A stretch of 64,000 nucleotides of DNA, from assembly GCF_000429165.1 (NCBI RefSeq), contig NZ_AUBI01000010.1:62001-126000 (forward strand), read 5' to 3'. Each line of letters opens with the position of its first letter. Positions within the stretch are counted from its first letter, which is position 1. The translations under genes were made by a program, and so were the position numbers. Source of the stretch: Acetobacter nitrogenifigens DSM 23921 = NBRC 105050 (lineage in GTDB: Bacteria > Pseudomonadota > Alphaproteobacteria > Acetobacterales > Acetobacteraceae). The notes under the pieces were generated by a model that ran no database searches, was not told where the DNA came from, and worked only from the letters and a program-made list of their open reading frames with translations. Of the stretch, positions 1 to 64,000 are shown piece after piece.

Positions 1-151
1 TGTAGCCACGTACGCGGCGCATGGTTTCGGAATCGCCATGGGGCGCATTTGGATTCGCGCCCGGCAGCGTGGCTGTGTCTGAAAGCCATTCGCCGAACCC
101 GGAACAACCGCTCAACAGAAGAAGAAACCCAACAAGAGCGGCATTCCGCAT
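1..151 (-). CDS. Small lipoprotein, 5' part only (gene runs off the window start)
   Basis: Reading the minus strand from the ATG at 151 gives about 50 residues that stay open to the window edge. The start is preceded by a good ribosome-binding site (GAGGT). The N-terminus is a classic lipoprotein signal: a short charged start, a hydrophobic run and the lipobox LLSGC, with Cys at residue 16. The mature part begins with a Ser/Gly/Phe-rich linker and continues as a Pro/Asn-rich hydrophilic segment. It should be exported and acylated at the outer or inner membrane. Only the N-terminus is visible, so the function cannot be given. A plus-strand frame over the same bases lacks these features and is not used. 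Confidence 0.6.
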   Translation of the reverse strand, partial: MRNAALVGFLLLLSGCSGFGEWLSDTATLPGANPNAPHGDSETMRRVRGY

Positions 152-353
152 CAGTTCTACCTCGCCGATATCGGTCCCGCGCGACATGAGCGTCACCTGC
201 TATCGGGTCCTATTGATATCGTTGTCGCGTGATCAGGTAAATTACTGCTTAGCGAAAGAACGAAGTATTTGCGCATTTTACTAAATCATCAGGTTCTCGC
301 GCATCAGTAGACCCTGAGAGCCAGATTTGCGCGAGCACATCAAAACCGACTGA

Positions 354-956
354 CTACCCCGCCGAATCGACGGCCCCTTTGGGCGCGGTACGACCGACGT
401 GGCGCAAACCTGCGTTCAGGTAATCCCACCCGGTGATGAGCGTAAGGACCGCCGCGATCCAGAGCATCACCGCCCCGCACATCCCAACATGCAACCACGG
501 CATCCCCAGCAACGCCCCAGTGCTGTCCCCCGCCAGCAGAAAACCGATGGCGGTCATCTGGAAACCGGTCTTCCATTTGGCAAGCCGCGTGACGGGAAGA
601 CTGATGCGCGTCGCAGCAAGATACTCCCTCAGCCCGCTGACAAGAATCTCCCGGCACAGGATGACGATCGCGGGCCAGAGCGAGTCGAAAGGAAGCCTGC
701 CCATTCCGGCGAGCGTCATCAGCGACGCGCCGACAAGCAGCTTGTCGGCGATCGGATCCATCATCCGTCCCAGATCAGACTGCATTTTCCATGATCTGGC
801 CAGTTGCCCGTCGAAATAGTCCGTGACCGCCGCCGCGATGAACAGCAGACACGCAGCAGCGTCCGCGCCGGGCCGGGCCATCGCCACAAGGGCGACTAGA
901 ACCGGGATGGCGACGATCCGCGACAACGTGAGCAGGTTCGGCAGATCGGTGATCAT
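354..956 (-). CDS. pgsA: CDP-diacylglycerol--glycerol-3-phosphate 3-phosphatidyltransferase
   Basis: Catalyses the committed step of phosphatidylglycerol synthesis at the inner membrane: CDP-diacylglycerol plus glycerol-3-phosphate gives phosphatidylglycerophosphate and CMP. The 200-residue protein has the full CDP-alcohol phosphatidyltransferase signature D-x2-DG-x2-AR-x8-G-x3-D-x3-D (starting at TDYFDG and ending MMDPIAD), framed by several hydrophobic helices. The length matches the family. It begins MITDLPNLLTLSR, the usual N-terminus for PgsA. It lies 100 bases downstream of uvrC on the same strand, and this uvrC-pgsA order is common in proteobacteria, so co-transcription is likely. Confidence 0.95.
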   Translation of the reverse strand: MITDLPNLLTLSRIVAIPVLVALVAMARPGADAAACLLFIAAAVTDYFDGQLARSWKMQSDLGRMMDPIADKLLVGASLMTLAGMGRLPFDSLWPAIVILCREILVSGLREYLAATRISLPVTRLAKWKTGFQMTAIGFLLAGDSTGALLGMPWLHVGMCGAVMLWIAAVLTLITGWDYLNAGLRHVGRTAPKGAVDSAG

Positions 957-1056
957 GGCGGCAAGCTACTCCACTTCGCGTCTCCCCGGAACGGTAACTA
1001 CCACAAAAGTGTTATTACAAAGGCTATGGAAGACGATTTCATGGCCCCGCGCGTCC

Positions 1057-3147
1057 TCACCCCCCGGTCCACCCGGGATGGAAATGACCGTAGATGGACC
1101 GGGCCGTTTCCCGGTTGATCCCGGGAGCGGCCTCCAGCTCGCTCAAACCCGCTTGACTGACGCCCCGCGCGGACCCGAACCGGTTCAGCAACGCCCGCTT
1201 GCGCGCGGCCCCGATGCCCGGAATGTCGTCCAGTTCCGACTTCACCAGCGACTTCGACCGCCCGGCCCGATGCGTGGTGATGGCGAAGCGATGCGCCTCA
1301 TCCCGCAGGCGCTGGAGATAGTAAAGCACCGGGTCGCGAGGCTCGAACTGAAACGGCGGCTGGTCGTCGGTGAAAAACCACTCGCGCCCTGCGTCACGAT
1401 CCGGTCCCTTGGCGATCGCCACCAGCTTCACCCCCGAGACGCCCAGGGCGTCCAGAACGCCGCGCACGGCCGAGAACTGTCCCGCGCCGCCGTCGATCAG
1501 CAACACGTCCGGCCAGTCGGCTCCAGCGCCCTCAGGGCGCCCTCCGGCAGAGGAAGTCACTGGCGTCTCTTCTCCTCCGACAGCGCCGCTCGACGTCGCG
1601 ACGTCCAACCTCTGCCCCGACAAACCGCCCGTCGCCGCAATGTCACCCGCCACACCCGCGCCAGAGGCCGAGGCAGCGCCCGCCTTCTCCGCCGCCTCCC
1701 GCAAGGCGCGGCCGAACCGACGTTCGAGCACTTCGCGCATCATCGCGAAATCGTCTCCTGGCGTGATCGCGCCCTTGATGCCGTATTTTCGGTAAGCGCG
1801 GCGCTCGAAGCCTTCCGGACCGCCCACGATCATCACGCCATAGGGGTTGGTCCCCATGATATGGCTGTTGTCGTAAACCTCGATCCGCGACGGCGGCGCG
1901 GACAGGCCGAACGCCTTAGCCACGCCCTCAAGCAGCTTCGCCTGTCCGGCGCTTTCCGCCATCTTGCGTTCCAAAGCTTCCCGGGCGTTCGTTTCGGCGT
2001 GTTCGACGACGTCCCGCCGCTCGCCGCGCTGGGGCCGCAGGATCTCCACCTTACGCCCCCGCCGGATCGACAGCGCCTCAGCCAGAAGCGTCTCTTCCGG
2101 CATCTCGCAATTGACCAGAACAAGCGGCGGCGGCGGCTTGTCGTCGTAGAACTGCGCCAGAAACGCCTGCAAGACGTCCGCGTCGGTTTCGTCGCGCGTG
2201 TGCGCGGGGAAGAACGCCCGGTTGCCGTTGTTGCGGCCACCACGAATGAAGAACACCTGAATGCAGGCCTGCCCGGCGTCCTGCCAGACCGCAATCACGT
2301 CGCCGTCGCCAATAGACGCCGGGTTCACCACGCTGGAATCCTGCATCTGCGCCAAAGCGCGAATGCGGTCGCGCAGCGTGGCCGCGCGCTCGTAATCGAG
2401 CGCTTCCGCCGCGCGCTCCATCTCCGCAGCGAACTCCGCCTTGATCTCCTTGTCGTTCCCCGACAGGAACTCCCGCGCCTGCGTCACCAGATGCGCGTAA
2501 TCCTCCTGACTGATCCGGTCGACGCAGGGGGCCGAACATCGCTTGATCTGGAACAGCAGACAGGGACGTGTCCGCGATGCGAACATCGAGTCCGTGCAGG
2601 TACGCAGCAGGAACACCCGCTGCATGATCGCCACCGTCTGATTCACCGCCCACGCCGACGCAAACGGCCCCCAATAGCTGGCGCCCTTCTCCATCTTGCC
2701 ACGATGCTTGGCGATCTGCGGAAACGGGTGCTGTTCCGTCAGCACCAGCCATGGGTAAGTCTTGTCGTCGCGCAACAGGATGTTGAAGCGCGGCTTCATG
2801 CGCTTGATGTAGTTGGCCTCAAGCAGCAGGGCTTCGGCTTCGGTATGCGTCGTCACGATCTCCATCGCGACGGTTTCCGAAACCATCCTGCGTATCCGTT
2901 CGGGCAGGCGCGAAAGCTGCGTGTAGGACGTGACCCGTTTCTTCAGCGCGCGCGCCTTGCCGACGTAAAGCACCTCTCCGGTCGAGCCGATCATCCGGTA
3001 AACGCCGGGCGACAGAGGCATTGTCTTCAGCGCCTCGGCTATGACCCCGACGCCGCGCTGAGTCGGCACGCCGCCCGTTTCCTCCACAGGAAGCGAGGCC
3101 TCCTGTTCATGCGTTTCCGTAGCGGAAAGATCGGACGATTCAGGCAT
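1057..3147 (-). CDS. uvrC: UvrABC system protein C (excinuclease subunit C)
   Basis: Makes both incisions during nucleotide excision repair after UvrB is loaded on damaged DNA. The 696 residues show, in order: a GIY-YIG nuclease domain (about 47-125, with GVY at 48-50 and YVG at 61-63), a Cys cluster (about 184-208), a UVR/UvrB-binding domain (about 232-268), the RNase H-like C-terminal nuclease (Asp in VYDNSH near 426 and in LLIDGG near 552) and tandem helix-hairpin-helix motifs (about 637-690). It is longer than typical UvrC (about 600-630) because of a non-conserved N-terminal tail of about 35 residues and an Ala/Gly/Ser-rich insertion at about 486-544, placed just before the second nuclease half. 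All expected catalytic landmarks are present, so it should be functional. Confidence 0.96.
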
Positions 3148-3464
3148 TCGATTTCATCCACCGAACTTGTGGATAAGTCTGTGGAATCAAAGATGACAGA
3201 TTTATGGAAGTCCCGGTCTTCCTCGCCATCCCTCGGATTGCATAAAATTTAGCCAAGAATGCTAACCCTTTGAAGTATATAAATTTAACCACTTATTAGC
3301 CGCCAAATCTCGGAGACGCCTCCGAAACCTTCTGAAAAAAACTCGTGTCAATCCCGGGAGTGGACAAAATTCACAGAAGCAGGCCGAAAAGGTGATCCTG
3401 ATTTGTTCCATATCCCCACGCCAGAACGCTCCAGACCCTTTTCAACCGGCCCACAGAGCCTAGG
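3148..3464. promoter_or_regulatory. AT-rich intergenic region with a perfect DnaA box, upstream of uvrC
   Basis: This 317-base gap lies between the uvrC start and the dipeptidase stop, both on the minus strand. It is clearly more AT-rich than its surroundings, particularly 3240-3300, as expected for the uvrC promoter. At 3168-3176 the plus strand reads TGTGGATAA, the exact complement of the DnaA consensus TTATCCACA, about 20 bases from the uvrC start codon. I see no credible gene here. Confidence 0.45.
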
Positions 3465-4511
3465 TCAGGCCGCCGTAGCGGCACGCTCGGCGGCACGAAG
3501 CACGCGACGGAAATTCCCTCCCCAGAACGCTTCGATCTCGCTGCGGTCGTAGCCACGGCTGACCAGTTCGGCCGTCAGGGAGAGCGACTCGCCCGCGTTC
3601 CGCCAGCCGTCCAGTTCTCCGCCGCCGTCGAAATCAGATGAGATCCCGACGTGTTCCGGGCCGATGCGGCGGACGACATAATCGAGATGATCCATGTAGT
3701 CCGCCACTGTCGCCCTACGAGAACCAAGCTCTGCACGCGGACGCAGGAACCCCCCCACGGCGGTGATCTGGATCACACCGCCGCTGGCCTTCAGCGCGTC
3801 AAGCTGCGCGTCGTCCAGATTGCGCGGATGGTCGCACAAGGCCCGCACGCACGCGTGGGTCGCGGCGACCGGCGTCGCTGAAACCTCCACCGCCTGCAAC
3901 ATCGTGTCGCGCGACGTGTGCGACACGTCCACCACCATCCCCAGCCGGTTCATCTCCGCAATGGCTGCCCGCCCCAGCGCCGACAGACCGCCATGGCGCG
4001 CCTCCGGATCGCCGAGCTTCCGGCTCGGCTGTCCCGAATCCGCCAGCGCGTTGTGCCCGTTATGAGTCAGCGTGACATAGCGCGCGCCAAGAGCGCGAAA
4101 GCGGGCGAGCATGCCGATGTCGTCGCCCATGCCGTATCCGTTCTCGACGCCCGGCATGACCACGAGAACCCCCTCCCGAAACGCGTCCTCCATCTTGTCC
4201 ACGGTGTCGCACACGCGCGCCTTCAGACCATTGCGCTCGCCCTGCATGCGATCGATCGCCGCCAGCATCTCCAGCGTCTGCGCCTGAGCCGCCGCATGGC
4301 CGTCAGCGTCGACCGAATCCTGCGCAATATAGGCGACGAAGCACCCCGCCGCGAGATGGCCCCGCCGCATCTTCGGGAAATCGACGCAACGCCCGGCCGT
4401 ATCGAGAAACGCGTCGTCACGGTCCGGCCACGGAATGTCGATGTGGCTGTCCAGGGTCAGCAACGACTCGTGTAGGGCGCGGACATCGTCCGAAACAGCA
4501 GCCTTCAGCAT
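3465..4511 (-). CDS. Membrane dipeptidase, peptidase family M19
   Basis: Zinc-dependent dipeptidase of the renal-dipeptidase/M19 family, which hydrolyses dipeptides, sometimes including those with a D-residue. The 348 residues begin near the metal-binding DSHID motif (D21, H23, D25). They continue with a conserved GVENG segment, the bridging-Glu region, VDVSHTS, the ATHAC histidine segment and HVGISSDFDG near the C-terminus. No signal peptide is visible, so a cytoplasmic location is likely. The start has an AAGGA ribosome-binding site 6 bases upstream. The physiological substrate cannot be read from the sequence. Confidence 0.9.
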   Translation of the reverse strand: MLKAAVSDDVRALHESLLTLDSHIDIPWPDRDDAFLDTAGRCVDFPKMRRGHLAAGCFVAYIAQDSVDADGHAAAQAQTLEMLAAIDRMQGERNGLKARVCDTVDKMEDAFREGVLVVMPGVENGYGMGDDIGMLARFRALGARYVTLTHNGHNALADSGQPSRKLGDPEARHGGLSALGRAAIAEMNRLGMVVDVSHTSRDTMLQAVEVSATPVAATHACVRALCDHPRNLDDAQLDALKASGGVIQITAVGGFLRPRAELGSRRATVADYMDHLDYVVRRIGPEHVGISSDFDGGGELDGWRNAGESLSLTAELVSRGYDRSEIEAFWGGNFRRVLRAAERAATAA

Positions 4512-4721
4512 GGGGCATCCTTGGAGGGGCTTCGTTCGCCGAGCGCTAGGAAGCGGGGAAAATCATGAACAGAAAATCGGCGCAGACGCCGCAGTTTACA
4601 AGACGGGAACGCGATCGGCGGCGCCACGCGGCCTCAAACCGGCGCGACGCGAAGGACAGGTACACAACGTCGCCACGAATTGCTCTTGCCGCGATCCGCT
4701 CGATAGGCGATCCCGATCCTC

Positions 4722-5516
4722 ATGCGCATCGTGACCTGGAACATCAACTCCCTTCGCCTTCGACTCCCTCTGCTGGGCGAGGTGATCCGGCATCTGGCCC
4801 CTGACGTGATCTGTCTGCAGGAGACGAAGGTCCCAGACCCGCTATTTCCGGAGAAGGCGCTGGCCGAACTCGGCTATCCCTACTTCGTGCGCAAAGGCAT
4901 GAAGGGGTACAACGGGGTGGCGATCCTCTCGCGCTATCCGCTCGTGGCGTCGGAAGACACGCCCGACTGGTGCGAAAAAGGCGACTGCCGGCATGTCGCC
5001 GCGACGATCGCCACCGACAGCGGGCCCGTCGAGATTCATGATTTCTACGTCCCGGCGGGCGGGGACATCCCGGACCCGGAAGCCAATCCGAAATACGCGC
5101 ACAAACTCGCTTTCGTCGACGAAGTGACGGCGTGGTTCGCTACCCACCACAAGACGCGCTCGGTCATCGTCGGGGACCTCAACATCGCGCCGCTGGAGCA
5201 TGACGTATGGAGCCACAAGCAGCTTCTGGACGTCGTCAGCCACACGCCGCCGGAGACCACACGCCTCAACGCCTGGCTTGAGACCGGCTTCGTCGACGCG
5301 ATGCGCCATTTCGTGCCGCCCGGCGAGAAGCTCTATACGTGGTGGTCGTACCGCAACCGCGACTGGAGCGCCTCCAATCGTGGCCGCAGGCTGGACCATG
5401 TGTGGATCACGCCAGACCTGAAGCCGTCGCTGACCGGGATGACCGTGGTGCGGGAAGCGCGCGACTGGGCCTCCCCTTCCGACCATGTGCCCGTCGTGGT
5501 CGATCTGGCGGTCTGA
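4722..5516 (+). CDS. xth: Exodeoxyribonuclease III / AP endonuclease
   Basis: Magnesium-dependent 3'-5' exonuclease and apurinic-site endonuclease of base excision repair (EEP superfamily). The 264 residues show every landmark: N7 in TWNINS, the catalytic Glu in CLQETK (E34), GYNGVAILS, VGDLNIAP (D152, N154) and the terminal SPSDHVPVV Asp-His. The length is that of XthA. It stands alone between the divergent dipeptidase gene and the convergent response-regulator gene. Confidence 0.95.
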   Translation: MRIVTWNINSLRLRLPLLGEVIRHLAPDVICLQETKVPDPLFPEKALAELGYPYFVRKGMKGYNGVAILSRYPLVASEDTPDWCEKGDCRHVAATIATDSGPVEIHDFYVPAGGDIPDPEANPKYAHKLAFVDEVTAWFATHHKTRSVIVGDLNIAPLEHDVWSHKQLLDVVSHTPPETTRLNAWLETGFVDAMRHFVPPGEKLYTWWSYRNRDWSASNRGRRLDHVWITPDLKPSLTGMTVVREARDWASPSDHVPVVVDLAV

Positions 5517-5639
5517 CGCGTCTGCCTGCGGCCTGACGCCCCCAGTCTGCGCGCGCACGGGGCATACCGGGCCGAACCGCGCATCCCCAAACGCCCAATC
5601 GAAATTCACCTGCAGGAATCACACCCGCAAGAATCACAA

Positions 5640-5658
5640 GGGCCGCACAAGGCGGCCC
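5640..5658. terminator. Stem-loop between convergent xth and response regulator
   Basis: A 7-bp perfect GC stem (GGGCCGC/GCGGCCC) with a 5-base loop lies in the 163-base gap between two convergent genes. No T-run follows on either strand, so termination is inferred mainly from position. Confidence 0.35.
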
Positions 5659-5679
5659 GAGGCGATCGAGATGTTGCTC

Positions 5680-6402
5680 TCAGGATTGCGGCACGCCGCC
5701 TTCCGGGTCGAGCCTATAGCCGCCGCCTTCCGTGATCAGAAGACAGGCATTGGAGGGGTCGGGCTCGATCTTCTGACGCAACCGATAGATATGCGTTTCA
5801 AGCGTATGCGTCGTCACCGCCGCGTTATAGCCCCAGACCTCGTTCAGCAGAACCTGTCGCGGCACCGGTCGCGTGCCAGCCCGATACAGGAACTTCAGGA
5901 TCGCGGCCTCTTTCTCGGTCAGGCGAACGCGACGGTTGCGCGCCGCCTCCTGAAGCAGCTTGGCAGACGGGCGGAACGTGTAGGGACCGACCGTGAACAC
6001 GGCGTCCTCGCTGTTCTCGAAAATGCGCAGCTGGGCCCGCAGCCGCGCCAGCAATTCCGCGATGCGAAAGGGCTTGGCCACATAATCGTTGGCGCCCGCG
6101 TCGAGGCCCCGCACCACATCAGCCTCATCATCCGAGCCGGTCAGGATGATAATCGGCATCCGCACGCCTTCGCGCCGCAATTCCACGCAGAAATCGCGCC
6201 CGTCGCCGTCCGGCAGCGTGACGTCCAGAATCACGGCGTCAAATCGTGACTCCGGCTTTCGCAGCGCAGCCCACGCTTCGGCCACAGAAGCCGCCTCTAC
6301 AGGCTGGAACTCGCCCTCGACCTGCAGCTGTTCGACAAGCATCTGTCGGAGCGTCTGGTCATCGTCGACAATTAAAACAGGACGTGCGCCCGACATCGTC
6401 AC
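5680..6402 (-). CDS. OmpR/PhoB-family two-component response regulator
   Basis: A 240-residue regulator with an N-terminal receiver domain (residues 8-125: acidic pocket DDD at 13-15, phospho-acceptor Asp60 in LDVTLPDGDG, Thr in ILTGSDD, Lys in AKPF). It has a C-terminal winged-helix DNA-binding domain (about 135-232) with the TLETHIYRLRQKIE recognition region. Neither flank carries a histidine kinase, so the partner must be encoded elsewhere and the regulon is unknown. The next gene, 241 bases away and divergent, is an L,D-transpeptidase-like protein; that only suggests a possible cell-envelope role. Confidence 0.92.
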   Translation of the reverse strand: MTMSGARPVLIVDDDQTLRQMLVEQLQVEGEFQPVEAASVAEAWAALRKPESRFDAVILDVTLPDGDGRDFCVELRREGVRMPIIILTGSDDEADVVRGLDAGANDYVAKPFRIAELLARLRAQLRIFENSEDAVFTVGPYTFRPSAKLLQEAARNRRVRLTEKEAAILKFLYRAGTRPVPRQVLLNEVWGYNAAVTTHTLETHIYRLRQKIEPDPSNACLLITEGGGYRLDPEGGVPQS

Positions 6403-6643
6403 CTCACCATCTCTGTGGGGGGCTCACTAGCCCTCCACCACCGCCGCGACAATATCCGGTCGCGTTTTTTCGGCGTCGTCGCCAGTTCCGCCATCCTCGG
6501 CAAAGAGAACGGAGGGGCCATGCGCGGCGCCATCTATTCCGCTATAGACCACCGATCCGGCGACGGGAAAAGGCGCCGACGGCGAAACGGACCATCCTGT
6601 CGATTTTCGTCGCAATGACAGCAAACCTCCGAGGCATAGTCTG

Positions 6644-7162
6644 ATGATACATGCGACCCTCGTGCCTGAAAGCGGCAGCGACGCACGACTGCATTGCGCC
6701 GACAGGGTTTATCGCGCCGTGATCGGGGCCGCCGGAGTGAGCGCCAAAAAGGAAGAAGGCGATCACGCCACCCCGACAGGAACGCTCGCGCTCAGACGCG
6801 TTCTCTACCGCGCGGACCGTGTAAAACGCCCGGAAGTCGGCGGATTGCCGCTCGAACCGATCGCGCAGTCCGACGGCTGGTGCGACGACGTGACGCACGC
6901 CGACTACAACACTCAGGTGGCGTTGCCGCACCCCGCTCGTCACGAGGAATTGTGGAGAGAGGACCATCTGTACGACATCGTCGTGGTCCTTGGTCACAAC
7001 GACGCGCCCATCGTCCCCGGACGCGGGTCTGCGATTTTCATGCACCTTCAATCGCCGGACGGAAAACCCACGGAAGGCTGCATCGCGCTGACGGAAGCCG
7101 ATCTCCGGGCCGTGCTGGCGTCAGGCGTCGCGGCGATAGACGTTCCGCGACCGCAATCCTGA
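6644..7162 (+). CDS. L,D-transpeptidase (YkuD) family protein
   Basis: A 172-residue protein with the YkuD catalytic signature: His in FMHLQ (H134) and the nucleophile Cys in TEGCIAL (C146). An earlier TPTGTLALRRVLYR segment is also typical of the family. L,D-transpeptidases make 3-3 peptidoglycan cross-links or attach proteins to the wall. No signal peptide or lysin-motif domain is visible, so this belongs to the short, unanchored subgroup (often annotated as 'L,D-transpeptidase family' or DUF protein), and the true reaction is uncertain. Confidence 0.85.
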   Translation: MIHATLVPESGSDARLHCADRVYRAVIGAAGVSAKKEEGDHATPTGTLALRRVLYRADRVKRPEVGGLPLEPIAQSDGWCDDVTHADYNTQVALPHPARHEELWREDHLYDIVVVLGHNDAPIVPGRGSAIFMHLQSPDGKPTEGCIALTEADLRAVLASGVAAIDVPRPQS

Positions 7163-7466
7163 TCGACCGGCTCTCGGGGAACGCGCGCTTGATCGCGCAA
7201 GTCGGAGAACCTGGACCCGCAAAACGCTGGCGGCTCCGACGCGTTGAATCGAAGGCCTGAGCCCGAGGCCTTGCCCAACGTCACAGTGACGCAGCATGGC
7301 GGAGACGCCCAGGCGTCACACGACCATATTGGGCCAATTTACCTTCCGACCACATCGGCGCCCGACCGGATACTGACGCGGGCGCACGCAAAGACGTCAG
7401 GAGCGCGCCCGTGAATCTCCATAAGTGGCGCGTGAGGCTTCAAACCTCTCGCCCGCCGAAACGCAT
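7163..7466. other. Intergenic region without recognised gene
   Basis: This 304-base gap separates the convergent transpeptidase-like and antiporter genes. I find no ORF with protein character on either strand. It holds one copy (7225-7243) of a 19-base sequence found again at 28655-28673 in another gap. Confidence 0.5.
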
Positions 7467-9338
7467 TTATACGGCCGGGGCGTCGCTTCCGGCGGTCTCA
7501 ATCGCTTTTACCGGCTGCGCTTCCGCCGCCGCATCAGGCGCCCTCGGCGGCACAAGCGAAATCACGACATCCCCTGCAGAGGGCGGCGTCCCCGCAGAGT
7601 CTTCCGCAGAGTGGATCGAAATCCCGGCGCCCGGCCGCAGCGTGATGAAATCGAGACGATCGCCTCTCGCCTGCAGAAAGGCGTCGAGCGTCGCCATCGT
7701 CACCTCAAGCGCCTGAAACCGCCACCCCTCCTGATACAGCGTCTCCAGCAGGGTGAAATTCCACTCCGGCAACCCGAACACCTTGCCGCGGGCATCCCGG
7801 CTGAGCCCACGATACTCGTCGAGCCGCGCGACTCCCGGACTGACCTGATAAACACGCGCACGGCCGAAATGCGGCGCGAGATGTGCGCAAACCATGCCGT
7901 TGTAGATCGCATCAGGCGTGGTCGCGATCAGGTAGTCCGCAGGTCGCTCCTCCAGACTCTCGGCCCCGGCCTCGGAAAGCATCTCCGCGCGGAGAACGGG
8001 CACCCCCGCCCGCCGGGCAGGTATCAGAGGACGGGCCGCAGTATCCACCAGCGTCACCGGCGTACCAGCGCGGAACACCGCCTGCGCCAGATCCCGCGAC
8101 CACGGATTGGCCCCCACAATGGCCAGCGCAGGAACGTCAGACAGCGTCAGCCTCAGCCGCCGCGCCAGAGGACGGAGCGAGAATCCGTGCAACAGCATCG
8201 TACTGCCGATCACGGCGAATACGGCCGGCATGACCAGTTGTGCGGACTCGAACCCCGCCTCGCTGAGACGTATGCCCGCAACGCCCGCGACGGCGGCGGC
8301 GACGATGCCGCGTGGCGCAATCCAGCCCACGAACACGCGCTCGCGCCAGCTTAGCGCGCTGCCAAGCGTGGCAAGGTAGATGCCAAGCGGCCGCACGACA
8401 AAAATCACGGCGCAGGTCAGGGCGAGAATCGACCAGGACAGGCGCTGCAACACCACGCGCTGCAGATCCGCCGTCAGCAGAATGAACAGCAACGACACGA
8501 TCAGGACGACGAGACTTTCCTTCATGCGCTGCAATTCGCCCAGTCCCGGCACCCGCATGTTGGCGAGCGCCATGCCGAACACGGTCGAAGCCATCAGCCC
8601 CGCGCCGTCCATGAACAGCGTTCCCAGAGCGTAGACCGTCATCGCCAGCGTCAGCAGCAAAGGCATCTTCAACGGCTCAGGCATCAGATCATGGATAAAG
8701 AGCTGCTTGACGCCCCACCCACCGGCGACCCCCAACCCGATCGCCACGACGGAGCTGACGACCAGGTGCGGCAGAAGCGCCGTGAAGAAAGCGCTCGACC
8801 CCTCGTCCGGCTTCATCAGCAGGATTTCCAGAACCAGCGTCGCCAGAATCGCGCCCACCGGATCGTTCACAATGGCTTCCCAGCGCAGGAACGCAGCCAC
8901 CCGCGGCCGCAATTTCGCGTGGCGCAACAGCGGCAGCACCACGGTCGGTCCGGTGACGACGATGATCGCGCCGAACAGACAGGACGGCCCCCAGGACAAC
9001 CCACCGACGTAATGAGCCGCCGAAGCCCCCAAACCCCAGTTTATCGGCAACGCCACAAGCGTCAGCCGCAGCACCCCTTCGCCCGCGCTCTGCCATTGTC
9101 GGAAGTCGAGCGCGAGCCCGCCTTCAAACACGATCAACGCCACGGCGAGCGATACGAGAACGTGAAACATCGGCCCGATCAGGTCGGACGGATGCAGAAG
9201 CTCAAGGCCGGGGCCGAGCAGCAAACCGAGCGAGAACAACAGGACGATCGCCGGCAGCTTGAACCACCACGCCACCCACTGCGCCAACATTCCGCCACAA
9301 AACACAAAGAAAATCAGAACGATAGCATCTTCGTTCAT
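7467..9338 (-). CDS. Cation:proton antiporter, CPA family, with C-terminal TrkA-N/RCK-like domain
   Basis: Inner-membrane Na+ or K+/H+ exchanger. The protein begins with about 12 hydrophobic helices containing CPA hallmarks: a conserved FEGG helix, VTGPTVVLPLL, and a NDPVGAI motif carrying the ion-binding Asp. It ends with a Rossmann-like nucleotide-binding region (AIVGANPWSRDLAQAVFRAG) and a further regulatory segment. About 623 residues fits CPA1-type antiporters with a gating domain. I start at the ATG at 9338 (MNEDAIVLIFF), because the open frame upstream to 9440 adds 34 residues with no membrane character. Neither start has a strong ribosome-binding site. Confidence 0.88.
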   Translation of the reverse strand: MNEDAIVLIFFVFCGGMLAQWVAWWFKLPAIVLLFSLGLLLGPGLELLHPSDLIGPMFHVLVSLAVALIVFEGGLALDFRQWQSAGEGVLRLTLVALPINWGLGASAAHYVGGLSWGPSCLFGAIIVVTGPTVVLPLLRHAKLRPRVAAFLRWEAIVNDPVGAILATLVLEILLMKPDEGSSAFFTALLPHLVVSSVVAIGLGVAGGWGVKQLFIHDLMPEPLKMPLLLTLAMTVYALGTLFMDGAGLMASTVFGMALANMRVPGLGELQRMKESLVVLIVSLLFILLTADLQRVVLQRLSWSILALTCAVIFVVRPLGIYLATLGSALSWRERVFVGWIAPRGIVAAAVAGVAGIRLSEAGFESAQLVMPAVFAVIGSTMLLHGFSLRPLARRLRLTLSDVPALAIVGANPWSRDLAQAVFRAGTPVTLVDTAARPLIPARRAGVPVLRAEMLSEAGAESLEERPADYLIATTPDAIYNGMVCAHLAPHFGRARVYQVSPGVARLDEYRGLSRDARGKVFGLPEWNFTLLETLYQEGWRFQALEVTMATLDAFLQARGDRLDFITLRPGAGISIHSAEDSAGTPPSAGDVVISLVPPRAPDAAAEAQPVKAIETAGSDAPAV

Positions 9339-10161
9339 CGGCGACGCACGCGAAATTCGGCCGTCATGGCATCTCCGGTCATTGAAATACGATCCTGCAA
9401 ACGCAGCAGCCTGCAAATTCGTTTTGAAAAAGCCCGCCACAGGCGGTCAGCCCCATGCACGCCCCGCCCCTCGTCCCCGAAGCCGCGTCGCGCCGGTGTT
9501 GGAAGGCACGCTTGAGGCGCACGTCTGGGCGGCCGCCCAGACGTGCGCCGAACTCTCCTAGTTGTCCCCGATCACATATGGGGCCCCGTGATTCCGGCGG
9601 CAACGTCTCCGGATGGAATGACCTCGGAAAAACCTCGCAGAGGGGACGCCCCCATACGCACATCCGAGCCGGGCAAAAACGCTGCGGCGTCTTCCACGGT
9701 CCAAAAATTCGTCAGGTGAACCGTTAAAACGAAGCCTCCGGACTACCCCCCCGGATTCACACTGTCCACGCCTTGGCGGAACCCTGCTCATCCAGCCCAG
9801 CGGCCCGTAGCGATGTCGATTACTCGCCCCACTTCACGCTCCCGCACGTCTGGCGTAGCCGATACGACTCCATGTTCTTCCTTGAGCCGTTGCTCTCAGG
9901 CCAACAGATCCCGGCCCGCCGCACGCCATCGCGCGTAATGCCGGCGCAGATCCGACGCTGCGTTCCATGCGCTATGAAATCTCCGTCAACCCCGGCGACG
10001 CCGGTAGGAGAAACGCTGGAACCGCGTTATTCGAAAAGACGCCGAATATGAAAGCGGCCTCAATCGCTACCCCCTGACGCGCCGCACGGGACGCGCACAA
10101 CCGCGCCCCGACGCCCACGCGCCAAAACGCCAACCAGACGAACAGGACAGGAGAAGCCCCC
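9339..10161. other. Long intergenic region (823 bases) with a perfect palindrome
   Basis: No ORF on either strand resembles a protein I recognise, and the frames present have poor protein composition. The notable content is the 34-base perfect palindrome at 9516-9549. A GAACAGGACAGGAG-like purine stretch just before 10162 serves as ribosome-binding site for the following gene. The rest may hold promoters for the divergent antiporter and ABM genes, or a decayed gene. Confidence 0.4.
9516..9549. repeat. 34-bp perfect palindrome
   Basis: Bases 9516-9549 read identically on both strands. The half-site is GGCGCACGTCTGGGCGG. As RNA it would form a very stable hairpin with a minimal loop. There is no adjacent T-run. 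It lies about 180 bases upstream of the antiporter start and far from any stop codon, so a simple terminator role is doubtful. Confidence 0.7.
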
Positions 10162-10452
10162 ATGTCGACCATCGACGTCGCAGCCATCGTCAAGGCCAAA
10201 CCGGGCAAGGTGGAAGAAGTCATTGCGGCAATCACGCCGTGCGTCGCTCCGTCCCGTGCGGAGACGGCGAATCACGCTTACACCCCCCACCGCGACATCG
10301 ACGATCCGAATACGATCGTGATCATCGAGCGCTGGGCCAGTCGCGAGGGTTTTAACGCGCATCTGGAAACCGATCACTTCAAAACGATGGCTGGCAAACT
10401 CGGCGACCTGCTGGCCGAACCGATCGCAATCCATCTTCTCCAGCCTCTCTGA
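10162..10452 (+). CDS. Antibiotic biosynthesis monooxygenase (ABM) domain protein
   Basis: A 96-residue single-domain protein of the dimeric alpha-beta barrel ABM family. Visible family features are the starting beta strand (IDVAAIVKAKPGK), the helix VEEVIAAI, a central His-Tyr region, the IIERWASREGF segment and the HLETDHFK helix. Such proteins include quinol monooxygenases and heme-degrading enzymes, but many are uncharacterised. An AGGAG ribosome-binding site precedes the ATG. The stop codon is 4 bases from the next gene, an MFS exporter, so the two form an operon and the protein may modify a compound that the exporter handles. Confidence 0.88.
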   Translation: MSTIDVAAIVKAKPGKVEEVIAAITPCVAPSRAETANHAYTPHRDIDDPNTIVIIERWASREGFNAHLETDHFKTMAGKLGDLLAEPIAIHLLQPL

Positions 10453-10456
10453 TCCG

Positions 10457-11665
10457 ATGAACGCTCCTCCCGGAAACGGACAGGCGACCGGGCAGGAGTT
10501 CGGAACAGACACCCTGGCGCGGCTCAGCGCCGCGCTGTTCCTGTCATACATGGCCGTGGCGCTGTCGCTGCCGGTGATTCCCGTCTTCGTCACGGGATTG
10601 TCGGGCTTCGGCAACATGTTCGCAGGACTCGCCGTCGGGATCGCGTTTCTTTCAACGATCCTGACCCGCAACTACGCAGGTGGCGTCGCCGATCGGCTCG
10701 GCGGCCATGTCTGCAAACGGCGCGGCCTGATTCTCTATATCGTTGCAAGCGCGCTTTGCGCAGCCGCGGCGCTTCCCACGCTGCCTCCCTCCCTCGCCTA
10801 TGCGGTGCTCATCGCCGGGCGCCTGCTACTCGGCCTTGGGGAGAGCCTGACCATCGTCGGAATGCTCGGCTGGGGCATCGGCCTTATGGGCCAGCCGCGT
10901 GCGGGGAAGGTCATGGCGTGGACCGGCGCTGCGATGTACGGCGCCTTCGCCGTAGGCGCGCCAGTCGGCCTCGCCCTGTTTCATCATTTTGGCTTTGGCG
11001 GCGTCATGGCCGTCGGCGCGATGGCCCCCGCACTGGGGCTGCTGCTCGTGCTCGGCGTGGCGCCCGCCCCCATCGCCGCCGGACGGCGCGAGTCATTCTG
11101 GCGCGTGCTCGGACGCATCTCCGGGCAGGGCGCAGCGGTTGGCCTGCAAGGCGTCGGGTTCGCAGGCCTCGGCGCGTTCATGACGCTGTATTTCCTGCAC
11201 CGTCACTGGCCCTATCCCGCATTGGGCCTGAGCCTGTTCGGCGGCGCATTTGTGCTGACCCGCGTGTTCTGCGGCCACCTGCCCGACAGGATCGGCGGCT
11301 ACCGTGTGGCCGTCGCCTCCCTCGCCGTGGAAGCCTGCGGCCAGTGGCTGCTCTGGAGCGCGCCCGATCCGTGGTTCGCATTCGCGGGCGCACTGCTGAC
11401 CGGGGCCGGATGTTCGATGGCCTTCCCGTCTCTGGGTGTCGAGGTCGTGAAGGTGATCCCGCCACAACTGCGTGGAGCGGCGCTCGGCGGCTTCGCCGCG
11501 TTTCAGGATCTCGCCTACGGCGCCACCGGCCCGATCGCCGGTCTTCTTGCCGACCACACGGGATACGGGTCTGTTTTCCTGCTCGGCGCGCTCTGCGCCA
11601 GTGCCGGGAGCGCGCTTACGGTCGTGTTGCTGAGACGCAGCCGGAGCGAGGCGGTAGTGGGCTGA
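10457..11665 (+). CDS. Major facilitator superfamily transporter (YhhS-like)
   Basis: 402 residues with about 12 hydrophobic helices in two halves. The loop after helix 2 has the MFS pattern (GGVADRLGGHVCKRRG), and helix 4-5 carries the GRLLLGLGESL motif typical of the YhhS/YfcJ sugar-efflux-like branch. It should export a small organic compound across the inner membrane. It sits 4 bases after the ABM gene. A paralogue with the same motifs lies at 59391-60599. Substrate unknown. Confidence 0.9.
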   Translation: MNAPPGNGQATGQEFGTDTLARLSAALFLSYMAVALSLPVIPVFVTGLSGFGNMFAGLAVGIAFLSTILTRNYAGGVADRLGGHVCKRRGLILYIVASALCAAAALPTLPPSLAYAVLIAGRLLLGLGESLTIVGMLGWGIGLMGQPRAGKVMAWTGAAMYGAFAVGAPVGLALFHHFGFGGVMAVGAMAPALGLLLVLGVAPAPIAAGRRESFWRVLGRISGQGAAVGLQGVGFAGLGAFMTLYFLHRHWPYPALGLSLFGGAFVLTRVFCGHLPDRIGGYRVAVASLAVEACGQWLLWSAPDPWFAFAGALLTGAGCSMAFPSLGVEVVKVIPPQLRGAALGGFAAFQDLAYGATGPIAGLLADHTGYGSVFLLGALCASAGSALTVVLLRRSRSEAVVG

Positions 11666-11925
11666 GGTCTTTTTCCGTAGGCCCGCTTGCTCCGGCGGGT
11701 ACCACTGTGGGGTTCGCAGATTGGCGCGATCAAATGAAGTTCTATTGTTCTTTAAATTGGGCGATTACGTTGCACGCTGGTGTGGCCGGTTTCGCCCCTC
11801 TTTTCTGACAAAAATAGGTCCAGACCCTCTCTGCATATCCGACCTTTTTATAAAGATGTTATATTTACACCTCAATTAATTGATTTGTCTAAAATTATAA
11901 TTATCATTGCGAGAGAATATTATTG

Positions 11926-12576
11926 TTATTTTTGAATCCTTAATTCTCCAGTTACTTTTGTAATTCTCAGGGCAAGAGCCAATACTAAAATGTATGGGAA
12001 AATAAATATTATTATTTCTTCTGGAAAGCTTCTGTTAAATTCGCTGTGGATGTATCCGTTTTCATTTAATTGTTTTTTGGATATAACCAGTAATTTATTT
12101 ATTTCATTATTTTCCCATTGTGACAATTTTTCTGGAACAGGCTCGCCAGCAACATCTATGATGTCTTTGAAAGTAATTCCTTCCTTATTGGCATTTTCAT
12201 CTTGTCCCTTAAACCACTCACACGCCTCATTTCGCGTTTTGTATCTAGTAATGGCGTCCGGATCTGGAAATTTTGGTTCTACCCATGGGGTATTGCAGAC
12301 GTAATTACGTTGAAAAGAAATTTCTTTCTTTAATAACTCGATGTCTTCTTGGGTTATTGAATTACTGCGACTAATAATATTATCTGCGTAAAGTTGTTTT
12401 TGTGCATAAACAGCCCCAAATAAAGACAAAGAAGAAAATGCAAGCCACCAATAATCAACTTTCTTTAAAAAACGAGCGTTTGGTTTGGCTCTGTATACAT
12501 ATGTATGGAAAATAATTATTAACAGAATAAACATAGCCAATGAAAAAAACATGGTGTGCGTTGGAAAGTCATTCAT
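11926..12576 (-). CDS. AT-rich orphan membrane protein
   Basis: A 216-residue protein I do not recognise. Two hydrophobic helices lie near the N-terminus (about 9-28 and 42-58) and one near the C-terminus (about 188-207). Between them is a hydrophilic domain of about 125 residues rich in Lys, Glu, Asn and Trp, probably exposed on one side of the inner membrane. Codon use is strongly A/T-ending, unlike every neighbour, and the flanking DNA (about 11820-12620) shares this composition. That indicates recent horizontal acquisition. The start is the ATG at 12576, with only a weak ribosome-binding site. It stands alone between two ordinary GC-rich plus-strand genes. Confidence 0.75.
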   Translation of the reverse strand: MNDFPTHTMFFSLAMFILLIIIFHTYVYRAKPNARFLKKVDYWWLAFSSLSLFGAVYAQKQLYADNIISRSNSITQEDIELLKKEISFQRNYVCNTPWVEPKFPDPDAITRYKTRNEACEWFKGQDENANKEGITFKDIIDVAGEPVPEKLSQWENNEINKLLVISKKQLNENGYIHSEFNRSFPEEIIIFIFPYILVLALALRITKVTGELRIQK

Positions 12577-12776
12577 TTTTTTATCCGACCTTAGAAGTGA
12601 AAATATATTCTTCTATGTCTGATGAAATGACAATCTACATATAAAGCAGACCTTCCGTCCTCCCCCCAAGGCGGCCACTCACCATCCTCACGCACGGGGC
12701 GACACCTCCGCCCCTTACCGCGTAAGGTCAGATCATGACCTCTCAAACCCGGCGCCGCCGTGAAGGGAAAAGCCCC

Positions 12777-13988
12777 ATGCCCCGCCAATCCGTCGGTTTC
12801 GGCCGCCGTTCCCTGCTGGCCAAAGCCGCCGCCGCGCCTGCGCTTCCCATCGCCCTCGCTTCTGCGAAAGCGGCTAACGCGGCCTCCGGCGTCAATCCGG
12901 ACGCGCAGGGCGTGGCGGTGGCGCAGGACATGCTGCCAGCGGGGCAGATGGAGGTGATCGCCGCATTGCCCGATCCGGGGCCGTCCGGCATCGCCGTCAC
13001 GCCCGACGGGCGCGTCTTCATCAGCCTGCCGCGTCATGCGCAGGATCATGACCAGCCGACGCTTAACGAACTGCGCGACGGGCGTCTGACGGCGTTTCCC
13101 GATGCCGAGACGACACGCCCGAGCGCCCTGCCGCCCGAAGAAAAACTGATCTCGCTCCATGGCCTGACCATCGACACGCGCGGGCGTCTGTGGGGCATTG
13201 ATGACGGCAAGATCGCGGGCAAGCCTCTACAACCGGACGCTGCGAAAGTGGTCGGCTTCGACCCGGCTTCTGGCCGACGCATCGCCAGTCTCGTCCTCAA
13301 GTCGCCCGCGCTGCTTCCCGACAGCCATATGAACGACCTGCGGGTCGATCTGACGCATGGCGCGCAGGGCGTCGTCTATGTCGCGGACTCGTCGTTCGGA
13401 ACGTCGCCCGCGCTTGTCGTGATCGACATCGCGACGGGGCGACAACGGCGCGTCCTGTCCGGCCACCCCTCGATTGTCGCGGAGAAAGGCTTCGTCGCCG
13501 TACTGGAGGGCAAGCCGCGCCGGTATCAGGCGCAGCATGCGCAGTTTCCGACCGGCGGGGTCGACAGCATTACGCTGAGCACGGACAGCGCGATGCTCTA
13601 CTACTCCCCCCTGACCAGCCGTCGCCTTTACAGGCTGCCGACTGCGCTGCTGTCGAACTTCGACGCGACGGAGGAGCAGCTTGCCGCAGCCGTGGTCGAT
13701 CTGGGCGAGAAGGTGATGACGGACGGTCTGGCCACGGATCCCTGGAACCGCATTTATCTGACCGCCGGAGAGCACGACGCCATCATGCGTCGCAACGTCG
13801 ACGGCTCCATCGACGTGATCGCCCGCGACCGGCGCATTGTCTGGCCAGATGGAATCTTCGCTACGGATCGGCATGTTTACTGCGTTCTGGGGCAGTGGAA
13901 CCGCCTGCCCGCGATGAACGGCGGTCATAACCTGCGCCAGCCGCCCTATCTTATTGTCCGTTGCCCCATTACGCCGCCCGTCGGGTAG
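12777..13988 (+). CDS. Exported Yellow/major royal jelly protein-like beta-propeller protein
   Basis: After the signal region this protein has the pattern of the bacterial MRJP/Yellow family: PSGIAVTPDGRVFISLPRH, LHGLTIDTRGRLWGIDDG, HMNDLRVD, VYVADSS, GGVDSITLSTD, LYRLPTALL, TDGLATDPWNRIY and PDGIFATDRH. These are successive six-bladed propeller repeats. The N-terminus has a twin-arginine-like pattern (GRRSLLAKAAA) followed by a hydrophobic stretch and an Ala-rich cleavage site, so Tat export to the periplasm is likely. I start at the ATG at 12777; an in-frame ATG at 12735 would add 14 basic residues. Bacterial members have no settled function. Confidence 0.82.
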   Translation: MPRQSVGFGRRSLLAKAAAAPALPIALASAKAANAASGVNPDAQGVAVAQDMLPAGQMEVIAALPDPGPSGIAVTPDGRVFISLPRHAQDHDQPTLNELRDGRLTAFPDAETTRPSALPPEEKLISLHGLTIDTRGRLWGIDDGKIAGKPLQPDAAKVVGFDPASGRRIASLVLKSPALLPDSHMNDLRVDLTHGAQGVVYVADSSFGTSPALVVIDIATGRQRRVLSGHPSIVAEKGFVAVLEGKPRRYQAQHAQFPTGGVDSITLSTDSAMLYYSPLTSRRLYRLPTALLSNFDATEEQLAAAVVDLGEKVMTDGLATDPWNRIYLTAGEHDAIMRRNVDGSIDVIARDRRIVWPDGIFATDRHVYCVLGQWNRLPAMNGGHNLRQPPYLIVRCPITPPVG

Positions 13989-13994
13989 TGGATT

Positions 13995-14020
13995 GCATTT
14001 GAGCGACGTCGCTCAAATGC
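13995..14020. repeat. 26-bp perfect palindrome just after a stop codon
   Basis: Bases 13995-14020 are a perfect palindrome with half-site GCATTTGAGCGAC. It begins 7 bases after the stop of the MRJP-like gene. Its position suggests transcript 3'-end formation or protection, although no T-run follows on the plus strand. Confidence 0.65.
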
Positions 14021-14184
14021 GTGGAGCCCGTCACCACGGCGGGCTACGTCGTTTCGACCGAAACCGCGCTCAGTGAAAATGGGCAGACCACACAATAAAT
14101 TCGCAAAACATTGGTCAGAAGAAAGCATTTGTGAAACTTGGAGCACCAACGTCACTCACGAGCATACGACGCTGTCGCGTGCCA

Positions 14185-14481
14185 TTACGAAGAAGCGGCA
14201 ACGACCGGAAACGTTCCCTCCGCCTGACGCGCCTTACGGGCGGGCGTGAATTTCCACCAGTCGAGAGCTTCCCCGGTTTGCGCCTGATGGATTGCTGCGG
14301 CGAACACGTCATGGACGCAGGGGTCGTGCCGTTGCCCGGTCTGGCGGCAGAGCGCGACATATAACGTGTCTGCGTCTTTCGATTTCAGATCGTCGACAGT
14401 CTCGATCCCCAGAACGCGAAAATCGGCAAGAGCGGCCTTGCCGATATTACGAAGCCGTCCGAGCGACTGCGCTTGCTGCAT
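14185..14481 (-). CDS. Helix-hairpin-helix protein, Cdd1/'pathogenicity locus' family
   Basis: A 98-residue protein consisting of a TfoX-C/Cdd1-like helix-hairpin-helix unit. The segment LGRLRNIGKAALADFRVLGI is followed by the VDDLKSKDADTLYVALC helix, a conserved HDPCVHDVF Cys region and a Trp-containing tail (LDWWKFTP). Small Cdd1-family proteins probably bind nucleic acid, but their role is not established. I chose the ATG at 14481 because it has an AAGGGGG ribosome-binding site 7 bases upstream. The longer open frame to 14565 is basic and not family-like. Confidence 0.8.
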   Translation of the reverse strand: MQQAQSLGRLRNIGKAALADFRVLGIETVDDLKSKDADTLYVALCRQTGQRHDPCVHDVFAAAIHQAQTGEALDWWKFTPARKARQAEGTFPVVAASS

Positions 14482-14605
14482 TGAACGCCCCCTTTCAGCC
14501 ACCCGGCGGCTACGCCGTTTTCGGTTCGAATGACGAGTGTTCTCCTGCGCAACGCATGAAAGCAAGTCCGCCCCCGACGTTACTCGTCATCGGGGGCGAC
14601 AACGA

Positions 14606-16126
14606 TCAGAAGAAGCCCAGCTTGCTCTCGCTGTAGCTGACGAGCATGTTCTTCGTCTGCTGGTAATGATCGAGAACCATCTTGTGGGTTTCACGACCGA
14701 TGCCAGATTCCTTGTAGCCGCCGAACGCTGCGTGCGCCGGATAGGCGTGGTAGCAGTTCACCCAGACGCGGCCCGCCTGAATGCCGCGCCCCATGCGGTA
14801 GCAGGTGTTGGCGTTGCGCGACCAAACGCCGGAGCCGAGTCCATAGGGGGTGTCGTTGGCGATGGCCAGCGCCTCGGCCTCATCGCGGAACGTCGTCACG
14901 GCGAGGACAGGTCCGAAGATTTCCTCCTGGAATATCCTCATGCTGTTGTCGCCCGCAAACACGGTCGGCTCGACGTAGAACCCGTCATTGAACGCCTTAC
15001 CCAGATCCGGGCGGGAGCCGCCGGTCAGGAGGCGTGCCCCCTCGCTTTTGCCAACGTCGATGTAGCCAAGGATCTTGTCCTCCTGCATCTTCGAGTTCTG
15101 CGCGCCCATCATCGTCATTGGGTCGAGTGGGTCGCCCTGACGGATCGCCTTCACGCGCTCCAAGGCACGCTCGATGAAGCGGTCGTAAATCGACTCATGC
15201 ACCAGCGCGCGGCTCGGACAGGTGCAGACCTGCCCCTGATTCAGCGCGAACATCGCGAAACCTTCAAGCGCCTTGTCGAGATATCCGTCATCTTCGTTCA
15301 TGACGTCGGCGAAGAAGATATTCGGCGACTTGCCGCCAAGTTCCAGCGTGGCCGGGATCAGATTCTCCGCCGCCGCGTGCGCAACGCCGCGCCCGGTGGC
15401 CGTAGAGCCGGTGAACGCGATCTTGGCGATACGCTTGCTCGAAGACAGCGCCGCGCCGACTTCACGTCCCACACCGTTGACGATGTTGAGCACGCCCGGC
15501 GGAAACAGGTCGCCGATGATTTCCATCAGCACAAGGATGCTCGCAGGCGTCGTCTCGGCCGGTTTCATGACGACGCAGTTTCCGGCGGCGAGAGCCGGCG
15601 CCAGTTTCCATGCGCCCATCAGGATCGGGAAGTTCCACGGAATGATCTGCCCGACCACACCCAATGGCTCGTGGAAATGATACGCGACCGTGGTTTCGTC
15701 GATCTGGCTGATGCCGCCTTCCTGCGCGCGCAGGCATCCGGCGAAATAGCGGAAATGATCGATCGCGAGAGGAATGTCGGCGGCCATCGTCTCGCGAACC
15801 GGCTTGCCGTTGTCCCAGGATTCCGCAACCGCGATGCGTTGCAGTTCGGCCTCCATGCGGTCCGCCGCCTTGAGAAGGATGGTGGAGCGATCCCCATGGG
15901 ACGTACGCGCCCAACCTTCCTTCGCCTTGTGCGCGGCGTCGAGCGCAAGCTCGATGTCCGCCGCGCGAGAATCCGGAACCTCGCACAACACCTGACCGTT
16001 AACAGGCGAGATGTTCTTCATATACTGGCCGCCAACCGGGGCGACCCACTCTCCGCCGATATAATTCTCGTAACGGGACTTGAAGGGCGGTTTGGACAGG
16101 GAGGCCTGCTGCGACATGATGTTCAT
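14606..16126 (-). CDS. NAD(P)+-dependent aldehyde dehydrogenase (AldB/AcoD-like)
   Basis: Oxidises acetaldehyde or a similar aldehyde to the acid in the cytoplasm. The 506 residues show the ALDH landmarks: [22 protein letters not shown], the nucleotide-binding FTGSTATGR, the catalytic Glu in LELGGKSP, the catalytic Cys in [11 protein letters not shown] and EEIFGPVL near the C-terminus. The ending (SESKLGFF) and the Cys-Thr-Cys at the active site match the AldB/AcoD/ExaC subgroup, linked to ethanol or acetoin breakdown, which fits an alcohol-oxidising bacterium. A GAGAG ribosome-binding site lies close to the ATG. Two direct ACTGTAA repeats are upstream. Confidence 0.94.
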
Positions 16127-16204
16127 GAACGGTCTCTCTTTTATATTTATGTGTCTTCGAGGTCCCCGGCGACATGTGCAGTCAGCCCCCGGCAGAGGAC
16201 TGGC

Positions 16205-16228
16205 ACTGTAAAAAATGAAATACTGTAA
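16205..16228. promoter_or_regulatory. Direct repeat ACTGTAA x2 upstream of aldehyde dehydrogenase
   Basis: ACTGTAA occurs at 16205-16211 and again at 16222-16228, 17 bases apart start to start, in an A-rich stretch 79-102 bases upstream of the minus-strand aldehyde dehydrogenase start. The spacing and position suit an activator site or promoter element. This is inference from pattern only. Confidence 0.3.
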
Positions 16229-16284
16229 TGCACGTCACGTTCTGGCGCCTCACGCAAACATGTGCGTCGCGCGAGAATGGCGAT

Positions 16285-19200
16285 CTATCGCAGAGCCTCA
16301 GCGATGAGCCGGAAGGCGTCGCCCTCCACAAAATCGGCGCCTGCGAAAACCACGGTCACGCCGGCATCCGCCGCCAGCATTTGCAGCCCTGCCACGTCGG
16401 CCGCCCCAGACGCCAGAACAAGATCGACCCCAGCCAGCGCGCTCTCGGTCGCATCGGTCTTCTCGCCGTTCCAGAACAGCACGACAGGAGCGCCGCTTGC
16501 GTTTCGCAGCGTCGCAAGGACGTCCACCGCAGCCGCTTCCGGCCCGACCAGTATAGCCGACACGTCCCGTCCCCGACGCTCCAGCCAGTCGTCCAGACGT
16601 TCCCCGCCGTCAGCGCGCGGCATGCGGCCATGCGCCGTATCGTCAACATAAAACACATACCCGCGCCCCGCCTCACCTGCGAGACTTCGGCCCAAAGTCG
16701 AACCCGCCCTGTCGATCACCACAGCCATGAACGCAGGCTCCGTCACCACACTTCGCGCCATTGAAGCAGTCGCCCCGGCGCCAAGCCCGGATTCGTCTAT
16801 CGGCTGAGGAACATCGCTGAGCAGAGAGCGGCGAACATGTCGGATCGCCTCAACATCGCGGCGCTGCAGGGCATGTCCCCCGGATTTTCGCATATGCGAC
16901 GACAGGGCGTCCCCCCACTCAGCCAGCGAACGCCCGGCGAGGTCGCCGACATGATCGAGCGCCGCGTCGAGACATGCGTCCACTCCGCCGCCAGTCGTCG
17001 CGATGGAGCAACGCACGACGAAGCATCCGCCCTCAAGCGAAGCGGCCTTGACGGTTCTCCCGTGTTGTCTGGAGCCCTCCGCACCCGACAAAGCCGCATC
17101 CGAAATCGTCGCTCCCGCCGCCTCGACAATCCCGGGGGCGACCAGCACGACCCGCTCGTCCTGCGCAAATGACGCCGCTATAGCGTCGAGCGCCCCCGCA
17201 GCGAGCCAAAAGCTGCTTTCCATCACAACCGCCAGATCGCCCAAGGCCCGCAGCAGCCCGAGCCTGACCGTGGGGGCCACACGAACCGGCAGGGCAGCCA
17301 GCAGCGTCTTCACGATGGCGTCCTCCACGCCGACCAATATGACGTCGACATTCGCCTGAGTCGTCAGCGCGTAGATGCAGCGCCATAGCGCGTAAGGCGA
17401 GGAATTACCGACGATCACAGCGGAATACGGCGCGACCGCAGCTCCAAAACCCTGAACGGGAGCAGGCGGCAGCGCCGGGTCGTCCTCCCCGACGCCTCGC
17501 GTATCTCGCGTAGACAGGAGATATCCGGTTAATGCGCCGACTTCAGTGAATTCCGGATGTTCAGCCAGGTACGCGCGGGGATCGAACAGCGGATGCGGCG
17601 CCAGTCCGAGACTCTCTCCAACTGTGACATAGTGAACGAGCGGATTGATCTCGAGCGCCGCTGCAGCAAGATATTCAGCGCGATACCAGCCGGGAAGGAA
17701 ACCGGGATTCGGTCGCGCGCCGCCATTTCTGTCGAGAAAATCCTCCAGCAGAGTCGAACCACGCAAGGGGCCGGGCAGCCCTCCCTCGCAATACAACGCC
17801 CCCTCAAACAAAGGATGCGGGTCTGACGCAGCATAGGGCGCAGCGCGCAAATAATGCGCCAGCGGGTTGCCCTGAACACCGTATCCAGCCTCGCCGACGA
17901 GATTTTCAGACGGGGAACGACTGAGAACGCCTGCCAGATAATAAACCGAGTCGAACAGTGGGTGCGGATCGATCCCCAGTTCACAACCCACACGGCAATA
18001 ATGTTCGACGAGGTTCGTCTCAGACGTTAGTTCGGCTCGATCAGGCCGCGCGTCGCATTGGGCGCGATACCACTCCGCGTCGAACAACGACGATCCGGAA
18101 ATCAGCGCCATATCGTCATCGAAGGCGCTCCTGGGCGTGAGGGCGCATGATGCGCGCGGCAGAGTCTCCGACGCCGATTCCGCTGCGGCCTCATGCAAGG
18201 CATGCTGCCGCCGTTCTACATCCTGACCGGATTCACATTCGCTGTGGGAAGATACAGGCGTTCCGGCTTCCGGACCGGAAGCATCCAAGACGGGCGCCTC
18301 ATCAACCACCCCCTCGGGCGAGAGGGACGAACCAGCAACCAGAGTGGAAGACCACGGCTCCTGACCAGACGACTGGGCCTGCATCCGGTCTGAAGATACT
18401 GGAGTCCGACGGCGCAGTATGCTTCCCAAAGCAGGAACCCGCCGCAATAATCTCGCCAGCGCGCTGGAAGTCTCGAGGGATGGAGCCGCGTTCGCCTCGT
18501 AGTCCGCGCCTGTGTCATCGCAATCCGGCACGACATCATACGAAACTGCAGCAACTGCGGCCTCATCGCCACTGCCGGGCAGACGTTCACGCGCAACCAC
18601 CACGCCATGCTGAACCGCGCCGCCATTCTCCGCCGCTTCGTCCGTCGGACCTGCACGCCCCTGCGAACTCACATCGCCAGAGCCCCTTGCACCGTGAGAT
18701 GCGTCTCCGCGACCGGGCTCCGCCGCATCACGGCGCCCAATTACGTCATTGGGCGCGTCAGCATCAACGGACATGCCGACATCGCCATGCCCCGCCACCT
18801 CGGAAGAGGGATGCGCGCCGCCACACACAACTTCATCGCACGCGCTTGAACAGTCGCCGCCGCCAGCCTGATCACCCGGACGTTCGCCGCCTAACGTCAC
18901 TCCGTTGCGGCGCATCCGTGTGTCGTTATCCTGATCTGCGTCGTCACCTGCATCCGCAGCGTCCTGCTTCGTCGCGCCGTTTTGCTGCGCTTCCCCTCCG
19001 GGCGTCGCCGTGCTCTCCCCCGCAGGAGCGCCGGAAGCCGCGTGACCGCTACCCGCAGCGACTCCAGCTTGCCGGAAAGAGGCGATATCCTCGTTCGCGC
19101 GGCGCAGTTGGGCCTCAAGCCGCACGACCAGAGCGGTCAGTCCACGAACGTGACTATCCTGTGCATGAACGCGTTCGATTAGCTCAACGAAACGCCGCTC

Positions 19201-19395
19201 CAGAAACATGTCCGCCGTTTCCTGGTCAACAGGAGGAAAGCGGTCGACGTCGGAGGCCTCGCGCGGGAGATCAGCGCGACCGAAATCGGGCGTGCTCACT
19301 GGCTCGCCGCCATTCAACCCGAACACGCCCAACCGCGACCGCAACCGCTGGAAAGCCCCTCCCGACGTATGATCGGCGTCATCTGCGGTTGTCAT
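16285..19395 (-). CDS. Large surface-glycan protein with FDxxxY/PLxHY modules and a degenerate glycosyltransferase-like region
   Basis: 1036 residues in three parts. The N-terminus (1-108) ends in a likely coiled coil (about 68-106). Residues 110-430 are low-complexity, rich in Gly, Ala, Asp and Ser. Residues 437-630 hold about five degenerate copies of a module of the form F(D/E)xxxY...NPLxHYxxxGxxxGxxPHPLF; copies begin near 438, 481, 530, 566 and 604. This module is common beside glycosyltransferase domains in proteins of exopolysaccharide clusters. Residues 645-1036 resemble a GT2-like fold (VIVGNSSPYALWRCIYAL), but the usual acidic metal-binding motif is replaced by MESSFW, so catalysis is doubtful. 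gmhA and a GT2 gene lie upstream on the same strand. Role inferred: assembly of a surface glycan. Confidence 0.75.
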   Translation of the reverse strand: MTTADDADHTSGGAFQRLRSRLGVFGLNGGEPVSTPDFGRADLPREASDVDRFPPVDQETADMFLERRFVELIERVHAQDSHVRGLTALVVRLEAQLRRANEDIASFRQAGVAAGSGHAASGAPAGESTATPGGEAQQNGATKQDAADAGDDADQDNDTRMRRNGVTLGGERPGDQAGGGDCSSACDEVVCGGAHPSSEVAGHGDVGMSVDADAPNDVIGRRDAAEPGRGDASHGARGSGDVSSQGRAGPTDEAAENGGAVQHGVVVARERLPGSGDEAAVAAVSYDVVPDCDDTGADYEANAAPSLETSSALARLLRRVPALGSILRRRTPVSSDRMQAQSSGQEPWSSTLVAGSSLSPEGVVDEAPVLDASGPEAGTPVSSHSECESGQDVERRQHALHEAAAESASETLPRASCALTPRSAFDDDMALISGSSLFDAEWYRAQCDARPDRAELTSETNLVEHYCRVGCELGIDPHPLFDSVYYLAGVLSRSPSENLVGEAGYGVQGNPLAHYLRAAPYAASDPHPLFEGALYCEGGLPGPLRGSTLLEDFLDRNGGARPNPGFLPGWYRAEYLAAAALEINPLVHYVTVGESLGLAPHPLFDPRAYLAEHPEFTEVGALTGYLLSTRDTRGVGEDDPALPPAPVQGFGAAVAPYSAVIVGNSSPYALWRCIYALTTQANVDVILVGVEDAIVKTLLAALPVRVAPTVRLGLLRALGDLAVVMESSFWLAAGALDAIAASFAQDERVVLVAPGIVEAAGATISDAALSGAEGSRQHGRTVKAASLEGGCFVVRCSIATTGGGVDACLDAALDHVGDLAGRSLAEWGDALSSHMRKSGGHALQRRDVEAIRHVRRSLLSDVPQPIDESGLGAGATASMARSVVTEPAFMAVVIDRAGSTLGRSLAGEAGRGYVFYVDDTAHGRMPRADGGERLDDWLERRGRDVSAILVGPEAAAVDVLATLRNASGAPVVLFWNGEKTDATESALAGVDLVLASGAADVAGLQMLAADAGVTVVFAGADFVEGDAFRLIAEALR

Positions 19396-19535
19396 GAGGC
19401 CATGCCATCGATTTTTCCAGAGTCTGTTGCCTTGGCGATGCCTGCCTCCGTCGGATCAGTTCGCCCGGGTAAACCTCGTGCCGACGCATGGCGTGTTACC
19501 GAGAGCGTCTACAGCGCTCCGCCGAGGCGTGGATT

Positions 19536-20189
19536 TCAATCTTCTACGCGCTGCGGGCAGAGCGTGCGCTCGACGAGGCCACAGACAATATGCCCTGCGG
19601 TGATGTGCATCTGCTGGATCAGCGGCGTCCACGCTGAAGGAACAGCCACGGTCACATCGCATGTCGCCCCGACGATTCCAGCTTCACCGGAGAACGCAGC
19701 CGTGATCACGCCAGCGTCTCGCGCCGCCTGGAAGGCGCGCAGAATATTTGGCGACTTCCCCGAAGTCGAAATCCCCAGAAACACGTCGCCGGGGCAGCCG
19801 AGCGCCGAGACCTGGCGCGCGAACACCTCGGCAAAGCCGTAGTCGTTGCTGATGGCCGTCAGGCTTGAACTGTCCGTGGTCAAAGCCACTGCGCTCAATG
19901 GACGACGATCATACATCAAACGCCCGGTGAACTCCGCAGCGATGTGTTGCGCGTCCGCCGCACTGCCGCCATTCCCTGCGACCAGCAGCCGTCCACCCGC
20001 AGCCAGTGACGTGGAGATACGCTCTGCAAGGTCATGCATGGCCGCCTGAGCCGCCTCATCCTCAGCGAACGCGACCATCGCTTCCGCAGAACGCCGCAGA
20101 TAATCGACCATAAAGCCGCGATCCTCGACCTTGGGCCGGGTGGACGTGACGGAAAGCTCGGCGGCGGCGGCCAGGTCTATGGAGATCAT
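19536..20189 (-). CDS. gmhA: Phosphoheptose isomerase (sedoheptulose 7-phosphate isomerase)
   Basis: Converts sedoheptulose 7-phosphate to D-glycero-D-manno-heptose 7-phosphate, the first step of ADP- or GDP-heptose synthesis. The SIS domain shows GmhA signatures: AGNGGSAADAQHIAAEFTGR, LTTDSSSLTAISNDYGF, GISTSGKSPNI and HITAGHIVCGLVE. Starts at 20111 (191 residues, matching the family length) and 20189 both have GAGGA upstream; I give the longer. The open frame extends further to 20459, but that stretch is not GmhA-like. It lies between two glycan genes, so the heptose probably feeds this locus. No heptose kinase or nucleotidyltransferase is in the window. Confidence 0.9.
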   Translation of the reverse strand: MISIDLAAAAELSVTSTRPKVEDRGFMVDYLRRSAEAMVAFAEDEAAQAAMHDLAERISTSLAAGGRLLVAGNGGSAADAQHIAAEFTGRLMYDRRPLSAVALTTDSSSLTAISNDYGFAEVFARQVSALGCPGDVFLGISTSGKSPNILRAFQAARDAGVITAAFSGEAGIVGATCDVTVAVPSAWTPLIQQMHITAGHIVCGLVERTLCPQRVED

Positions 20190-20433
20190 CGCACACGTTG
20201 TCCTCATCCCGACATGCGCCTTAACATCCCGTCCGACCGGCCACTGTCGGCCGCGCGTCTGAAACCCCTGCGTTTGAACTTCAGAGCCAAACGTCCCGGA
20301 AAGCGCCTGCACTGAGTCGCTTATAAACTTTCGGCGCACTGGGCAAGGACGCGCAGCAGGCACGCACTGCGTGAGAGAGAAAGCGCCACTGACTGATCGA
20401 AGGGCGATCATTACGCCTTGACGCCCAGCCCTG

Positions 20434-22635
20434 TCATCTTCCCCCCTCGGGACAGCCATGTTGATCAGCCGGCGGCGCCAGCAGAACGTCCCGATCAGTT
20501 AGTTTCAGATTGGGATTTATCGTCGCGTCCGAGGCGATAAGCGCGCTCCAGCGGCCGATCAACCGCGCCGTTTCCCTGAAGAAGCGCACCTGACGGTCCG
20601 ACCGATAGTCCCTTCCCCGCGTTGCGCCATCTATGTGGGTCAACACGGCGTGCGGCGTCCACACGACGCGCCGCCCCGCGGCGACAACGCGCAAACAGAG
20701 GTCGACGTCGTTGCATGTCACGCGAAACTCTTCGTCCAACCCGCCCAATTCCTCAAATAATGCGCGATGAATCAGCAGACAGGCTCCCGTCACCGCCAGC
20801 ATGTCGCGTTGCCACCCGATCTGGCCAAGGTATCCTCCTTCCCCGGACGAAGCGTAACGCAGGATATGCGTCGCTCCGTCCGGCGTCAGCGCCATACCGC
20901 CATGCTGCAGCGTTCCATCTGGATAGAGCAGGCGCGCGCCGACGACGCCGACGCCCGGGCGAAGCGCCTGCCGGACCAGCTCATCCAGCCAGTCGCGACG
21001 CAGGATCTCGATATCGTCGTTGAGCAGAAGCAACAACTGGCCGCTCGTGCCGCGCGCCGCCTCGTTGTTCAGCGCCGCCCAGTTGAACGGAGTGTCGATC
21101 CGTCGCACTGTCACACGTGGATCGGCTGCGAGCTGCCGCAATAGCGCCGCCGCCTCAGGCTCGACGCCTCCATTGTCGACGATGGTCACGTCGAAAGCAG
21201 GGTAATCCGTGTCGTAGAGCAATCCGGAAAGACAGCGCGCGAGCAGATCCGGGTTATCACGCGTCAGAATGACAATCGAAACCGTAGGCATGACTGTCGG
21301 CAATGGGTAGAGAACACGGGGCCACAGCATGCTGTGGGTGGTCGGACCTGCTACGTCCAGAGAGGCCTCCGTCAACCTCAGGCCAGGACGGCAATCGGCG
21401 ATATGGCGCGCCACGACAGCATGCTCCACAAAAACAGGCGCATGAGGGGACGCCCGGGCAGCCACCATCTGCGACGGTCCGGAAAATCCGCGCCCGCGAT
21501 GAAACAGCACGCGCGGCAGATGCACAATCTGGTCAGTCGCCGTCGCCTCCGCAACGCGTAACTTTACTGCAAGCTGGAACGCCCGCTCCCGCTCCTCCAC
21601 ACTCCACTGCCGAACGTCGCAAGCCTCAGCCGTTCTCACGCACGCGGTAGCCGCGTCCAGACCGCCAACCGCAATAATCCGCTCGCGCGCCATGACGGCG
21701 AGTTGCCCAATTGTGTCGCCGCCCAGCAGTTGATCGTCACTCCATCCGGGCTTGAAACGCCCGCCCCATCGACGCCCGTGCGCGTCGATCCTGTCCTCGT
21801 CGGTATAAAGCAGAGCCGTTTCAGGCAATTCCGCCAAAGCTTCCGCAATAAACTGCACTGCCGACGCCCTCAGACGATCGCCGGGTTCGAGGAAGGCGAT
21901 AAACGGCGTCTCCGCTGCCTGAAAGGCAACCTGTCGCGCGTCAACGTCGGGCGGCACGGAGAGAACCCGCACGCGTGGATCTTTACACGCCCCATCGAGC
22001 AGTCGCTCCACAGTGCGAAAGTCGTCAACGCTCGCCGCGACACATGCCGCCCACCCAGGATGAGTCTGGGTCCGCAATGAGGCAAGCGTTTCTTCCAGAA
22101 GATCAAAACGCCAGGCTGGCACATTCAATAAAAAGGTGATCGACGGTTTTTGATCCGCAGCTAGCGGAGCATCTTTCGGCCCGCCCTCGCTATCATATCT
22201 CTCTGCCCACAAGGCATAGGCGCGATCGTCCTGCACTGGCGCGCCATGCGGATAAAGCCATTCGAACGGATCGAAACGGCCCAGAATTTCCGGGGCCCCG
22301 GCCACCTCCGCCAGCACCGAGGCTCGGCTCGACCGGCGGGCGAAGCGCATATATTCGAGCGTCGTGGGCTCGCGGCCTAACGCGTCGCGAAACAATGCGC
22401 GCACGAATAGCACATCGGACTCGTGCTTAGCGCCGTATCGTTGGCGGAATTCGTCAGAACCGACGATCATGTCCGCCATACGGTCCACAGCGGTCACGTC
22501 CGCAAACGGCGCATCCAGCGTTTCCATTACAGAAACGAAATGCTCTACCGCAGGCCGTTCGGGCAAGCGCCCCAGAGCAGTGGCGAAGACCTGAACTACC
22601 GCAGCCGCCTTGTCCGCGTCACGACGAGAGTTCAT
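20434..22635 (-). CDS. Two-domain family 2 glycosyltransferase with N-terminal DUF4214-like repeats
   Basis: About 733 residues. The N-terminus carries two copies of a DUF4214-like helical unit (about 12-67 and 74-117; the second contains VRALFRDALGREP followed by SRASVLAEVAGAPE). A first GT2-like domain (about 164-385) keeps TDED near 278. A second, better-conserved GT2 domain (about 449-675) has VSIVILTRDN, VDNGG, LLNDDIE, TGACLLIHR and a C-terminal ND motif. Such tandem GT2 proteins extend surface polysaccharides or O-antigens. I start at the ATG at 22635; a TTG at 22710 is an in-frame alternative. The gene is divergent from the GT4 pair and upstream of gmhA. Confidence 0.88.
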   Translation of the reverse strand: MNSRRDADKAAAVVQVFATALGRLPERPAVEHFVSVMETLDAPFADVTAVDRMADMIVGSDEFRQRYGAKHESDVLFVRALFRDALGREPTTLEYMRFARRSSRASVLAEVAGAPEILGRFDPFEWLYPHGAPVQDDRAYALWAERYDSEGGPKDAPLAADQKPSITFLLNVPAWRFDLLEETLASLRTQTHPGWAACVAASVDDFRTVERLLDGACKDPRVRVLSVPPDVDARQVAFQAAETPFIAFLEPGDRLRASAVQFIAEALAELPETALLYTDEDRIDAHGRRWGGRFKPGWSDDQLLGGDTIGQLAVMARERIIAVGGLDAATACVRTAEACDVRQWSVEERERAFQLAVKLRVAEATATDQIVHLPRVLFHRGRGFSGPSQMVAARASPHAPVFVEHAVVARHIADCRPGLRLTEASLDVAGPTTHSMLWPRVLYPLPTVMPTVSIVILTRDNPDLLARCLSGLLYDTDYPAFDVTIVDNGGVEPEAAALLRQLAADPRVTVRRIDTPFNWAALNNEAARGTSGQLLLLLNDDIEILRRDWLDELVRQALRPGVGVVGARLLYPDGTLQHGGMALTPDGATHILRYASSGEGGYLGQIGWQRDMLAVTGACLLIHRALFEELGGLDEEFRVTCNDVDLCLRVVAAGRRVVWTPHAVLTHIDGATRGRDYRSDRQVRFFRETARLIGRWSALIASDATINPNLKLTDRDVLLAPPADQHGCPEGGR

Positions 22636-22895
22636 TGCACGAAAAAAACCCCATTCCTGATGATCGTCCAATACAACATGGAAAACGGAAGGAGGAATCT
22701 CATGCTTCAAGGGGTGCCCGCAAAGCGTCCGGCGCGCAAGACTTCCCCCGGTTCCGCCCCTCGAAACACAGTTTCCGCATGCGCTTGACGCTCATATAAA
22801 CATGTGGTCCATCGAAACGTTCACGATGTACAGATCGGCATTGGCGTGTATATTTGCGTCTGCCGGAAACCAGACTTGCTACGGAACTCCTGTAT

Positions 22896-24581
22896 ATGGC
22901 TAGCCCTTCTTCAGACAAAACGCCTGCCTATACACTTTGGATCGATGTAGACGATCTCTTCCAATATGCTGCTTCCAACCCTCGCCCGAGCGGCATTCAG
23001 CGTCTGGTATACGAAATTCTGAGGGTTCTTGAGCAAAGAGCCGAGACCAGACCCGATGCTCCACGCGTTGTTTTCGTTCGACGCGGCGCTGACGGTTCGG
23101 CACTTTCCAAAATCGCGTTCCGTGACATTGAAGCCATATTCGATCGCCTTTCCGGCGACACGGCGCCTACGTCGTCCAAGAGCGTGCCGTCTACCGACAA
23201 ACCGGCGCAGAAAGTGGCTCGCCCGACGCCCTCCCCGACTTCGTCCGCTCCTGTCGATAGACGCGCCAAGCGCATGCTCAAACGACTTTTGTGCATGTTT
23301 ACTCCCGTGGGACTGATGCAACATGCGCGACACAGCGCTATTCGGCGTCTGGAGGCATTACCTCCCAGCATAGCCAACCCGTTCCTTACCGCGGGCGTGA
23401 TGCAGGTCCGCACCGCTCGACTGGCGCGACGATACTGGAGCCTTAAGCGCGCGCGACGGCTTTATGAAACCTCGCATGAAGCCTCTGCTGCGACATCGAC
23501 CGTGCACCACGCCGAGCGGCCCGTTATTACTTCCATCGATTCGTTCTCTTCGGCGTCGCCGACGATCCCGACCTACGACACCGCGCCCAGCGACATCTTC
23601 CTCGTTCTGGGCGCCCCCTGGTCCGATCCGCTTTTTGGCGAACGCCTGCGGGTGGTTCGCGAGATTCACGGGCTGCGGCCTGTCCTGCTACTTTACGATC
23701 TCATCCCCGTCCGCCGCCCCGAGTGGTGCGCGCAGTCATTGGTCGAAGTTTTTCGCCACTGGCTTGACTCTACCCTGCCCCAGTGCGCGCACCTTCTGGC
23801 GATCAGCGACGCCACCGCGCGCGACGTGGAGCGCTACGCGGAAGAGGAAGGGTTGCGTCTGGCCGACAAGGTGCGCACCATTCGCCTCGGCACCGGGTTC
23901 GGCCTGACGGCGCAACAGGATGAGCCGAAAGACGCCACGCCGCCGGGCGGATTGCCCAAACCTGGCACCTACGTGCTCTTCGTATCGACAATGGAGGCAC
24001 GCAAAAATCATGCGCTGCTTTTCCGGGTGTGGCGTCGCCTCATCGCTGAATTGGGCGCGGACGCCGTACCGACTCTTGTCTTCGCCGGGCGCGTCGGCTG
24101 GCTGGTCGCAGACCTGATGCAACAGCTCGAAAACACGGACTGGCTGGATGGCAAGATTCGCCTTCTGCGTGATCCGAGCGACGAAGAACTGCGTTGGCTC
24201 TATCGTGGCTGCATGTTCACCGTTTTCCCTTCCCTGTTTGAAGGCTGGGGTCTGCCGGTGACGGAAAGCCTCATGATGGGCAGCCCGTGCGTCGCCTCGA
24301 ACGTAACATCCGTTCCGGAAGCTGGCGGAGCCTTCGCCCGCTATTTCAATCCGGAAAGCGCCAAGGATGCGACCGCCGTGATCCGTGACGTGATCGCCGA
24401 CCGCGCAGGCCTCGCTCTCTGGCGGGAGCAGGTCACGAAGGACTTCCCGCGCGTTTCCTGGGAAACAACAGCCGACGCCGTGCTGGACGCCTGCGCCGCT
24501 GCTCATAAACCGGAAGGCGCAGACAACGTGTCCGCCAACAAACTCCCGACGCCTGCCCTCGTCAAGGGAGGCGTGCAATGA
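22896..24581 (+). CDS. Family 4 glycosyltransferase (first of a tandem pair)
   Basis: 561 residues from the ATG at 22896 (an in-frame TTG at 22854 would add 14). The N-terminus has the signature LWIDVDDLFQY...RPSGIQRLVYEILR, seen in GT4 enzymes of acetic acid bacteria. Then comes a variable Ala/Pro/Ser-rich region and a standard GT-B C-terminal half: FVSTMEARKNHALL, FAGRVGW, and the E-x7-E motif within FEGWGLPVTES. The enzyme should transfer a sugar from a nucleotide donor to a growing surface glycan in the cytoplasm. Its stop overlaps the start of the next GT4 gene by 4 bases, so the two are translationally coupled. Confidence 0.92.
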   Translation: MASPSSDKTPAYTLWIDVDDLFQYAASNPRPSGIQRLVYEILRVLEQRAETRPDAPRVVFVRRGADGSALSKIAFRDIEAIFDRLSGDTAPTSSKSVPSTDKPAQKVARPTPSPTSSAPVDRRAKRMLKRLLCMFTPVGLMQHARHSAIRRLEALPPSIANPFLTAGVMQVRTARLARRYWSLKRARRLYETSHEASAATSTVHHAERPVITSIDSFSSASPTIPTYDTAPSDIFLVLGAPWSDPLFGERLRVVREIHGLRPVLLLYDLIPVRRPEWCAQSLVEVFRHWLDSTLPQCAHLLAISDATARDVERYAEEEGLRLADKVRTIRLGTGFGLTAQQDEPKDATPPGGLPKPGTYVLFVSTMEARKNHALLFRVWRRLIAELGADAVPTLVFAGRVGWLVADLMQQLENTDWLDGKIRLLRDPSDEELRWLYRGCMFTVFPSLFEGWGLPVTESLMMGSPCVASNVTSVPEAGGAFARYFNPESAKDATAVIRDVIADRAGLALWREQVTKDFPRVSWETTADAVLDACAAAHKPEGADNVSANKLPTPALVKGGVQ

Positions 24582-26125
24582 CTGGCCGCACGCTATGGGT
24601 CGATATCGACGACCTGCTTTATCACCTCTCCCACCACAATCGCCCGAGCGGCATTCAGCGTGTCGTGTATGAGCTGAGCCGTGCTCTGGTGACTATGGCG
24701 CCAGACCATGTCCGCTTTGTGCGCCGCGGTCATGGCCCGTGCGACTTCGTAACCGTCGACTGGACCTATATCCACGCGCTGTTCGACAGCGTGACCGGCG
24801 CCGCGCCGACGCAGGCGCCACCTCCTGCAGCGCCTCCGCCGCCGAGACCGGGCGTTCCGTTTGCGCCGCCCGCCGACAATGCCGCGCTGCTGCCCGCCAT
24901 ACTCGACACGCAGTTGGAGGTCGTAAAACAACTCGCGGTAGCACCCCTTAACGCTGTTCAGCATGCGTTGCGCATGATTGACGTCAAACGCCGCGCCAAT
25001 ATCGAACGCGAGGCTCTACTCGCGGAAGTCGGCGAAGACGCCGTCGTGGTGGAAGAAGGCGTTCGCCTGGCTGACGCCGCACGCCCGGGCGATGCGTTCT
25101 TCGTTCCTGGATCGCCCTGGCGTCATGCGGACTACGGACGTTCGGTGCGCTGGCTCCGTGATGAATTGCGGATGTCTTTCGGTCTGCTCATGTACGATCT
25201 CGTACCGATCAGGTGCCCGGAATGGTGCGATCGCGGCATCATCTCCACATTCTCTCAATGGCACCGCATGATCCTACCGCTCGCGGACCGGATTTTCGCC
25301 ATCAGTGACGCGACACGGCGCGACGTCGAAGCACATGCTGTCGAACAGCGCCTGCTCCTTAACGACGCCGTGCAGTCGATCGGCATGGGCTCGGGCTTCG
25401 GCCAAACGCCGCAGCAAGACGCTGGCCGCCCAAAATTGTCAGGCAAGCGCTGGCCCAGCGCCCAGCGTTCGCCTCACCTGCCGCCAGAAGGCAGCTACGT
25501 CCTGTTCGTCTCGACCATTGAGGCCCGAAAGAACCACGCGTTGCTCTTTCGGGTATGGCGGCGTCTTTTGGAAGAACGTCCTGCAGAGGATGTCCCTACA
25601 CTGGTATTCGCCGGTCGGGTCGGCTGGCTTGTCGCCGATCTGATGCAGCAACTGGAAAACGCCAACTGGCTTGACGGAAAAATCAGGCTGATCAGCGGCC
25701 CGTCCGACGCGGAACTGGCCGAACTTTATCAAGGCTGCCTGTTCACCGCGTTCCCCTCGATCTTTGAGGGATGGGGACTGCCGGTCACCGAAAGCCTCAG
25801 TTTCGGCAAGCCTTGCGTGGCGTCCTCCACCACATCGATCCCGGAGGCCGGGGGGCCTTTGGGGCGCTACTTCGATCCGGAGGACATCGACGACGCGCTC
25901 CGGGTAATCGGCGAGGTTCTCGACGACCCTGCTGGGTTAGAGCAGTGGCGGCGACAGGTGGTGCGGGAATTCGTCCCCACGCCATGGGAGACACAGGCCC
26001 GCAGCGTGCTGAAGGCCTACGGCGTCGAGTTCGGCGCGACGCCGCACTCGACGGCGAAATCTCAGGACATGTCTTCCGGAAAGAACTCCCTCCGGAAGAC
26101 GCCCATGCAGAAGGCCTCGCCTTAA
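24578..26125 (+). CDS. Family 4 glycosyltransferase (second of a tandem pair)
   Basis: 515 residues. It begins MTGRTLWVDIDDLLYH...RPSGIQRVVYEL and ends with the same GT-B block as its neighbour: FVSTIEARKNHALLFRVWRR, VFAGRVGWLVADLMQQLEN, and E-x7-E in FEGWGLPVTES. The two proteins are near-identical over these stretches but differ in the middle (a Pro-rich spacer at about 87-105 here), so they arose by tandem duplication and probably differ in acceptor use. The ATG overlaps the upstream stop (ATGA). The 3' end overlaps the convergent PfkB kinase gene by 4 bases, leaving no room for a separate terminator. Confidence 0.92.
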   Translation: MTGRTLWVDIDDLLYHLSHHNRPSGIQRVVYELSRALVTMAPDHVRFVRRGHGPCDFVTVDWTYIHALFDSVTGAAPTQAPPPAAPPPPRPGVPFAPPADNAALLPAILDTQLEVVKQLAVAPLNAVQHALRMIDVKRRANIEREALLAEVGEDAVVVEEGVRLADAARPGDAFFVPGSPWRHADYGRSVRWLRDELRMSFGLLMYDLVPIRCPEWCDRGIISTFSQWHRMILPLADRIFAISDATRRDVEAHAVEQRLLLNDAVQSIGMGSGFGQTPQQDAGRPKLSGKRWPSAQRSPHLPPEGSYVLFVSTIEARKNHALLFRVWRRLLEERPAEDVPTLVFAGRVGWLVADLMQQLENANWLDGKIRLISGPSDAELAELYQGCLFTAFPSIFEGWGLPVTESLSFGKPCVASSTTSIPEAGGPLGRYFDPEDIDDALRVIGEVLDDPAGLEQWRRQVVREFVPTPWETQARSVLKAYGVEFGATPHSTAKSQDMSSGKNSLRKTPMQKASP

Positions 26126-27111
26126 AGGGCGATGTCCTTCCAGAGCGAGGTCAACGGCCGCGCTCCGAAATGGGAAATCACCTCCGACGCCGCCACGGAG
26201 GCGAGACGCCCGCTTTCCTCCATCGAACGTCCGGCCGTCAGCCCCGCGAGGAACCCGGCGGCGTAAGCGTCTCCCGCTCCTGTCGTGTCGACAACCGTCG
26301 TGGGAACCGCCGCGATATTCGTTCTTTCGCCGTCGCGGATGATGACGCTTCCCTTCTCCGAACGCGTCAGCACCACGAAACTCGCATCCCGTGAGGCCTG
26401 CGTCGCCGCATCCTCAAAACTTTCAGTCTGATACAGGGAGCATATCTCATCCTCGTTCGCGAACAGGATATCGATATGGCCATGCACCAGATCTCGGAAC
26501 GCGTCGCGATGGCGCGCCACGCAGAACGGATCCGAAAGCGTCAACGCCACGTTGCGTTTCGCCTTGTGCGCGATCGTAGCTGCGCGACGAAACGCTTCCT
26601 GAGCCTGCGGCGGATCGAAAAGATAGCCTTCGAGATAGGCGACCTTCGCCGCGCCCACGACATCGGCAAGCACGTCGTCCGGCGAGAAGTGCGTGCAGGC
26701 GCCGAGGTACGTGTTCATCGTCCTCTGGCCGTCCGGCGTGACGAGAACGACGCAGCAGGCGGTGGACAGGTTCGCGCCCTCCCGCCCGTCCAGAGGGCGC
26801 GACGGAAATGTAATGCCGCTTGCACGAAGATCTTCGGAGAAGGCGCGTCCAGCCTTGTCGTCGGCGACTTTGCCCAGATAGGCGACCCGCGCCCCGAGTT
26901 CCGCGGCGACGGCGCATGTATTGGCGGCCGAACCGCCGCCTGACTCTTTCTCCGGGGCGATCTGCGCGCGAAGCGTCGCCGCACGATCTGCGTCGATCAG
27001 GGACATTGATCCCGGCGTCAGCCCGTGCCGCTCAAGAAAATCGGCATCCACCCGAGCCACTATGTCCGTGATCGCGTTGCCGATCCCGAGGAGGTCGTAA
27101 AGCGTATTCAT
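26122..27111 (-). CDS. PfkB-family carbohydrate kinase, probably adenosine kinase
   Basis: 329-residue ribokinase-superfamily enzyme. Family features are the N-terminal GIGNAITDIVARVD, the di-Gly region GGGSAANT, and the C-terminal DTTGAGDAYAAGFLAGL with the catalytic Asp in GAGD. The overall pattern matches alphaproteobacterial proteins annotated as adenosine kinase (adenosine to AMP, purine salvage), but substrate calls in this family are unsafe. Because it abuts glycosyltransferase genes and gmhA is nearby, a sugar kinase role, for example on heptose, cannot be excluded. Its stop overlaps the convergent GT4 gene by 4 bases. Confidence 0.85.
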   Translation of the reverse strand: MNTLYDLLGIGNAITDIVARVDADFLERHGLTPGSMSLIDADRAATLRAQIAPEKESGGGSAANTCAVAAELGARVAYLGKVADDKAGRAFSEDLRASGITFPSRPLDGREGANLSTACCVVLVTPDGQRTMNTYLGACTHFSPDDVLADVVGAAKVAYLEGYLFDPPQAQEAFRRAATIAHKAKRNVALTLSDPFCVARHRDAFRDLVHGHIDILFANEDEICSLYQTESFEDAATQASRDASFVVLTRSEKGSVIIRDGERTNIAAVPTTVVDTTGAGDAYAAGFLAGLTAGRSMEESGRLASVAASEVISHFGARPLTSLWKDIAL

Positions 27112-27405
27112 AACTCTTCCCTATGTATCGCGGTCCATCCCTTATCCGCATCGGTCGGACCGCGCCACGTATGCCTTGCAGGACAAGGAACAGGCAGAGC
27201 GAATTTAACTCAAATTTACAGCAAACGCCTTGTGGCGAACACATTGATGCGTATAACCGAATCAAGCACGTGGACGCTCGCGCAGGTTGCGTGAAGGTCA
27301 TTCGGGTCGCGTCGGTGAAGCCGTCAGCCTGACGTTCGCGTGAACCCAGAATCCGGCTGCGTCGTGTGACCTCTAGCACGCAGCCACAAGAGTGACGGGG
27401 TTTTC

Positions 27406-28110
27406 TTGTTCAGAAGACGTAAGCCAGACGAAAGTCAGACCGGCCAGTCCGCTCCCTCCCCCAGCGCGGCCCCAGCCGCGCCGCCGTCTGGCGCCCGCCC
27501 CCCAGCGCCAGACAAAAGCGGCGCGCCCTTATTTCCTCCACAAGCAAAGGATACCCCATCTATGGGTCGTGCCCCGTTCCCGCCCGCTCCTGGCTCCACC
27601 CCTTCGCCCAACGCCGTGCCTACAGGCGCGCCGGGCGGAGCCCCCGCCGGAGCGCCGGGCCCCATGGCGCAGCGTCCGCAAGGCCCTGCGCCTCGCCGCG
27701 AGGAAGAGCAGCGCCGCACCCTCGTGGTCGGACGCGGCATCAGCGTTCAGGGATCCGTGCAGGATGCAGAGCGCCTCGTCGTCGAGGGCACTGTTGAGTC
27801 GAGCATGATCGTGGCGAAGCAACTCTCCGTTGCGCCCGGCGGCCTGTTCCGCGGCGGCGTCGAAGTCGAGGACGCAGAAATTGCCGGCACGGTCGACGGC
27901 ACCCTGACCGTACGCGGCAGCCTGACAGTCAGCGCGACCGGACGCCTGCTTGGCAAGGCCACCTGCAAGCGCCTGCGTGTCGAAGACGGCGGCCAGATCA
28001 CCGGCCAGCTTGAAATGCTGACCGACGGAGCGAGCCCTTCCTCCGCGTCCTCCTCCAGCTCTCCGGCGCAGTCGACTCCGACGCCCACTCCGGCGCCCAG
28101 CGCCGCCTGA
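27406..28110 (+). CDS. Bactofilin family cytoskeletal protein
   Basis: 234 residues. The N-terminus is long and Pro/Ala-rich (about 10-95). It is followed by the bactofilin beta-helix domain (about 103-205; TLVVGRGISVQGSV, ERLVVEGTVE, GLFRGGVEVEDAEIAGTVDGTLTVRGSLTV) and a Ser/Pro/Thr tail. Bactofilins polymerise without nucleotide under the inner membrane and organise cell shape, stalks or wall enzymes. The start is a TTG at 27406, giving LFRRRKPD, with GACGGGG 6 bases upstream. An intrinsic terminator follows. It stands alone after the convergent glycan and kinase genes. Confidence 0.92.
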   Translation: MFRRRKPDESQTGQSAPSPSAAPAAPPSGARPPAPDKSGAPLFPPQAKDTPSMGRAPFPPAPGSTPSPNAVPTGAPGGAPAGAPGPMAQRPQGPAPRREEEQRRTLVVGRGISVQGSVQDAERLVVEGTVESSMIVAKQLSVAPGGLFRGGVEVEDAEIAGTVDGTLTVRGSLTVSATGRLLGKATCKRLRVEDGGQITGQLEMLTDGASPSSASSSSSPAQSTPTPTPAPSAA

Positions 28111-28118
28111 TTACGGCG

Positions 28119-28143
28119 ACAGGCGGGCGCTGCACCCGCCTGT
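28119..28143 (+). terminator. First hairpin after bactofilin gene
   Basis: A 9-bp perfect stem (ACAGGCGGG/CCCGCCTGT) with a 7-base loop, beginning 9 bases after the stop codon. No T-run follows directly. It may act with the hairpin immediately downstream. Confidence 0.5.
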
Positions 28144-28152
28144 CCTGAAGAG

Positions 28153-28192
28153 AAGCCCTGTATAGCGTTCGCGCATGCAGGGCTTTCTTTTT
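28153..28192 (+). terminator. Rho-independent terminator after bactofilin gene
   Basis: An 8-bp stem (AAGCCCTG/CAGGGCTT) with a 17-base loop, followed by TCTTTTT. This is a typical intrinsic terminator, 43 bases after the stop codon. Confidence 0.75.
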
Positions 28193-28838
28193 GGAAACAA
28201 GGCCCCCTTGTTCCTGTTCGGATTTTCCCGGATAAGCGCTTCTCAAACTTCGCCTCCGTTCCTCCGAAGTCCGCATAGCGCTTCGGATAGGGAAGCCTGA
28301 CGCACCCCCTCGTCTTCGACGCCCGCTTCCCGATGTTCTGAAGATTGAACGCCAGCGCTCGGCGCCGCACAGAAATGAAGCGTCGCCTAATTTCTTTTAC
28401 GTTCGCCAGGATTAAGGCCGGGCCGTCGCATTTTTCATGCCGCCCATCTTACTGCGCAGCCCGAACGACAATCGGCGCTTGCCCGGCGCGATCAATCCCT
28501 CAGGACACGACGCTCTCTGATCTTCGCTCTCGAGGAATCACCTCGGAGCCGGCAACTACAGCAGCGCAAAAGCTGGCCCTTACAGATAAGGCTACGCCGA
28601 TCAGGCGACCCTCGTTTTCGAAGGGAAATCGGACGCATCCGCCCTGACTATCGCCGCTGGCGGCTCCGACGCGAGCCTGCCGCGCGACAAATTACGATGT
28701 TGAATCAGTCTGTTTTGTAAGGAGACGAGGACACCGGCCGCAGGCGTCAAGACGCCAGCCAGACCGATTCCAGACGCGCACGGCGCGAAAGCTGACAAGT
28801 CCGGCCATAAAAAACGGCCGAACTTGCGAACGCCCTTA
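28193..28838. other. Intergenic region of about 645 bases without recognised gene
   Basis: It lies between the bactofilin terminator and the convergent gcrA stop. Plus- and minus-strand frames have no recognisable protein character. It holds a small AACAAGG/CCTTGTT hairpin right at its start, a second copy (28655-28673) of the 19-base repeat also found at 7225, and an imperfect hairpin with a T-rich loop at about 28797-28826 that could end gcrA transcripts. Confidence 0.45.
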
Positions 28839-29615
28839 TCAGGCCACGTTATCGCGACGGTCACGCAACTTTACGTACGCCAAAGACGCGTGCTCCGCAC
28901 AGTAGGGCTTTCCAGCCAACGGCGCCGCGCCGCAGAAACGAAAACCCGGCGTTCCCGGATCGCCAAGCGGCCAGCAGCAGCTTGGCCCACGCTTGCGAGA
29001 CTCAGCAGGCGGGCTGACTACATTGCGGAAGGCGGCGCGCGGCGCGGCCGCTTTGACTGGAGTCGGCGCAGGCGTGGCGACCTGTTCGCGAGAAACCGGG
29101 TTCGCAGTCGCCGGGCTCGACGCCACAGGCCGCGCCTCTGCAGTTTTGACCGGCGCAGCTGCGGCGGAACGGGAAGACTCCGCCAAGGTCTCGGCGACGA
29201 CGGCCGAAACTTCCGTCGCCTCGACCACAGCGACAGCTTCCGCGACCTCAGCGGCAGGCGACGCCTCTCGGATCGGCGCTTCAGCAACCGGTGGCGCAGG
29301 CGCGTTCTCCACGGGGACAGCCGCCTGAGCAGGCGCTGTCGTCACGACGCTCACCGGGGGCTCCGCCACAACTTCCGCAGTTGCAACTGTGCGCTCCGCA
29401 GGCGCCGAAGACTTTTCAACGTCCACCGCCTTGGCGCTGGCGCTCTTGCCGCCCGGCCGACGGATTGGCGACGGCCGCGCAGGCAGACCTAACCTGTGCG
29501 CCTTGCCGACCACAGCATTTTTCGTGATGCCGATCTGGCGTCCGATTTCGGCCGTGGAGAGACCCTGCTCCCACAGTTCTTTCAGACGAGCGATCGTCTC
29601 TTCCGTCCAGTCCAT
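28839..29615 (-). CDS. gcrA: GcrA cell cycle regulator
   Basis: Alphaproteobacterial regulator that works with sigma70 RNA polymerase at promoters carrying CcrM-methylated GANTC sites. The N-terminal helix-turn-helix is diagnostic (MDWTEETIARLKELWEQGLS then IGITKNAVVGKAHRLGLP). The conserved C-terminal zinc-like motif is also present (CCWPLGDPGTPGFRFCG...YCAEH). The two are joined by an unusually long Ala/Val/Pro/Glu-rich linker (about residues 55-205), making the protein 258 residues where Caulobacter GcrA has about 170. It is monocistronic. DnaA-box-like repeats lie upstream. Confidence 0.96.
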   Translation of the reverse strand: MDWTEETIARLKELWEQGLSTAEIGRQIGITKNAVVGKAHRLGLPARPSPIRRPGGKSASAKAVDVEKSSAPAERTVATAEVVAEPPVSVVTTAPAQAAVPVENAPAPPVAEAPIREASPAAEVAEAVAVVEATEVSAVVAETLAESSRSAAAAPVKTAEARPVASSPATANPVSREQVATPAPTPVKAAAPRAAFRNVVSPPAESRKRGPSCCWPLGDPGTPGFRFCGAAPLAGKPYCAEHASLAYVKLRDRRDNVA

Positions 29616-29674
29616 GACATCGGCCTCCCTTTGACGGAACGGTCCTCGCCACTCCGAGTTTGGCGGAAAATAGG

Positions 29675-29680
29675 ATTATA
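29675..29680 (-). promoter_or_regulatory. Candidate -10 element (TATAAT) for gcrA
   Basis: The minus strand reads a perfect TATAAT about 60 bases upstream of the gcrA start codon. No clear -35 hexamer at the proper spacing is seen, which would fit a promoter needing an activator. Confidence 0.35.
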
Positions 29681-29728
29681 TTGTGGTCGGCTCAAGGAAG
29701 GCGCCACAAAATCTTGGGGACAAAGGGC

Positions 29729-29757
29729 TGGATAACCCTATGGATAACCGGTGGATC
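29729..29757 (-). promoter_or_regulatory. DnaA-box-like repeats upstream of gcrA
   Basis: On the plus strand TGGATAACC occurs at 29729 and 29741, followed by a partial TGGATCAC at 29752, all about one helical turn apart. The complements TTATCCATA and TTATCCAGC differ from the DnaA consensus TTATCCACA at one and two positions. They lie 114-142 bases upstream of the gcrA start and about 50 bases beyond its candidate -10. DnaA is known to control gcrA in Caulobacter; here the link is inferred. Confidence 0.4.
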
Positions 29758-29794
29758 ACTCTGTATGAACGAATCGCGCCGGAAACGTCCCCGC

Positions 29795-30997
29795 TTACGT
29801 CGGGGCGTCGCCCTTGCGGATCAGTTCCACCCGATCGCCCTTGACGCCCAGCGACAGCCTGCCCTCGCACAACGCCAGCGCTTCCTCACCGAACACATCG
29901 CGGCGCCACCCTGTCATGATGGGGCCTGCCTGGTCCTGTTCAAGAGCGAACGCGTCCAATTCATCGGACGTCGCCACCAATTTCTGCGCAACGTCGTGCT
30001 TTTCGCACTGATGGGCCAGCAGCACTTTCAGCAACGCAACAAGAGCCGGAGATGCCCGCGGGCCGTCGACGCCCTTGCCCCGCGCAGGCCTCGGCAACTC
30101 CGCGTCCGGAAGCTCCAGCGCGATTTCGACGGCCTCCAGCAACCCGGCGCCGCTCTTCCCCTCGGCAAAACCGCGCGTCACGCCGCGTACGCGGGCCAAA
30201 GCCTCGACGGTCCGAGGCGCCGTAGCCGCGATCTCCAGCAGGCTCTCGTCCTTGAGCATCCGCTGGCGCGGGATGTTGGCGTTCTGGGCCTCGATCTCGC
30301 GCCAGGCAGCGATCGCGCGCAATACGCCCAGCATCCGACGATTGCCCGTGCGCGCCTTCAGCCGCTCCCACTGCCTTTCCGGGTCGACCCGCAGACGCTC
30401 CGGGTCGGAGAGCGCCGCCTGCTCGGATGCGACCCACGCCCCACGCTCCTCTCGGGCGAGGATGCGCAGCAGATGCTCATACACATCGCGCAGATGCGTC
30501 ACATCCGCCGCCGCGTATGTCAGTTGCGCCTGCGACAAGGGTCTTGCCGACCAGTCGGTGAAGCGATGGCTCTTGTCGATGACTGCGCCGGTAAGCGCCC
30601 CCACCAGATTGTCATAGCCGACCTGTTCACCGTAACCCGCCACCATCGCCGCGACCTGCGTGTCGAACATTGGCGTGGGCAGGCGGTCGAAGAGGTGGAG
30701 AAAAATCTCCAGATCCTGGCGCGCCGCGTGCAACACCTTCACGACCGACGTATCGTCGAACAGCTCGGCCAGCGGCGTAAGGTCCAGACCGGGCGCCAGC
30801 GCATCCACCAGAGCGACCTCGGAGGCGCCAGCAAGCTGCACAAGGCACAGCTCCGGCCAGTAGGTGCGTTCCCGCATGAACTCCGTGTCGACCGTGACGA
30901 ACGGCTCGTTACGAAGACGGGAGACAGTCTCGGCGAGATCATCGGTCCGCACGATAAGGCGCGGTTCCGGAAAGCTGTGTCGGGCGGGTTTGGCCAT
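29795..30997 (-). CDS. rnd: Ribonuclease D
   Basis: 3'-5' exoribonuclease that trims tRNA and other small RNA precursors. From the ATG at 30997 the protein is 400 residues. It has a DEDD-y exonuclease domain (D37 and E39 in VTVDTEFMRERTYWP; HAARQDLEI; MFDTQVAAM; Tyr-Asp in LTYAAADVTHL) followed by an HRDC domain (about 215-295). The open frame runs a further 44 residues upstream to 31129, but those residues are not family-like and overlap the queF promoter, so I exclude them. The gene is divergent from queF. Confidence 0.92.
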   Translation of the reverse strand: MAKPARHSFPEPRLIVRTDDLAETVSRLRNEPFVTVDTEFMRERTYWPELCLVQLAGASEVALVDALAPGLDLTPLAELFDDTSVVKVLHAARQDLEIFLHLFDRLPTPMFDTQVAAMVAGYGEQVGYDNLVGALTGAVIDKSHRFTDWSARPLSQAQLTYAAADVTHLRDVYEHLLRILAREERGAWVASEQAALSDPERLRVDPERQWERLKARTGNRRMLGVLRAIAAWREIEAQNANIPRQRMLKDESLLEIAATAPRTVEALARVRGVTRGFAEGKSGAGLLEAVEIALELPDAELPRPARGKGVDGPRASPALVALLKVLLAHQCEKHDVAQKLVATSDELDAFALEQDQAGPIMTGWRRDVFGEEALALCEGRLSLGVKGDRVELIRKGDAPT

Positions 30998-31158
30998 GAG
31001 CCATTTCTTACACAGGAGCCCGCTGGAACGAAAGCTGCCACGGTAGCCATAACGGATACGCTTGACGCAGGCGGCTGCGCTCTGACACACCCGGCGCGCT
31101 TGTGCGCCCACAGGATCGGCGCGTCCCATTCTCCCGAATTTTCTATCGGAGCCACCCG

Positions 31159-31629
31159 ATGACAGAACACGACAACGGCGCTGCGGCTCTCACGCAGCTC
31201 GGTCAGGCGACCGCCATTCCTGCATCGCCCGAAGCCGCCCATCTTGAACGCGTGCCGGCTCCGCATCAGGATCGCCAGTACGTAGTGCGCTTCACCGCAC
31301 CGGAATTCACCTCGCTTTGCCCGGTGACAGGTCAGCCGGACTTCGCCCATATCGTGATCGATTATATCCCGCGCGAGTGGATCGTCGAAAGCAAGTCGCT
31401 GAAGCTCTACCTCACGTCCTTCCGCAACCACGGCGCCTTTCATGAGGATTGCTCAGTCACGATCGCTCAGAAGCTGGTGGAGACACTCGACCCGATATGG
31501 CTGCGCATCGGCGCCTACTGGTATCCCCGCGGAGGAATGCCGATCGACGTATTCTGGCAGACCGGCGAGGCTCCGGCCGGAGTGTGGGTTCCCGCGCAGG
31601 ACGTGCCGGGATATCGTGGGCGCGGCTGA
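31159..31629 (+). CDS. queF: NADPH-dependent 7-cyano-7-deazaguanine reductase
   Basis: Reduces preQ0 to preQ1 in queuosine biosynthesis. The 156-residue type I (unimodular) enzyme has the catalytic Cys in [13 protein letters not shown] (C54) and the QueF motif [22 protein letters not shown], which binds NADPH. The start at 31159 has CGGAG 7 bases upstream; an in-frame ATG at 31102 would add 19 residues foreign to the family. It is divergent from rnd and alone. Other queuosine genes are not in the window. Confidence 0.95.
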
Positions 31630-32243
31630 GCCACTAACCGCCTCGCCATCGACATCAGGGGGAGCCGCCGGAAAAACGCACAGACGCGCCGTCCTCCGGT
31701 GGTTTTCGACGCTCTCCACCAGTCAGCGTCCCCGTTCTCCCCCTTCCGCTTCAAAAGAGGGGCCGATGCAGCCGGTCACGACAGGCTAGGCCGCGCGTTC
31801 GTTGCCCTGTCGCATCCATCCTGTTTTGTCAGCACCGCTAGAAGCTACGCCACAGAGCGTCTGAGCTGATCTCCGACGAGAGGCCTGAGACAGCGCTCCA
31901 ACACATTAATTTATATCTATAAAACCTGCTGCCGTGGCGATTACATGCAGCATCGAGCGTGAACAAAACCAGACTCACTGTGTGAGAGCACGCTACGCAC
32001 TTCTGCTGAAACCCAGCTGACGGAACAGGAAACGCCTCGGTCTGGAAGCTGACCTTAAAAAGTCAGGCGAGCTGTCGGCGACATCAGTCAGCCCTCCTCC
32101 CCCCGACCATATGGCGGCGGCGAGAATTTCCATCCTCTGGCTTCCTGAACGCTCCTTCTCGGATCGCCACAAGGTCCGTTTCCTTGCCCCTGTTGACCAC
32201 GATATCAAACGCCATTGCTATCATTTATTAACCGGATTATTGA
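31630..32243. other. Intergenic region of about 610 bases without recognised gene
   Basis: No frame on either strand reads as a protein. The composition is mixed, with a short AT-rich patch near 31905-31925 and another at 32215-32245, the latter probably the fadH promoter. Confidence 0.4.
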
Positions 32244-32261
32244 TATGCAACTTGTTGCATA
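32244..32261. promoter_or_regulatory. Operator-like perfect inverted repeat before fadH
   Basis: TATGCAA-CTTG-TTGCATA: 7-bp perfect arms with a 4-base centre, ending 13 bases before the fadH start and next to its ribosome-binding site (AAAGGA). The size and position are those of a dimeric repressor operator. The nearest regulator is the PadR-family gene at 34590, and PadR-type regulators often bind ATGCAA/TTGCAT-like repeats. The pairing is inference. Confidence 0.55.
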
Positions 32262-32262
32262 A

Positions 32263-34296
<2,034 letters not shown>

Positions 34297-34453
34297 ACTG
34301 AACTGTCGCGTGAAGCCTCTCCGCCTTGTCTGAACGGAGCAGGGCCCCAGACAAGGGGCACGATCACCAGACCGTGTCATGGGGGATCAGACGCCGGAAC
34401 GAGTTTGAGTCGTAGTTTCCGCAAACCGGCCGCCGTCGAATGTGGCGGTGGGA

Positions 34454-34543
34454 CTACTTCACGTAAGCCTGACGGATGTCTTCGTAGAAATCCGACTCGG
34501 CGCCGCTGCCCTGTTTTACTGTTCCAGCAAATACTTTTCCCAT
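34454..34543 (-). CDS. Possible 29-residue small protein or gene remnant
   Basis: A minus-strand frame starting at ATG 34543 encodes MGKVFAGTVKQGSG... and ends DFYEDIRQAYVK, with a stop at 34454. Codons in the second half are typical of GC-rich genes here, so it could be the tail of a decayed gene. There is no clear ribosome-binding site and I do not recognise the peptide. A small CCGCC/GGCGG stem lies just downstream. Confidence 0.2.
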   Translation of the reverse strand: MGKVFAGTVKQGSGAESDFYEDIRQAYVK

Positions 34544-34589
34544 TCGAACGCATTCATTTGAACTAACCTGGCTTCAGGACCACTCGAGC

Positions 34590-35117
34590 ATGTCGCTAGC
34601 CCACGCCTTGCTGACCGCGCTGGTGGAGCGTCCCTGCTGCGGCGCAGAACTGACAGACCGCTTCAACCGCTCCATCGGGTATTTCTGGCCTGCAACGCAC
34701 CAGCAGATTTACCGGGAACTCGCCACCATGAAGGCGTCAGGTTGGATCGAACCTCTACCGATCGAAACCGGACGCGGACGCAAGCGCGCCTATAAAGCCT
34801 CGCCCGCAGGCCTGTCGGAGCTGAAGCGATGGGTCGGAGAACTCCAGGCGCCGCGACCCGTCCGGGACGAATTGATGGTGCGTCTGCGCGCCGCCGCAAT
34901 TCTCGGCCCGACGGCTTTAACGACGGGCGTCGAGGCGCGACTGGCTGCGCATCGCGCAACACTCGCCCATTATCTGGCGCTTGAAGAAAAGGATTTTTCT
35001 GATCCGGATACGACGCGCAAACAGAGACTGCGTCATCTCATCCTGCGGGCGGGCATTGAATCGGAAGCGCACTGGATCGATTTCTGCGAGCGCGCTCTCG
35101 CCCTGCTGGATGAATAA
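34590..35117 (+). CDS. PadR family transcriptional regulator
   Basis: 175 residues. It has an N-terminal winged helix of the PadR/VirR type (SLAHALLTALVERPCCGAELTDRF, ATHQQIYRELATMKASGWIE, a basic GRGRKRAYKASPAG wing) and a C-terminal helical dimerisation region (about 95-175). PadR proteins repress detoxification or efflux genes and release on binding small phenolic or other ligands. It lies 293 bases after fadH on the same strand, and the inverted repeat ahead of fadH is a candidate target. The gene ends 36 bases before the convergent atpC stop. Confidence 0.9.
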   Translation: MSLAHALLTALVERPCCGAELTDRFNRSIGYFWPATHQQIYRELATMKASGWIEPLPIETGRGRKRAYKASPAGLSELKRWVGELQAPRPVRDELMVRLRAAAILGPTALTTGVEARLAAHRATLAHYLALEEKDFSDPDTTRKQRLRHLILRAGIESEAHWIDFCERALALLDE

Positions 35118-35155
35118 AACCCGGAAGATCCAAGCGGTCTTCCGGGTCTCTGGTC

Positions 35156-35566
35156 TTATTCGGGGGGAAGACCGGCTTCGATTTCGGCGCGAACCGACTG
35201 GATTTTCGCCATCAGGCCATCGAGGCGTGTGATGTCGGATTTGTCAGCCGCGTCCCACGCTTCCGTCAGTTCTTCAAGGCGAGCCGTTGCGGAGTCGATG
35301 GAGATTTCCGTCACAGGCACGGCCTGGTCAGCCAGGATCGTGCAACGGGTCGCCGTCATATCGGCGAAGCCGCCCGCGACGAAATAGCGATCCGTAACCG
35401 TCTCGCCTTCGTAGAGGGAAACCGTACCGCCGCGCAGCAGAAGCATCATCGGCGCATGCTCGGGCATGGCGGCGATATCGCCTTCCTCACCCGGCATCAC
35501 GGCCATGTCGACGTCACGGGACACCAGAACCTTTTCGGGGCTGATGATTTCGACCTTGATCGGCAT
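35156..35566 (-). CDS. atpC: F1 ATP synthase epsilon subunit
   Basis: 136 residues, beginning MPIKVEIISPEKVLVSRDVDMAVMPG. The N-terminal beta sandwich contains the conserved PEHAPMM motif and a C-terminal helical part follows. It forms part of the central stalk and can inhibit ATP hydrolysis. Last gene of the F1 operon, 25 bases after atpD. Confidence 0.95.
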   Translation of the reverse strand: MPIKVEIISPEKVLVSRDVDMAVMPGEEGDIAAMPEHAPMMLLLRGGTVSLYEGETVTDRYFVAGGFADMTATRCTILADQAVPVTEISIDSATARLEELTEAWDAADKSDITRLDGLMAKIQSVRAEIEAGLPPE

Positions 35567-35591
35567 CTGAACTGTCCCTTCCGGTCTCGGC

Positions 35592-37091
<1,500 letters not shown>

Positions 37092-37115
37092 CTACGCGGT
37101 TGGAAGAGAAGTCTG

Positions 37116-38000
37116 TCAGACCGCCTGGGCGCCCGACATGATCTCGATAAGCTCGTTGGTGATGTTCGCCTGACGCGTCCGATTGTAGGTCTGCGACAGA
37201 CGGTCGATCGCCTTGCCCGCGTTGCGGGTCGCATTGTCCATGGCCGTCATGCGCGCACCCTGCTCGCCTGCAGCGGATTCCAGCATCGCGGCGTAAAGCT
37301 GCACCTGCAGGTTCCGGGGCAGAAGACGTTCAAGCAGCGTCTGTTCGTCAGGCTCGAATTCATACTGCGCTGCGTTTGCGTCGGGCTCAGCGGCGGCGGC
37401 GTCATCAAGACCCAACGGAATCAGTTGCAGCGGCGTCGGAACCTGCGACATCACGTTGCGGAACTGATTGTAGATCACGGTGCAGACATCGAACTCGCCA
37501 GCGTCAAGCAGCGACACGATCTTGTCGCCAAGGTCGCTGGCGGCGGAAAACGGAAGCTCTTTGCCGCCAACGCCGATCACGCGATCAACGATCAGATCGG
37601 AGAACTCGCGGGCGAGATAATCCGCGCCCTTGCGTCCCACCGGCAGAAGCTTGACGATTTTACCCTCAGCCTGAAGCTTGCGGACCGTCTGACGCGTGCG
37701 GCGGTTGATGTTCGAGTTGAACCCGCCAGCAAGACCACGATCACTGGTGATCGGGACCAGAAGATGCACGCGATCTCCGCCCGTGCCTGCCAGAAGCTTC
37801 GGCGCGCCGTCTTGCCCCGCCATGGCGGCGGCGAGTTCGCCCAACATCCGACGCATCGCGACGGCGTAAGGACCCGCGGCCTCAGCCTTCTGCTGCGCGC
37901 GCCGCAGCTTGGCTGCGGCGACCATCTTCATCGCGCTCGTGATCTTTTTCGTCGATTTGACGCTGCCGATCCGAGCGCGGAGTTCCTTCAGGGAAGCCAT
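37116..38000 (-). CDS. atpG: F1 ATP synthase gamma subunit
   Basis: Central rotor stalk. 294 residues, beginning [36 protein letters not shown] and ending with the conserved [19 protein letters not shown]...[16 protein letters not shown] helix. A short acidic insertion near residues 200-222 ([19 protein letters not shown]) is a lineage feature of alphaproteobacterial gamma subunits. It is 15 bases after atpA. Confidence 0.97.
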
Positions 38001-38015
38001 GGGAGATGCCCCTGA

Positions 38016-39551
38016 TCAGCCGACGAAGCGCTTGTTGAAGTCGGTCAGAAGCTCGGCCAGCTTCGCTTCGCTGTCCTTGCTGATCTGCTTGTCCGCCCGC
38101 AGCGTGTCGATGACGTCCTTCGCCGGGCCACGCAGCTCGCCGAGAAGCTTCGCTTCCCATGCGACGACCTTGTCGACCGCGATTCCATCAAGAAGACCGC
38201 GCGTGCCGGCGAACAGCAGAACAACCTGCTCTTCAACGGACAGCGGGGACGATTCCGGCTGCTTCAGCAGTTCGACCAGACGGGCGCCACGCGCGAGCTG
38301 CTTCTGCGTCGCAGGGTCCAGATCGGAAGCGAACTGTGCGAACGCCGCCATTTCGCGATACTGGGCGAGATCGAGCTTAATCTTGCCCGCGACCTGCTTC
38401 ATCGACTTGATCTGCGCGGCGGAGCCGACGCGCGAAACCGAGCCGCCGACGTTCACCGCCGGGCGAATGCCGCGATAGAACAGATCGGTCTCGAGGAAGA
38501 TCTGACCGTCAGTGATCGAAATCACGTTGGTCGGGATGTACGCCGCAACGTCGCCCGCCTGCGTCTCGATGACCGGCAGCGCCGTGAGCGACCCGGCGCC
38601 ATTGGCGTCGGACATCTTCGCTGCGCGCTCCAGCAGGCGGGAGTGCAGGTAGAACACGTCGCCCGGATAAGCTTCGCGAGCTGGCGGACGGCGCAGCAGC
38701 AGCGACATCTGGCGGTAAGCGACAGCCTGCTTGGACAGATCGTCGTAGCAGATCAGGGCGTGCATGCCGTTGTCGCGGAAGAACTCACCCATCGCGCAGG
38801 CGGCGTAGGGAGCCAGATACTGCATCGGCGCCGGGTCGGACGCCGTGGCGGCGACGACGATCGAATACGCCATCGCGCCGCGCTCTTCGAGCGTGCGGAC
38901 GAGCTGCGCCACGGTGGAGCGCTTCTGACCGATCGCGACGTAGATGCAGTAGAGCGACTTCTTGTCGTCGCCCAGCGCATTGACTTCTTTCTGCGCGAGG
39001 ATGGTGTCGAGCAGGATGGCGGTCTTGCCGGTCTGACGATCGCCGATGATCAGCTCACGCTGACCGCGCCCGATCGGAACCAGCGCGTCAATCGCCTTGA
39101 TGCCGGTCTGCATCGGCTCGCCAACGGACTGACGCGGCATGATGCCAGGGGCCTTCACCTCGGCGGGCGTCAGCGTAACGTCAGTGATCGGCCCCTTGCC
39201 GTCGATGGGGTTGCCGAGCGCATCGACAACGCGACCCAGCAGACCACGACCGACCGGGACCTCGACCACCGCGCCGGAGCGCGTGACCGTGTCGCCTTCG
39301 CGAATTTCCGAATCGCCACCGAAAATAACGATGCCGACGTTGTCGTTCTCGAGGTTCAGGGCCATGCCTTTCTGCCCCGCGCCGGGGAAGTCGACCAGTT
39401 CGCCGGCCATGACGTTCTGCAGGCCATAGACGCGAGCGATGCCGTCGCCGACGGACAGAACCGTGCCGGTCTCAGCCGTCTCGGACGCCGTGTCGAAGGA
39501 CGCGATCTGCTGCTTGAGGATATCCGAAATCTCGGCGGGACGGATTTCCAT
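38016..39551 (-). CDS. atpA: F1 ATP synthase alpha subunit
   Basis: Regulatory nucleotide-binding subunit of F1. 511 residues from the ATG at 39551, which overlaps the atpH stop (TGATG); a GTG one codon upstream is not needed. Visible are [16 protein letters not shown], Walker [10 protein letters not shown], the [14 protein letters not shown] and [34 protein letters not shown] segments, and the Arg-finger SRVGSAAQ region. The overlap implies translational coupling with atpH. Confidence 0.98.
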
Positions 39552-40144
39552 CACGCGGCTCCCTTCATGGCGTAGTGCAGGCGGACAAGGCGGGATTGCA
39601 GGCTATTGTCATAGAGGCGCGGACCGACCTGGACCACCAGACCACCGAGGATGGTGGGGTCGACCCGTTCCTGAAGCGCGATGCGCGTGTAACCGGCTTC
39701 GGCGAGCTTGCCCTGAAGCTGGGTGCGCTGCGCGGTGGTGAGCGGCTGGGCGCTGACGACCTCCGCGGCAATCTCGCCGCGACGCGCGGCAGCGAGCGCA
39801 ACAAAAGCCGCCAGAATTTCACGCAGCCGCGAAAGACGGCGATTGTCGGCCACGACGCCGAGGAAATTATAAAGTGTCTCGCTGAAACCCTGGGCGGAAA
39901 GGACGGCCAGAACAGCTTTGCGGGAGTCCCGAATATCCAGACGGGCGTCGCCCAGCACGCGCTGCAGATCTGAGCTTTCGTCGATCAGACGAATCAGGGC
40001 GTCGACCTGAGGCAGAACCTCGTCGAGCTTCCAGCGATCTGCGGCGATTTCATACAGCGCGGTCGCATAGCGTCCTGCGAGACCGCCGCCTGTCCCAGTC
40101 GGGGCGCGCACGGCGGATCGGGCGGTCGTTACGGCGGTGGCCAC
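39551..40144 (-). CDS. atpH: F1 ATP synthase delta subunit
   Basis: Joins F1 to the peripheral stalk (OSCP equivalent). 197 residues with [14 protein letters not shown] near the N-terminus after an Ala/Gly-rich leader of about 20, a helical middle with the conserved [14 protein letters not shown], and the C-terminal [28 protein letters not shown] signature. First gene of the operon. F0 genes are absent, as usual in alphaproteobacteria, where F0 is encoded at a separate locus. Confidence 0.96.
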
Positions 40145-40250
40145 TCTTCAGGCTCTTTCCTTCTGCGTTGCCAAGGCGCGTTCGCAGGCGAGATCGTTTC
40201 GGTCCACTGTCGCGGGACCAGAAGCGCACGCCAGGCCGCTTTCATTGTTG

Positions 40251-40283
40251 GCGCGGCCTCTAGCATGGAGATTCAGGCCGCGC
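40251..40283. promoter_or_regulatory. Inverted repeat in the atp operon leader
   Basis: 9-bp arms GCGCGGCCT/AGGCCGCGC separated by 15 bases, about 107-139 bases upstream of atpH. Within the same bases the minus strand offers TTGCGC, a 17-base gap, then TAGAGG as a possible promoter, so the repeat may be an operator or a leader hairpin. Confidence 0.3.
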
Positions 40284-40389
40284 AACAGAAGGCGTCGGCA
40301 GTTTCGGACCTTAATGACAATTTATCCATACAGCGCACGGGGAGAAAATCCTCACCATCGAGCGCTTCGGGGCCGGCGAAGCGGCGGCG

Positions 40390-41832
40390 TCAGCCCGGCC
40401 GGTCGTGCGCGTCGAACGCGCTGGCCACCCGAAGCGCCGAGTCGCGCGCGCGTTTTCCGGTCGCAATGAACCCGCAGACGCCGATAGCGATTCCAAGCCC
40501 GACAGACAGCCACCAGACCGGATGCGTCGCAGCAAGGAAGGCCGCCGCAGGGTCCGCTCCTGAGTCGACGTGGGCGCCGCTGCGCACGGTTCCAGCGATG
40601 GCGACCCCCAGAGCGGCGCCGATCTGGCGACTGGTCGACGCAACCGCAGCCGCCACTCCGGCTCGCGATCGCGGCATTCCGGACACGGCTGCGTTGGTGA
40701 TCGGCGCGTTGCACATCCCGAAACCACACCCGGCGACCGCATACGCTATGGTCAGCAACCAGTCAGGTGTGTCAGCACTCAGTTCGGTTAGCAAAGCCGC
40801 ACCGGACGTCAGCCCCAAAGACGCAAGAAGGAAGGGCGCGCGCGAACCTCTGGCTGCGATCAGACGCCCCGCCAAGGGCGCGCAGATCATCACCGAAAGC
40901 GCAAAAGGCATCAGCCTGATCCCTGCCCTCGCGGGAGAAAGCCCCCGCACGTCCTGCAGATAGATCGTGTTGAGGAACAGCAGGGCGGAAAAAACCGCAA
41001 AACACATAACGGCCGCCACAGTGGCGAGAGAGAACGGCAGCGACCGAAAAAAGCGAAAATCGAGCATTGGCCGGAGCTGTCGGGTTTCGATCACGACAAA
41101 ACCGACAACCGACACGAGGAAAAATCCGCTCAACGCCAGCACCAGAGGGCTCCCCCAGCCGACGTCCGGCCCCTGTATCAACGCCGCAGACAACGCAACG
41201 ACGGCGGCCGCGATCGCGGCCTGACCGAAGGGATCGAGCGGCGGGGACACAGGCGCGCGCGACTCAGGCACAAAGCGAATCGTCATCAACAGGGCGATCA
41301 GCCCGATCGGCAGATTGATCCAGAAAACGGCGCGCCAGCCGATGAATTCGCTGACGAAGCCGCCCACCATCGGTCCGAGCGCCAAAGCGGCCCCGGACGT
41401 CATCCCCCAGACGCCGATAGCGCGGGCGCGCTCCTTCGGCTCGACGAAGACATTGGCGATGATCGACAGCGCCACCGGATTCAGCATCGCCCCGCCGACG
41501 CCCTGCATGGCGCGCGCCAGAATGAGGGAGGACATGGAACCCGCGCCGCCGCACAGGGCCGAACCCGCGCCAAACATGATAATTCCAGTGAGAAACACCC
41601 GCTTGCGCCCGATTCGATCGGCCAGCGAACCAGCCGTCATCAACCCACCCGCGACGACGAGGGAATAGGCGTCGACGAACCATTGCAGTTCGGAGATGCT
41701 TGCGCTCAGGGACCGCCGCACCGAAGGCAGCACGACGTTGACGATGGTGACGTCCATCATCACGAGGGCCAGACTGAGAGAACACGCCACAAGGACGAGG
41801 TTCCTGGAAACTGCCTTGCCTGCGCCGTTCAT
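40390..41832 (-). CDS. MFS drug exporter, DHA2 (EmrB/QacA) family
   Basis: 480 residues with about 14 hydrophobic helices. Motifs are the DHA signature MDVTIVNVVLPSVRRSL, motif A GSLADRIGRKRVFL, and the antiporter motif C region GMTSGAALALGPMVGGF. It should expel hydrophobic drugs or related compounds by proton antiport. No membrane-fusion partner or regulator adjoins it. It precedes tRNA-Gly and the convergent-facing atp leader, and is likely monocistronic. Confidence 0.92.
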   Translation of the reverse strand: MNGAGKAVSRNLVLVACSLSLALVMMDVTIVNVVLPSVRRSLSASISELQWFVDAYSLVVAGGLMTAGSLADRIGRKRVFLTGIIMFGAGSALCGGAGSMSSLILARAMQGVGGAMLNPVALSIIANVFVEPKERARAIGVWGMTSGAALALGPMVGGFVSEFIGWRAVFWINLPIGLIALLMTIRFVPESRAPVSPPLDPFGQAAIAAAVVALSAALIQGPDVGWGSPLVLALSGFFLVSVVGFVVIETRQLRPMLDFRFFRSLPFSLATVAAVMCFAVFSALLFLNTIYLQDVRGLSPARAGIRLMPFALSVMICAPLAGRLIAARGSRAPFLLASLGLTSGAALLTELSADTPDWLLTIAYAVAGCGFGMCNAPITNAAVSGMPRSRAGVAAAVASTSRQIGAALGVAIAGTVRSGAHVDSGADPAAAFLAATHPVWWLSVGLGIAIGVCGFIATGKRARDSALRVASAFDAHDRPG

Positions 41833-41953
41833 GCTCGCCCGAATCTCTCAGCGGCCACCGTCCGCGCCTTCGACGAAGGGCCGAAAGCACGCAATGCTGG
41901 ACGCGAGGACGCGTCGCGGCAGATGCTTGTTTTGACGGGATCGGAAGGGAAGA

Positions 41954-42027
41954 TGGAGCGGGCGAAGGGAATCGAACCCTCCTCAGAAGCTTGGAAGGCT
42001 ACTGCATTACCACTATGCTACGCCCGC
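41954..42027 (-). tRNA. tRNA-Gly (anticodon TCC)
   Basis: The complement folds as a cloverleaf: acceptor GCGGGCG/CGCCCGC, D arm GCAT/ATGC with loop AGTGGTA, anticodon loop CTTCCAA (TCC), T loop TTCGATT. CCA is genome-encoded. The anticodon stem has one T-T mismatch at its second pair. Confidence 0.95.
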
Positions 42028-42037
42028 GTCTGGAGCC

Positions 42038-42066
42038 CCATTACTGCACAACCCGCTCGTTCGCAA
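42038..42066 (-). promoter_or_regulatory. Candidate promoter for tRNA-Gly
   Basis: Minus strand: TTGCGA, 17-base spacer, TAATGG, ending 10 bases before the tRNA 5' end. The spacing is ideal and the hexamers are moderate matches. Confidence 0.4.
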
Positions 42067-42224
42067 GGCTTCGCCCGACGGTTGCGACGTATAATCCCGA
42101 CGCCCCCTAATCGTCGTGATTCGCAAACGCCGATTCGAGACGAGCGTGAGCGGAAATCTTTCCCAATTCGTAAGCGCCTGACGATTTTTCTTCAGGTGTT
42201 TCGTGGTTATCGCCCTCCCCCCTC

Positions 42225-42250
42225 TTGACTTTAAACGCCCGACATATTCT
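42225..42250 (+). promoter_or_regulatory. Candidate promoter for tRNA-Trp-secE-nusG
   Basis: TTGACT at 42225-42230 followed by an AT-rich TATTCT at 42245-42250 (or TTCTGT three bases later, giving a 17-base gap). It lies about 85 bases upstream of tRNA-Trp in the 307-base gap between divergent tRNA genes, where I see no other gene. Confidence 0.4.
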
Positions 42251-42334
42251 GTTCCGCCGCCTGCGCCGGGTTAGCCTGGTTGACGGACGAGGGAGGTTTT
42301 CTTCCACCGCGCGTCATCCGCAGGGCGGTTCCGC

Positions 42335-42411
42335 AGGGGTGTAGCTCAATTGGCTAGAGCGCCGGTCTCCAAAACCGGAGGTTGGGGGTTCGAGACCCTC
42401 CACCCCTGCCA
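42335..42411 (+). tRNA. tRNA-Trp (anticodon CCA)
   Basis: Cloverleaf with acceptor AGGGGTG/CACCCCT, D arm TAGCTC...GAGC, anticodon loop CTCCAAA (CCA), T loop TTCGAGA, and encoded terminal CCA. Location before secE-nusG is the standard arrangement. Confidence 0.97.
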
Positions 42412-42572
42412 GACCTTCCCGACCAGACATCCGGTGGGTTTTCCCTTCGGCTTGTGCGACAGTGGCGCGGGCGGGGTCGGTTTTCCGACGCCGCATGCGT
42501 CCGGGACTAATGGCGAAAGGCGCTGCGGATGCGGCGCGCCAGGGTCCGAACTCTCTCAATGAAGGGTCATTC

Positions 42573-42767
42573 GTGTCTGTCAGTCCGGTGAATTTCCTGC
42601 GGGATGTGGAAGCCGAGGCCAAGAGGGTCACGTGGCCGTCCCGGCGTGCGACGCTTGTGACGACTGGCGCCGTTCTCGCCATGGCCTCGCTCACTTCCAT
42701 TTTCTTTTTCGTGGTCGACCAGCTCATAGGTCTGGGCGTTCGCGAGCTTTTCGGGCTGGGAGGCTAG
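42573..42767 (+). CDS. secE: Preprotein translocase subunit SecE
   Basis: Small essential subunit of the SecYEG channel. From the GTG at 42573 the protein is 64 residues: VSVSPVNFLRDVEAEAKRVTWPSR, the family signature, then one transmembrane helix (about 27-48) and a short tail. The GTG has AAGGG 7 bases upstream. The open frame reaches back to 42462, almost to the tRNA, but adds only basic non-family residues. It is followed by nusG after 9 bases. Confidence 0.93.
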   Translation: MSVSPVNFLRDVEAEAKRVTWPSRRATLVTTGAVLAMASLTSIFFFVVDQLIGLGVRELFGLGG

Positions 42768-42776
42768 AAGACCGAA

Positions 42777-43307
42777 ATGGCCAAGCGTTGGTACGTGGTC
42801 CACGTCTATTCGGGCTTTGAGAAAAAAATCGCCAGCCACATCATGGAGCAGGCGGCCCAGAAAGGCCTCGCCGATCACATCGATCAGGTGCTGGTCCCGT
42901 CGGAAGACGTGGTTGAGGTTCGCCGGGGACAGAAAGTCAACTCCGAGCGGAAGTTCTTTCCCGGCTATGTGCTGGTCAAGATGGAACTGACCGACGAGAG
43001 CTGGCATCTGGTCAAGGACACCCCCAAGGTCACCGGCTTCCTTGGCACCAAGACCCGCCCCTCTCCGATCCCCGAGGCTGAAGCCGAGCGGATCATGAAG
43101 CAGGCGCAGGAAGGCGTGGAGCGTCCTCGCGCGGCTGTCTCCTTCGAGATCGGCGAGCAGATCCGCGTCGCCGATGGCCCGTTCACGTCGTTCAACGGCG
43201 TGGTCGAGGAAATCGACGAAGAGAAGGGCCGCCTGAAAGTCAGCGTCTCCATCTTCGGTCGCTCGACGCCTGTCGATCTGGAATACGCGCAGGTCGAGAA
43301 ACTCTGA
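42777..43307 (+). CDS. nusG: Transcription termination/antitermination protein NusG
   Basis: 176 residues. It has an N-terminal NGN domain (KRWYVVHVYSGFEKKIASHI, ERKFFPGYVLVKM) and a C-terminal KOW domain (about 122-176; GEQIRVADGPFTSFNGVVEEID). It binds RNA polymerase and couples it to Rho or ribosomes. The usual next genes, rplK and rplA, do not follow; instead there is about 520 bases of non-coding DNA and then a minus-strand gene. Confidence 0.97.
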   Translation: MAKRWYVVHVYSGFEKKIASHIMEQAAQKGLADHIDQVLVPSEDVVEVRRGQKVNSERKFFPGYVLVKMELTDESWHLVKDTPKVTGFLGTKTRPSPIPEAEAERIMKQAQEGVERPRAAVSFEIGEQIRVADGPFTSFNGVVEEIDEEKGRLKVSVSIFGRSTPVDLEYAQVEKL

Positions 43308-43826
43308 CAGGTTCGCCTGTCTTCATTTGAGTCCAGACGAGATCGGGCGGAACTTCCGCCTGATCCGGCTCCGCTTTCAGGCGTCATCCGGCGCAAGCGA
43401 GCATGGCCCGTCAGCACATGCTGAGTCCATCTACGCTCGGGACGTGGTCGCTACGCTCGCAGCGTCACAAGAAGTCCCTGCCGCAGCAGAAACACTTTCA
43501 ATCAGACAAAACTTGTCGGGCGTTTGAAGAAATTGCCCTGGCAGGGCGTCGGAATTTCTGACGTAATTGGCCACGCGATCCAGGCGCGCCCTGCATTGAC
43601 GCCGCATCCAGTGCAGCCTTGAGCCGCGATAGATACTCTGCGCAGGAAGCCTGCCACGCAGCCTACGTAGTAGCTGCCCGGGCGATTGCTTTTTAGCCAT
43701 TCGGAAAACCGAACCCGGTCCGGCGTCGCCATAAAGCACGCAGTCTGAGCCTGCGGCCTTCCGCCCGCCCGGCGAATAAGCACGCACCGTCCAGCCTTAT
43801 GGAGGACGGTGCGCGGAAACAGAGGG
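43308..43826. other. Intergenic region downstream of nusG
   Basis: 519 bases without a recognised gene. Minus-strand frames across 43431-43787 (93-118 residues) resemble nothing I know and have no convincing start. Because rplK is expected here, this may mark a rearrangement junction. A strong hairpin lies at 43783-43813. Confidence 0.4.
43783..43813 (-). terminator. Hairpin after the DUF2501 gene
   Basis: A 10-bp perfect stem (CGCACCGTCC/GGACGGTGCG) with an 11-base loop, 14 bases beyond the stop of the minus-strand DUF2501 gene. Only a weak T-rich tail (TGCTTATT) follows. Confidence 0.55.
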
Positions 43827-44303
43827 TCAGAGCAGCGACTGCGAGCGCTGCATGACCTGCTGGCACAGGGCGCTTTTCGCGCTCTGGTTCAGGCTGTTCA
43901 GCGAAAGCTGGTTGCCGTTTCCGACCTGCAACAGCCCCTGCTGACCCGCAGAATAGCCGCTGCCGCCCGTGATCGCCGACTGGCCGCTCAGCGAGTTGAG
44001 GGTCGAGGATGCGCTCTGGCTGCTGATCAGGTTGTTCTGCACGCAGTAGCCGAGGACGCCGGTCAGGTTGCTGGAGCTGACCGAGGACAGGTTCGGCAGG
44101 CTGCCATTGAGGAGCGAGCTTGCGCCGCCCATGCGGTTTGTCAGAGAGGACGTGCCCTGGCTGACGGCGCCCTGGGCCGCTCCCTGCGCTGCGCCCTGCA
44201 GAATGCCGCCGAAGGACTGGGCGTGCGCGGCGGGCAGGCTGGACACGCCAGCCAGCGAGACGACCAGCGTAGCGAAAGCGCCTCGGAAACGACGAACGTT
44301 CAT
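43827..44303 (-). CDS. DUF2501 (YjjA-like) exported protein
   Basis: 158 residues. A signal peptide (residues 1-29, ending PAAHA-Q) is followed by a Gly/Ala/Gln/Ser-rich region and the DUF2501 core: VLGYCVQNNLIS, then SAGQQGLLQVGNGNQLSLNSL, then a second Cys in SALCQQVMQRSQSLL. The two Cys probably form a disulfide in the periplasm. E. coli YjjA belongs to this family; its function is unknown. Monocistronic. Confidence 0.88.
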   Translation of the reverse strand: MNVRRFRGAFATLVVSLAGVSSLPAAHAQSFGGILQGAAQGAAQGAVSQGTSSLTNRMGGASSLLNGSLPNLSSVSSSNLTGVLGYCVQNNLISSQSASSTLNSLSGQSAITGGSGYSAGQQGLLQVGNGNQLSLNSLNQSAKSALCQQVMQRSQSLL

Positions 44304-44445
44304 GGGATTTCCCTTTTAAAACTCAGGCCCGGCAAAACGCTTACGCCGGGCCACGCGCCAGCATCGACGGGCAATGCGGCAGGAAAGCGGCGCCGACTGG
44401 ATATCGATCCGTCACGGCGACGCTGATGCCTTCTTTTACCGCCCG

Positions 44446-45993
44446 CTAGCTCTTCTGGTCTATCGGGCTCCACTCACGCCCGTCGCGCGCCAGCAACTCG
44501 TCGGCGCCAGCCGGGCCAGCCGTACCTGCCTCGTAAAGCTCCGGAGCTGTCTTCTCGCTGCGCCAGGATTCGAGCACAGGCTCGACCGAACTCCACGCCA
44601 CGTCGATATTATCCGCCCGCTGAAACAGCGTCGCATCGCCGCACAGACAGTCATACAGCAGCGTCTCGTACCCTACGTTCGGCTCGCGATTGAAGAAATC
44701 CGGATACCTGAAACGGGCCTCGACGTCCGACAACCGCATCTCCGGACCCGGTTTTTTCGCGGCGAAACAGAGAGTGACCCCCTGCGTCGGCTGCACATTC
44801 AGAACGATTCGGTTCGGCGGCGGGGCATGCGTGTCGGCCGAAGGAAATAGCGTAAGGGGCGGTCGACGGAATTCGACGACGATCTCGGTGCGCCGGTTCG
44901 ACAGCGCCTTGCCGGTGCGCAGGTAGAACGGGACGCCCGCCCAGCGCCAATTCTGGATCTCCAGCTTCATGGCGACATAGGTCTCGGTCACGCTGTCGCT
45001 CGCGACGCCGTCGGCGTCGCGATACGACGGAACAGACTTCCCCTTCACCTCGCCCTTCGTGTACTGGCCGCGCACCACGTCTTCCGGCTTTACCGGCAGG
45101 ATGGATTCGAACAGCGTCTGCTTCGACGTGCGGACCTTCTCGGCGGCGAAACTGGCGGGCGGCTCCATAGCGACCATGGCGAGCATCTGAAACAGATGGT
45201 TCGGCACCATATCGCGCAACGCGCCTGTCCCTTCGTAGAACGATCCCCGGCTTTCGACATTGACCGTTTCGGCGGCGGTGATCTGAACGTTATCGATGTA
45301 GTCGCGATGCCATAACGGCTCGAACAGGACGTTGCCAAAGCGCATGGCGAGAATGTTCTGGACCGTCTCCTTTCCCAGGAAGTGATCGATCCGGAAAATC
45401 TGCTGTTCCTTGACGACGTCGAGAATCCGCCGGTTCAGTTCCTGCGCGGACTGGAGGTCCGTTCCGAACGGCTTTTCAATCGCGATGCGCCGGAAACCTC
45501 CCTCCGGCTCCTTCGTGAGGCCCGACGCGCCCAGCGCATCGACCGCCGGGGCGAAGAACCGGGAGGGTATGGCGAGGTAGAACACCGCGTTGCTGTCGAT
45601 ATGCGCGGACAGTTTTTTCAGTTCGTCAGGATTCGTGAAGTCCAGACGCTCGTAGCTCAGGCGTTCCTTGAGCCATGTCCATGCCTCTTCATTGAGGGAC
45701 GGCGTGTAGAATTCGCCTGCGGCGTCCTTCGTGAACGCCTCCATCATCTCCGTCAGCCCCTCGATCCAGCCTTCGAGCGTATCGTCAGCCATGTCGACGC
45801 CGACAATTCTGAAGCCGTCGGACAATAATCCGGCGACCTTGAGGTCGTAGAGCGCGGGCGTCAGCAGACGTTTCGTCAGATCTCCGTGCGCGCCAAAAAT
45901 AACCAGCGTACAGTCGGGCGCCGGCTTCCGGCCAGACGGCGCGACCGGTCGATCCGTGCGCGCGAGTGAAGAAATCGTACGGGCGGTAGCCAT
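44446..45993 (-). CDS. zwf: Glucose-6-phosphate 1-dehydrogenase
   Basis: Oxidises glucose-6-phosphate to 6-phosphogluconolactone with NAD(P)+, feeding the pentose phosphate pathway that dominates sugar use in acetic acid bacteria. 515 residues with the nucleotide-binding [16 protein letters not shown], the IEKPFGTDL segment, the active-site signature [13 protein letters not shown], and [16 protein letters not shown] 28-residue variable N-terminal leader precedes the Rossmann fold. It is divergent from asd across a 266-base gap. Confidence 0.97.
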
Positions 45994-46259
45994 AAAGCGT
46001 TCCTCCGAAATACCGTCCCGCGCCGTATCTGGCGCGCGGGATCGTCGCCGGTCGCTCGGTCGGACCAGCTTTTGCCTTGGAATTTGGCTGGCAGCGTCTT
46101 ATCGCCAGCGGCGAACAGGGCTTGCCTGCTTTTCAGCCGACCCCAATTTGCTCTAGGTGTCACGAGCAAATCCGCGTGACGGTCAACGCGAAACATGCCA
46201 GCGCTGCCGGGAATACAACGCCCGGCGGCGCAACGCGTGGAGAGAAGGGAAACAGGACG

Positions 46260-47282
46260 ATGGGGTATCGGGTAGCGGTTGTCGGCGCCACCGGAGCGGT
46301 GGGGCGCGAACTGCTCAAAACGCTGGCGGAGCGGAAGTTCCCTGTTGACGAAATCGTGGCCCTCGCCTCCCCGCGTTCGACCGGGCGTGAAGTCTCGTTC
46401 GGCGACCGCACGCTGAAGGTCGCGAACCTTGAGACGTTCGATTTCTCAGGCTGGGACGTCGCCCTGTTCTCCCCCGGCGCTTCGGTGTCCGCCGTGCACG
46501 CCCCCCGCGCCGCCAAAGCCGGTTGCATCGTGATCGACAACACGTCCCATTTCCGTATGGAGCCGGACGTGCCGCTGGTGGTGCCGGAGGTGAATCCGCA
46601 GGCCCTGCGCAAAGCGAAGCGCGGGATCGTCGCGAACCCGAACTGCTCGACCATCCAGATGGTGGTGGCGCTGAAGCCCCTGCACGACCTGTTCACGATC
46701 AAGCGCGTGGTCGTCGCCACGTACCAGGCAGTCGCCGGCGCGGGCAAGGACGGGATGGACGAACTTTTCGCCCAGACCAAGGGCAGCTTCGTCGGCGATC
46801 CGCCGAAGATCGAACAGTTCCAGAAGCAGATCGCGTTCAACTGCATTCCCCAGATCGACCGTTTCATGGATGACGGCTCGACCAAGGAGGAATGGAAGAT
46901 GACGGTCGAAACCCGCAAGATTCTCGATCCCGACATCGCCGTTCTCGCCACCTGCGTCCGTGTGCCGGTTTTCATCGGTCATTCAGAAGCCATCGCAGTG
47001 GAATTCGATGAGCCGGTCGATCTTGAGCGCGCCCGCGAAGCGCTACGCGAAGCCGAGGGCGTGGTGCTGATGGATCAGCACGAGGACGGCGGCTATGTGA
47101 CGCCAATCGAATGCGTGGGCGAGGACGCGAGCTATGTGTCTCGCCTGCGAATCGATCCGACGGTGCCGAACGGACTGGCCTTCTGGTGCGTGTCCGACAA
47201 CCTTCGCAAAGGCGCTGCGTTGAACGCAGTGCAGATAGCCGAAACCATGGTGGCGCTGGGTCTGCTCGACAAGGCCGCCTGA
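46260..47282 (+). CDS. asd: Aspartate-semialdehyde dehydrogenase
   Basis: Reduces aspartyl phosphate to aspartate semialdehyde, the branch point to lysine/diaminopimelate, threonine and methionine. 340 residues: Rossmann VAVVGATGAVGRELLKTL, the SPGASVSA phosphate region, the catalytic Cys129 in ANPNCSTIQM, and CVRVPVFIGHSE. The start at 46260 is the family start; the frame continues upstream to 46077 without homologous sequence. A strong hairpin follows the stop. Confidence 0.96.
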   Translation: MGYRVAVVGATGAVGRELLKTLAERKFPVDEIVALASPRSTGREVSFGDRTLKVANLETFDFSGWDVALFSPGASVSAVHAPRAAKAGCIVIDNTSHFRMEPDVPLVVPEVNPQALRKAKRGIVANPNCSTIQMVVALKPLHDLFTIKRVVVATYQAVAGAGKDGMDELFAQTKGSFVGDPPKIEQFQKQIAFNCIPQIDRFMDDGSTKEEWKMTVETRKILDPDIAVLATCVRVPVFIGHSEAIAVEFDEPVDLERAREALREAEGVVLMDQHEDGGYVTPIECVGEDASYVSRLRIDPTVPNGLAFWCVSDNLRKGAALNAVQIAETMVALGLLDKAA

Positions 47283-47314
47283 TCACGCGCGGGGGGGTGC
47301 CGCCCTCCCCGGAT

Positions 47315-47347
47315 GCGCCTCGCTCCCGGCGAGCCAGAGCGAGGCGC
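47315..47347 (+). terminator. Hairpin after asd
   Basis: An 11-bp perfect stem (GCGCCTCGCTC/GAGCGAGGCGC) with an 11-base loop, 32 bases after the asd stop. The T-run is poor, so it may be a Rho-assisted or 3'-stabilising structure. Confidence 0.55.
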
Positions 47348-47538
47348 CTTCAGGAGCGTTAATCGGAGTCACACCTCCGGCCACCCTGCGGGTTTACGCG
47401 CCTGATTGCCGCGCGGCTCCTCTCGGTCTCGTGTCCCCCTCCCGAATTGACCCCCGAAATCCTGCGGCGTAGGACCGATTCCACAACGACGTCGGTTTAT
47501 TAACCGGCGTTCATGTGTAACGACGCGGGAAGGCGACG

Positions 47539-48009
47539 ATGCAGGATGTCCGGGAAGCGCTTTATGTCGGGAGCCGTAGCGACGGCACTCTAATCAGACG
47601 ACCAATGTCGCCGCATCTTCAGGTCTACAAGATGCGTTTGTCGATGTTTCTGTCGATCTCCAACCGAATCACCGGCGTCGCGGCGACGGCCGGCTCCGCG
47701 CTCGGCGTGGCGTGGCTGGCGTCGCTTGCGAGCGGGCCGAAGTCCTTCGCCACGGCGCGTAAGGTGACCGGAAATCCCCTGGGACAGGTCGTGCTTGCAG
47801 GCTGGATTCTGTCTCTGGTCTGGCACACGGTCGGCGGGCTGCGCCACTTCATCTGGGATGCGGGCCATCGTTACGACAAGCAGGAACTCAACGAAGACGG
47901 CCCTGTCGCCGTCGGCGTGATCGCGGGATTCGGCCTGACGCTGGCCGCCGCCCTGCTCTGCGTGTCCGGCGTCCGCGCCAGTCGACGCGCCAAGGCGAAG
48001 GGGATCTGA
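47539..48009 (+). CDS. sdhC: Succinate dehydrogenase cytochrome b556 subunit
   Basis: Membrane anchor that binds heme b and ubiquinone for succinate dehydrogenase. 156 residues: the SdhC signature RPMSPHLQVYKMRLSMFLSISNRITG, three transmembrane helices, and the heme-ligand helix HTVGGLRHFIWDAGH. A 22-residue leader precedes RPMSPHL; the ATG at 47539 has a GGAAGG ribosome-binding site. First gene of sdhCDAB. Confidence 0.95.
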   Translation: MQDVREALYVGSRSDGTLIRRPMSPHLQVYKMRLSMFLSISNRITGVAATAGSALGVAWLASLASGPKSFATARKVTGNPLGQVVLAGWILSLVWHTVGGLRHFIWDAGHRYDKQELNEDGPVAVGVIAGFGLTLAAALLCVSGVRASRRAKAKGI

Positions 48010-48013
48010 TTCA

Positions 48014-48433
48014 ATGGATGCTTCGGTTTCACCGCGTCACGAAGTGATGCGCTCCCAGCTCGGCCGCGCGCGCGGCCTGGGCTCGGGACATTCCGGCACC
48101 GCGCACTGGATCGCGGAACGCGTGTCCGCTGCGACGTTGCTGCCTCTTTCCGGCTGGTTCGTCGTCCAGATGTTTCGCCTTGGCGGCGCTGATTACGAAG
48201 ACGTGACGAAATGGGGCGGCAAGCCCGTCAACGCCACGATGCTCGCGGCGCTGGTCATCTCCAGCTTCTACCACGCCGAAGTCGGCCTGCAGGTGATCGT
48301 CGACGATTACGTTCACGGGAAGGCTCATCTTCCGACCAAGCTGCTGGTCCGCTTTGGAACCTGGCTCGTCGGGCTGCTCGGCGTCATCGCCGTGCTGAAG
48401 CTCGCGCTGGGCAAATCCTCCTCGCGGTCCTGA
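48014..48433 (+). CDS. sdhD: Succinate dehydrogenase membrane anchor subunit
   Basis: 139 residues. An N-terminal [27 protein letters not shown] segment is followed by three transmembrane helices; the helix with [18 protein letters not shown] contains the conserved heme/quinone His and Asp. It follows sdhC by 4 bases and completes the membrane part of the enzyme. Confidence 0.94.
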
Positions 48434-48521
48434 CCGTATCGCGCCGGGCCGCCCGCAAGCGGGCGCGCGTCGGCTTTCGCAGTACTCTGACTGGTCGCAA
48501 GACAACGGGAGCGCCGTCGTA

Positions 48522-50333
48522 ATGAACGCTATTTCCTCTCCCTCGCGGGGAGCCTACCGGATCGTCGATCACGCCTATGACGTGGTCGTCGTCGGCGCCG
48601 GGGGCTCCGGCCTTCGCGCCACCCTCGGCATGGGCGCCGCGGGACTTTCCACCGCCTGCGTCACCAAGGTTTTCCCCACGCGCAGCCATACTGTCGCAGC
48701 GCAGGGCGGCATCGGCGCCTCGCTGGGCAACATGCAGCCGGACAACTGGCGCTGGCACATGTACGACACCGTGAAGGGGTCGGACTGGCTGGGCGACCAG
48801 GACGCCATTGAATACATGTGCCGTGAAGCCGTTCCGGCGGTCCACGAGCTTGAGCATTTCGGCGTGCCGTTCTCCCGCACCGAAGACGGCAAAATCTACC
48901 AGCGCCCGTTCGGCGGCCACATGAGCGAATACGGCAAGGCGCCGGTTCCCCGCGCCTGCGCCGCCGCCGACCGTACTGGCCATGCGATCCTGCACACGCT
49001 GTATCAGCAGTGCCTGAAGCATAACGTCGAGTTCTTCGTCGAATATTTCGCCGTCGACCTGATCATGGACGACGAAGGCGCGTGTCGCGGCGTGATGGCG
49101 TGGTGCCTGGACGACGGCACGATGCATCGCTTCAACGCGAAGACGGTCGTTCTCGCCACCGGCGGCTACGGCCGCGCCTACCTGTCGTGCACCTCCGCTC
49201 ATACCTGCACCGGCGACGGCGGCGGCATGGCGATGCGCGCGGGCCTGCCGACGCAGGACATGGAGTTCGTGCAGTTCCATCCGACCGGCATTTATCCGGC
49301 GGGCTGCCTTCTGACCGAAGGCTGCCGTGGCGAGGGCGCGTACCTGACCAACTCCGAAGGCGAGCGCTTCATGGAGCGTTACGCGCCGACGGCGAAGGAT
49401 CTGGCCTCCCGCGACGTCGTGTCGCGCGCCATGACCGTCGAGATCAACGAGGGTCGCGGCTGCGGCGCGAAGCAGGACCACATCATGATGCATCTCGAGC
49501 ATCTTGGGTCCGACCTGCTGCATGAGCGTCTGCCGGGCATCATCGAGACGTCGCGCGTCTTCGCGGGCGTCGACGTGACGAAGGAGCCGGTGCCGGTTCT
49601 GCCGACCGTTCACTACAACATGGGCGGCATCCCGACGAACATTCATGGCGAGGTGGTTCGCCCGACGGATGACAACCCTGACGCTGTCGTGCCGGGCCTG
49701 ATGGCTGTGGGCGAAGCGGCCTGCGTGTCCGTCCATGGCGCAAACCGTCTGGGCACGAACTCCCTGCTCGACCTGATCGTCTTCGGCCGCGCCGCAGCGC
49801 GCCGCGCCGCCGAGATCATCAAGCCGAACGATTTCGTGCGCCCCCTGCCCGCTGGCGCCGGCGAGTTCGCGCTCGACCGTCTCGACAAGGTGCGCAACGC
49901 CAAGGGCGGCACGCATGTCTCCGAACTGCGCGACCGTCTGCAACGCGACATGCAGGCCCACGCTGCGGTGTTCCGCACCGAGGACAGCCTGAAGGAAGGT
50001 TGCGACAAGATTCAGGAGATCTGGAAAGGCTCCAGCGACATGTCGATTTCCGACCGCTCGCTGATCTGGAACAGCGACCTGATGGAAGCGCTGGAGTTCG
50101 ACAACCTGCTCGCCAACGCCACGGTGACGCTGGAAAGCGGGCTAGTCCGTCACGAAAGCCGCGGCGCCCACGCGCGCGACGATTTCGAGGATCGCGACGA
50201 CAAGAACTGGATGAAGCACAGCGTGTCGTGGCTGAATGACAAGGGTGAGACGACGATGACGTATCGCCCGGTCCACATGAAGACCCTGACCGACGAGGCC
50301 GAGGTCTTCCCGCCGAAGAAGCGCGTCTACTAA
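48522..50333 (+). CDS. sdhA: Succinate dehydrogenase flavoprotein subunit
   Basis: Catalytic subunit oxidising succinate to fumarate in the TCA cycle. 603 residues: FAD-binding [17 protein letters not shown], the covalent-FAD histidine region [14 protein letters not shown], the substrate-binding [31 protein letters not shown]-like sequence, and [15 protein letters not shown]. The C-terminal domain ends with the usual [19 protein letters not shown]. It follows sdhD after 88 bases. Confidence 0.98.
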
Positions 50334-50369
50334 CCCGCCGTATAATCGGACGAACGAGGGAGGCTGAAC

Positions 50370-51152
50370 ATGGTCGAACTGACACTTCCGCGAAACAGCA
50401 CGGTGGGCAAGGGACAGTTTTTCCCCGCTCCCGCCGGAGCCACGAACGTTAAAAGCTTCAAGATCTACCGCTGGACGCCGGACGACGACCGGAATCCGGT
50501 GATGGACACCTATGAAGTCGATCTGGACGCCATCGGACCGATGGTGCTGGACGCGCTGATCCACATCAAGAACGACATCGACCCGACACTGACTTTCCGG
50601 CGCTCCTGCCGCGAAGGCATCTGCGGATCCTGCGCGATGAACATCGATGGCGAGAACACCCTCGCCTGCCTGAAGCCGATCCAGGACGTGAAGGGCGACG
50701 TCGCGGTGAACCCGCTGCCGCATATGCCGATCGTCAAGGATCTGGTCTCGAACCTCGACGGCGCCTATGCACAGCTTCGTTCCATCGAGCCGTGGATGCA
50801 GAGCGACAGCGCCCCGCCGCCGGACGGCGAGCGCCGCCAGTCGATCGAGGAGCGCGCGAAGCTGGACGGCATGTGGGAGTGCATCCTGTGCTTCTGCTGC
50901 ACCACGTCCTGCCCGTCCTACTGGTGGAACGGCGACCGTTACCTCGGCCCGGCCACCCTGCTCGCCGCGTATCGCTGGATCGCGGACAGCCGCGACGAGC
51001 ACACGGGCGAACGTCTGGACTCGCTGGAAGACACCTTCAAGCTGTATGCGTGCCGCACGATCATGAACTGCACGCAGACATGCCCGAAGGGTCTGAACCC
51101 TGCGAAGGCCATTGGCCGGATCAAGGAGATGCAGGTCGAGCGCAAGCTCTGA
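50370..51152 (+). CDS. sdhB: Succinate dehydrogenase iron-sulfur subunit
   Basis: Transfers electrons from FAD to quinone through three clusters. 260 residues: [2Fe-2S] motif [15 protein letters not shown] with a later Cys in LACLKP, then [16 protein letters not shown] and [21 protein letters not shown] for the [4Fe-4S] and [3Fe-4S] clusters. It follows sdhA after 36 bases and ends with an intrinsic terminator. Confidence 0.98.
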
Positions 51153-51176
51153 TTCCACACTTCTGGGCGGTAACGG

Positions 51177-51213
51177 AAAACGCCGGTGGCTGGATCAGCC
51201 TCCGGCGTTTTTT
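51177..51213 (+). terminator. Rho-independent terminator of sdhCDAB
   Basis: A 10-bp stem (AAAACGCCGG/CCGGCGTTTT) with a 15-base loop, continued by further T residues, 24 bases after the sdhB stop. Strong intrinsic terminator. Confidence 0.85.
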
Positions 51214-51354
51214 GTTGGCTGCACTCCCGATCGGGAGTTGAGTCGTCCATTTCGGTGGGCGGAAATCTAAAAAAGTAAACAAACGCTCAAATGTAACATT
51301 GATTTGCAAACTCTGTGTTCGTTATCGTCATCAGACAACTTTTAGAGACGATAT

Positions 51355-51783
51355 ATGAACGAGCATTACCCGATCATCGCGATTGCAGAGAAACGCTGGG
51401 AGGCCCACAAATCTGATTGTAGCGGATTTGTTCGCGCCGTAGCCAAAGACCTTGGCGTTCCCATGACTGGACTGGCCAATCAACTGGTCGACGCCTGGCG
51501 GCAGGACGGCATGTGGACCAAACTCAATCATGACCATGCCAGGGCGTCGCTTCTTTCTGCACAAGGATATCTGGTGGTCGCCGGGTTACAGGAAAGCGGC
51601 CATGGCCATGTCGTCATCGTGATTCCGGGGAAGAGCAACCACGGCGACGCCATGGGGTATTGGGGAAGGCTTGGCGGCACAGGTTACAAGAACAAGGGGC
51701 TGAACTTCGCGTGGAAACGGGCGGACTTAAAAAATGTGGAATACTTCGCGCGCTTCGTTCCCGCTCTGGCAATGAAACCATGA
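51355..51783 (+). CDS. Tae1 (Tse1-like) peptidoglycan amidase effector
   Basis: 142 residues. The protein resembles Pseudomonas aeruginosa Tse1, the type VI-secreted D,L-endopeptidase that cuts between D-Glu and mDAP in rival cell walls. Shared features are the catalytic Cys in DCSGFVRAVAKDLGVP (C22; Tse1 C30), a WTKL segment, AQGYLVVAGL and the catalytic His in GHGHVVIVI (H85; Tse1 H91). There is no signal peptide, as expected for a directly injected effector. It overlaps the next gene, an immunity-like protein, by 4 bases. Upstream DNA is AT-richer than the flanks. No T6SS structural gene is in the window. Family assignment is from remembered Tse1 sequence. Confidence 0.8.
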   Translation: MNEHYPIIAIAEKRWEAHKSDCSGFVRAVAKDLGVPMTGLANQLVDAWRQDGMWTKLNHDHARASLLSAQGYLVVAGLQESGHGHVVIVIPGKSNHGDAMGYWGRLGGTGYKNKGLNFAWKRADLKNVEYFARFVPALAMKP

Positions 51784-52238
51784 AAAAAATACTGACCTTT
51801 TTTCTGTTTTACGCCCCTGTCGTGGCCCACGCCAACGGCGCGGCAACCGTCACCACACTGAGTCCAGTCGATTCTCAAATTTCCGCTGGCTCCTATACGA
51901 TCGCGCTCGGCGAAACCGACGACCCGAAAGCGCCGCGCACCTGGGAAGGGCCTATTGAGATAACGACCCGTGGCGGCAGCCATTGCGTCGTCAACGACGA
52001 GGTCAGCCTGATTGAAAAACCGCTTGCTCTTGTCGGCGGTCATTATCTCTACGTCCCGACATATTCTGGCAGCGAAGGCGCGCTTTATGTCGTTGACGCC
52101 GACACATGCGCAGTGGCGTGGAAAAGTAAAAACTATGTTGGAAAAATCCATTTTTCTGGAGACTGGGTTGTCATTCCCGGACAGCCACGGATGAAGATCG
52201 GACTACGGGGAGTTCCGACGCCGGCGATCGGCGAGTAG
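51780..52238 (+). CDS. Tai1 (Tsi1-like) periplasmic immunity protein
   Basis: 152 residues from the ATG at 51780, which overlaps the effector stop (ATGA), so the pair is co-translated. It has a Sec signal peptide (MKKILTFFLFYAPVVAHANG) that sends it to the periplasm, where Tae1 toxins act. The mature part is beta-rich with two Cys, in GSHCVV and DADTCAVAW. The segment YSGSEGALYVVDADTCAVAW resembles the Tsi1 stretch containing SGSSAELVSYDSATC. It should bind and block the neighbouring amidase, protecting kin. Similarity to Tsi1 is modest, but gene order, signal peptide and size all agree. Confidence 0.72.
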   Translation: MKKILTFFLFYAPVVAHANGAATVTTLSPVDSQISAGSYTIALGETDDPKAPRTWEGPIEITTRGGSHCVVNDEVSLIEKPLALVGGHYLYVPTYSGSEGALYVVDADTCAVAWKSKNYVGKIHFSGDWVVIPGQPRMKIGLRGVPTPAIGE

Positions 52239-52418
52239 GCGTGGCGCCCGCGTTGGGCAGCCACATTGTCGGCCAGCGATCTACGACGTAGCACGCCTCG
52301 GCAGCGTGGACAGCCGGAACGTGACACGACTCTCCACTTTTCCGTTTACACCAATCAATGCATCACATTTTCTGAAATACGCGCATATCGGGGAGGAAAA
52401 CTCCCCTCCCCGCACTTA

Positions 52419-54884
52419 TCAGAAATCTACGCTGGCTGTGGCGAGCGCAGCAAACGGAGCCGCGATTCCATAAGTCGGAGCGGAGCCTTTAAGCGTCGAT
52501 CCAAATACGCCCTTCACGGACGTGGCGTTCGCCTGTACGCCACTTGCATAGCCCAGGTAGTGGTTATTGGCGATATTTTGCAGGTTCAGGCGGATTGTCG
52601 GAGACTTGAAGCGTCCCATGTCAGGAAAGTGGTATCCGACATCAATGTTCATCAGCACGTAGCTGGGAATATGCTGATCGTTGTTGAACGTCGAATACTG
52701 GCGGGCGACATATTTCAGGCTATAGTCGCCGAACAAATGGCCATCGTCGTAGCTGAGGTTAAACCCGAACTGATAGGCTGGCGTCTGGGGTGCGTATTTT
52801 CCTTTCGAGCGAACGTAATCCGTGATGCCTCCAGACGCCGCGATATTGCTGTCCGTGATCGCGTGCACGTATTCGGCGGAAAAATATGGTCGTATATGGT
52901 AGAAAATCGGGCGCGTGCCGATTTCGAAATCCAGCCCGTCTGCGTGCATCCCGCCGCCGTTGAAGGAACGGCTGTAATAGTTTCCACCGGGCAACTGAAC
53001 GGTCTGGCTGTAGAGTCGGTTCGTGAAGTTGTAATGAAAATAGGTCAGGGAGCTCATGACCAGAGGCCCCTGATAGCGCCAGCCGAGTTCTTCTGAGATG
53101 GAGACCTCGGGACGCATGTTCGGGTTGGCATGCGTCGAATATCCGCTACCCTTGTAATACGCACCGGAATCGTACAGCGACACGTTCATCGGAATTCGGA
53201 AATTCGTCGTCACGGAAGCAAAAAGCTGATTTTCCGCGTTGATCTTGTAACGGATCGAGGCGGCGGGCAGCGGTTCTTGCCACGACTGGTTGATATAAGG
53301 ACCGGTCGAGGTGTCTGGCAGGAAATTATGCCCCTGACGGCCCACAAAAGTATATTTCAAACCCGCTTCGATGTTCAGACGGTTATTCAGCAGAGACAGG
53401 CTGTCGGCAATGAACAGCGTGTGAATGCGGGTCTGCGTGAGCGTGTCGCGATACTGGGCCGTGTCACCGTTGGACAGGACAAGGTTCTGGCCACCGCCAA
53501 GCATATCGAGAGGCTTTCCCGTCGCGTAATTTATCAGGCTGTACGGACCGGTCTGGAATTGCTTCGAGTATTCAAACCAGTACCCCAGCATCAGGCGATT
53601 GACGCCCGTCGTGATGGTGACCTTCGTAACGGCGCCGGGGCGATAGGTCTGGGTGTTCGACGGGTTGTAGAGAAGGATATTGCCTTTGTTCTTGCCCGTA
53701 TTGCCGAACGCCTGATCCACGTTGGAAGCATTGTATGAACCGACGCTTCCCGTATAACTCTGCGTTCCCCACTGAAAGTTCTGAAGATTTTCGGAATAGG
53801 CGCCGCCGCCATTGCCGTCGCCGTACCAGAAATACGGAGTCTCCGTGAGCTTGATGTGGTCGGAGAGCGTGAAAGTTGACGGAGCCGAGGCATAGATATT
53901 GGTGAACGGATTTCTATGCAGCTCGTAATAATCGCTGCTCGGGTTTTTTGGATCCCATGTTCCAGAATAAGCGTTGTGTATGCCCTTCGCATTCCAGTCA
54001 GACATGTGGGTTGATGGAAAGAGCGTGCTGGTGGCGTGATTGCCCACCAAGGTAAAGGAAATGACGTTGCCTTTACCCCATTCGTCGACCCACTTCGTCT
54101 CTCCGTGCATCTTGTTCTGACCGCCTGGGCCGCGCCACGAATCCTCAGCGGCATACGAGAACGACACGAAACCCTTGACGTTGGAGTTTCCGACCCGCCC
54201 CGTGTCGACGCGACCGAAAATGCGCCGCGAGTTATAGCTGCCGTATGACGCGTCCACCGTCCCGCCGAATTTCTCCTTCGGATTCAGCAGATACATGTCG
54301 ACGGCGCCGCCTGTTGCGCTGATATGCGGGCTGTCGAGATCAGCTGATCCCTGCTCCACATTGATGGTGCGCAGGTTTTCGGCATCCGTGATTTCCTGCG
54401 GATAAATAGCGTAATTACCAATATCGTTGAGCGGGAACCCCTCAAGCGTATAACCGACCTGATCCTGCGTAAGGCCGCGCATCGACATGTAGCCGCTGCT
54501 GAGACCCAACGGATCGAGCGAGGTGGTGTTCACGCCGGGCAGCAGGGAGATCAGCTGCATCGGATTGCTGGCGGGATTTTGGTGCGCGATGAAGGCCTGA
54601 GTGACGGTCGATCGGGATTTCGGCGCGTCTTCCTTGATCATCAGGCCTGCGGCGATCTGGCTGTGACGTGATCCCTGTACCGTCACGCGTTCTTCCTGAG
54701 CCGTGTCCGTCGGCGCCGTGGCGCCCATCATGGATGGTCGGTCCTCCGTGCTGCGGCGCCCCGCATCGTGCCGCACGGTCGTTCCGCCGACCGCAGCTGT
54801 CGACGCCCCATAGGCGAGCGAAACAGGTGCGGCGACGACCACAAGCATGCTGGTTGCGAGAAGGCGGGACAAAACTGAAGCCAT
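52419..54884 (-). CDS. TonB-dependent outer-membrane receptor
   Basis: 821 residues. A signal peptide (about 1-26) is followed by a 50-residue linker, a TonB-box-like EERVTVQG (about 63-71), the plug domain (about 85-210; SLLPGVNT, GYMSMRGLTQDQVGYTLEGFPLND, IEVEQGSAD-like) and a 22-strand-type barrel rich in aromatic alternation, ending in a terminal Phe (ASVDF). It imports a ligand such as a siderophore, sugar or metal complex; the substrate cannot be deduced. No TonB, sigma/anti-sigma pair or ABC permease lies beside it. Confidence 0.92.
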   Translation of the reverse strand: MASVLSRLLATSMLVVVAAPVSLAYGASTAAVGGTTVRHDAGRRSTEDRPSMMGATAPTDTAQEERVTVQGSRHSQIAAGLMIKEDAPKSRSTVTQAFIAHQNPASNPMQLISLLPGVNTTSLDPLGLSSGYMSMRGLTQDQVGYTLEGFPLNDIGNYAIYPQEITDAENLRTINVEQGSADLDSPHISATGGAVDMYLLNPKEKFGGTVDASYGSYNSRRIFGRVDTGRVGNSNVKGFVSFSYAAEDSWRGPGGQNKMHGETKWVDEWGKGNVISFTLVGNHATSTLFPSTHMSDWNAKGIHNAYSGTWDPKNPSSDYYELHRNPFTNIYASAPSTFTLSDHIKLTETPYFWYGDGNGGGAYSENLQNFQWGTQSYTGSVGSYNASNVDQAFGNTGKNKGNILLYNPSNTQTYRPGAVTKVTITTGVNRLMLGYWFEYSKQFQTGPYSLINYATGKPLDMLGGGQNLVLSNGDTAQYRDTLTQTRIHTLFIADSLSLLNNRLNIEAGLKYTFVGRQGHNFLPDTSTGPYINQSWQEPLPAASIRYKINAENQLFASVTTNFRIPMNVSLYDSGAYYKGSGYSTHANPNMRPEVSISEELGWRYQGPLVMSSLTYFHYNFTNRLYSQTVQLPGGNYYSRSFNGGGMHADGLDFEIGTRPIFYHIRPYFSAEYVHAITDSNIAASGGITDYVRSKGKYAPQTPAYQFGFNLSYDDGHLFGDYSLKYVARQYSTFNNDQHIPSYVLMNIDVGYHFPDMGRFKSPTIRLNLQNIANNHYLGYASGVQANATSVKGVFGSTLKGSAPTYGIAAPFAALATASVDF

Positions 54885-55252
54885 GTCGATCCTGAGGGCT
54901 GGAAGGATAAGTTCCGTTGCGTCAGAACATTTTCACATCATTACGAAATGAAACCTCATCCTGACACGTTGGCAGCATTGGCGGACCAACGGACGCCGCT
55001 TGCTGAAGGCGCGGTCCTGATAAACAGCCCATCCTCGCCTGTGTGTGACGTTTCCGTTGCAGTTGCCGCAGAGACACACCGTTACATAAACTTTTTTCTA
55101 CGAAAGATTTCCGCCTTTCATTTTCGCGCCTCAGCGGCTTTTCTCAATTGATTGTTCGGTCATCTTACGTTTCCGCAACGGTATTGCCGTGTGTTGGACA
55201 TCGACTGCGCGCACGCCCTATAATCAGTCCCTTAACCGCCGGGAGCGATTGC
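54885..55252. promoter_or_regulatory. Divergent intergenic region: TonB receptor and phosphatase
   Basis: 368 bases between divergent genes. For the plus-strand phosphatase there is a promoter-like TTGGACA near 55194 and a perfect TATAAT at 55219-55224, 29 bases before the GTG start. No gene is evident. An AT-rich stretch at about 55085-55150 may serve the minus-strand receptor. Confidence 0.5.
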
Positions 55253-55915
55253 GTGTTTCAGGGAAGCCTCGCTACGACGAGGGGCCGCCGTCAGGCATGG
55301 ACCGACAGCCTGTTTGTGGACCACGCCGTATTTCGACTGGTCTGGACCAATTTCCACGCAGTCATTCCCGGCAAGGTGTATCGCTGCAACCACCCGACCC
55401 CGCGCCGTTTGGCCGCCGCGACGCGGCGCTTCGATCTGAAAACGCTCGTGAACCTGCGCGGCCACCGCCGCTGCGGCTCAGACGCACTGTCACGCGACGC
55501 GGCGAAGCAGATCGGCCTGAACCACGTTGACATGGCCTTTGAGAGCCGCGGCGCCCCGCACCGGGATCGCATCCTGCGCTTCGCTTCGCTGTATCGCAGC
55601 ATAGCCTTCCCCATACTGATGCACTGCAAATCCGGCGCTGACCGAGCGGGACTCGCCTCCGGGCTGGTGATCCTCTTCGAAGGCGGGACCGCTACTCAGG
55701 CGCTGAAGCAGCTTTCCTGGCGTTACGGGCATTTCAACCGGTCTCGCACGGGCATTCTCGACGCGTTCTTCATGCGATATCGCGCCGAGGCCGAGGGGCG
55801 AATTCCGTTTCTTGACTGGGTGGAGCACCATTATGACGAAGTGGCGCTCAAAAAGGATTTCACGGCGGGAAAGCTTTCCTCCTTCCTGAACGATCAGGTG
55901 CTTCGCAGGGAGTAA
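55253..55915 (+). CDS. Cys-based (tyrosine/dual-specificity-like) phosphatase
   Basis: 220 residues. The active-site signature H-C-x5-R is present as HCKSGADRAG (His124, Cys125, Arg131), preceded by a hydrophobic strand (FPILM). Upstream are a conserved IPGKVYRCNHPTP and LKTLVNLRGHR, typical of the bacterial DSP/PTP-like family. I chose the GTG at 55253 for its GGGAG ribosome-binding site 7 bases upstream; the frame is open back to 55148. The substrate may be a phosphoprotein, lipid or inositol phosphate. The general acid Asp is probably in the DMAFESRG loop. Confidence 0.82.
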   Translation: MFQGSLATTRGRRQAWTDSLFVDHAVFRLVWTNFHAVIPGKVYRCNHPTPRRLAAATRRFDLKTLVNLRGHRRCGSDALSRDAAKQIGLNHVDMAFESRGAPHRDRILRFASLYRSIAFPILMHCKSGADRAGLASGLVILFEGGTATQALKQLSWRYGHFNRSRTGILDAFFMRYRAEAEGRIPFLDWVEHHYDEVALKKDFTAGKLSSFLNDQVLRRE

Positions 55916-55957
55916 CCTCCGTTTCTGGGCGTTTTGTTTCGGTTGAAACCATTTCCT

Positions 55958-55980
55958 GGGCCTCAGCGCCCTCTTTTTTA
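55958..55980 (+). terminator. Short terminator-like hairpin after phosphatase
   Basis: A 4-bp stem (GGGC/GCCC) followed by TCTTTTTTA, 43 bases after the stop. The stem is short, but the T-run is good. Confidence 0.35.
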
Positions 55981-55998
55981 TTGTTACCCGACCAATGA

Positions 55999-57150
55999 AT
56001 GGCTCACCCTGACAGGACGTCACCACGTCCGCCAACAGTGAGTTCAAAGCGCATGGTCCGACCAGCCCCTCCCGCCCCAATGTCCATGTCGCAGCGCACA
56101 TTCCGTTCCACTCCGTCTGGTGCACCGCGATCAGGCGCCACCGGAACCGGAAGCCCAAACCCTTTGGCCCCGGCCGCAGCGAAAACGGCAATGGCCAATT
56201 CGCCCCAAAGCGGCGCGCAAGGGATGCAGAGTGGCGCCTCAAACGCATCAACTCGCACCCCAGCCGGTAGCGCCGAAATTCGCCACGCCAGAGCCCTCGA
56301 CGCCGCAGGAAAGGTCGGAGCCGGAAAATTCGATACTCAGGCGAAGCTTATCGCCGCATCGGACATAGCCTGGGCAATTGTCGGTGGCGGAGCGCCCGTG
56401 CAAACGGGCGCAGGAATCACTGGCAACGGACTGGACGCGCTCTCCAGCGCATACAGCGCGACGCAAACGGCCAGCCTACCCGCCAACCCCCTGCTGGACG
56501 ACAACCGCGCACTGTCTAGCGGGAACCGCGTCACTTTAGAATATCTTAACAACCGCAAGCGAAAGAGTTTGGGAGGCGATCTGCTCGGGCTAGGCGGGGC
56601 CATCGGCTCGCTGGGAACGCACGGCGTCAACGTAGGCAGTGGGACCCGCCATCTGAATTCCAGCCTCACGACCTTTATCCACCTGGTCAAACTCCATCAG
56701 ATAGCAAGGGGCCTCCCTGCGGATTGCGAGCAAATGTTGGTCGAGTGGTGCGATGTGGTCGTTCGCATGAAAGCCGGGAAACTGGGCGTACGCGCATTAA
56801 AACTCGGCGGTTCGGTAGTTCCGACCGGCCTGATCGCAGGCCATGTCGGCTCCTATGCCGCAATGGCGTCCACCGTTACGGGAGCGAGCGCCGCAACAGG
56901 GGTCAAGCTTTGCTTTGGACACGCATGCTTCGCAGCGGCCGCAGGTCTCCATTGGCTTGCATTCGAGGAACAACATGGCGCTCTGCGCCGAGGAACCCTG
57001 CGTGGAGTTTCCACCCCGGCCTCAGACGTAGTCAGGGAGTTGTTCAAACGTCGCGGTTTGACGCGTATTTTCGGCAGCTACAATGTCCAAGCCCTGATTC
57101 GTGAGCAGGCAGGCTGGCTGGCCATCGGCGACAAGATACTGTCCACCTGA
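55999..57150 (+). CDS. Unrecognised 383-residue protein with Pro/Ser-rich N-terminus and Gly-rich hydrophobic core
   Basis: I do not assign a function. Residues 1-100 are Pro/Ser/Ala/Thr-rich and probably disordered. Residues 115-225 contain small-residue hydrophobic segments (IAWAIVGGGAPVQTGAGITG, GGDLLGLGGAIGSLGTHGVNVGSG) that could insert in membranes. Residues 225-300 are helical with Cys in DCEQMLVEWC and a second hydrophobic stretch. The C-terminus (about 345-383) is a compact conserved-looking unit (VVRELFKRRGLTRIFGSYNV, IREQAGWLAIGDKILS). No classical signal peptide is visible. The location, 4 kb from a Tae1/Tai1 pair, makes an effector-like role conceivable but unproven. Confidence 0.7.
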   Translation: MAHPDRTSPRPPTVSSKRMVRPAPPAPMSMSQRTFRSTPSGAPRSGATGTGSPNPLAPAAAKTAMANSPQSGAQGMQSGASNASTRTPAGSAEIRHARALDAAGKVGAGKFDTQAKLIAASDIAWAIVGGGAPVQTGAGITGNGLDALSSAYSATQTASLPANPLLDDNRALSSGNRVTLEYLNNRKRKSLGGDLLGLGGAIGSLGTHGVNVGSGTRHLNSSLTTFIHLVKLHQIARGLPADCEQMLVEWCDVVVRMKAGKLGVRALKLGGSVVPTGLIAGHVGSYAAMASTVTGASAATGVKLCFGHACFAAAAGLHWLAFEEQHGALRRGTLRGVSTPASDVVRELFKRRGLTRIFGSYNVQALIREQAGWLAIGDKILST

Positions 57151-57199
57151 ACTGACCAGCTAAAAGTCCTTTGATACCGCGGCGGATCTTGCAAGACGG

Positions 57200-58441
57200 C
57201 TACCGCCTCAACCGCCGCCCTGGTCCGCCGAGTATGTGGCCAATCGGCGTCAGGGCGTCCACATGGTCGCAGACGATCTTCAGCACCGCCAGCATCGGGA
57301 CAGACAGGAACGCACCCGCGATGCCCCACATCCAGTCCCAGAACATCAGCGACGCCATCACAAGAACAGGATTCAGCGTAAACCGTTTGGCCAGCAGCAA
57401 TGGCGTTATGGTCTCGCCTTCCAGCAGGTGGATGCCGAGATAGACCGCCGGGGCGACAAGCGCATGCAGCGCCGTGGGATACGCGAAAAGCCCGACGAAC
57501 AGGTAGATCACCATACCCGATAACGGCCCGATAATCGGAATATAGTTCAGAGCAAAAGCCACGACGCCCCACAAGAACGGGTTAGGCATCCCGACCAGCC
57601 AGCACTGCGCGAAATTGGCCAGCCCCACGAGCGCGTTCATCATCGTGATGGTCGCGAGATAAAGCGAGATGTTTCGTTCGACGTGCGATGCGATCTGGAT
57701 CGCGCGCCGCTTGTCGGCGAAAGTCGGCATGATCTCGACAAAGCGTCGCATCAGGCTGTCTCCCTGCGCCAGCAGGAAGAAGAGCATGACAAAAAAGGTG
57801 AACATCTGCCCCATGAAGGCCCGCGTGCCGAGCAACAGAGACGAGCCGAACTGGCTCAATCCCGGCGACGCCGGCGTCGCCGCCGACTGGACGTGGCCGC
57901 CTCCAAGCAGCGTCTGCATCCGGAGAGCCGCATTCTCCGCAAGGCGTATGGGCATACGCAGCACCGCAAGCTTTTGCTCGGCGGCGACCAGCCCTTCGGG
58001 TGCGCGCGCCAGCCAACCGGCGGCCGGAACGGAGACCGCCGCGCAGACTGCGACAATCAGGCAAAATGTCAGCAGGATCATGAAAAACGCGACGATCATA
58101 CGCGGCAGACGCGTCCAGCGGGTGATGACGCGCATTGGCGTACCGAGCATCAGATTTGTGACCATGGCCAGCACCATGGGCAGCACGATCGATGCAGCGA
58201 AACGCAGGGTGTAAAGAACGGCAAGAATCGTGAGAATCAGCAGACAGACCTGCGTCAGGCCGAGTTGCACCCGGCGCACCGCCGCATGCACGCGTTGCTG
58301 CTGGGCGACTTCCGCCGCCCGCTCCACTTTATCGTCCTCAGGATAGACAGGCGGCGGCGGGACAACTGGTTGCCCCGCCATCTCGACCACGCCGTCTTCG
58401 CCAGCGACCACTTCTCCGGCTTCGGCTGTATCGTGTCGCAT
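57200..58441 (-). CDS. AI-2E (PerM/TqsA) family permease
   Basis: About 413 residues with eight predicted membrane helices. Family landmarks are FAASIVLPMVLAMVTNLML near the N-terminus, a central amphipathic region, and the C-terminal block NYIPIIGPLSGMVIYLFVG with LEGETITPLLLAKRFTLNPVLVM. Members export autoinducer-2 or act as ion antiporters; the substrate is unknown here. The start at 58441 has AGGA 9 bases upstream; ATGs at 58450 and 58477 are in frame. The first 50 residues are acidic and Pro-rich, cytoplasmic. It lies downstream of the Nudix gene on the same strand, 184 bases away. Confidence 0.9.
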   Translation of the reverse strand: MRHDTAEAGEVVAGEDGVVEMAGQPVVPPPPVYPEDDKVERAAEVAQQQRVHAAVRRVQLGLTQVCLLILTILAVLYTLRFAASIVLPMVLAMVTNLMLGTPMRVITRWTRLPRMIVAFFMILLTFCLIVAVCAAVSVPAAGWLARAPEGLVAAEQKLAVLRMPIRLAENAALRMQTLLGGGHVQSAATPASPGLSQFGSSLLLGTRAFMGQMFTFFVMLFFLLAQGDSLMRRFVEIMPTFADKRRAIQIASHVERNISLYLATITMMNALVGLANFAQCWLVGMPNPFLWGVVAFALNYIPIIGPLSGMVIYLFVGLFAYPTALHALVAPAVYLGIHLLEGETITPLLLAKRFTLNPVLVMASLMFWDWMWGIAGAFLSVPMLAVLKIVCDHVDALTPIGHILGGPGRRLRR

Positions 58442-58625
58442 TCCGTCCATTCCTGACGATCGATGAGGAGCAGCCATAAAACCGCGTGGGCTTGATCGTG
58501 CCTCCCACCGCGCCGCCAGACCAGAGCAACCGCCTTCTCACAATGACGCGCAGAAGACGCTGTCAAGTCACGGAGGCGCGAATAGACTCGCCGCATGAAT
58601 TCGCGGCAGGAGCCTCCGGTCGCGT

Positions 58626-59270
58626 TCAGACCAATCCGCGCGACCGTATCAGCGCGAATGCGGCGATCGAGACCATGCAGGTGATGACGTTGTCGCGCAA
58701 CATCTCCTCGAACTGCACAAGGCTGATTGTGTGGCGCGTAATGTCCTGCTCGGTCGCCTCCAGTTCGGCAGGCCCCTGTGTCAGACCTGTCGCGAGATAC
58801 ACGTGCCCGCGCTGCGTGGAGTAACCGGCTCCCTGATACAGCACGCCGACATGCGTCATTCGGTCGGCGATCAGCCCGGTCTCTTCCCGCAGTTCGCCTG
58901 CCGCGACCTCGTCCGGATTCGCGTCGGGCCGGGTTTCCCACATGCCCATCGGCAATTCCCACATCCGCCGCCCTACCGGGTAACGAAACTGGTTGATCAA
59001 CGTCACCGTGGGTTCGCCATCAACTTGACCCAGAGGCAGGATGACCACGAACTCCCCACGCTCGACTACGCCGTAAAGACCATCCTGACCGTTCGGACGC
59101 CGGATGATGTCCTCCCGCATCTTTGTCCACGGATTTTCATAGGCGATGCGAGAGGATAGCGTGAGGTAGCCCCCGTCGTCGGACATATCCGCCTGACGCA
59201 GCGTCGCCGGATCGAGTTGCTCCACGGAACGCATGGCTTCTGTACTGCGCCCGTCTTCTCTCGCCGTCAT
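58626..59270 (-). CDS. Nudix hydrolase (ADP-ribose pyrophosphatase-like)
   Basis: 214 residues. It cleaves a nucleoside diphosphate linked to another moiety; the overall pattern (ENPWTKMREDIIRRPNG, FRYPVGRRMWELPMGMWE) is that of ADP-ribose/NDP-sugar pyrophosphatases. The Nudix box is recognisable as GELREETGL preceded by a Gly/Glu stretch, but the first Arg of the REUxEExGU consensus is Gly here. The key metal-binding Glu residues are retained, so activity is likely. The gene is divergent from the MFS gene. Confidence 0.88.
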   Translation of the reverse strand: MTAREDGRSTEAMRSVEQLDPATLRQADMSDDGGYLTLSSRIAYENPWTKMREDIIRRPNGQDGLYGVVERGEFVVILPLGQVDGEPTVTLINQFRYPVGRRMWELPMGMWETRPDANPDEVAAGELREETGLIADRMTHVGVLYQGAGYSTQRGHVYLATGLTQGPAELEATEQDITRHTISLVQFEEMLRDNVITCMVSIAAFALIRSRGLV

Positions 59271-59390
59271 CTATTCGCTCCTGTTCGCATATCGGGGCAC
59301 TTCATGGCGACTACACGCAGCCCGAAGGGTGGCGCCTTTCGCCAGAGGCCCTAAGCTGAACGAAAGAACGCTGGATCGGGAGTCTCTTTA

Positions 59391-60599
59391 ATGTTGAACC
59401 TTTCCGCGCGCGTCGCGGAGTTCACCACCTCCGCCACGGCGCGCATACTTCCGGTCGTACTGTTCACGCTCGCCTGTTATACCGTCATCGGGCTGGAAAT
59501 GGCGGTGGTGCCGCTTTTCGTACATCGCACCCTTGGCTACGGCACCGTCCTGGCCGGCTTCGCGATCTCCGCGCAATACCTCGCGACGTTGGCCACACGC
59601 ACATGGGCGGGCAACAGAATCGACACGACCGGCGCACGCGGCGTCGTCGTCACCGGCCTGATCGTCGGGGGATTCTCCTGCCTGCTGCTTGCCGGAGCCG
59701 GGCTCATTCCATCTTCCCCGGGGCTGGCCCTGACGCTGACGCTCGCCGCGCGCCTGCTGCTCGGCTTCAGCGAAAGCTGGGTGGCCGTGGGCGTGATCAT
59801 CTGGAACATCCATCGCGCCGGACCCGAGCGCACTGCGCTGGTGATCTCCTGGAACGGCGTCTGTTCCTACGGCGGCATAGCATTGGGCGCCCCGATCGCC
59901 ACGATGATCTTCTCCCACCACGGCGGGTTCGGCGGACTGACCGGGGTGGGACTGCTCGCCGCAATCCTGATGTTCGCCTGCGTCCCTCTGGCCCGGCGTC
60001 ACGCGACGACGAAGCCCGCGCCGCACGCCGAAGCGCCGTCCTTCCTGCACGTCATCCGCAACGTTCTGCCCTACGGCATGGCTTTGGCCGCAGGATCCAT
60101 CGGCTTCGGCGCCATTGCGTCCTGCCTCACGCTGTATTTTGACGCACGGTCGTGGAGCGGCGCGGCCAGCGCGCTGGCGTTGTTCGGCGCCCTGTTCGTG
60201 CTGACCCGCTTCTTCTTCGCGAGCATGATCGGCCGCATCGGCGGAGCCAACGTCGCCCTGATTTCGATGGGGGTTGAGACGCTGGGGCTGCTGACCCTCG
60301 CTGTCGGACACACCCCGGCTTTGGCCAATCTGGGTGCGGCGCTTACGGGCGCGGGTTTTTCTCTCCTGTTTCCAGCTCTGGGCGTCGAAGCGGTCGGGCG
60401 GCTTGGAGCGGCGAATCGCGGGGCCGCTCTCGGCGGGTATTCAATCTTTCTTGACCTCGCCATCGGCGTGTCAGGGCCGGGACTGGGTATGATCATTCCT
60501 ATATGGGGCTACGAAGCGCTGTTTTTTGTCGCAGCCGCGTTTTCGCTGGCTGGCGTGGCCCTGAGCGCCGCCCTGAGACCTTCCCGCCGCGCCGCATAA
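59391..60599 (+). CDS. Major facilitator superfamily transporter (YhhS-like), second copy
   Basis: 402 residues, about 12 hydrophobic helices, the same length as the transporter at 10457. Shared features include RLLLGF(S/G)ESW/L after helix 4, FVLTRFFF...RIGG, and GAGFSLLFPALGVEAV followed by RGAALGGY. It should export a sugar-like or drug-like compound. It is divergent from the Nudix gene and is not in an operon with an enzyme, unlike its paralogue. Confidence 0.9.
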   Translation: MLNLSARVAEFTTSATARILPVVLFTLACYTVIGLEMAVVPLFVHRTLGYGTVLAGFAISAQYLATLATRTWAGNRIDTTGARGVVVTGLIVGGFSCLLLAGAGLIPSSPGLALTLTLAARLLLGFSESWVAVGVIIWNIHRAGPERTALVISWNGVCSYGGIALGAPIATMIFSHHGGFGGLTGVGLLAAILMFACVPLARRHATTKPAPHAEAPSFLHVIRNVLPYGMALAAGSIGFGAIASCLTLYFDARSWSGAASALALFGALFVLTRFFFASMIGRIGGANVALISMGVETLGLLTLAVGHTPALANLGAALTGAGFSLLFPALGVEAVGRLGAANRGAALGGYSIFLDLAIGVSGPGLGMIIPIWGYEALFFVAAAFSLAGVALSAALRPSRRAA

Positions 60600-60769
60600 T
60601 CTGCGCCAAGGTCAATTCCGCCTGACGGCTGGCTGTCGCGCTTGGCTGGCCGCGCCATCTCTGTATCTTGGGCGACGCGCCATCGTGTCTAGCGCATCGC
60701 CCGCTGACACGTCGCCGACCCGCCGTCGCAATCATGCGCGCACGCCTTATCGCAGGAGTTTTCCCCACC

Positions 60770-61363
60770 ATGTCTGCGTTCATCTCCTCCGTCGCCGTGT
60801 TCTGCGGCTCCCGCTTCGGCAACTTGCCCGCCTATCGCGCCGCCGCCGAAGATATGGGGCGCGGCATTGCTCGCGAGGGATGGCGTCTGATCTATGGCGG
60901 CGGTTACGTCGGGCTGATGGGCGCTGTGGCGGACGCGGCCATCGCGGCTGGCGGTTCGGTGACAGGGGTCATTCCCGACTTCCTCGAATCGCGCGAGGTC
61001 ATGCACGAAGGCGTGACTGAACTGGTGGTGACCGATTCGATGCACAGCCGCAAGCAGCTCATGTTCGCGCAGGCCGATGCGTTTGCGATTCTACCCGGCG
61101 GGTTCGGTACTTTTGACGAGATGATGGAGATCATCACGTGGAAGCAGCTTCAACTGCACCGCAAGCCCATCCTGATCGTCGATGTCGAGAACTGGGCGGC
61201 CAAAGTCATCGCCATGCTGGACGCGGCGGTTGAGCAGGGCTTCGCAACTCCCGGGGCGCGCGGGTTGGTCGAAACCGTGCCTGACGTGGAAGCGGCGCTG
61301 GCGCTTCTGCGGGCCGCGACCATCACCCCGGGTTCGTCTGACGTCGAGACCGAGCGCCTGTAA
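60770..61363 (+). CDS. LOG family protein (nucleoside 5'-monophosphate phosphoribohydrolase-like)
   Basis: 197 residues of the LOG/YvdD family, which releases a base from nucleoside monophosphates (cytokinin riboside 5'-monophosphate in plants). Signatures are VAVFCGSRFG, YGGGYVGLMGAVADA, SRKQLMFAQADAFAILPGGFGTFDEMMEI (Arg94 and PGGxGT at 109-114) and WKQLQLHRKPI. The start at 60770 follows an AGGAG sequence; the upstream open frame to 60668 is not family-like. Natural substrate in this bacterium unknown. tRNA-Pro follows. Confidence 0.9.
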   Translation: MSAFISSVAVFCGSRFGNLPAYRAAAEDMGRGIAREGWRLIYGGGYVGLMGAVADAAIAAGGSVTGVIPDFLESREVMHEGVTELVVTDSMHSRKQLMFAQADAFAILPGGFGTFDEMMEIITWKQLQLHRKPILIVDVENWAAKVIAMLDAAVEQGFATPGARGLVETVPDVEAALALLRAATITPGSSDVETERL

Positions 61364-61462
61364 CGACGCCCCCTGCAGCCCGGGTTGCGGCGAGGGAGCC
61401 AAGGAATTTTTTGCCCCCTCTTGCGACGCGCGTGGATGAGGGGTATTAGCCCCGCACCGCAT

Positions 61463-61539
61463 CGGAGTGTAGCTCAGCCTGGTAGAGCACTGTGTTCGGG
61501 ACGCAGGGGCCGGAGGTTCGAATCCTCTCACTCCGACCA
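61463..61539 (+). tRNA. tRNA-Pro (anticodon CGG)
   Basis: Acceptor CGGAGTG/CACTCCG, D arm TAGCTC...GAGC, anticodon stem CTGTG/CGCAG with loop TTCGGGA (CGG), T loop TTCGAAT and encoded CCA. All stems pair. Confidence 0.96.
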
Positions 61540-61839
61540 GGTAAACGCCGGAAAAACCGGCCATTCATGACATTCCCGACGCCTTGTTCCCAAGGCGCTG
61601 TCATACCAGCCTTCCAAAAACCAAATGCCTGAAAGCGACGCAGCCACCATGAGGCCGCGTTTCTGTCATAAACCAGTGACGTTTCGCGGTTAATCTTCAT
61701 ATCGCCGCGTCGGCTCTCCATATGGAACACGACGCGGTCGGGATCGTTTCGATCAGACCGCCCCGCGTCGCGCGCTTGCTCGTCGACGCAAGCGGCCTCC
61801 AGCGATCCGCTGCGATACGATGATTTCGGGAGAAACAAG
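61540..61839. other. Intergenic region between tRNA-Pro and Gly-rich gene
   Basis: 300 bases without a recognised gene. Two small hairpins follow the tRNA: GCCGG/CCGGC around an A5 loop (about 61548-61562) and CGCCTTG/CAAGGCG at about 61580-61597, which may end the tRNA transcript. The remainder probably contains the promoter of the next gene. Confidence 0.4.
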
Positions 61840-62595
61840 ATGAGTCCGCGGCGTCTCTTACCTCTGTCGACCGTGTTGGCCTCGATGCTGATCTTCACGG
61901 CCCCTGCTCTGGCCCAACGCGGTGGCGGTGGAGGCGGCGGCTTCCACGGCGGAGGCGGAGGTGGAGGCGGTGGTTTCCATGGCGGCGGCGGCGGTGGTTG
62001 GGGAGGCGGCGGTGGCGGCTTCCGTGGCGGCGGCGGCGGTTGGGGCGGTGGCGGCGGTTTCCGTGGAGGCGGCTGGGGCGGAGGCGGCTTCCGAGGCGCT
62101 GGCTGGGGCGGCGGCGGATGGGGCTGGCGCGGCGGCGGATGGGGTAACGGCTGGGGCTGGGGCGGCGGATGGGGTGGCTATCCCGGATATTACGGCTGGG
62201 GTGGTTATCCAGGTTACTATGGTTGGGGCGGTTACCCCTACATGGGTGGATGGGGCGGCTGGGGCTGGGGCTGGGGCTGGGGCGCTCCTTTCGCCTTCGG
62301 CTCCCTGCTCGGTCTTGCGGCCGGAGCCGCCGCAACGTCCACGTACGCCGACGGCGGTTATGGATATTCTCAGGGATACGGCTACCCGGCCGCCGGGTAC
62401 GCCCAGCAGTCCTACCCGGTTCCGGCGACCGCAGCCCCGGCGTATTCCCAACCGGGATACGGAGCCGCGTCCTATGGCGGCGCGACTGCCTACCCGGCTC
62501 AGGCCTATGGGGCCAGTGCGCAGCCGAGCAATGTCGTGACGTGTTCGGCGGGCCTGTATTTCAACCGTCTGACGCAAAGCTGCGACCGGCGGTAA
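61840..62595 (+). CDS. Exported glycine-rich repeat protein
   Basis: 251 residues. A signal peptide (1-25, ending APALA-Q) is followed by about 110 residues made almost wholly of Gly with Phe, Trp, Arg and His (GGGGFHGGG, GGWGGGGGFRGG, then WGGYPGYYGW repeats). A short hydrophobic Ala/Leu segment (about 150-167) and a Tyr/Ala/Pro/Gln-rich stretch come next. The final unit is Cys-containing (VVTCSAGLYFNRLTQSCDRR). The start has GGGAG 7 bases upstream. Such proteins are secreted or surface structural components; function here unknown. The DNA is a near-continuous GGN repeat at 61919-62290. Confidence 0.85.
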   Translation: MSPRRLLPLSTVLASMLIFTAPALAQRGGGGGGGFHGGGGGGGGGFHGGGGGGWGGGGGGFRGGGGGWGGGGGFRGGGWGGGGFRGAGWGGGGWGWRGGGWGNGWGWGGGWGGYPGYYGWGGYPGYYGWGGYPYMGGWGGWGWGWGWGAPFAFGSLLGLAAGAAATSTYADGGYGYSQGYGYPAAGYAQQSYPVPATAAPAYSQPGYGAASYGGATAYPAQAYGASAQPSNVVTCSAGLYFNRLTQSCDRR

Positions 62596-62624
62596 GCCTT
62601 ATTAGGCCGGGGCGCCTCGCCCCG

Positions 62625-63323
62625 TCAGAGCCGCTGATGTCCGGCGGGCGTCGCGCACCCCGCGCCACGCTTTGCCGGAACGAAGATCGTCACGCCGGAT
62701 CCACGCAGGCAGGAAATCCATCTACGGCGTTGTGAGCGACCTGCCTGCGGGACGACAGCGAACTCCGTCCCGCGGCGCTCCCCGGCGGTTCGATGCGGAT
62801 CGCCCTGCCCTTCGTACACCCGAAAAACATCCAGCGCGTAGCGCGCGCCCTCGCTGGACGCAGCGTGATAACGCGCGACCGCCTCTCGCCAATCTCCGGT
62901 CAATAAATGCAGGCGCCGCAGAAACAGCCCGGCGGCGATTCCGTTGATGACGGGATCAAACCCGGCCCGCACGCTGACAAAAGCGTCCGGGTGCCAGGCG
63001 AGATCAATCTGGAAGCACCCGATATCAATCTTCGGTCTGGCGCCAGGTGCGGAAGGGTTGCTCATCACCCGCGCGGCTTCGCTCGCCATAGCCTCGCTCG
63101 GGAAGCGCAACGCACGACCGTTCACGTTTACTGCAAATGGATTTCCGCCGCTTTCAACCTTGGCAATCGCCGCGAGCAGGCCCTGCGGGATGTCGAGACT
63201 TCGCTCGACGATGTCCGCCGCTTCCCCGCACCCGAGCGGCGACGCGTGCGCTCCGGACGACAGTCCGAGAAGCAGCACCAATGTCGCCGCGAGTCTTGGC
63301 TTTTCCAGGAACGCAACCGGCAT
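62625..63323 (-). CDS. Lytic transglycosylase-like (SLT domain) exported protein
   Basis: About 232 residues from the ATG at 63323. A signal peptide (residues 1-27, ending GAHA) is followed by an SLT-type lysozyme fold: IPQGLLAAIAKVESGGNPFAVNVNG with the catalytic Glu near 57, DIGCFQIDLAWHP, and GDWREAVARYHA. It cleaves peptidoglycan glycan strands in the periplasm, often to make room for secretion machines. The C-terminal about 50 residues are basic and not conserved. The open frame reaches 63410 without a better start. It lies 115 bases downstream of pdxJ on the same strand. Confidence 0.85.
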   Translation of the reverse strand: MPVAFLEKPRLAATLVLLLGLSSGAHASPLGCGEAADIVERSLDIPQGLLAAIAKVESGGNPFAVNVNGRALRFPSEAMASEAARVMSNPSAPGARPKIDIGCFQIDLAWHPDAFVSVRAGFDPVINGIAAGLFLRRLHLLTGDWREAVARYHAASSEGARYALDVFRVYEGQGDPHRTAGERRGTEFAVVPQAGRSQRRRWISCLRGSGVTIFVPAKRGAGCATPAGHQRL

Positions 63324-63438
63324 CCGCGCACAGTAACCGCAGAACATTAGCGCTCGGTAAAACTGCCGTCGCGTGTTCAGCCGCGATACTTGGCGACGCT
63401 CTCGGAGCAATCCCGGGTGTGCCGAGAAATCCCCGAAT

Positions 63439-64000
63439 TCAACCCGAAATGGACGCCCTTGCGGCGAGCATCAGGGCCCTCATTTCCCGCACTACCGACT
63501 CCAGCCCATCGAACACCGCCTGCCCAATCAGGAAATGACCGATGTTCAATTCGGCGATTTCGGGAATAGCGGCGACAGGGGCGACATTGCCGAAGCTCAA
63601 TCCATGCCCGGCATGGACTTCCAGCCCCAGCGACGCGGCCTGCCTTGCTGCCTCCCGCAGGCGGGTGATTTCTCCATCGACCCCTTCTGCGTAAGCGCCG
63701 GTGTGAAGCTCCACGACCGCCGCGCCGACCGCCGCGGCCGCCGCCACCTGCCTGGGGTCGGGGTCGATGAACAACGACACCCTGCATCCACGCGCGCGCA
63801 GCGTTGCGACGGACGGCGCCAAGGAGGCCGCCTGCCCCGATACGTCCAGACCGCCCTCGGTCGTGACCTCCTCCCGGCGTTCCGGAACAATGCAACAGGC
63901 GTGCGGCCTCAGATCACACGCGATGGCGACCATCTCCTCGGTCGCCGCCATCTCCATGTTCAGCGGCGCCCGGATCTCGGCGCGCAACCTCGCCAGATCA
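63439..64000 (-). CDS. pdxJ: Pyridoxine 5'-phosphate synthase, 3' part (5' end beyond the window)
   Basis: Condenses 1-deoxyxylulose 5-phosphate with 3-amino-2-oxopropyl phosphate to make the pyridoxine ring. About 187 residues are visible, open to the window edge: LNMEMAATEEMVAIA, RPHACCIVPERREEVTTEGGLDVSGQ, VSLFIDPDPRQ, VELHTGAYAEG, EVHAGHGLSFGNVAP and ELNIGHFLIGQAVFDGL, all PdxJ signatures in order. About 55-60 N-terminal residues are missing off the window. The TTG at 63987 is internal. Confidence 0.95.
   Translation of the reverse strand, partial: DLARLRAEIRAPLNMEMAATEEMVAIACDLRPHACCIVPERREEVTTEGGLDVSGQAASLAPSVATLRARGCRVSLFIDPDPRQVAAAAAVGAAVVELHTGAYAEGVDGEITRLREAARQAASLGLEVHAGHGLSFGNVAPVAAIPEIAELNIGHFLIGQAVFDGLESVVREMRALMLAARASISG

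Follow-up and report, generated by a model that had tools for sequence, protein, structure and literature searches.

The window, a stretch of 64,000 nucleotides from Acetobacter nitrogenifigens, carries on its minus strand an ORF of 1036 amino acids (16285..19395), at the place where an earlier sequence-only reading of this DNA had put it. The product consists of a coil, a spacer, five modules, a GT2-like region and half of a GT4-like domain, all given here in minus-strand coordinates. The coil (residues 46-110; 19066..19260) matches coil-only ORFs in five relatives. It is followed by a low-complexity spacer of about 320 residues (111-430; 18106..19065), which the sequence-only reading had described with a length of 300. 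A basic stretch lies inside the spacer near residues 311-331, and the segment is missing or far shorter in the five full-length relatives that were aligned over it. We ruled out that the spacer is a frameshift or annotation artefact: the N-terminus, coil and modules lie in a single frame, and the orthologue described below stays in the same frame across the spacer, with one 3-residue gap.

Upstream of the ORF are two syntenic neighbours on the same strand, one encoding a GmhA-like sedoheptulose-7-phosphate isomerase (19536..20459, minus) and the other a double GT2 protein, GT2x2, with its own acidic site, LNDD (20434..22710, minus). Two GT4 glycosyltransferase genes follow on the plus strand (22854..24581 and 24578..26125). 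An MFS gene on the other side (10457-11665) has no match in the stretch compared around the orthologue. Seven full-length relatives from the same family (L041 and L116-L121) likewise have five modules and the same domain order, and a GT2x2 gene lies nearby in all seven. The ancestral protein was a glycosyltransferase composed of a coil, five modules, a GT2 and a GT4.

The five-module array

The FDxxxY/PLxHY array (residues 437-639; 17479..18087) has units of ca. 38 residues and is supported by profile, alignment and structural model. A profile made solely from other proteins scored 79.3 bits on the whole protein and detected four of the five units, against a maximum of 11.2 bits among 2000 shuffles of residues 437-639. 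Modules 1 (437-479; 17959..18087) and 4 (565-602; 17590..17703; profile match 568-602) are the clearest, at 31.5 and 37.8 bits. Module 5 (603-639; 17479..17589) scored 10.2 bits over residues 603-619, and module 2 (480-528; 17812..17958), which has an insertion relative to other proteins, is placed by a weak match of 5.9 bits together with the alignment. The most degenerate unit, module 3 (529-564; 17704..17811), is recognized only by alignment with relatives and by the model. A crude motif count had given fewer modules than the profile did. AlphaFold predicts that the array forms five helical hairpins (mean pLDDT 87.0, pTM 0.84), and the roughly five degenerate modules of the sequence-only reading are confirmed, with a structural repeat in the model.

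The module has no described family in the collections that we searched. No Pfam, NCBIfam or PHROG model scored above its cut-off over the module in the proteins tested, and Pfam searches at E up to 1 gave no TPR or Sel1 match in this protein or in another module protein, L044; in a third, L125, the TPR matches sit N-terminal of the modules. Foldseek found no meaningful PDB match, the one chain at E up to 10 having an E value of 9.4 and a probability of 0.02, and a VIA-align comparison of the array model covered only two chains. Two profile matches to an Azospirillum array, to protein O-mannosyltransferase (28.5 bits, cut-off 800) and to A1S_2505_Nterm (18.7 bits, cut-off 45), were taken as chance. 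Giant-virus proteins gave weak fold matches to the array, the best being a glycosyltransferase (E 0.15, probability 0.13). The array had no match among phage records, and none in IMG/VR when one bacterial array was used as query in a search that reaches close relatives only, so that these searches gave no confirmation of a viral link. Literature searches with the motif strings found nothing relevant; the module may have other names.

Catalytic motifs of the two glycosyltransferase halves

The GT2-like region (residues 657-870; 16786..17427), which is defined by alignment to the relatives, is without catalytic motifs. At the position of M725ESSFW730 (17206..17223), the alignment shows LNNDT in each of the seven full-length relatives, in line with the earlier proposal that MESSFW replaces the GT2 acidic motif, and the orthologue reads TESNLW at the same site. 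Eight residues that follow NLGFLR in every relative are deleted, and the catalytic-base region, EEFDLA in all seven, has become HVGDLA, in which both glutamates are gone and D818 is kept. Judged from the alignment, the region therefore lacks both the acidic metal motif and the catalytic-base region expected of a competent GT2 (GT-A) enzyme. Other acidic residues occur in the C-terminal half, namely D847-V-E849 in the GT2-like part, which aligns to the RDxQ stretch that comes after the catalytic-base region in the relatives, two pairs within the GT4-like part (D918-D919 and D935-D936), and E1024-G-D1026 near the end. None of the acidic pairs is aligned with a GT-A site. Because the model of the GT2 part has low confidence, we looked for an intact DxD-type site elsewhere in the C-terminal half by alignment rather than by fold, and none was seen.

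The loss extends further than the sequence-only reading had said and includes half of the GT4 as well as the GT2. Residues 885-1036 (16288..16743) correspond in the alignment to a shortened first half of the GT4 found in the relatives, and the ORF ends inside that half. Inspection by eye of the three frames 3' of the stop revealed no GT4 continuation before the aldehyde dehydrogenase gene. A complete two-half GT-B domain, with its C-terminal donor-binding half, is absent. The relatives retain LNNDT, EEFDLA and a complete GT4, whereas this lineage has lost the acidic and base motifs of the GT2 and the second half of the GT4. Positions invariant among the seven relatives are kept here at 40 of 44 in the modules, 30 of 95 in the GT2 and 17 of 94 in the GT4 half.

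Taken alone, the C-terminal half shows weak homology. No Pfam or NCBIfam model hit it with an E value of 1 or lower, and as a phmmer query it found no relative at E 0.01. Its score against a GT2-GT4 profile of the relatives was weak (11.9 bits; maximum 7.2 in 2000 shuffles), and hhalign against the relatives gave an E value of 3.6e-4 with a probability of only 37%. The homology, weak by itself, is read from collinearity with the relatives after the modules and from continuity with the modules; BLAST over the modules and C-terminal half together gave 3.5e-38 in a small set of fetched ORFs. In the first structural model the GT2 part was poor (block means of pLDDT 22-65), and Foldseek returned no match with E below 0.001. 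A second look at this model with VIA, mainly at residues 876-1036, placed glycosyltransferases at the top (Z 8.0-8.4 over 137-143 residues); since the model of these residues is under pLDDT 70, the result does no more than agree with a GT-B half.

The dead acidic motif may still be compatible with an unusual metal-free or other activity. An active glycosyltransferase whose GT2-like part works without the usual acidic motif could account for the residual purifying selection on this region (dN/dS 0.41) and for the retention of D818. However, the acidic motif is not only lost but differs between the orthologues, the eight residues after NLGFLR are deleted, and 65 of the 95 invariant GT2 positions have been substituted or lost; we regard such an activity as very improbable.

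Selection on the retained protein

Among 48 other genomes of the genus that were searched, a single one, the sister genome G452, encodes an orthologue (1033 amino acids; L147:7561-10659, minus strand), which shows no indel relative to this protein between residue 431 and the end. In this comparison, dN/dS was 0.154 for the modules (95% 0.089-0.245), 0.18 for the coil (0.07-0.40), 0.28 for the GT4 half (0.16-0.47) and 0.41 for the GT2-like region (0.24-0.70), and the spacer was the fastest-evolving part at 0.68 (0.50-0.93). None of 1000 bootstraps reached 1 in the modules, coil, GT2 or GT4 half. The neighbouring genes gave 0.10 (GmhA), 0.16 (GT2x2) and 0.22 (the first GT4). The modules and coil are therefore, by these rates, under strong purifying selection, and the two glycosyltransferase halves, although dead by motif, are constrained as well, more weakly than the modules and coil but genuinely so. 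The ratio of dN in the GT2 to dN in the modules is 1.37-1.68 in all seven pairs that include this protein and 0.52-0.75 in all 21 pairs among the relatives, counts that are to be read with the branches shared between pairs in mind.

A decaying pseudogene, in which the enzyme half is being lost and what is left of the ORF has no function, would explain the loss of both catalytic sites and of the second half of the GT4 and the faster evolution of the GT2. The donor-pathway genes that were not found in this genome fit such decay as they fit a retained but retired enzyme. Six of the seven relatives have an HddA-type kinase gene next to the full-length gene, which by family match indicates a GDP-heptose type of pathway. 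Of 61 genomes searched, only G014 had an HddA homologue, at E up to 1e-15, and this genome encodes the full-length enzyme too. In the genome of the window, no HddA homologue was found with a query that NCBIfam assigns to HddA below cut-off, and a search for the HddC/GmhB fusion gave partial matches only (25.8 and 23.5 bits). Moreover, five relatives have at the same place, beside GmhA, ORFs of ca. 100 amino acids that match the coil, in stretches with no module array, one of which (L043) is on a contig that stops 248 bases past the coil ORF. A single module-like match in an opposite-strand ORF of 87 amino acids at L072 was taken as chance. As these coil-only relatives show, the array is dispensable in sister lineages, which also counts against the retained role proposed below. 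A scan of contigs with GmhA as query gave ten loci, the best three from Gluconobacter at 63-66%, and none matched the coil, modules or C-terminal half. Against decay, both species have an open frame, of 1033 and 1036 codons, the orthologues are free of indels from residue 431 to the end, and dN/dS is clearly below 1 in the modules, GT2 and GT4, without one bootstrap at or above 1. A functionless remnant is thus an improbable account of this gene.

Distribution of the module and proposed role

Of the 398 genomes of the phylum that were sampled, 50 carry the module. Its partners include GT2, GT4, WbsX, RgpF, methyltransferase and, by a weak match, sulfotransferase-like domains; the WbsX/GH99-like glycosyltransferases (PF14307) and RgpF proteins (PF05045) differ from this protein in joining the same modules to other catalytic domains. 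Modules are also found C-terminally in presumably secreted M10-type (serralysin-like) peptidases and in one cadherin-like protein, and some carriers, small and basic, have no enzyme attached. A second module-GT2-GT4 family of ca. 1000 amino acids has matches in 278 of the 397 genomes of the family sample. Among the 62 distinct members that were read, 9 no longer have the acidic motif of the GT2; the set comprises 63 rows (L039 equals L156; L130 left out), of which 50 were added non-randomly as the 30 best matches and 20 hand-picked places; an earlier, smaller set that included L130 had 8 of 14 without the motif. This family resembles the present protein in its module arrays and recurrent loss of the GT2 motif, but its GT4 is complete, with a K..E signature whose glutamate is kept in 61 of 62. 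Because a complete GT4 remains, its members with a dead GT2 may keep one working enzyme half.

The kept array, together with enzyme halves that are dead yet selected, suggests that a former enzyme is now kept as a scaffold. We consider the product to be probably a retained pseudo-glycosyltransferase, with the array and coil serving as a docking platform in the neighbouring glycan cluster; its role is most likely that of an assembly scaffold for surface glycan. The hairpin array and coil would hold partner enzymes or the acceptor of this cluster (GT2x2 and the two GT4s), and the dead GT2/GT4 part would be retained as a structural or regulatory surface. The protein would act without catalysis of its own, much like the TPR part of FlmG, a domain of helical repeats that docks the substrate. 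In Caulobacter crescentus FlmG, N-terminal helical repeats bind the acceptor protein and give the glycosyltransferase its specificity (PMC7591256). There, TPRs are combined with an active GT-B (PMC7591256), whereas here the repeat is not a TPR by Pfam and the glycosyltransferase is without catalytic motifs. Of the sequence-only reading that the enzyme half was retired to a structural role, the retirement stands on motif loss, reversal of rates and purifying selection, and the structural role is what we infer.

That reading had also offered a scaffold or a glycan-binding element, which fits the predicted hairpins and their partners and leaves protein docking and glycan binding as candidates. 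Modules that bind the growing surface polysaccharide would explain their presence on both cytoplasmic sugar enzymes and presumably secreted serralysin-like and cadherin-like proteins, as well as the range of sugar-related domains to which they are joined, and the aromatics conserved in the alignment (F, Y and HY) are suited to such a role. However, these aromatics recur at the same place in each module and may equally be packing residues, and some carriers have no enzyme at all; carbohydrate binding is in our judgement an unlikely candidate. A broader proposal, which we offer tentatively and hold to be rather unlikely, is that the FDxxxY/PLxHY hairpin is an undescribed surface-glycan docking module of Alphaproteobacteria and relatives, N-terminal on sugar enzymes and C-terminal on secreted proteins, which would come together at a single site of assembly or export. 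The adjoining dead GT2s could then be recurrent non-catalytic subunits, of which this protein, with both halves dead, would be the extreme case.

The locus is a clear example of selection preserving the repeat array of a modular glycosyltransferase despite the loss of the enzyme's catalytic motifs, and it implies for the array a function in its own right. This confidently predicted helical repeat has no library model above cut-off in the proteins tested, yet it occurs in 50 of the phylum genomes sampled. The case also cautions that annotation of genomes may count dead GT2 domains as enzymes.

Layout and predicted structure of the module protein

The 1036-aa ORF at 16285-19395(-) has an intact reading frame and comprises a coil (residues 46-110), a spacer (111-430), five FDxxxY/PLxHY modules of about 38 residues (437-639), a GT2-like region (657-870) and half of a GT4-like region (885-1036). 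Searches of Pfam, NCBIfam and PHROG gave no match at E up to 1, and a PDB sequence search returned nothing meaningful (best E 1.2). The repeat modules that a sequence-only reading had placed upstream of the GT2-like region are real: the whole protein scores 79.3 bits against a profile made solely from modules of other proteins, versus a maximum of 11.2 bits for 2000 shuffles of the array region. This profile detects every unit except the third, with a weak score for the second; the third is supported by the alignment and an AlphaFold2 model. This model, computed from 21 aligned arrays with the window's array placed first (mean pLDDT 87.0, pTM 0.84), consists essentially of helices only, with one hairpin per module and five in all, in keeping with the structural repeat expected from the sequence. 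Because only one chain passed the E threshold of 10 in Foldseek against the PDB (9.4, with a probability of 0.02), and a second look with VIA had just two chains available for aligning, the predicted array is possibly a new fold.

Descent and loss of catalytic motifs

Residues 421-1036 were matched in 88 of 397 family-sampled genomes, the window's own included (E up to 1e-9). In each of the seven full-length relatives that we read (L041, L116-L121), modules are followed by a GT2 with LNNDT and EEFDLA motifs and a complete GT4; some add methyltransferase or pyruvyltransferase-like domains. BLAST among the fetched ORFs linked the studied ORF to six of the seven across modules and C half, the best link covering residues 428-1025 (3.5e-38). 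The C half alone matches weakly (11.9 bits; 16.8 for the orthologue in sister genome G452; at most 7.2 in 2000 shuffles; hhalign E 3.6e-4, probability 37%), and phmmer with it found no relative at E 0.01. The studied ORF probably descends from a module-GT2-GT4 protein.

Its enzyme half has been retired, with the catalytic motifs lost. In the alignment to the seven relatives, eight residues are missing after NLGFLR, HVGDLA stands for EEFDLA, the first half of the GT4 is shortened and the second is absent; the claimed replacement of the acidic motif is confirmed, MESSF occurring where all seven have LNNDT. Positions invariant among the relatives are kept at 40 of 44 in the modules, 30 of 95 in GT2 (15 deleted) and 17 of 94 in the GT4 half (32 deleted). 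Pairwise identities among the relatives (21 pairs) are 37-73% for modules, 54-84% for GT2 and 56-90% for the GT4 half, compared with 36-46%, 24-28% and 21-29% for the seven pairs with the studied ORF. The ratio of dN in GT2 to dN in modules is 1.37-1.68 in all seven of the latter pairs and 0.52-0.75 in the 21 others; the pairs are non-independent, with one changed lineage behind them.

Loss of the GT2 acidic motif recurs in a second family of module-GT2-GT4 proteins of about 1000 aa, matched in 278 of 397 genomes (E up to 1e-30), although not every counted match need belong to it. The motif is missing in nine of the 62 distinct proteins read, one of them in the window's own genome (L040:4462-7446, G000:C37), and by our reading of the alignment the E of the GT4 signature P[TS]R...K..E is present in 61 of the 62 and reads D in L197. 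A tree built from the GT4 part requires three changes to account for the missing acidic motif, of which well-supported branches force two. The L040 protein, this genome's second of the module-GT2-GT4 type, has LGQG in place of LNND; LGQG is common to L052, L053, L056, L060 and L061.

Gene neighbourhood and other module proteins

A homologue of the double-GT2 gene (20434-22710(-)) lies near the full-length gene in all seven relatives, on the opposite strand in L121; the N-terminus of the window's double-GT2 protein scores 22.7 bits against DUF4214, just below the cut-off of 23.2. The isomerase gene GmhA (19536-20459(-) in the window) is nearby in three relatives (L041, L117, L120). Six (L121 being the exception) have a GHMP kinase there that is homologous to the one in L117, and five (L041, L116, L117, L118, L120) have a nucleotidyltransferase/phosphatase fusion homologous to the one in L041. 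The best NCBIfam match of the L117 and L041 kinases is HddA, and those of the L041 fusion are GmhB and HddC, all below curated cut-offs. Neither gene lies between the studied ORF and GmhA in the window. A search of 61 genomes for the kinase at E up to 1e-15 gave a hit in G014 alone; the window's genome had none, and its matches to the fusion are only partial (25.8 and 23.5 bits). GmhA may still be of use there, because an HldE-type kinase domain in this genome exceeds its cut-off.

In five other relatives (L043, L055, L071, L072, L075) a coil gene of about 100 aa adjoins GmhA, and no module array occurs within these coil-only stretches, of which the L043 sequence stops 248 bases beyond its coil. 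In G014 a full-length gene (C41) coexists with a coil-only copy (C10): the L041 locus of this genome clusters the full-length enzyme with the HddA-type kinase and HddC/GmhB-type fusion, and its L043 locus is a second, reduced cluster with the coil-only gene next to GmhA.

The array profile matches 50 of 398 phylum-sampled genomes (E up to 1e-5). In the 68 fetched ORFs that hold two or more units, five is the commonest number (26 ORFs), 18 have two and the largest count is 13; one GT4-annotated protein of Azospirillum sp. B510 has 35 matches, in a row (L206:6726-11822, plasmid pAB510f, adjoining dTDP-rhamnose genes). Modules are joined to WbsX, GT2, GT4, RgpF with a HAD-like domain, methyltransferase, or TPR plus GT2, and a Desulfolutivibrio module protein has a weak sulfotransferase match. 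Searches of further module proteins against Pfam, PHROG and NCBIfam gave no model above its cut-off across the modules, two NCBIfam matches lying far below theirs. C-terminal modules occur in two serralysin-like M10 peptidases from Pseudoroseomonas and in a cadherin-like protein from Methylobacterium; six occupy the extreme C-terminus (L203:534-2444, 2693-4615; L204:2771-4681), the expected place of a type I secretion signal. The window's own genome also encodes a WbsX protein with five modules (L037:9635-10759, G000:C14), which stops after the first 83 of 350 WbsX positions and looks truncated, and small proteins (L038:9911-10393(-), L208), 140-163 aa long, that combine a basic, low-complexity N-terminus with two modules. 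The latter, which occur in relatives L045 and L067 as well, are possible partners of arrays.

Selection and proposed role

Of 49 genomes from the genus, counting the window's own, G452 alone carries an orthologue. Between the two, Nei-Gojobori dN/dS (bootstrap 95% ranges) is 0.18 (0.07-0.40) for the coil, 0.68 (0.50-0.93) for the spacer, 0.154 (0.089-0.245) for the modules, 0.41 (0.24-0.70) for the GT2 part and 0.28 (0.16-0.47) for the GT4 half. The GT2/modules ratio ranges from 1.33 to 5.65, and therefore the GT2 part is under less constraint than the modules; that for the GT4 half (0.83-3.91) spans 1. Neighbouring genes give 0.10 (GmhA), 0.16 (double-GT2), 0.22 (GT4a), 0.07 (GT4b), 0.07 (PfkB), 0.11 (gene 12735-13988) and 0.004 (aldehyde dehydrogenase). 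Set against these, constraint on the modules and coil falls in the range seen for working neighbours; the dead half remains under constraint, though a weaker one.

The sequence-only reading had the enzyme half retired to a structural role. The retirement stands, with motifs lost and the dN ratio reversed; a structural role is likely, and the dead part would be a surface retained for binding or stability. The array itself, as we propose, most likely serves as a docking platform; that it binds glycan is a less probable alternative. The nearest model, an analogue and not a family member, is FlmG, whose N-terminal TPR domain is reported to bind flagellins and to make the glycosyltransferase specific (PMC7591256).
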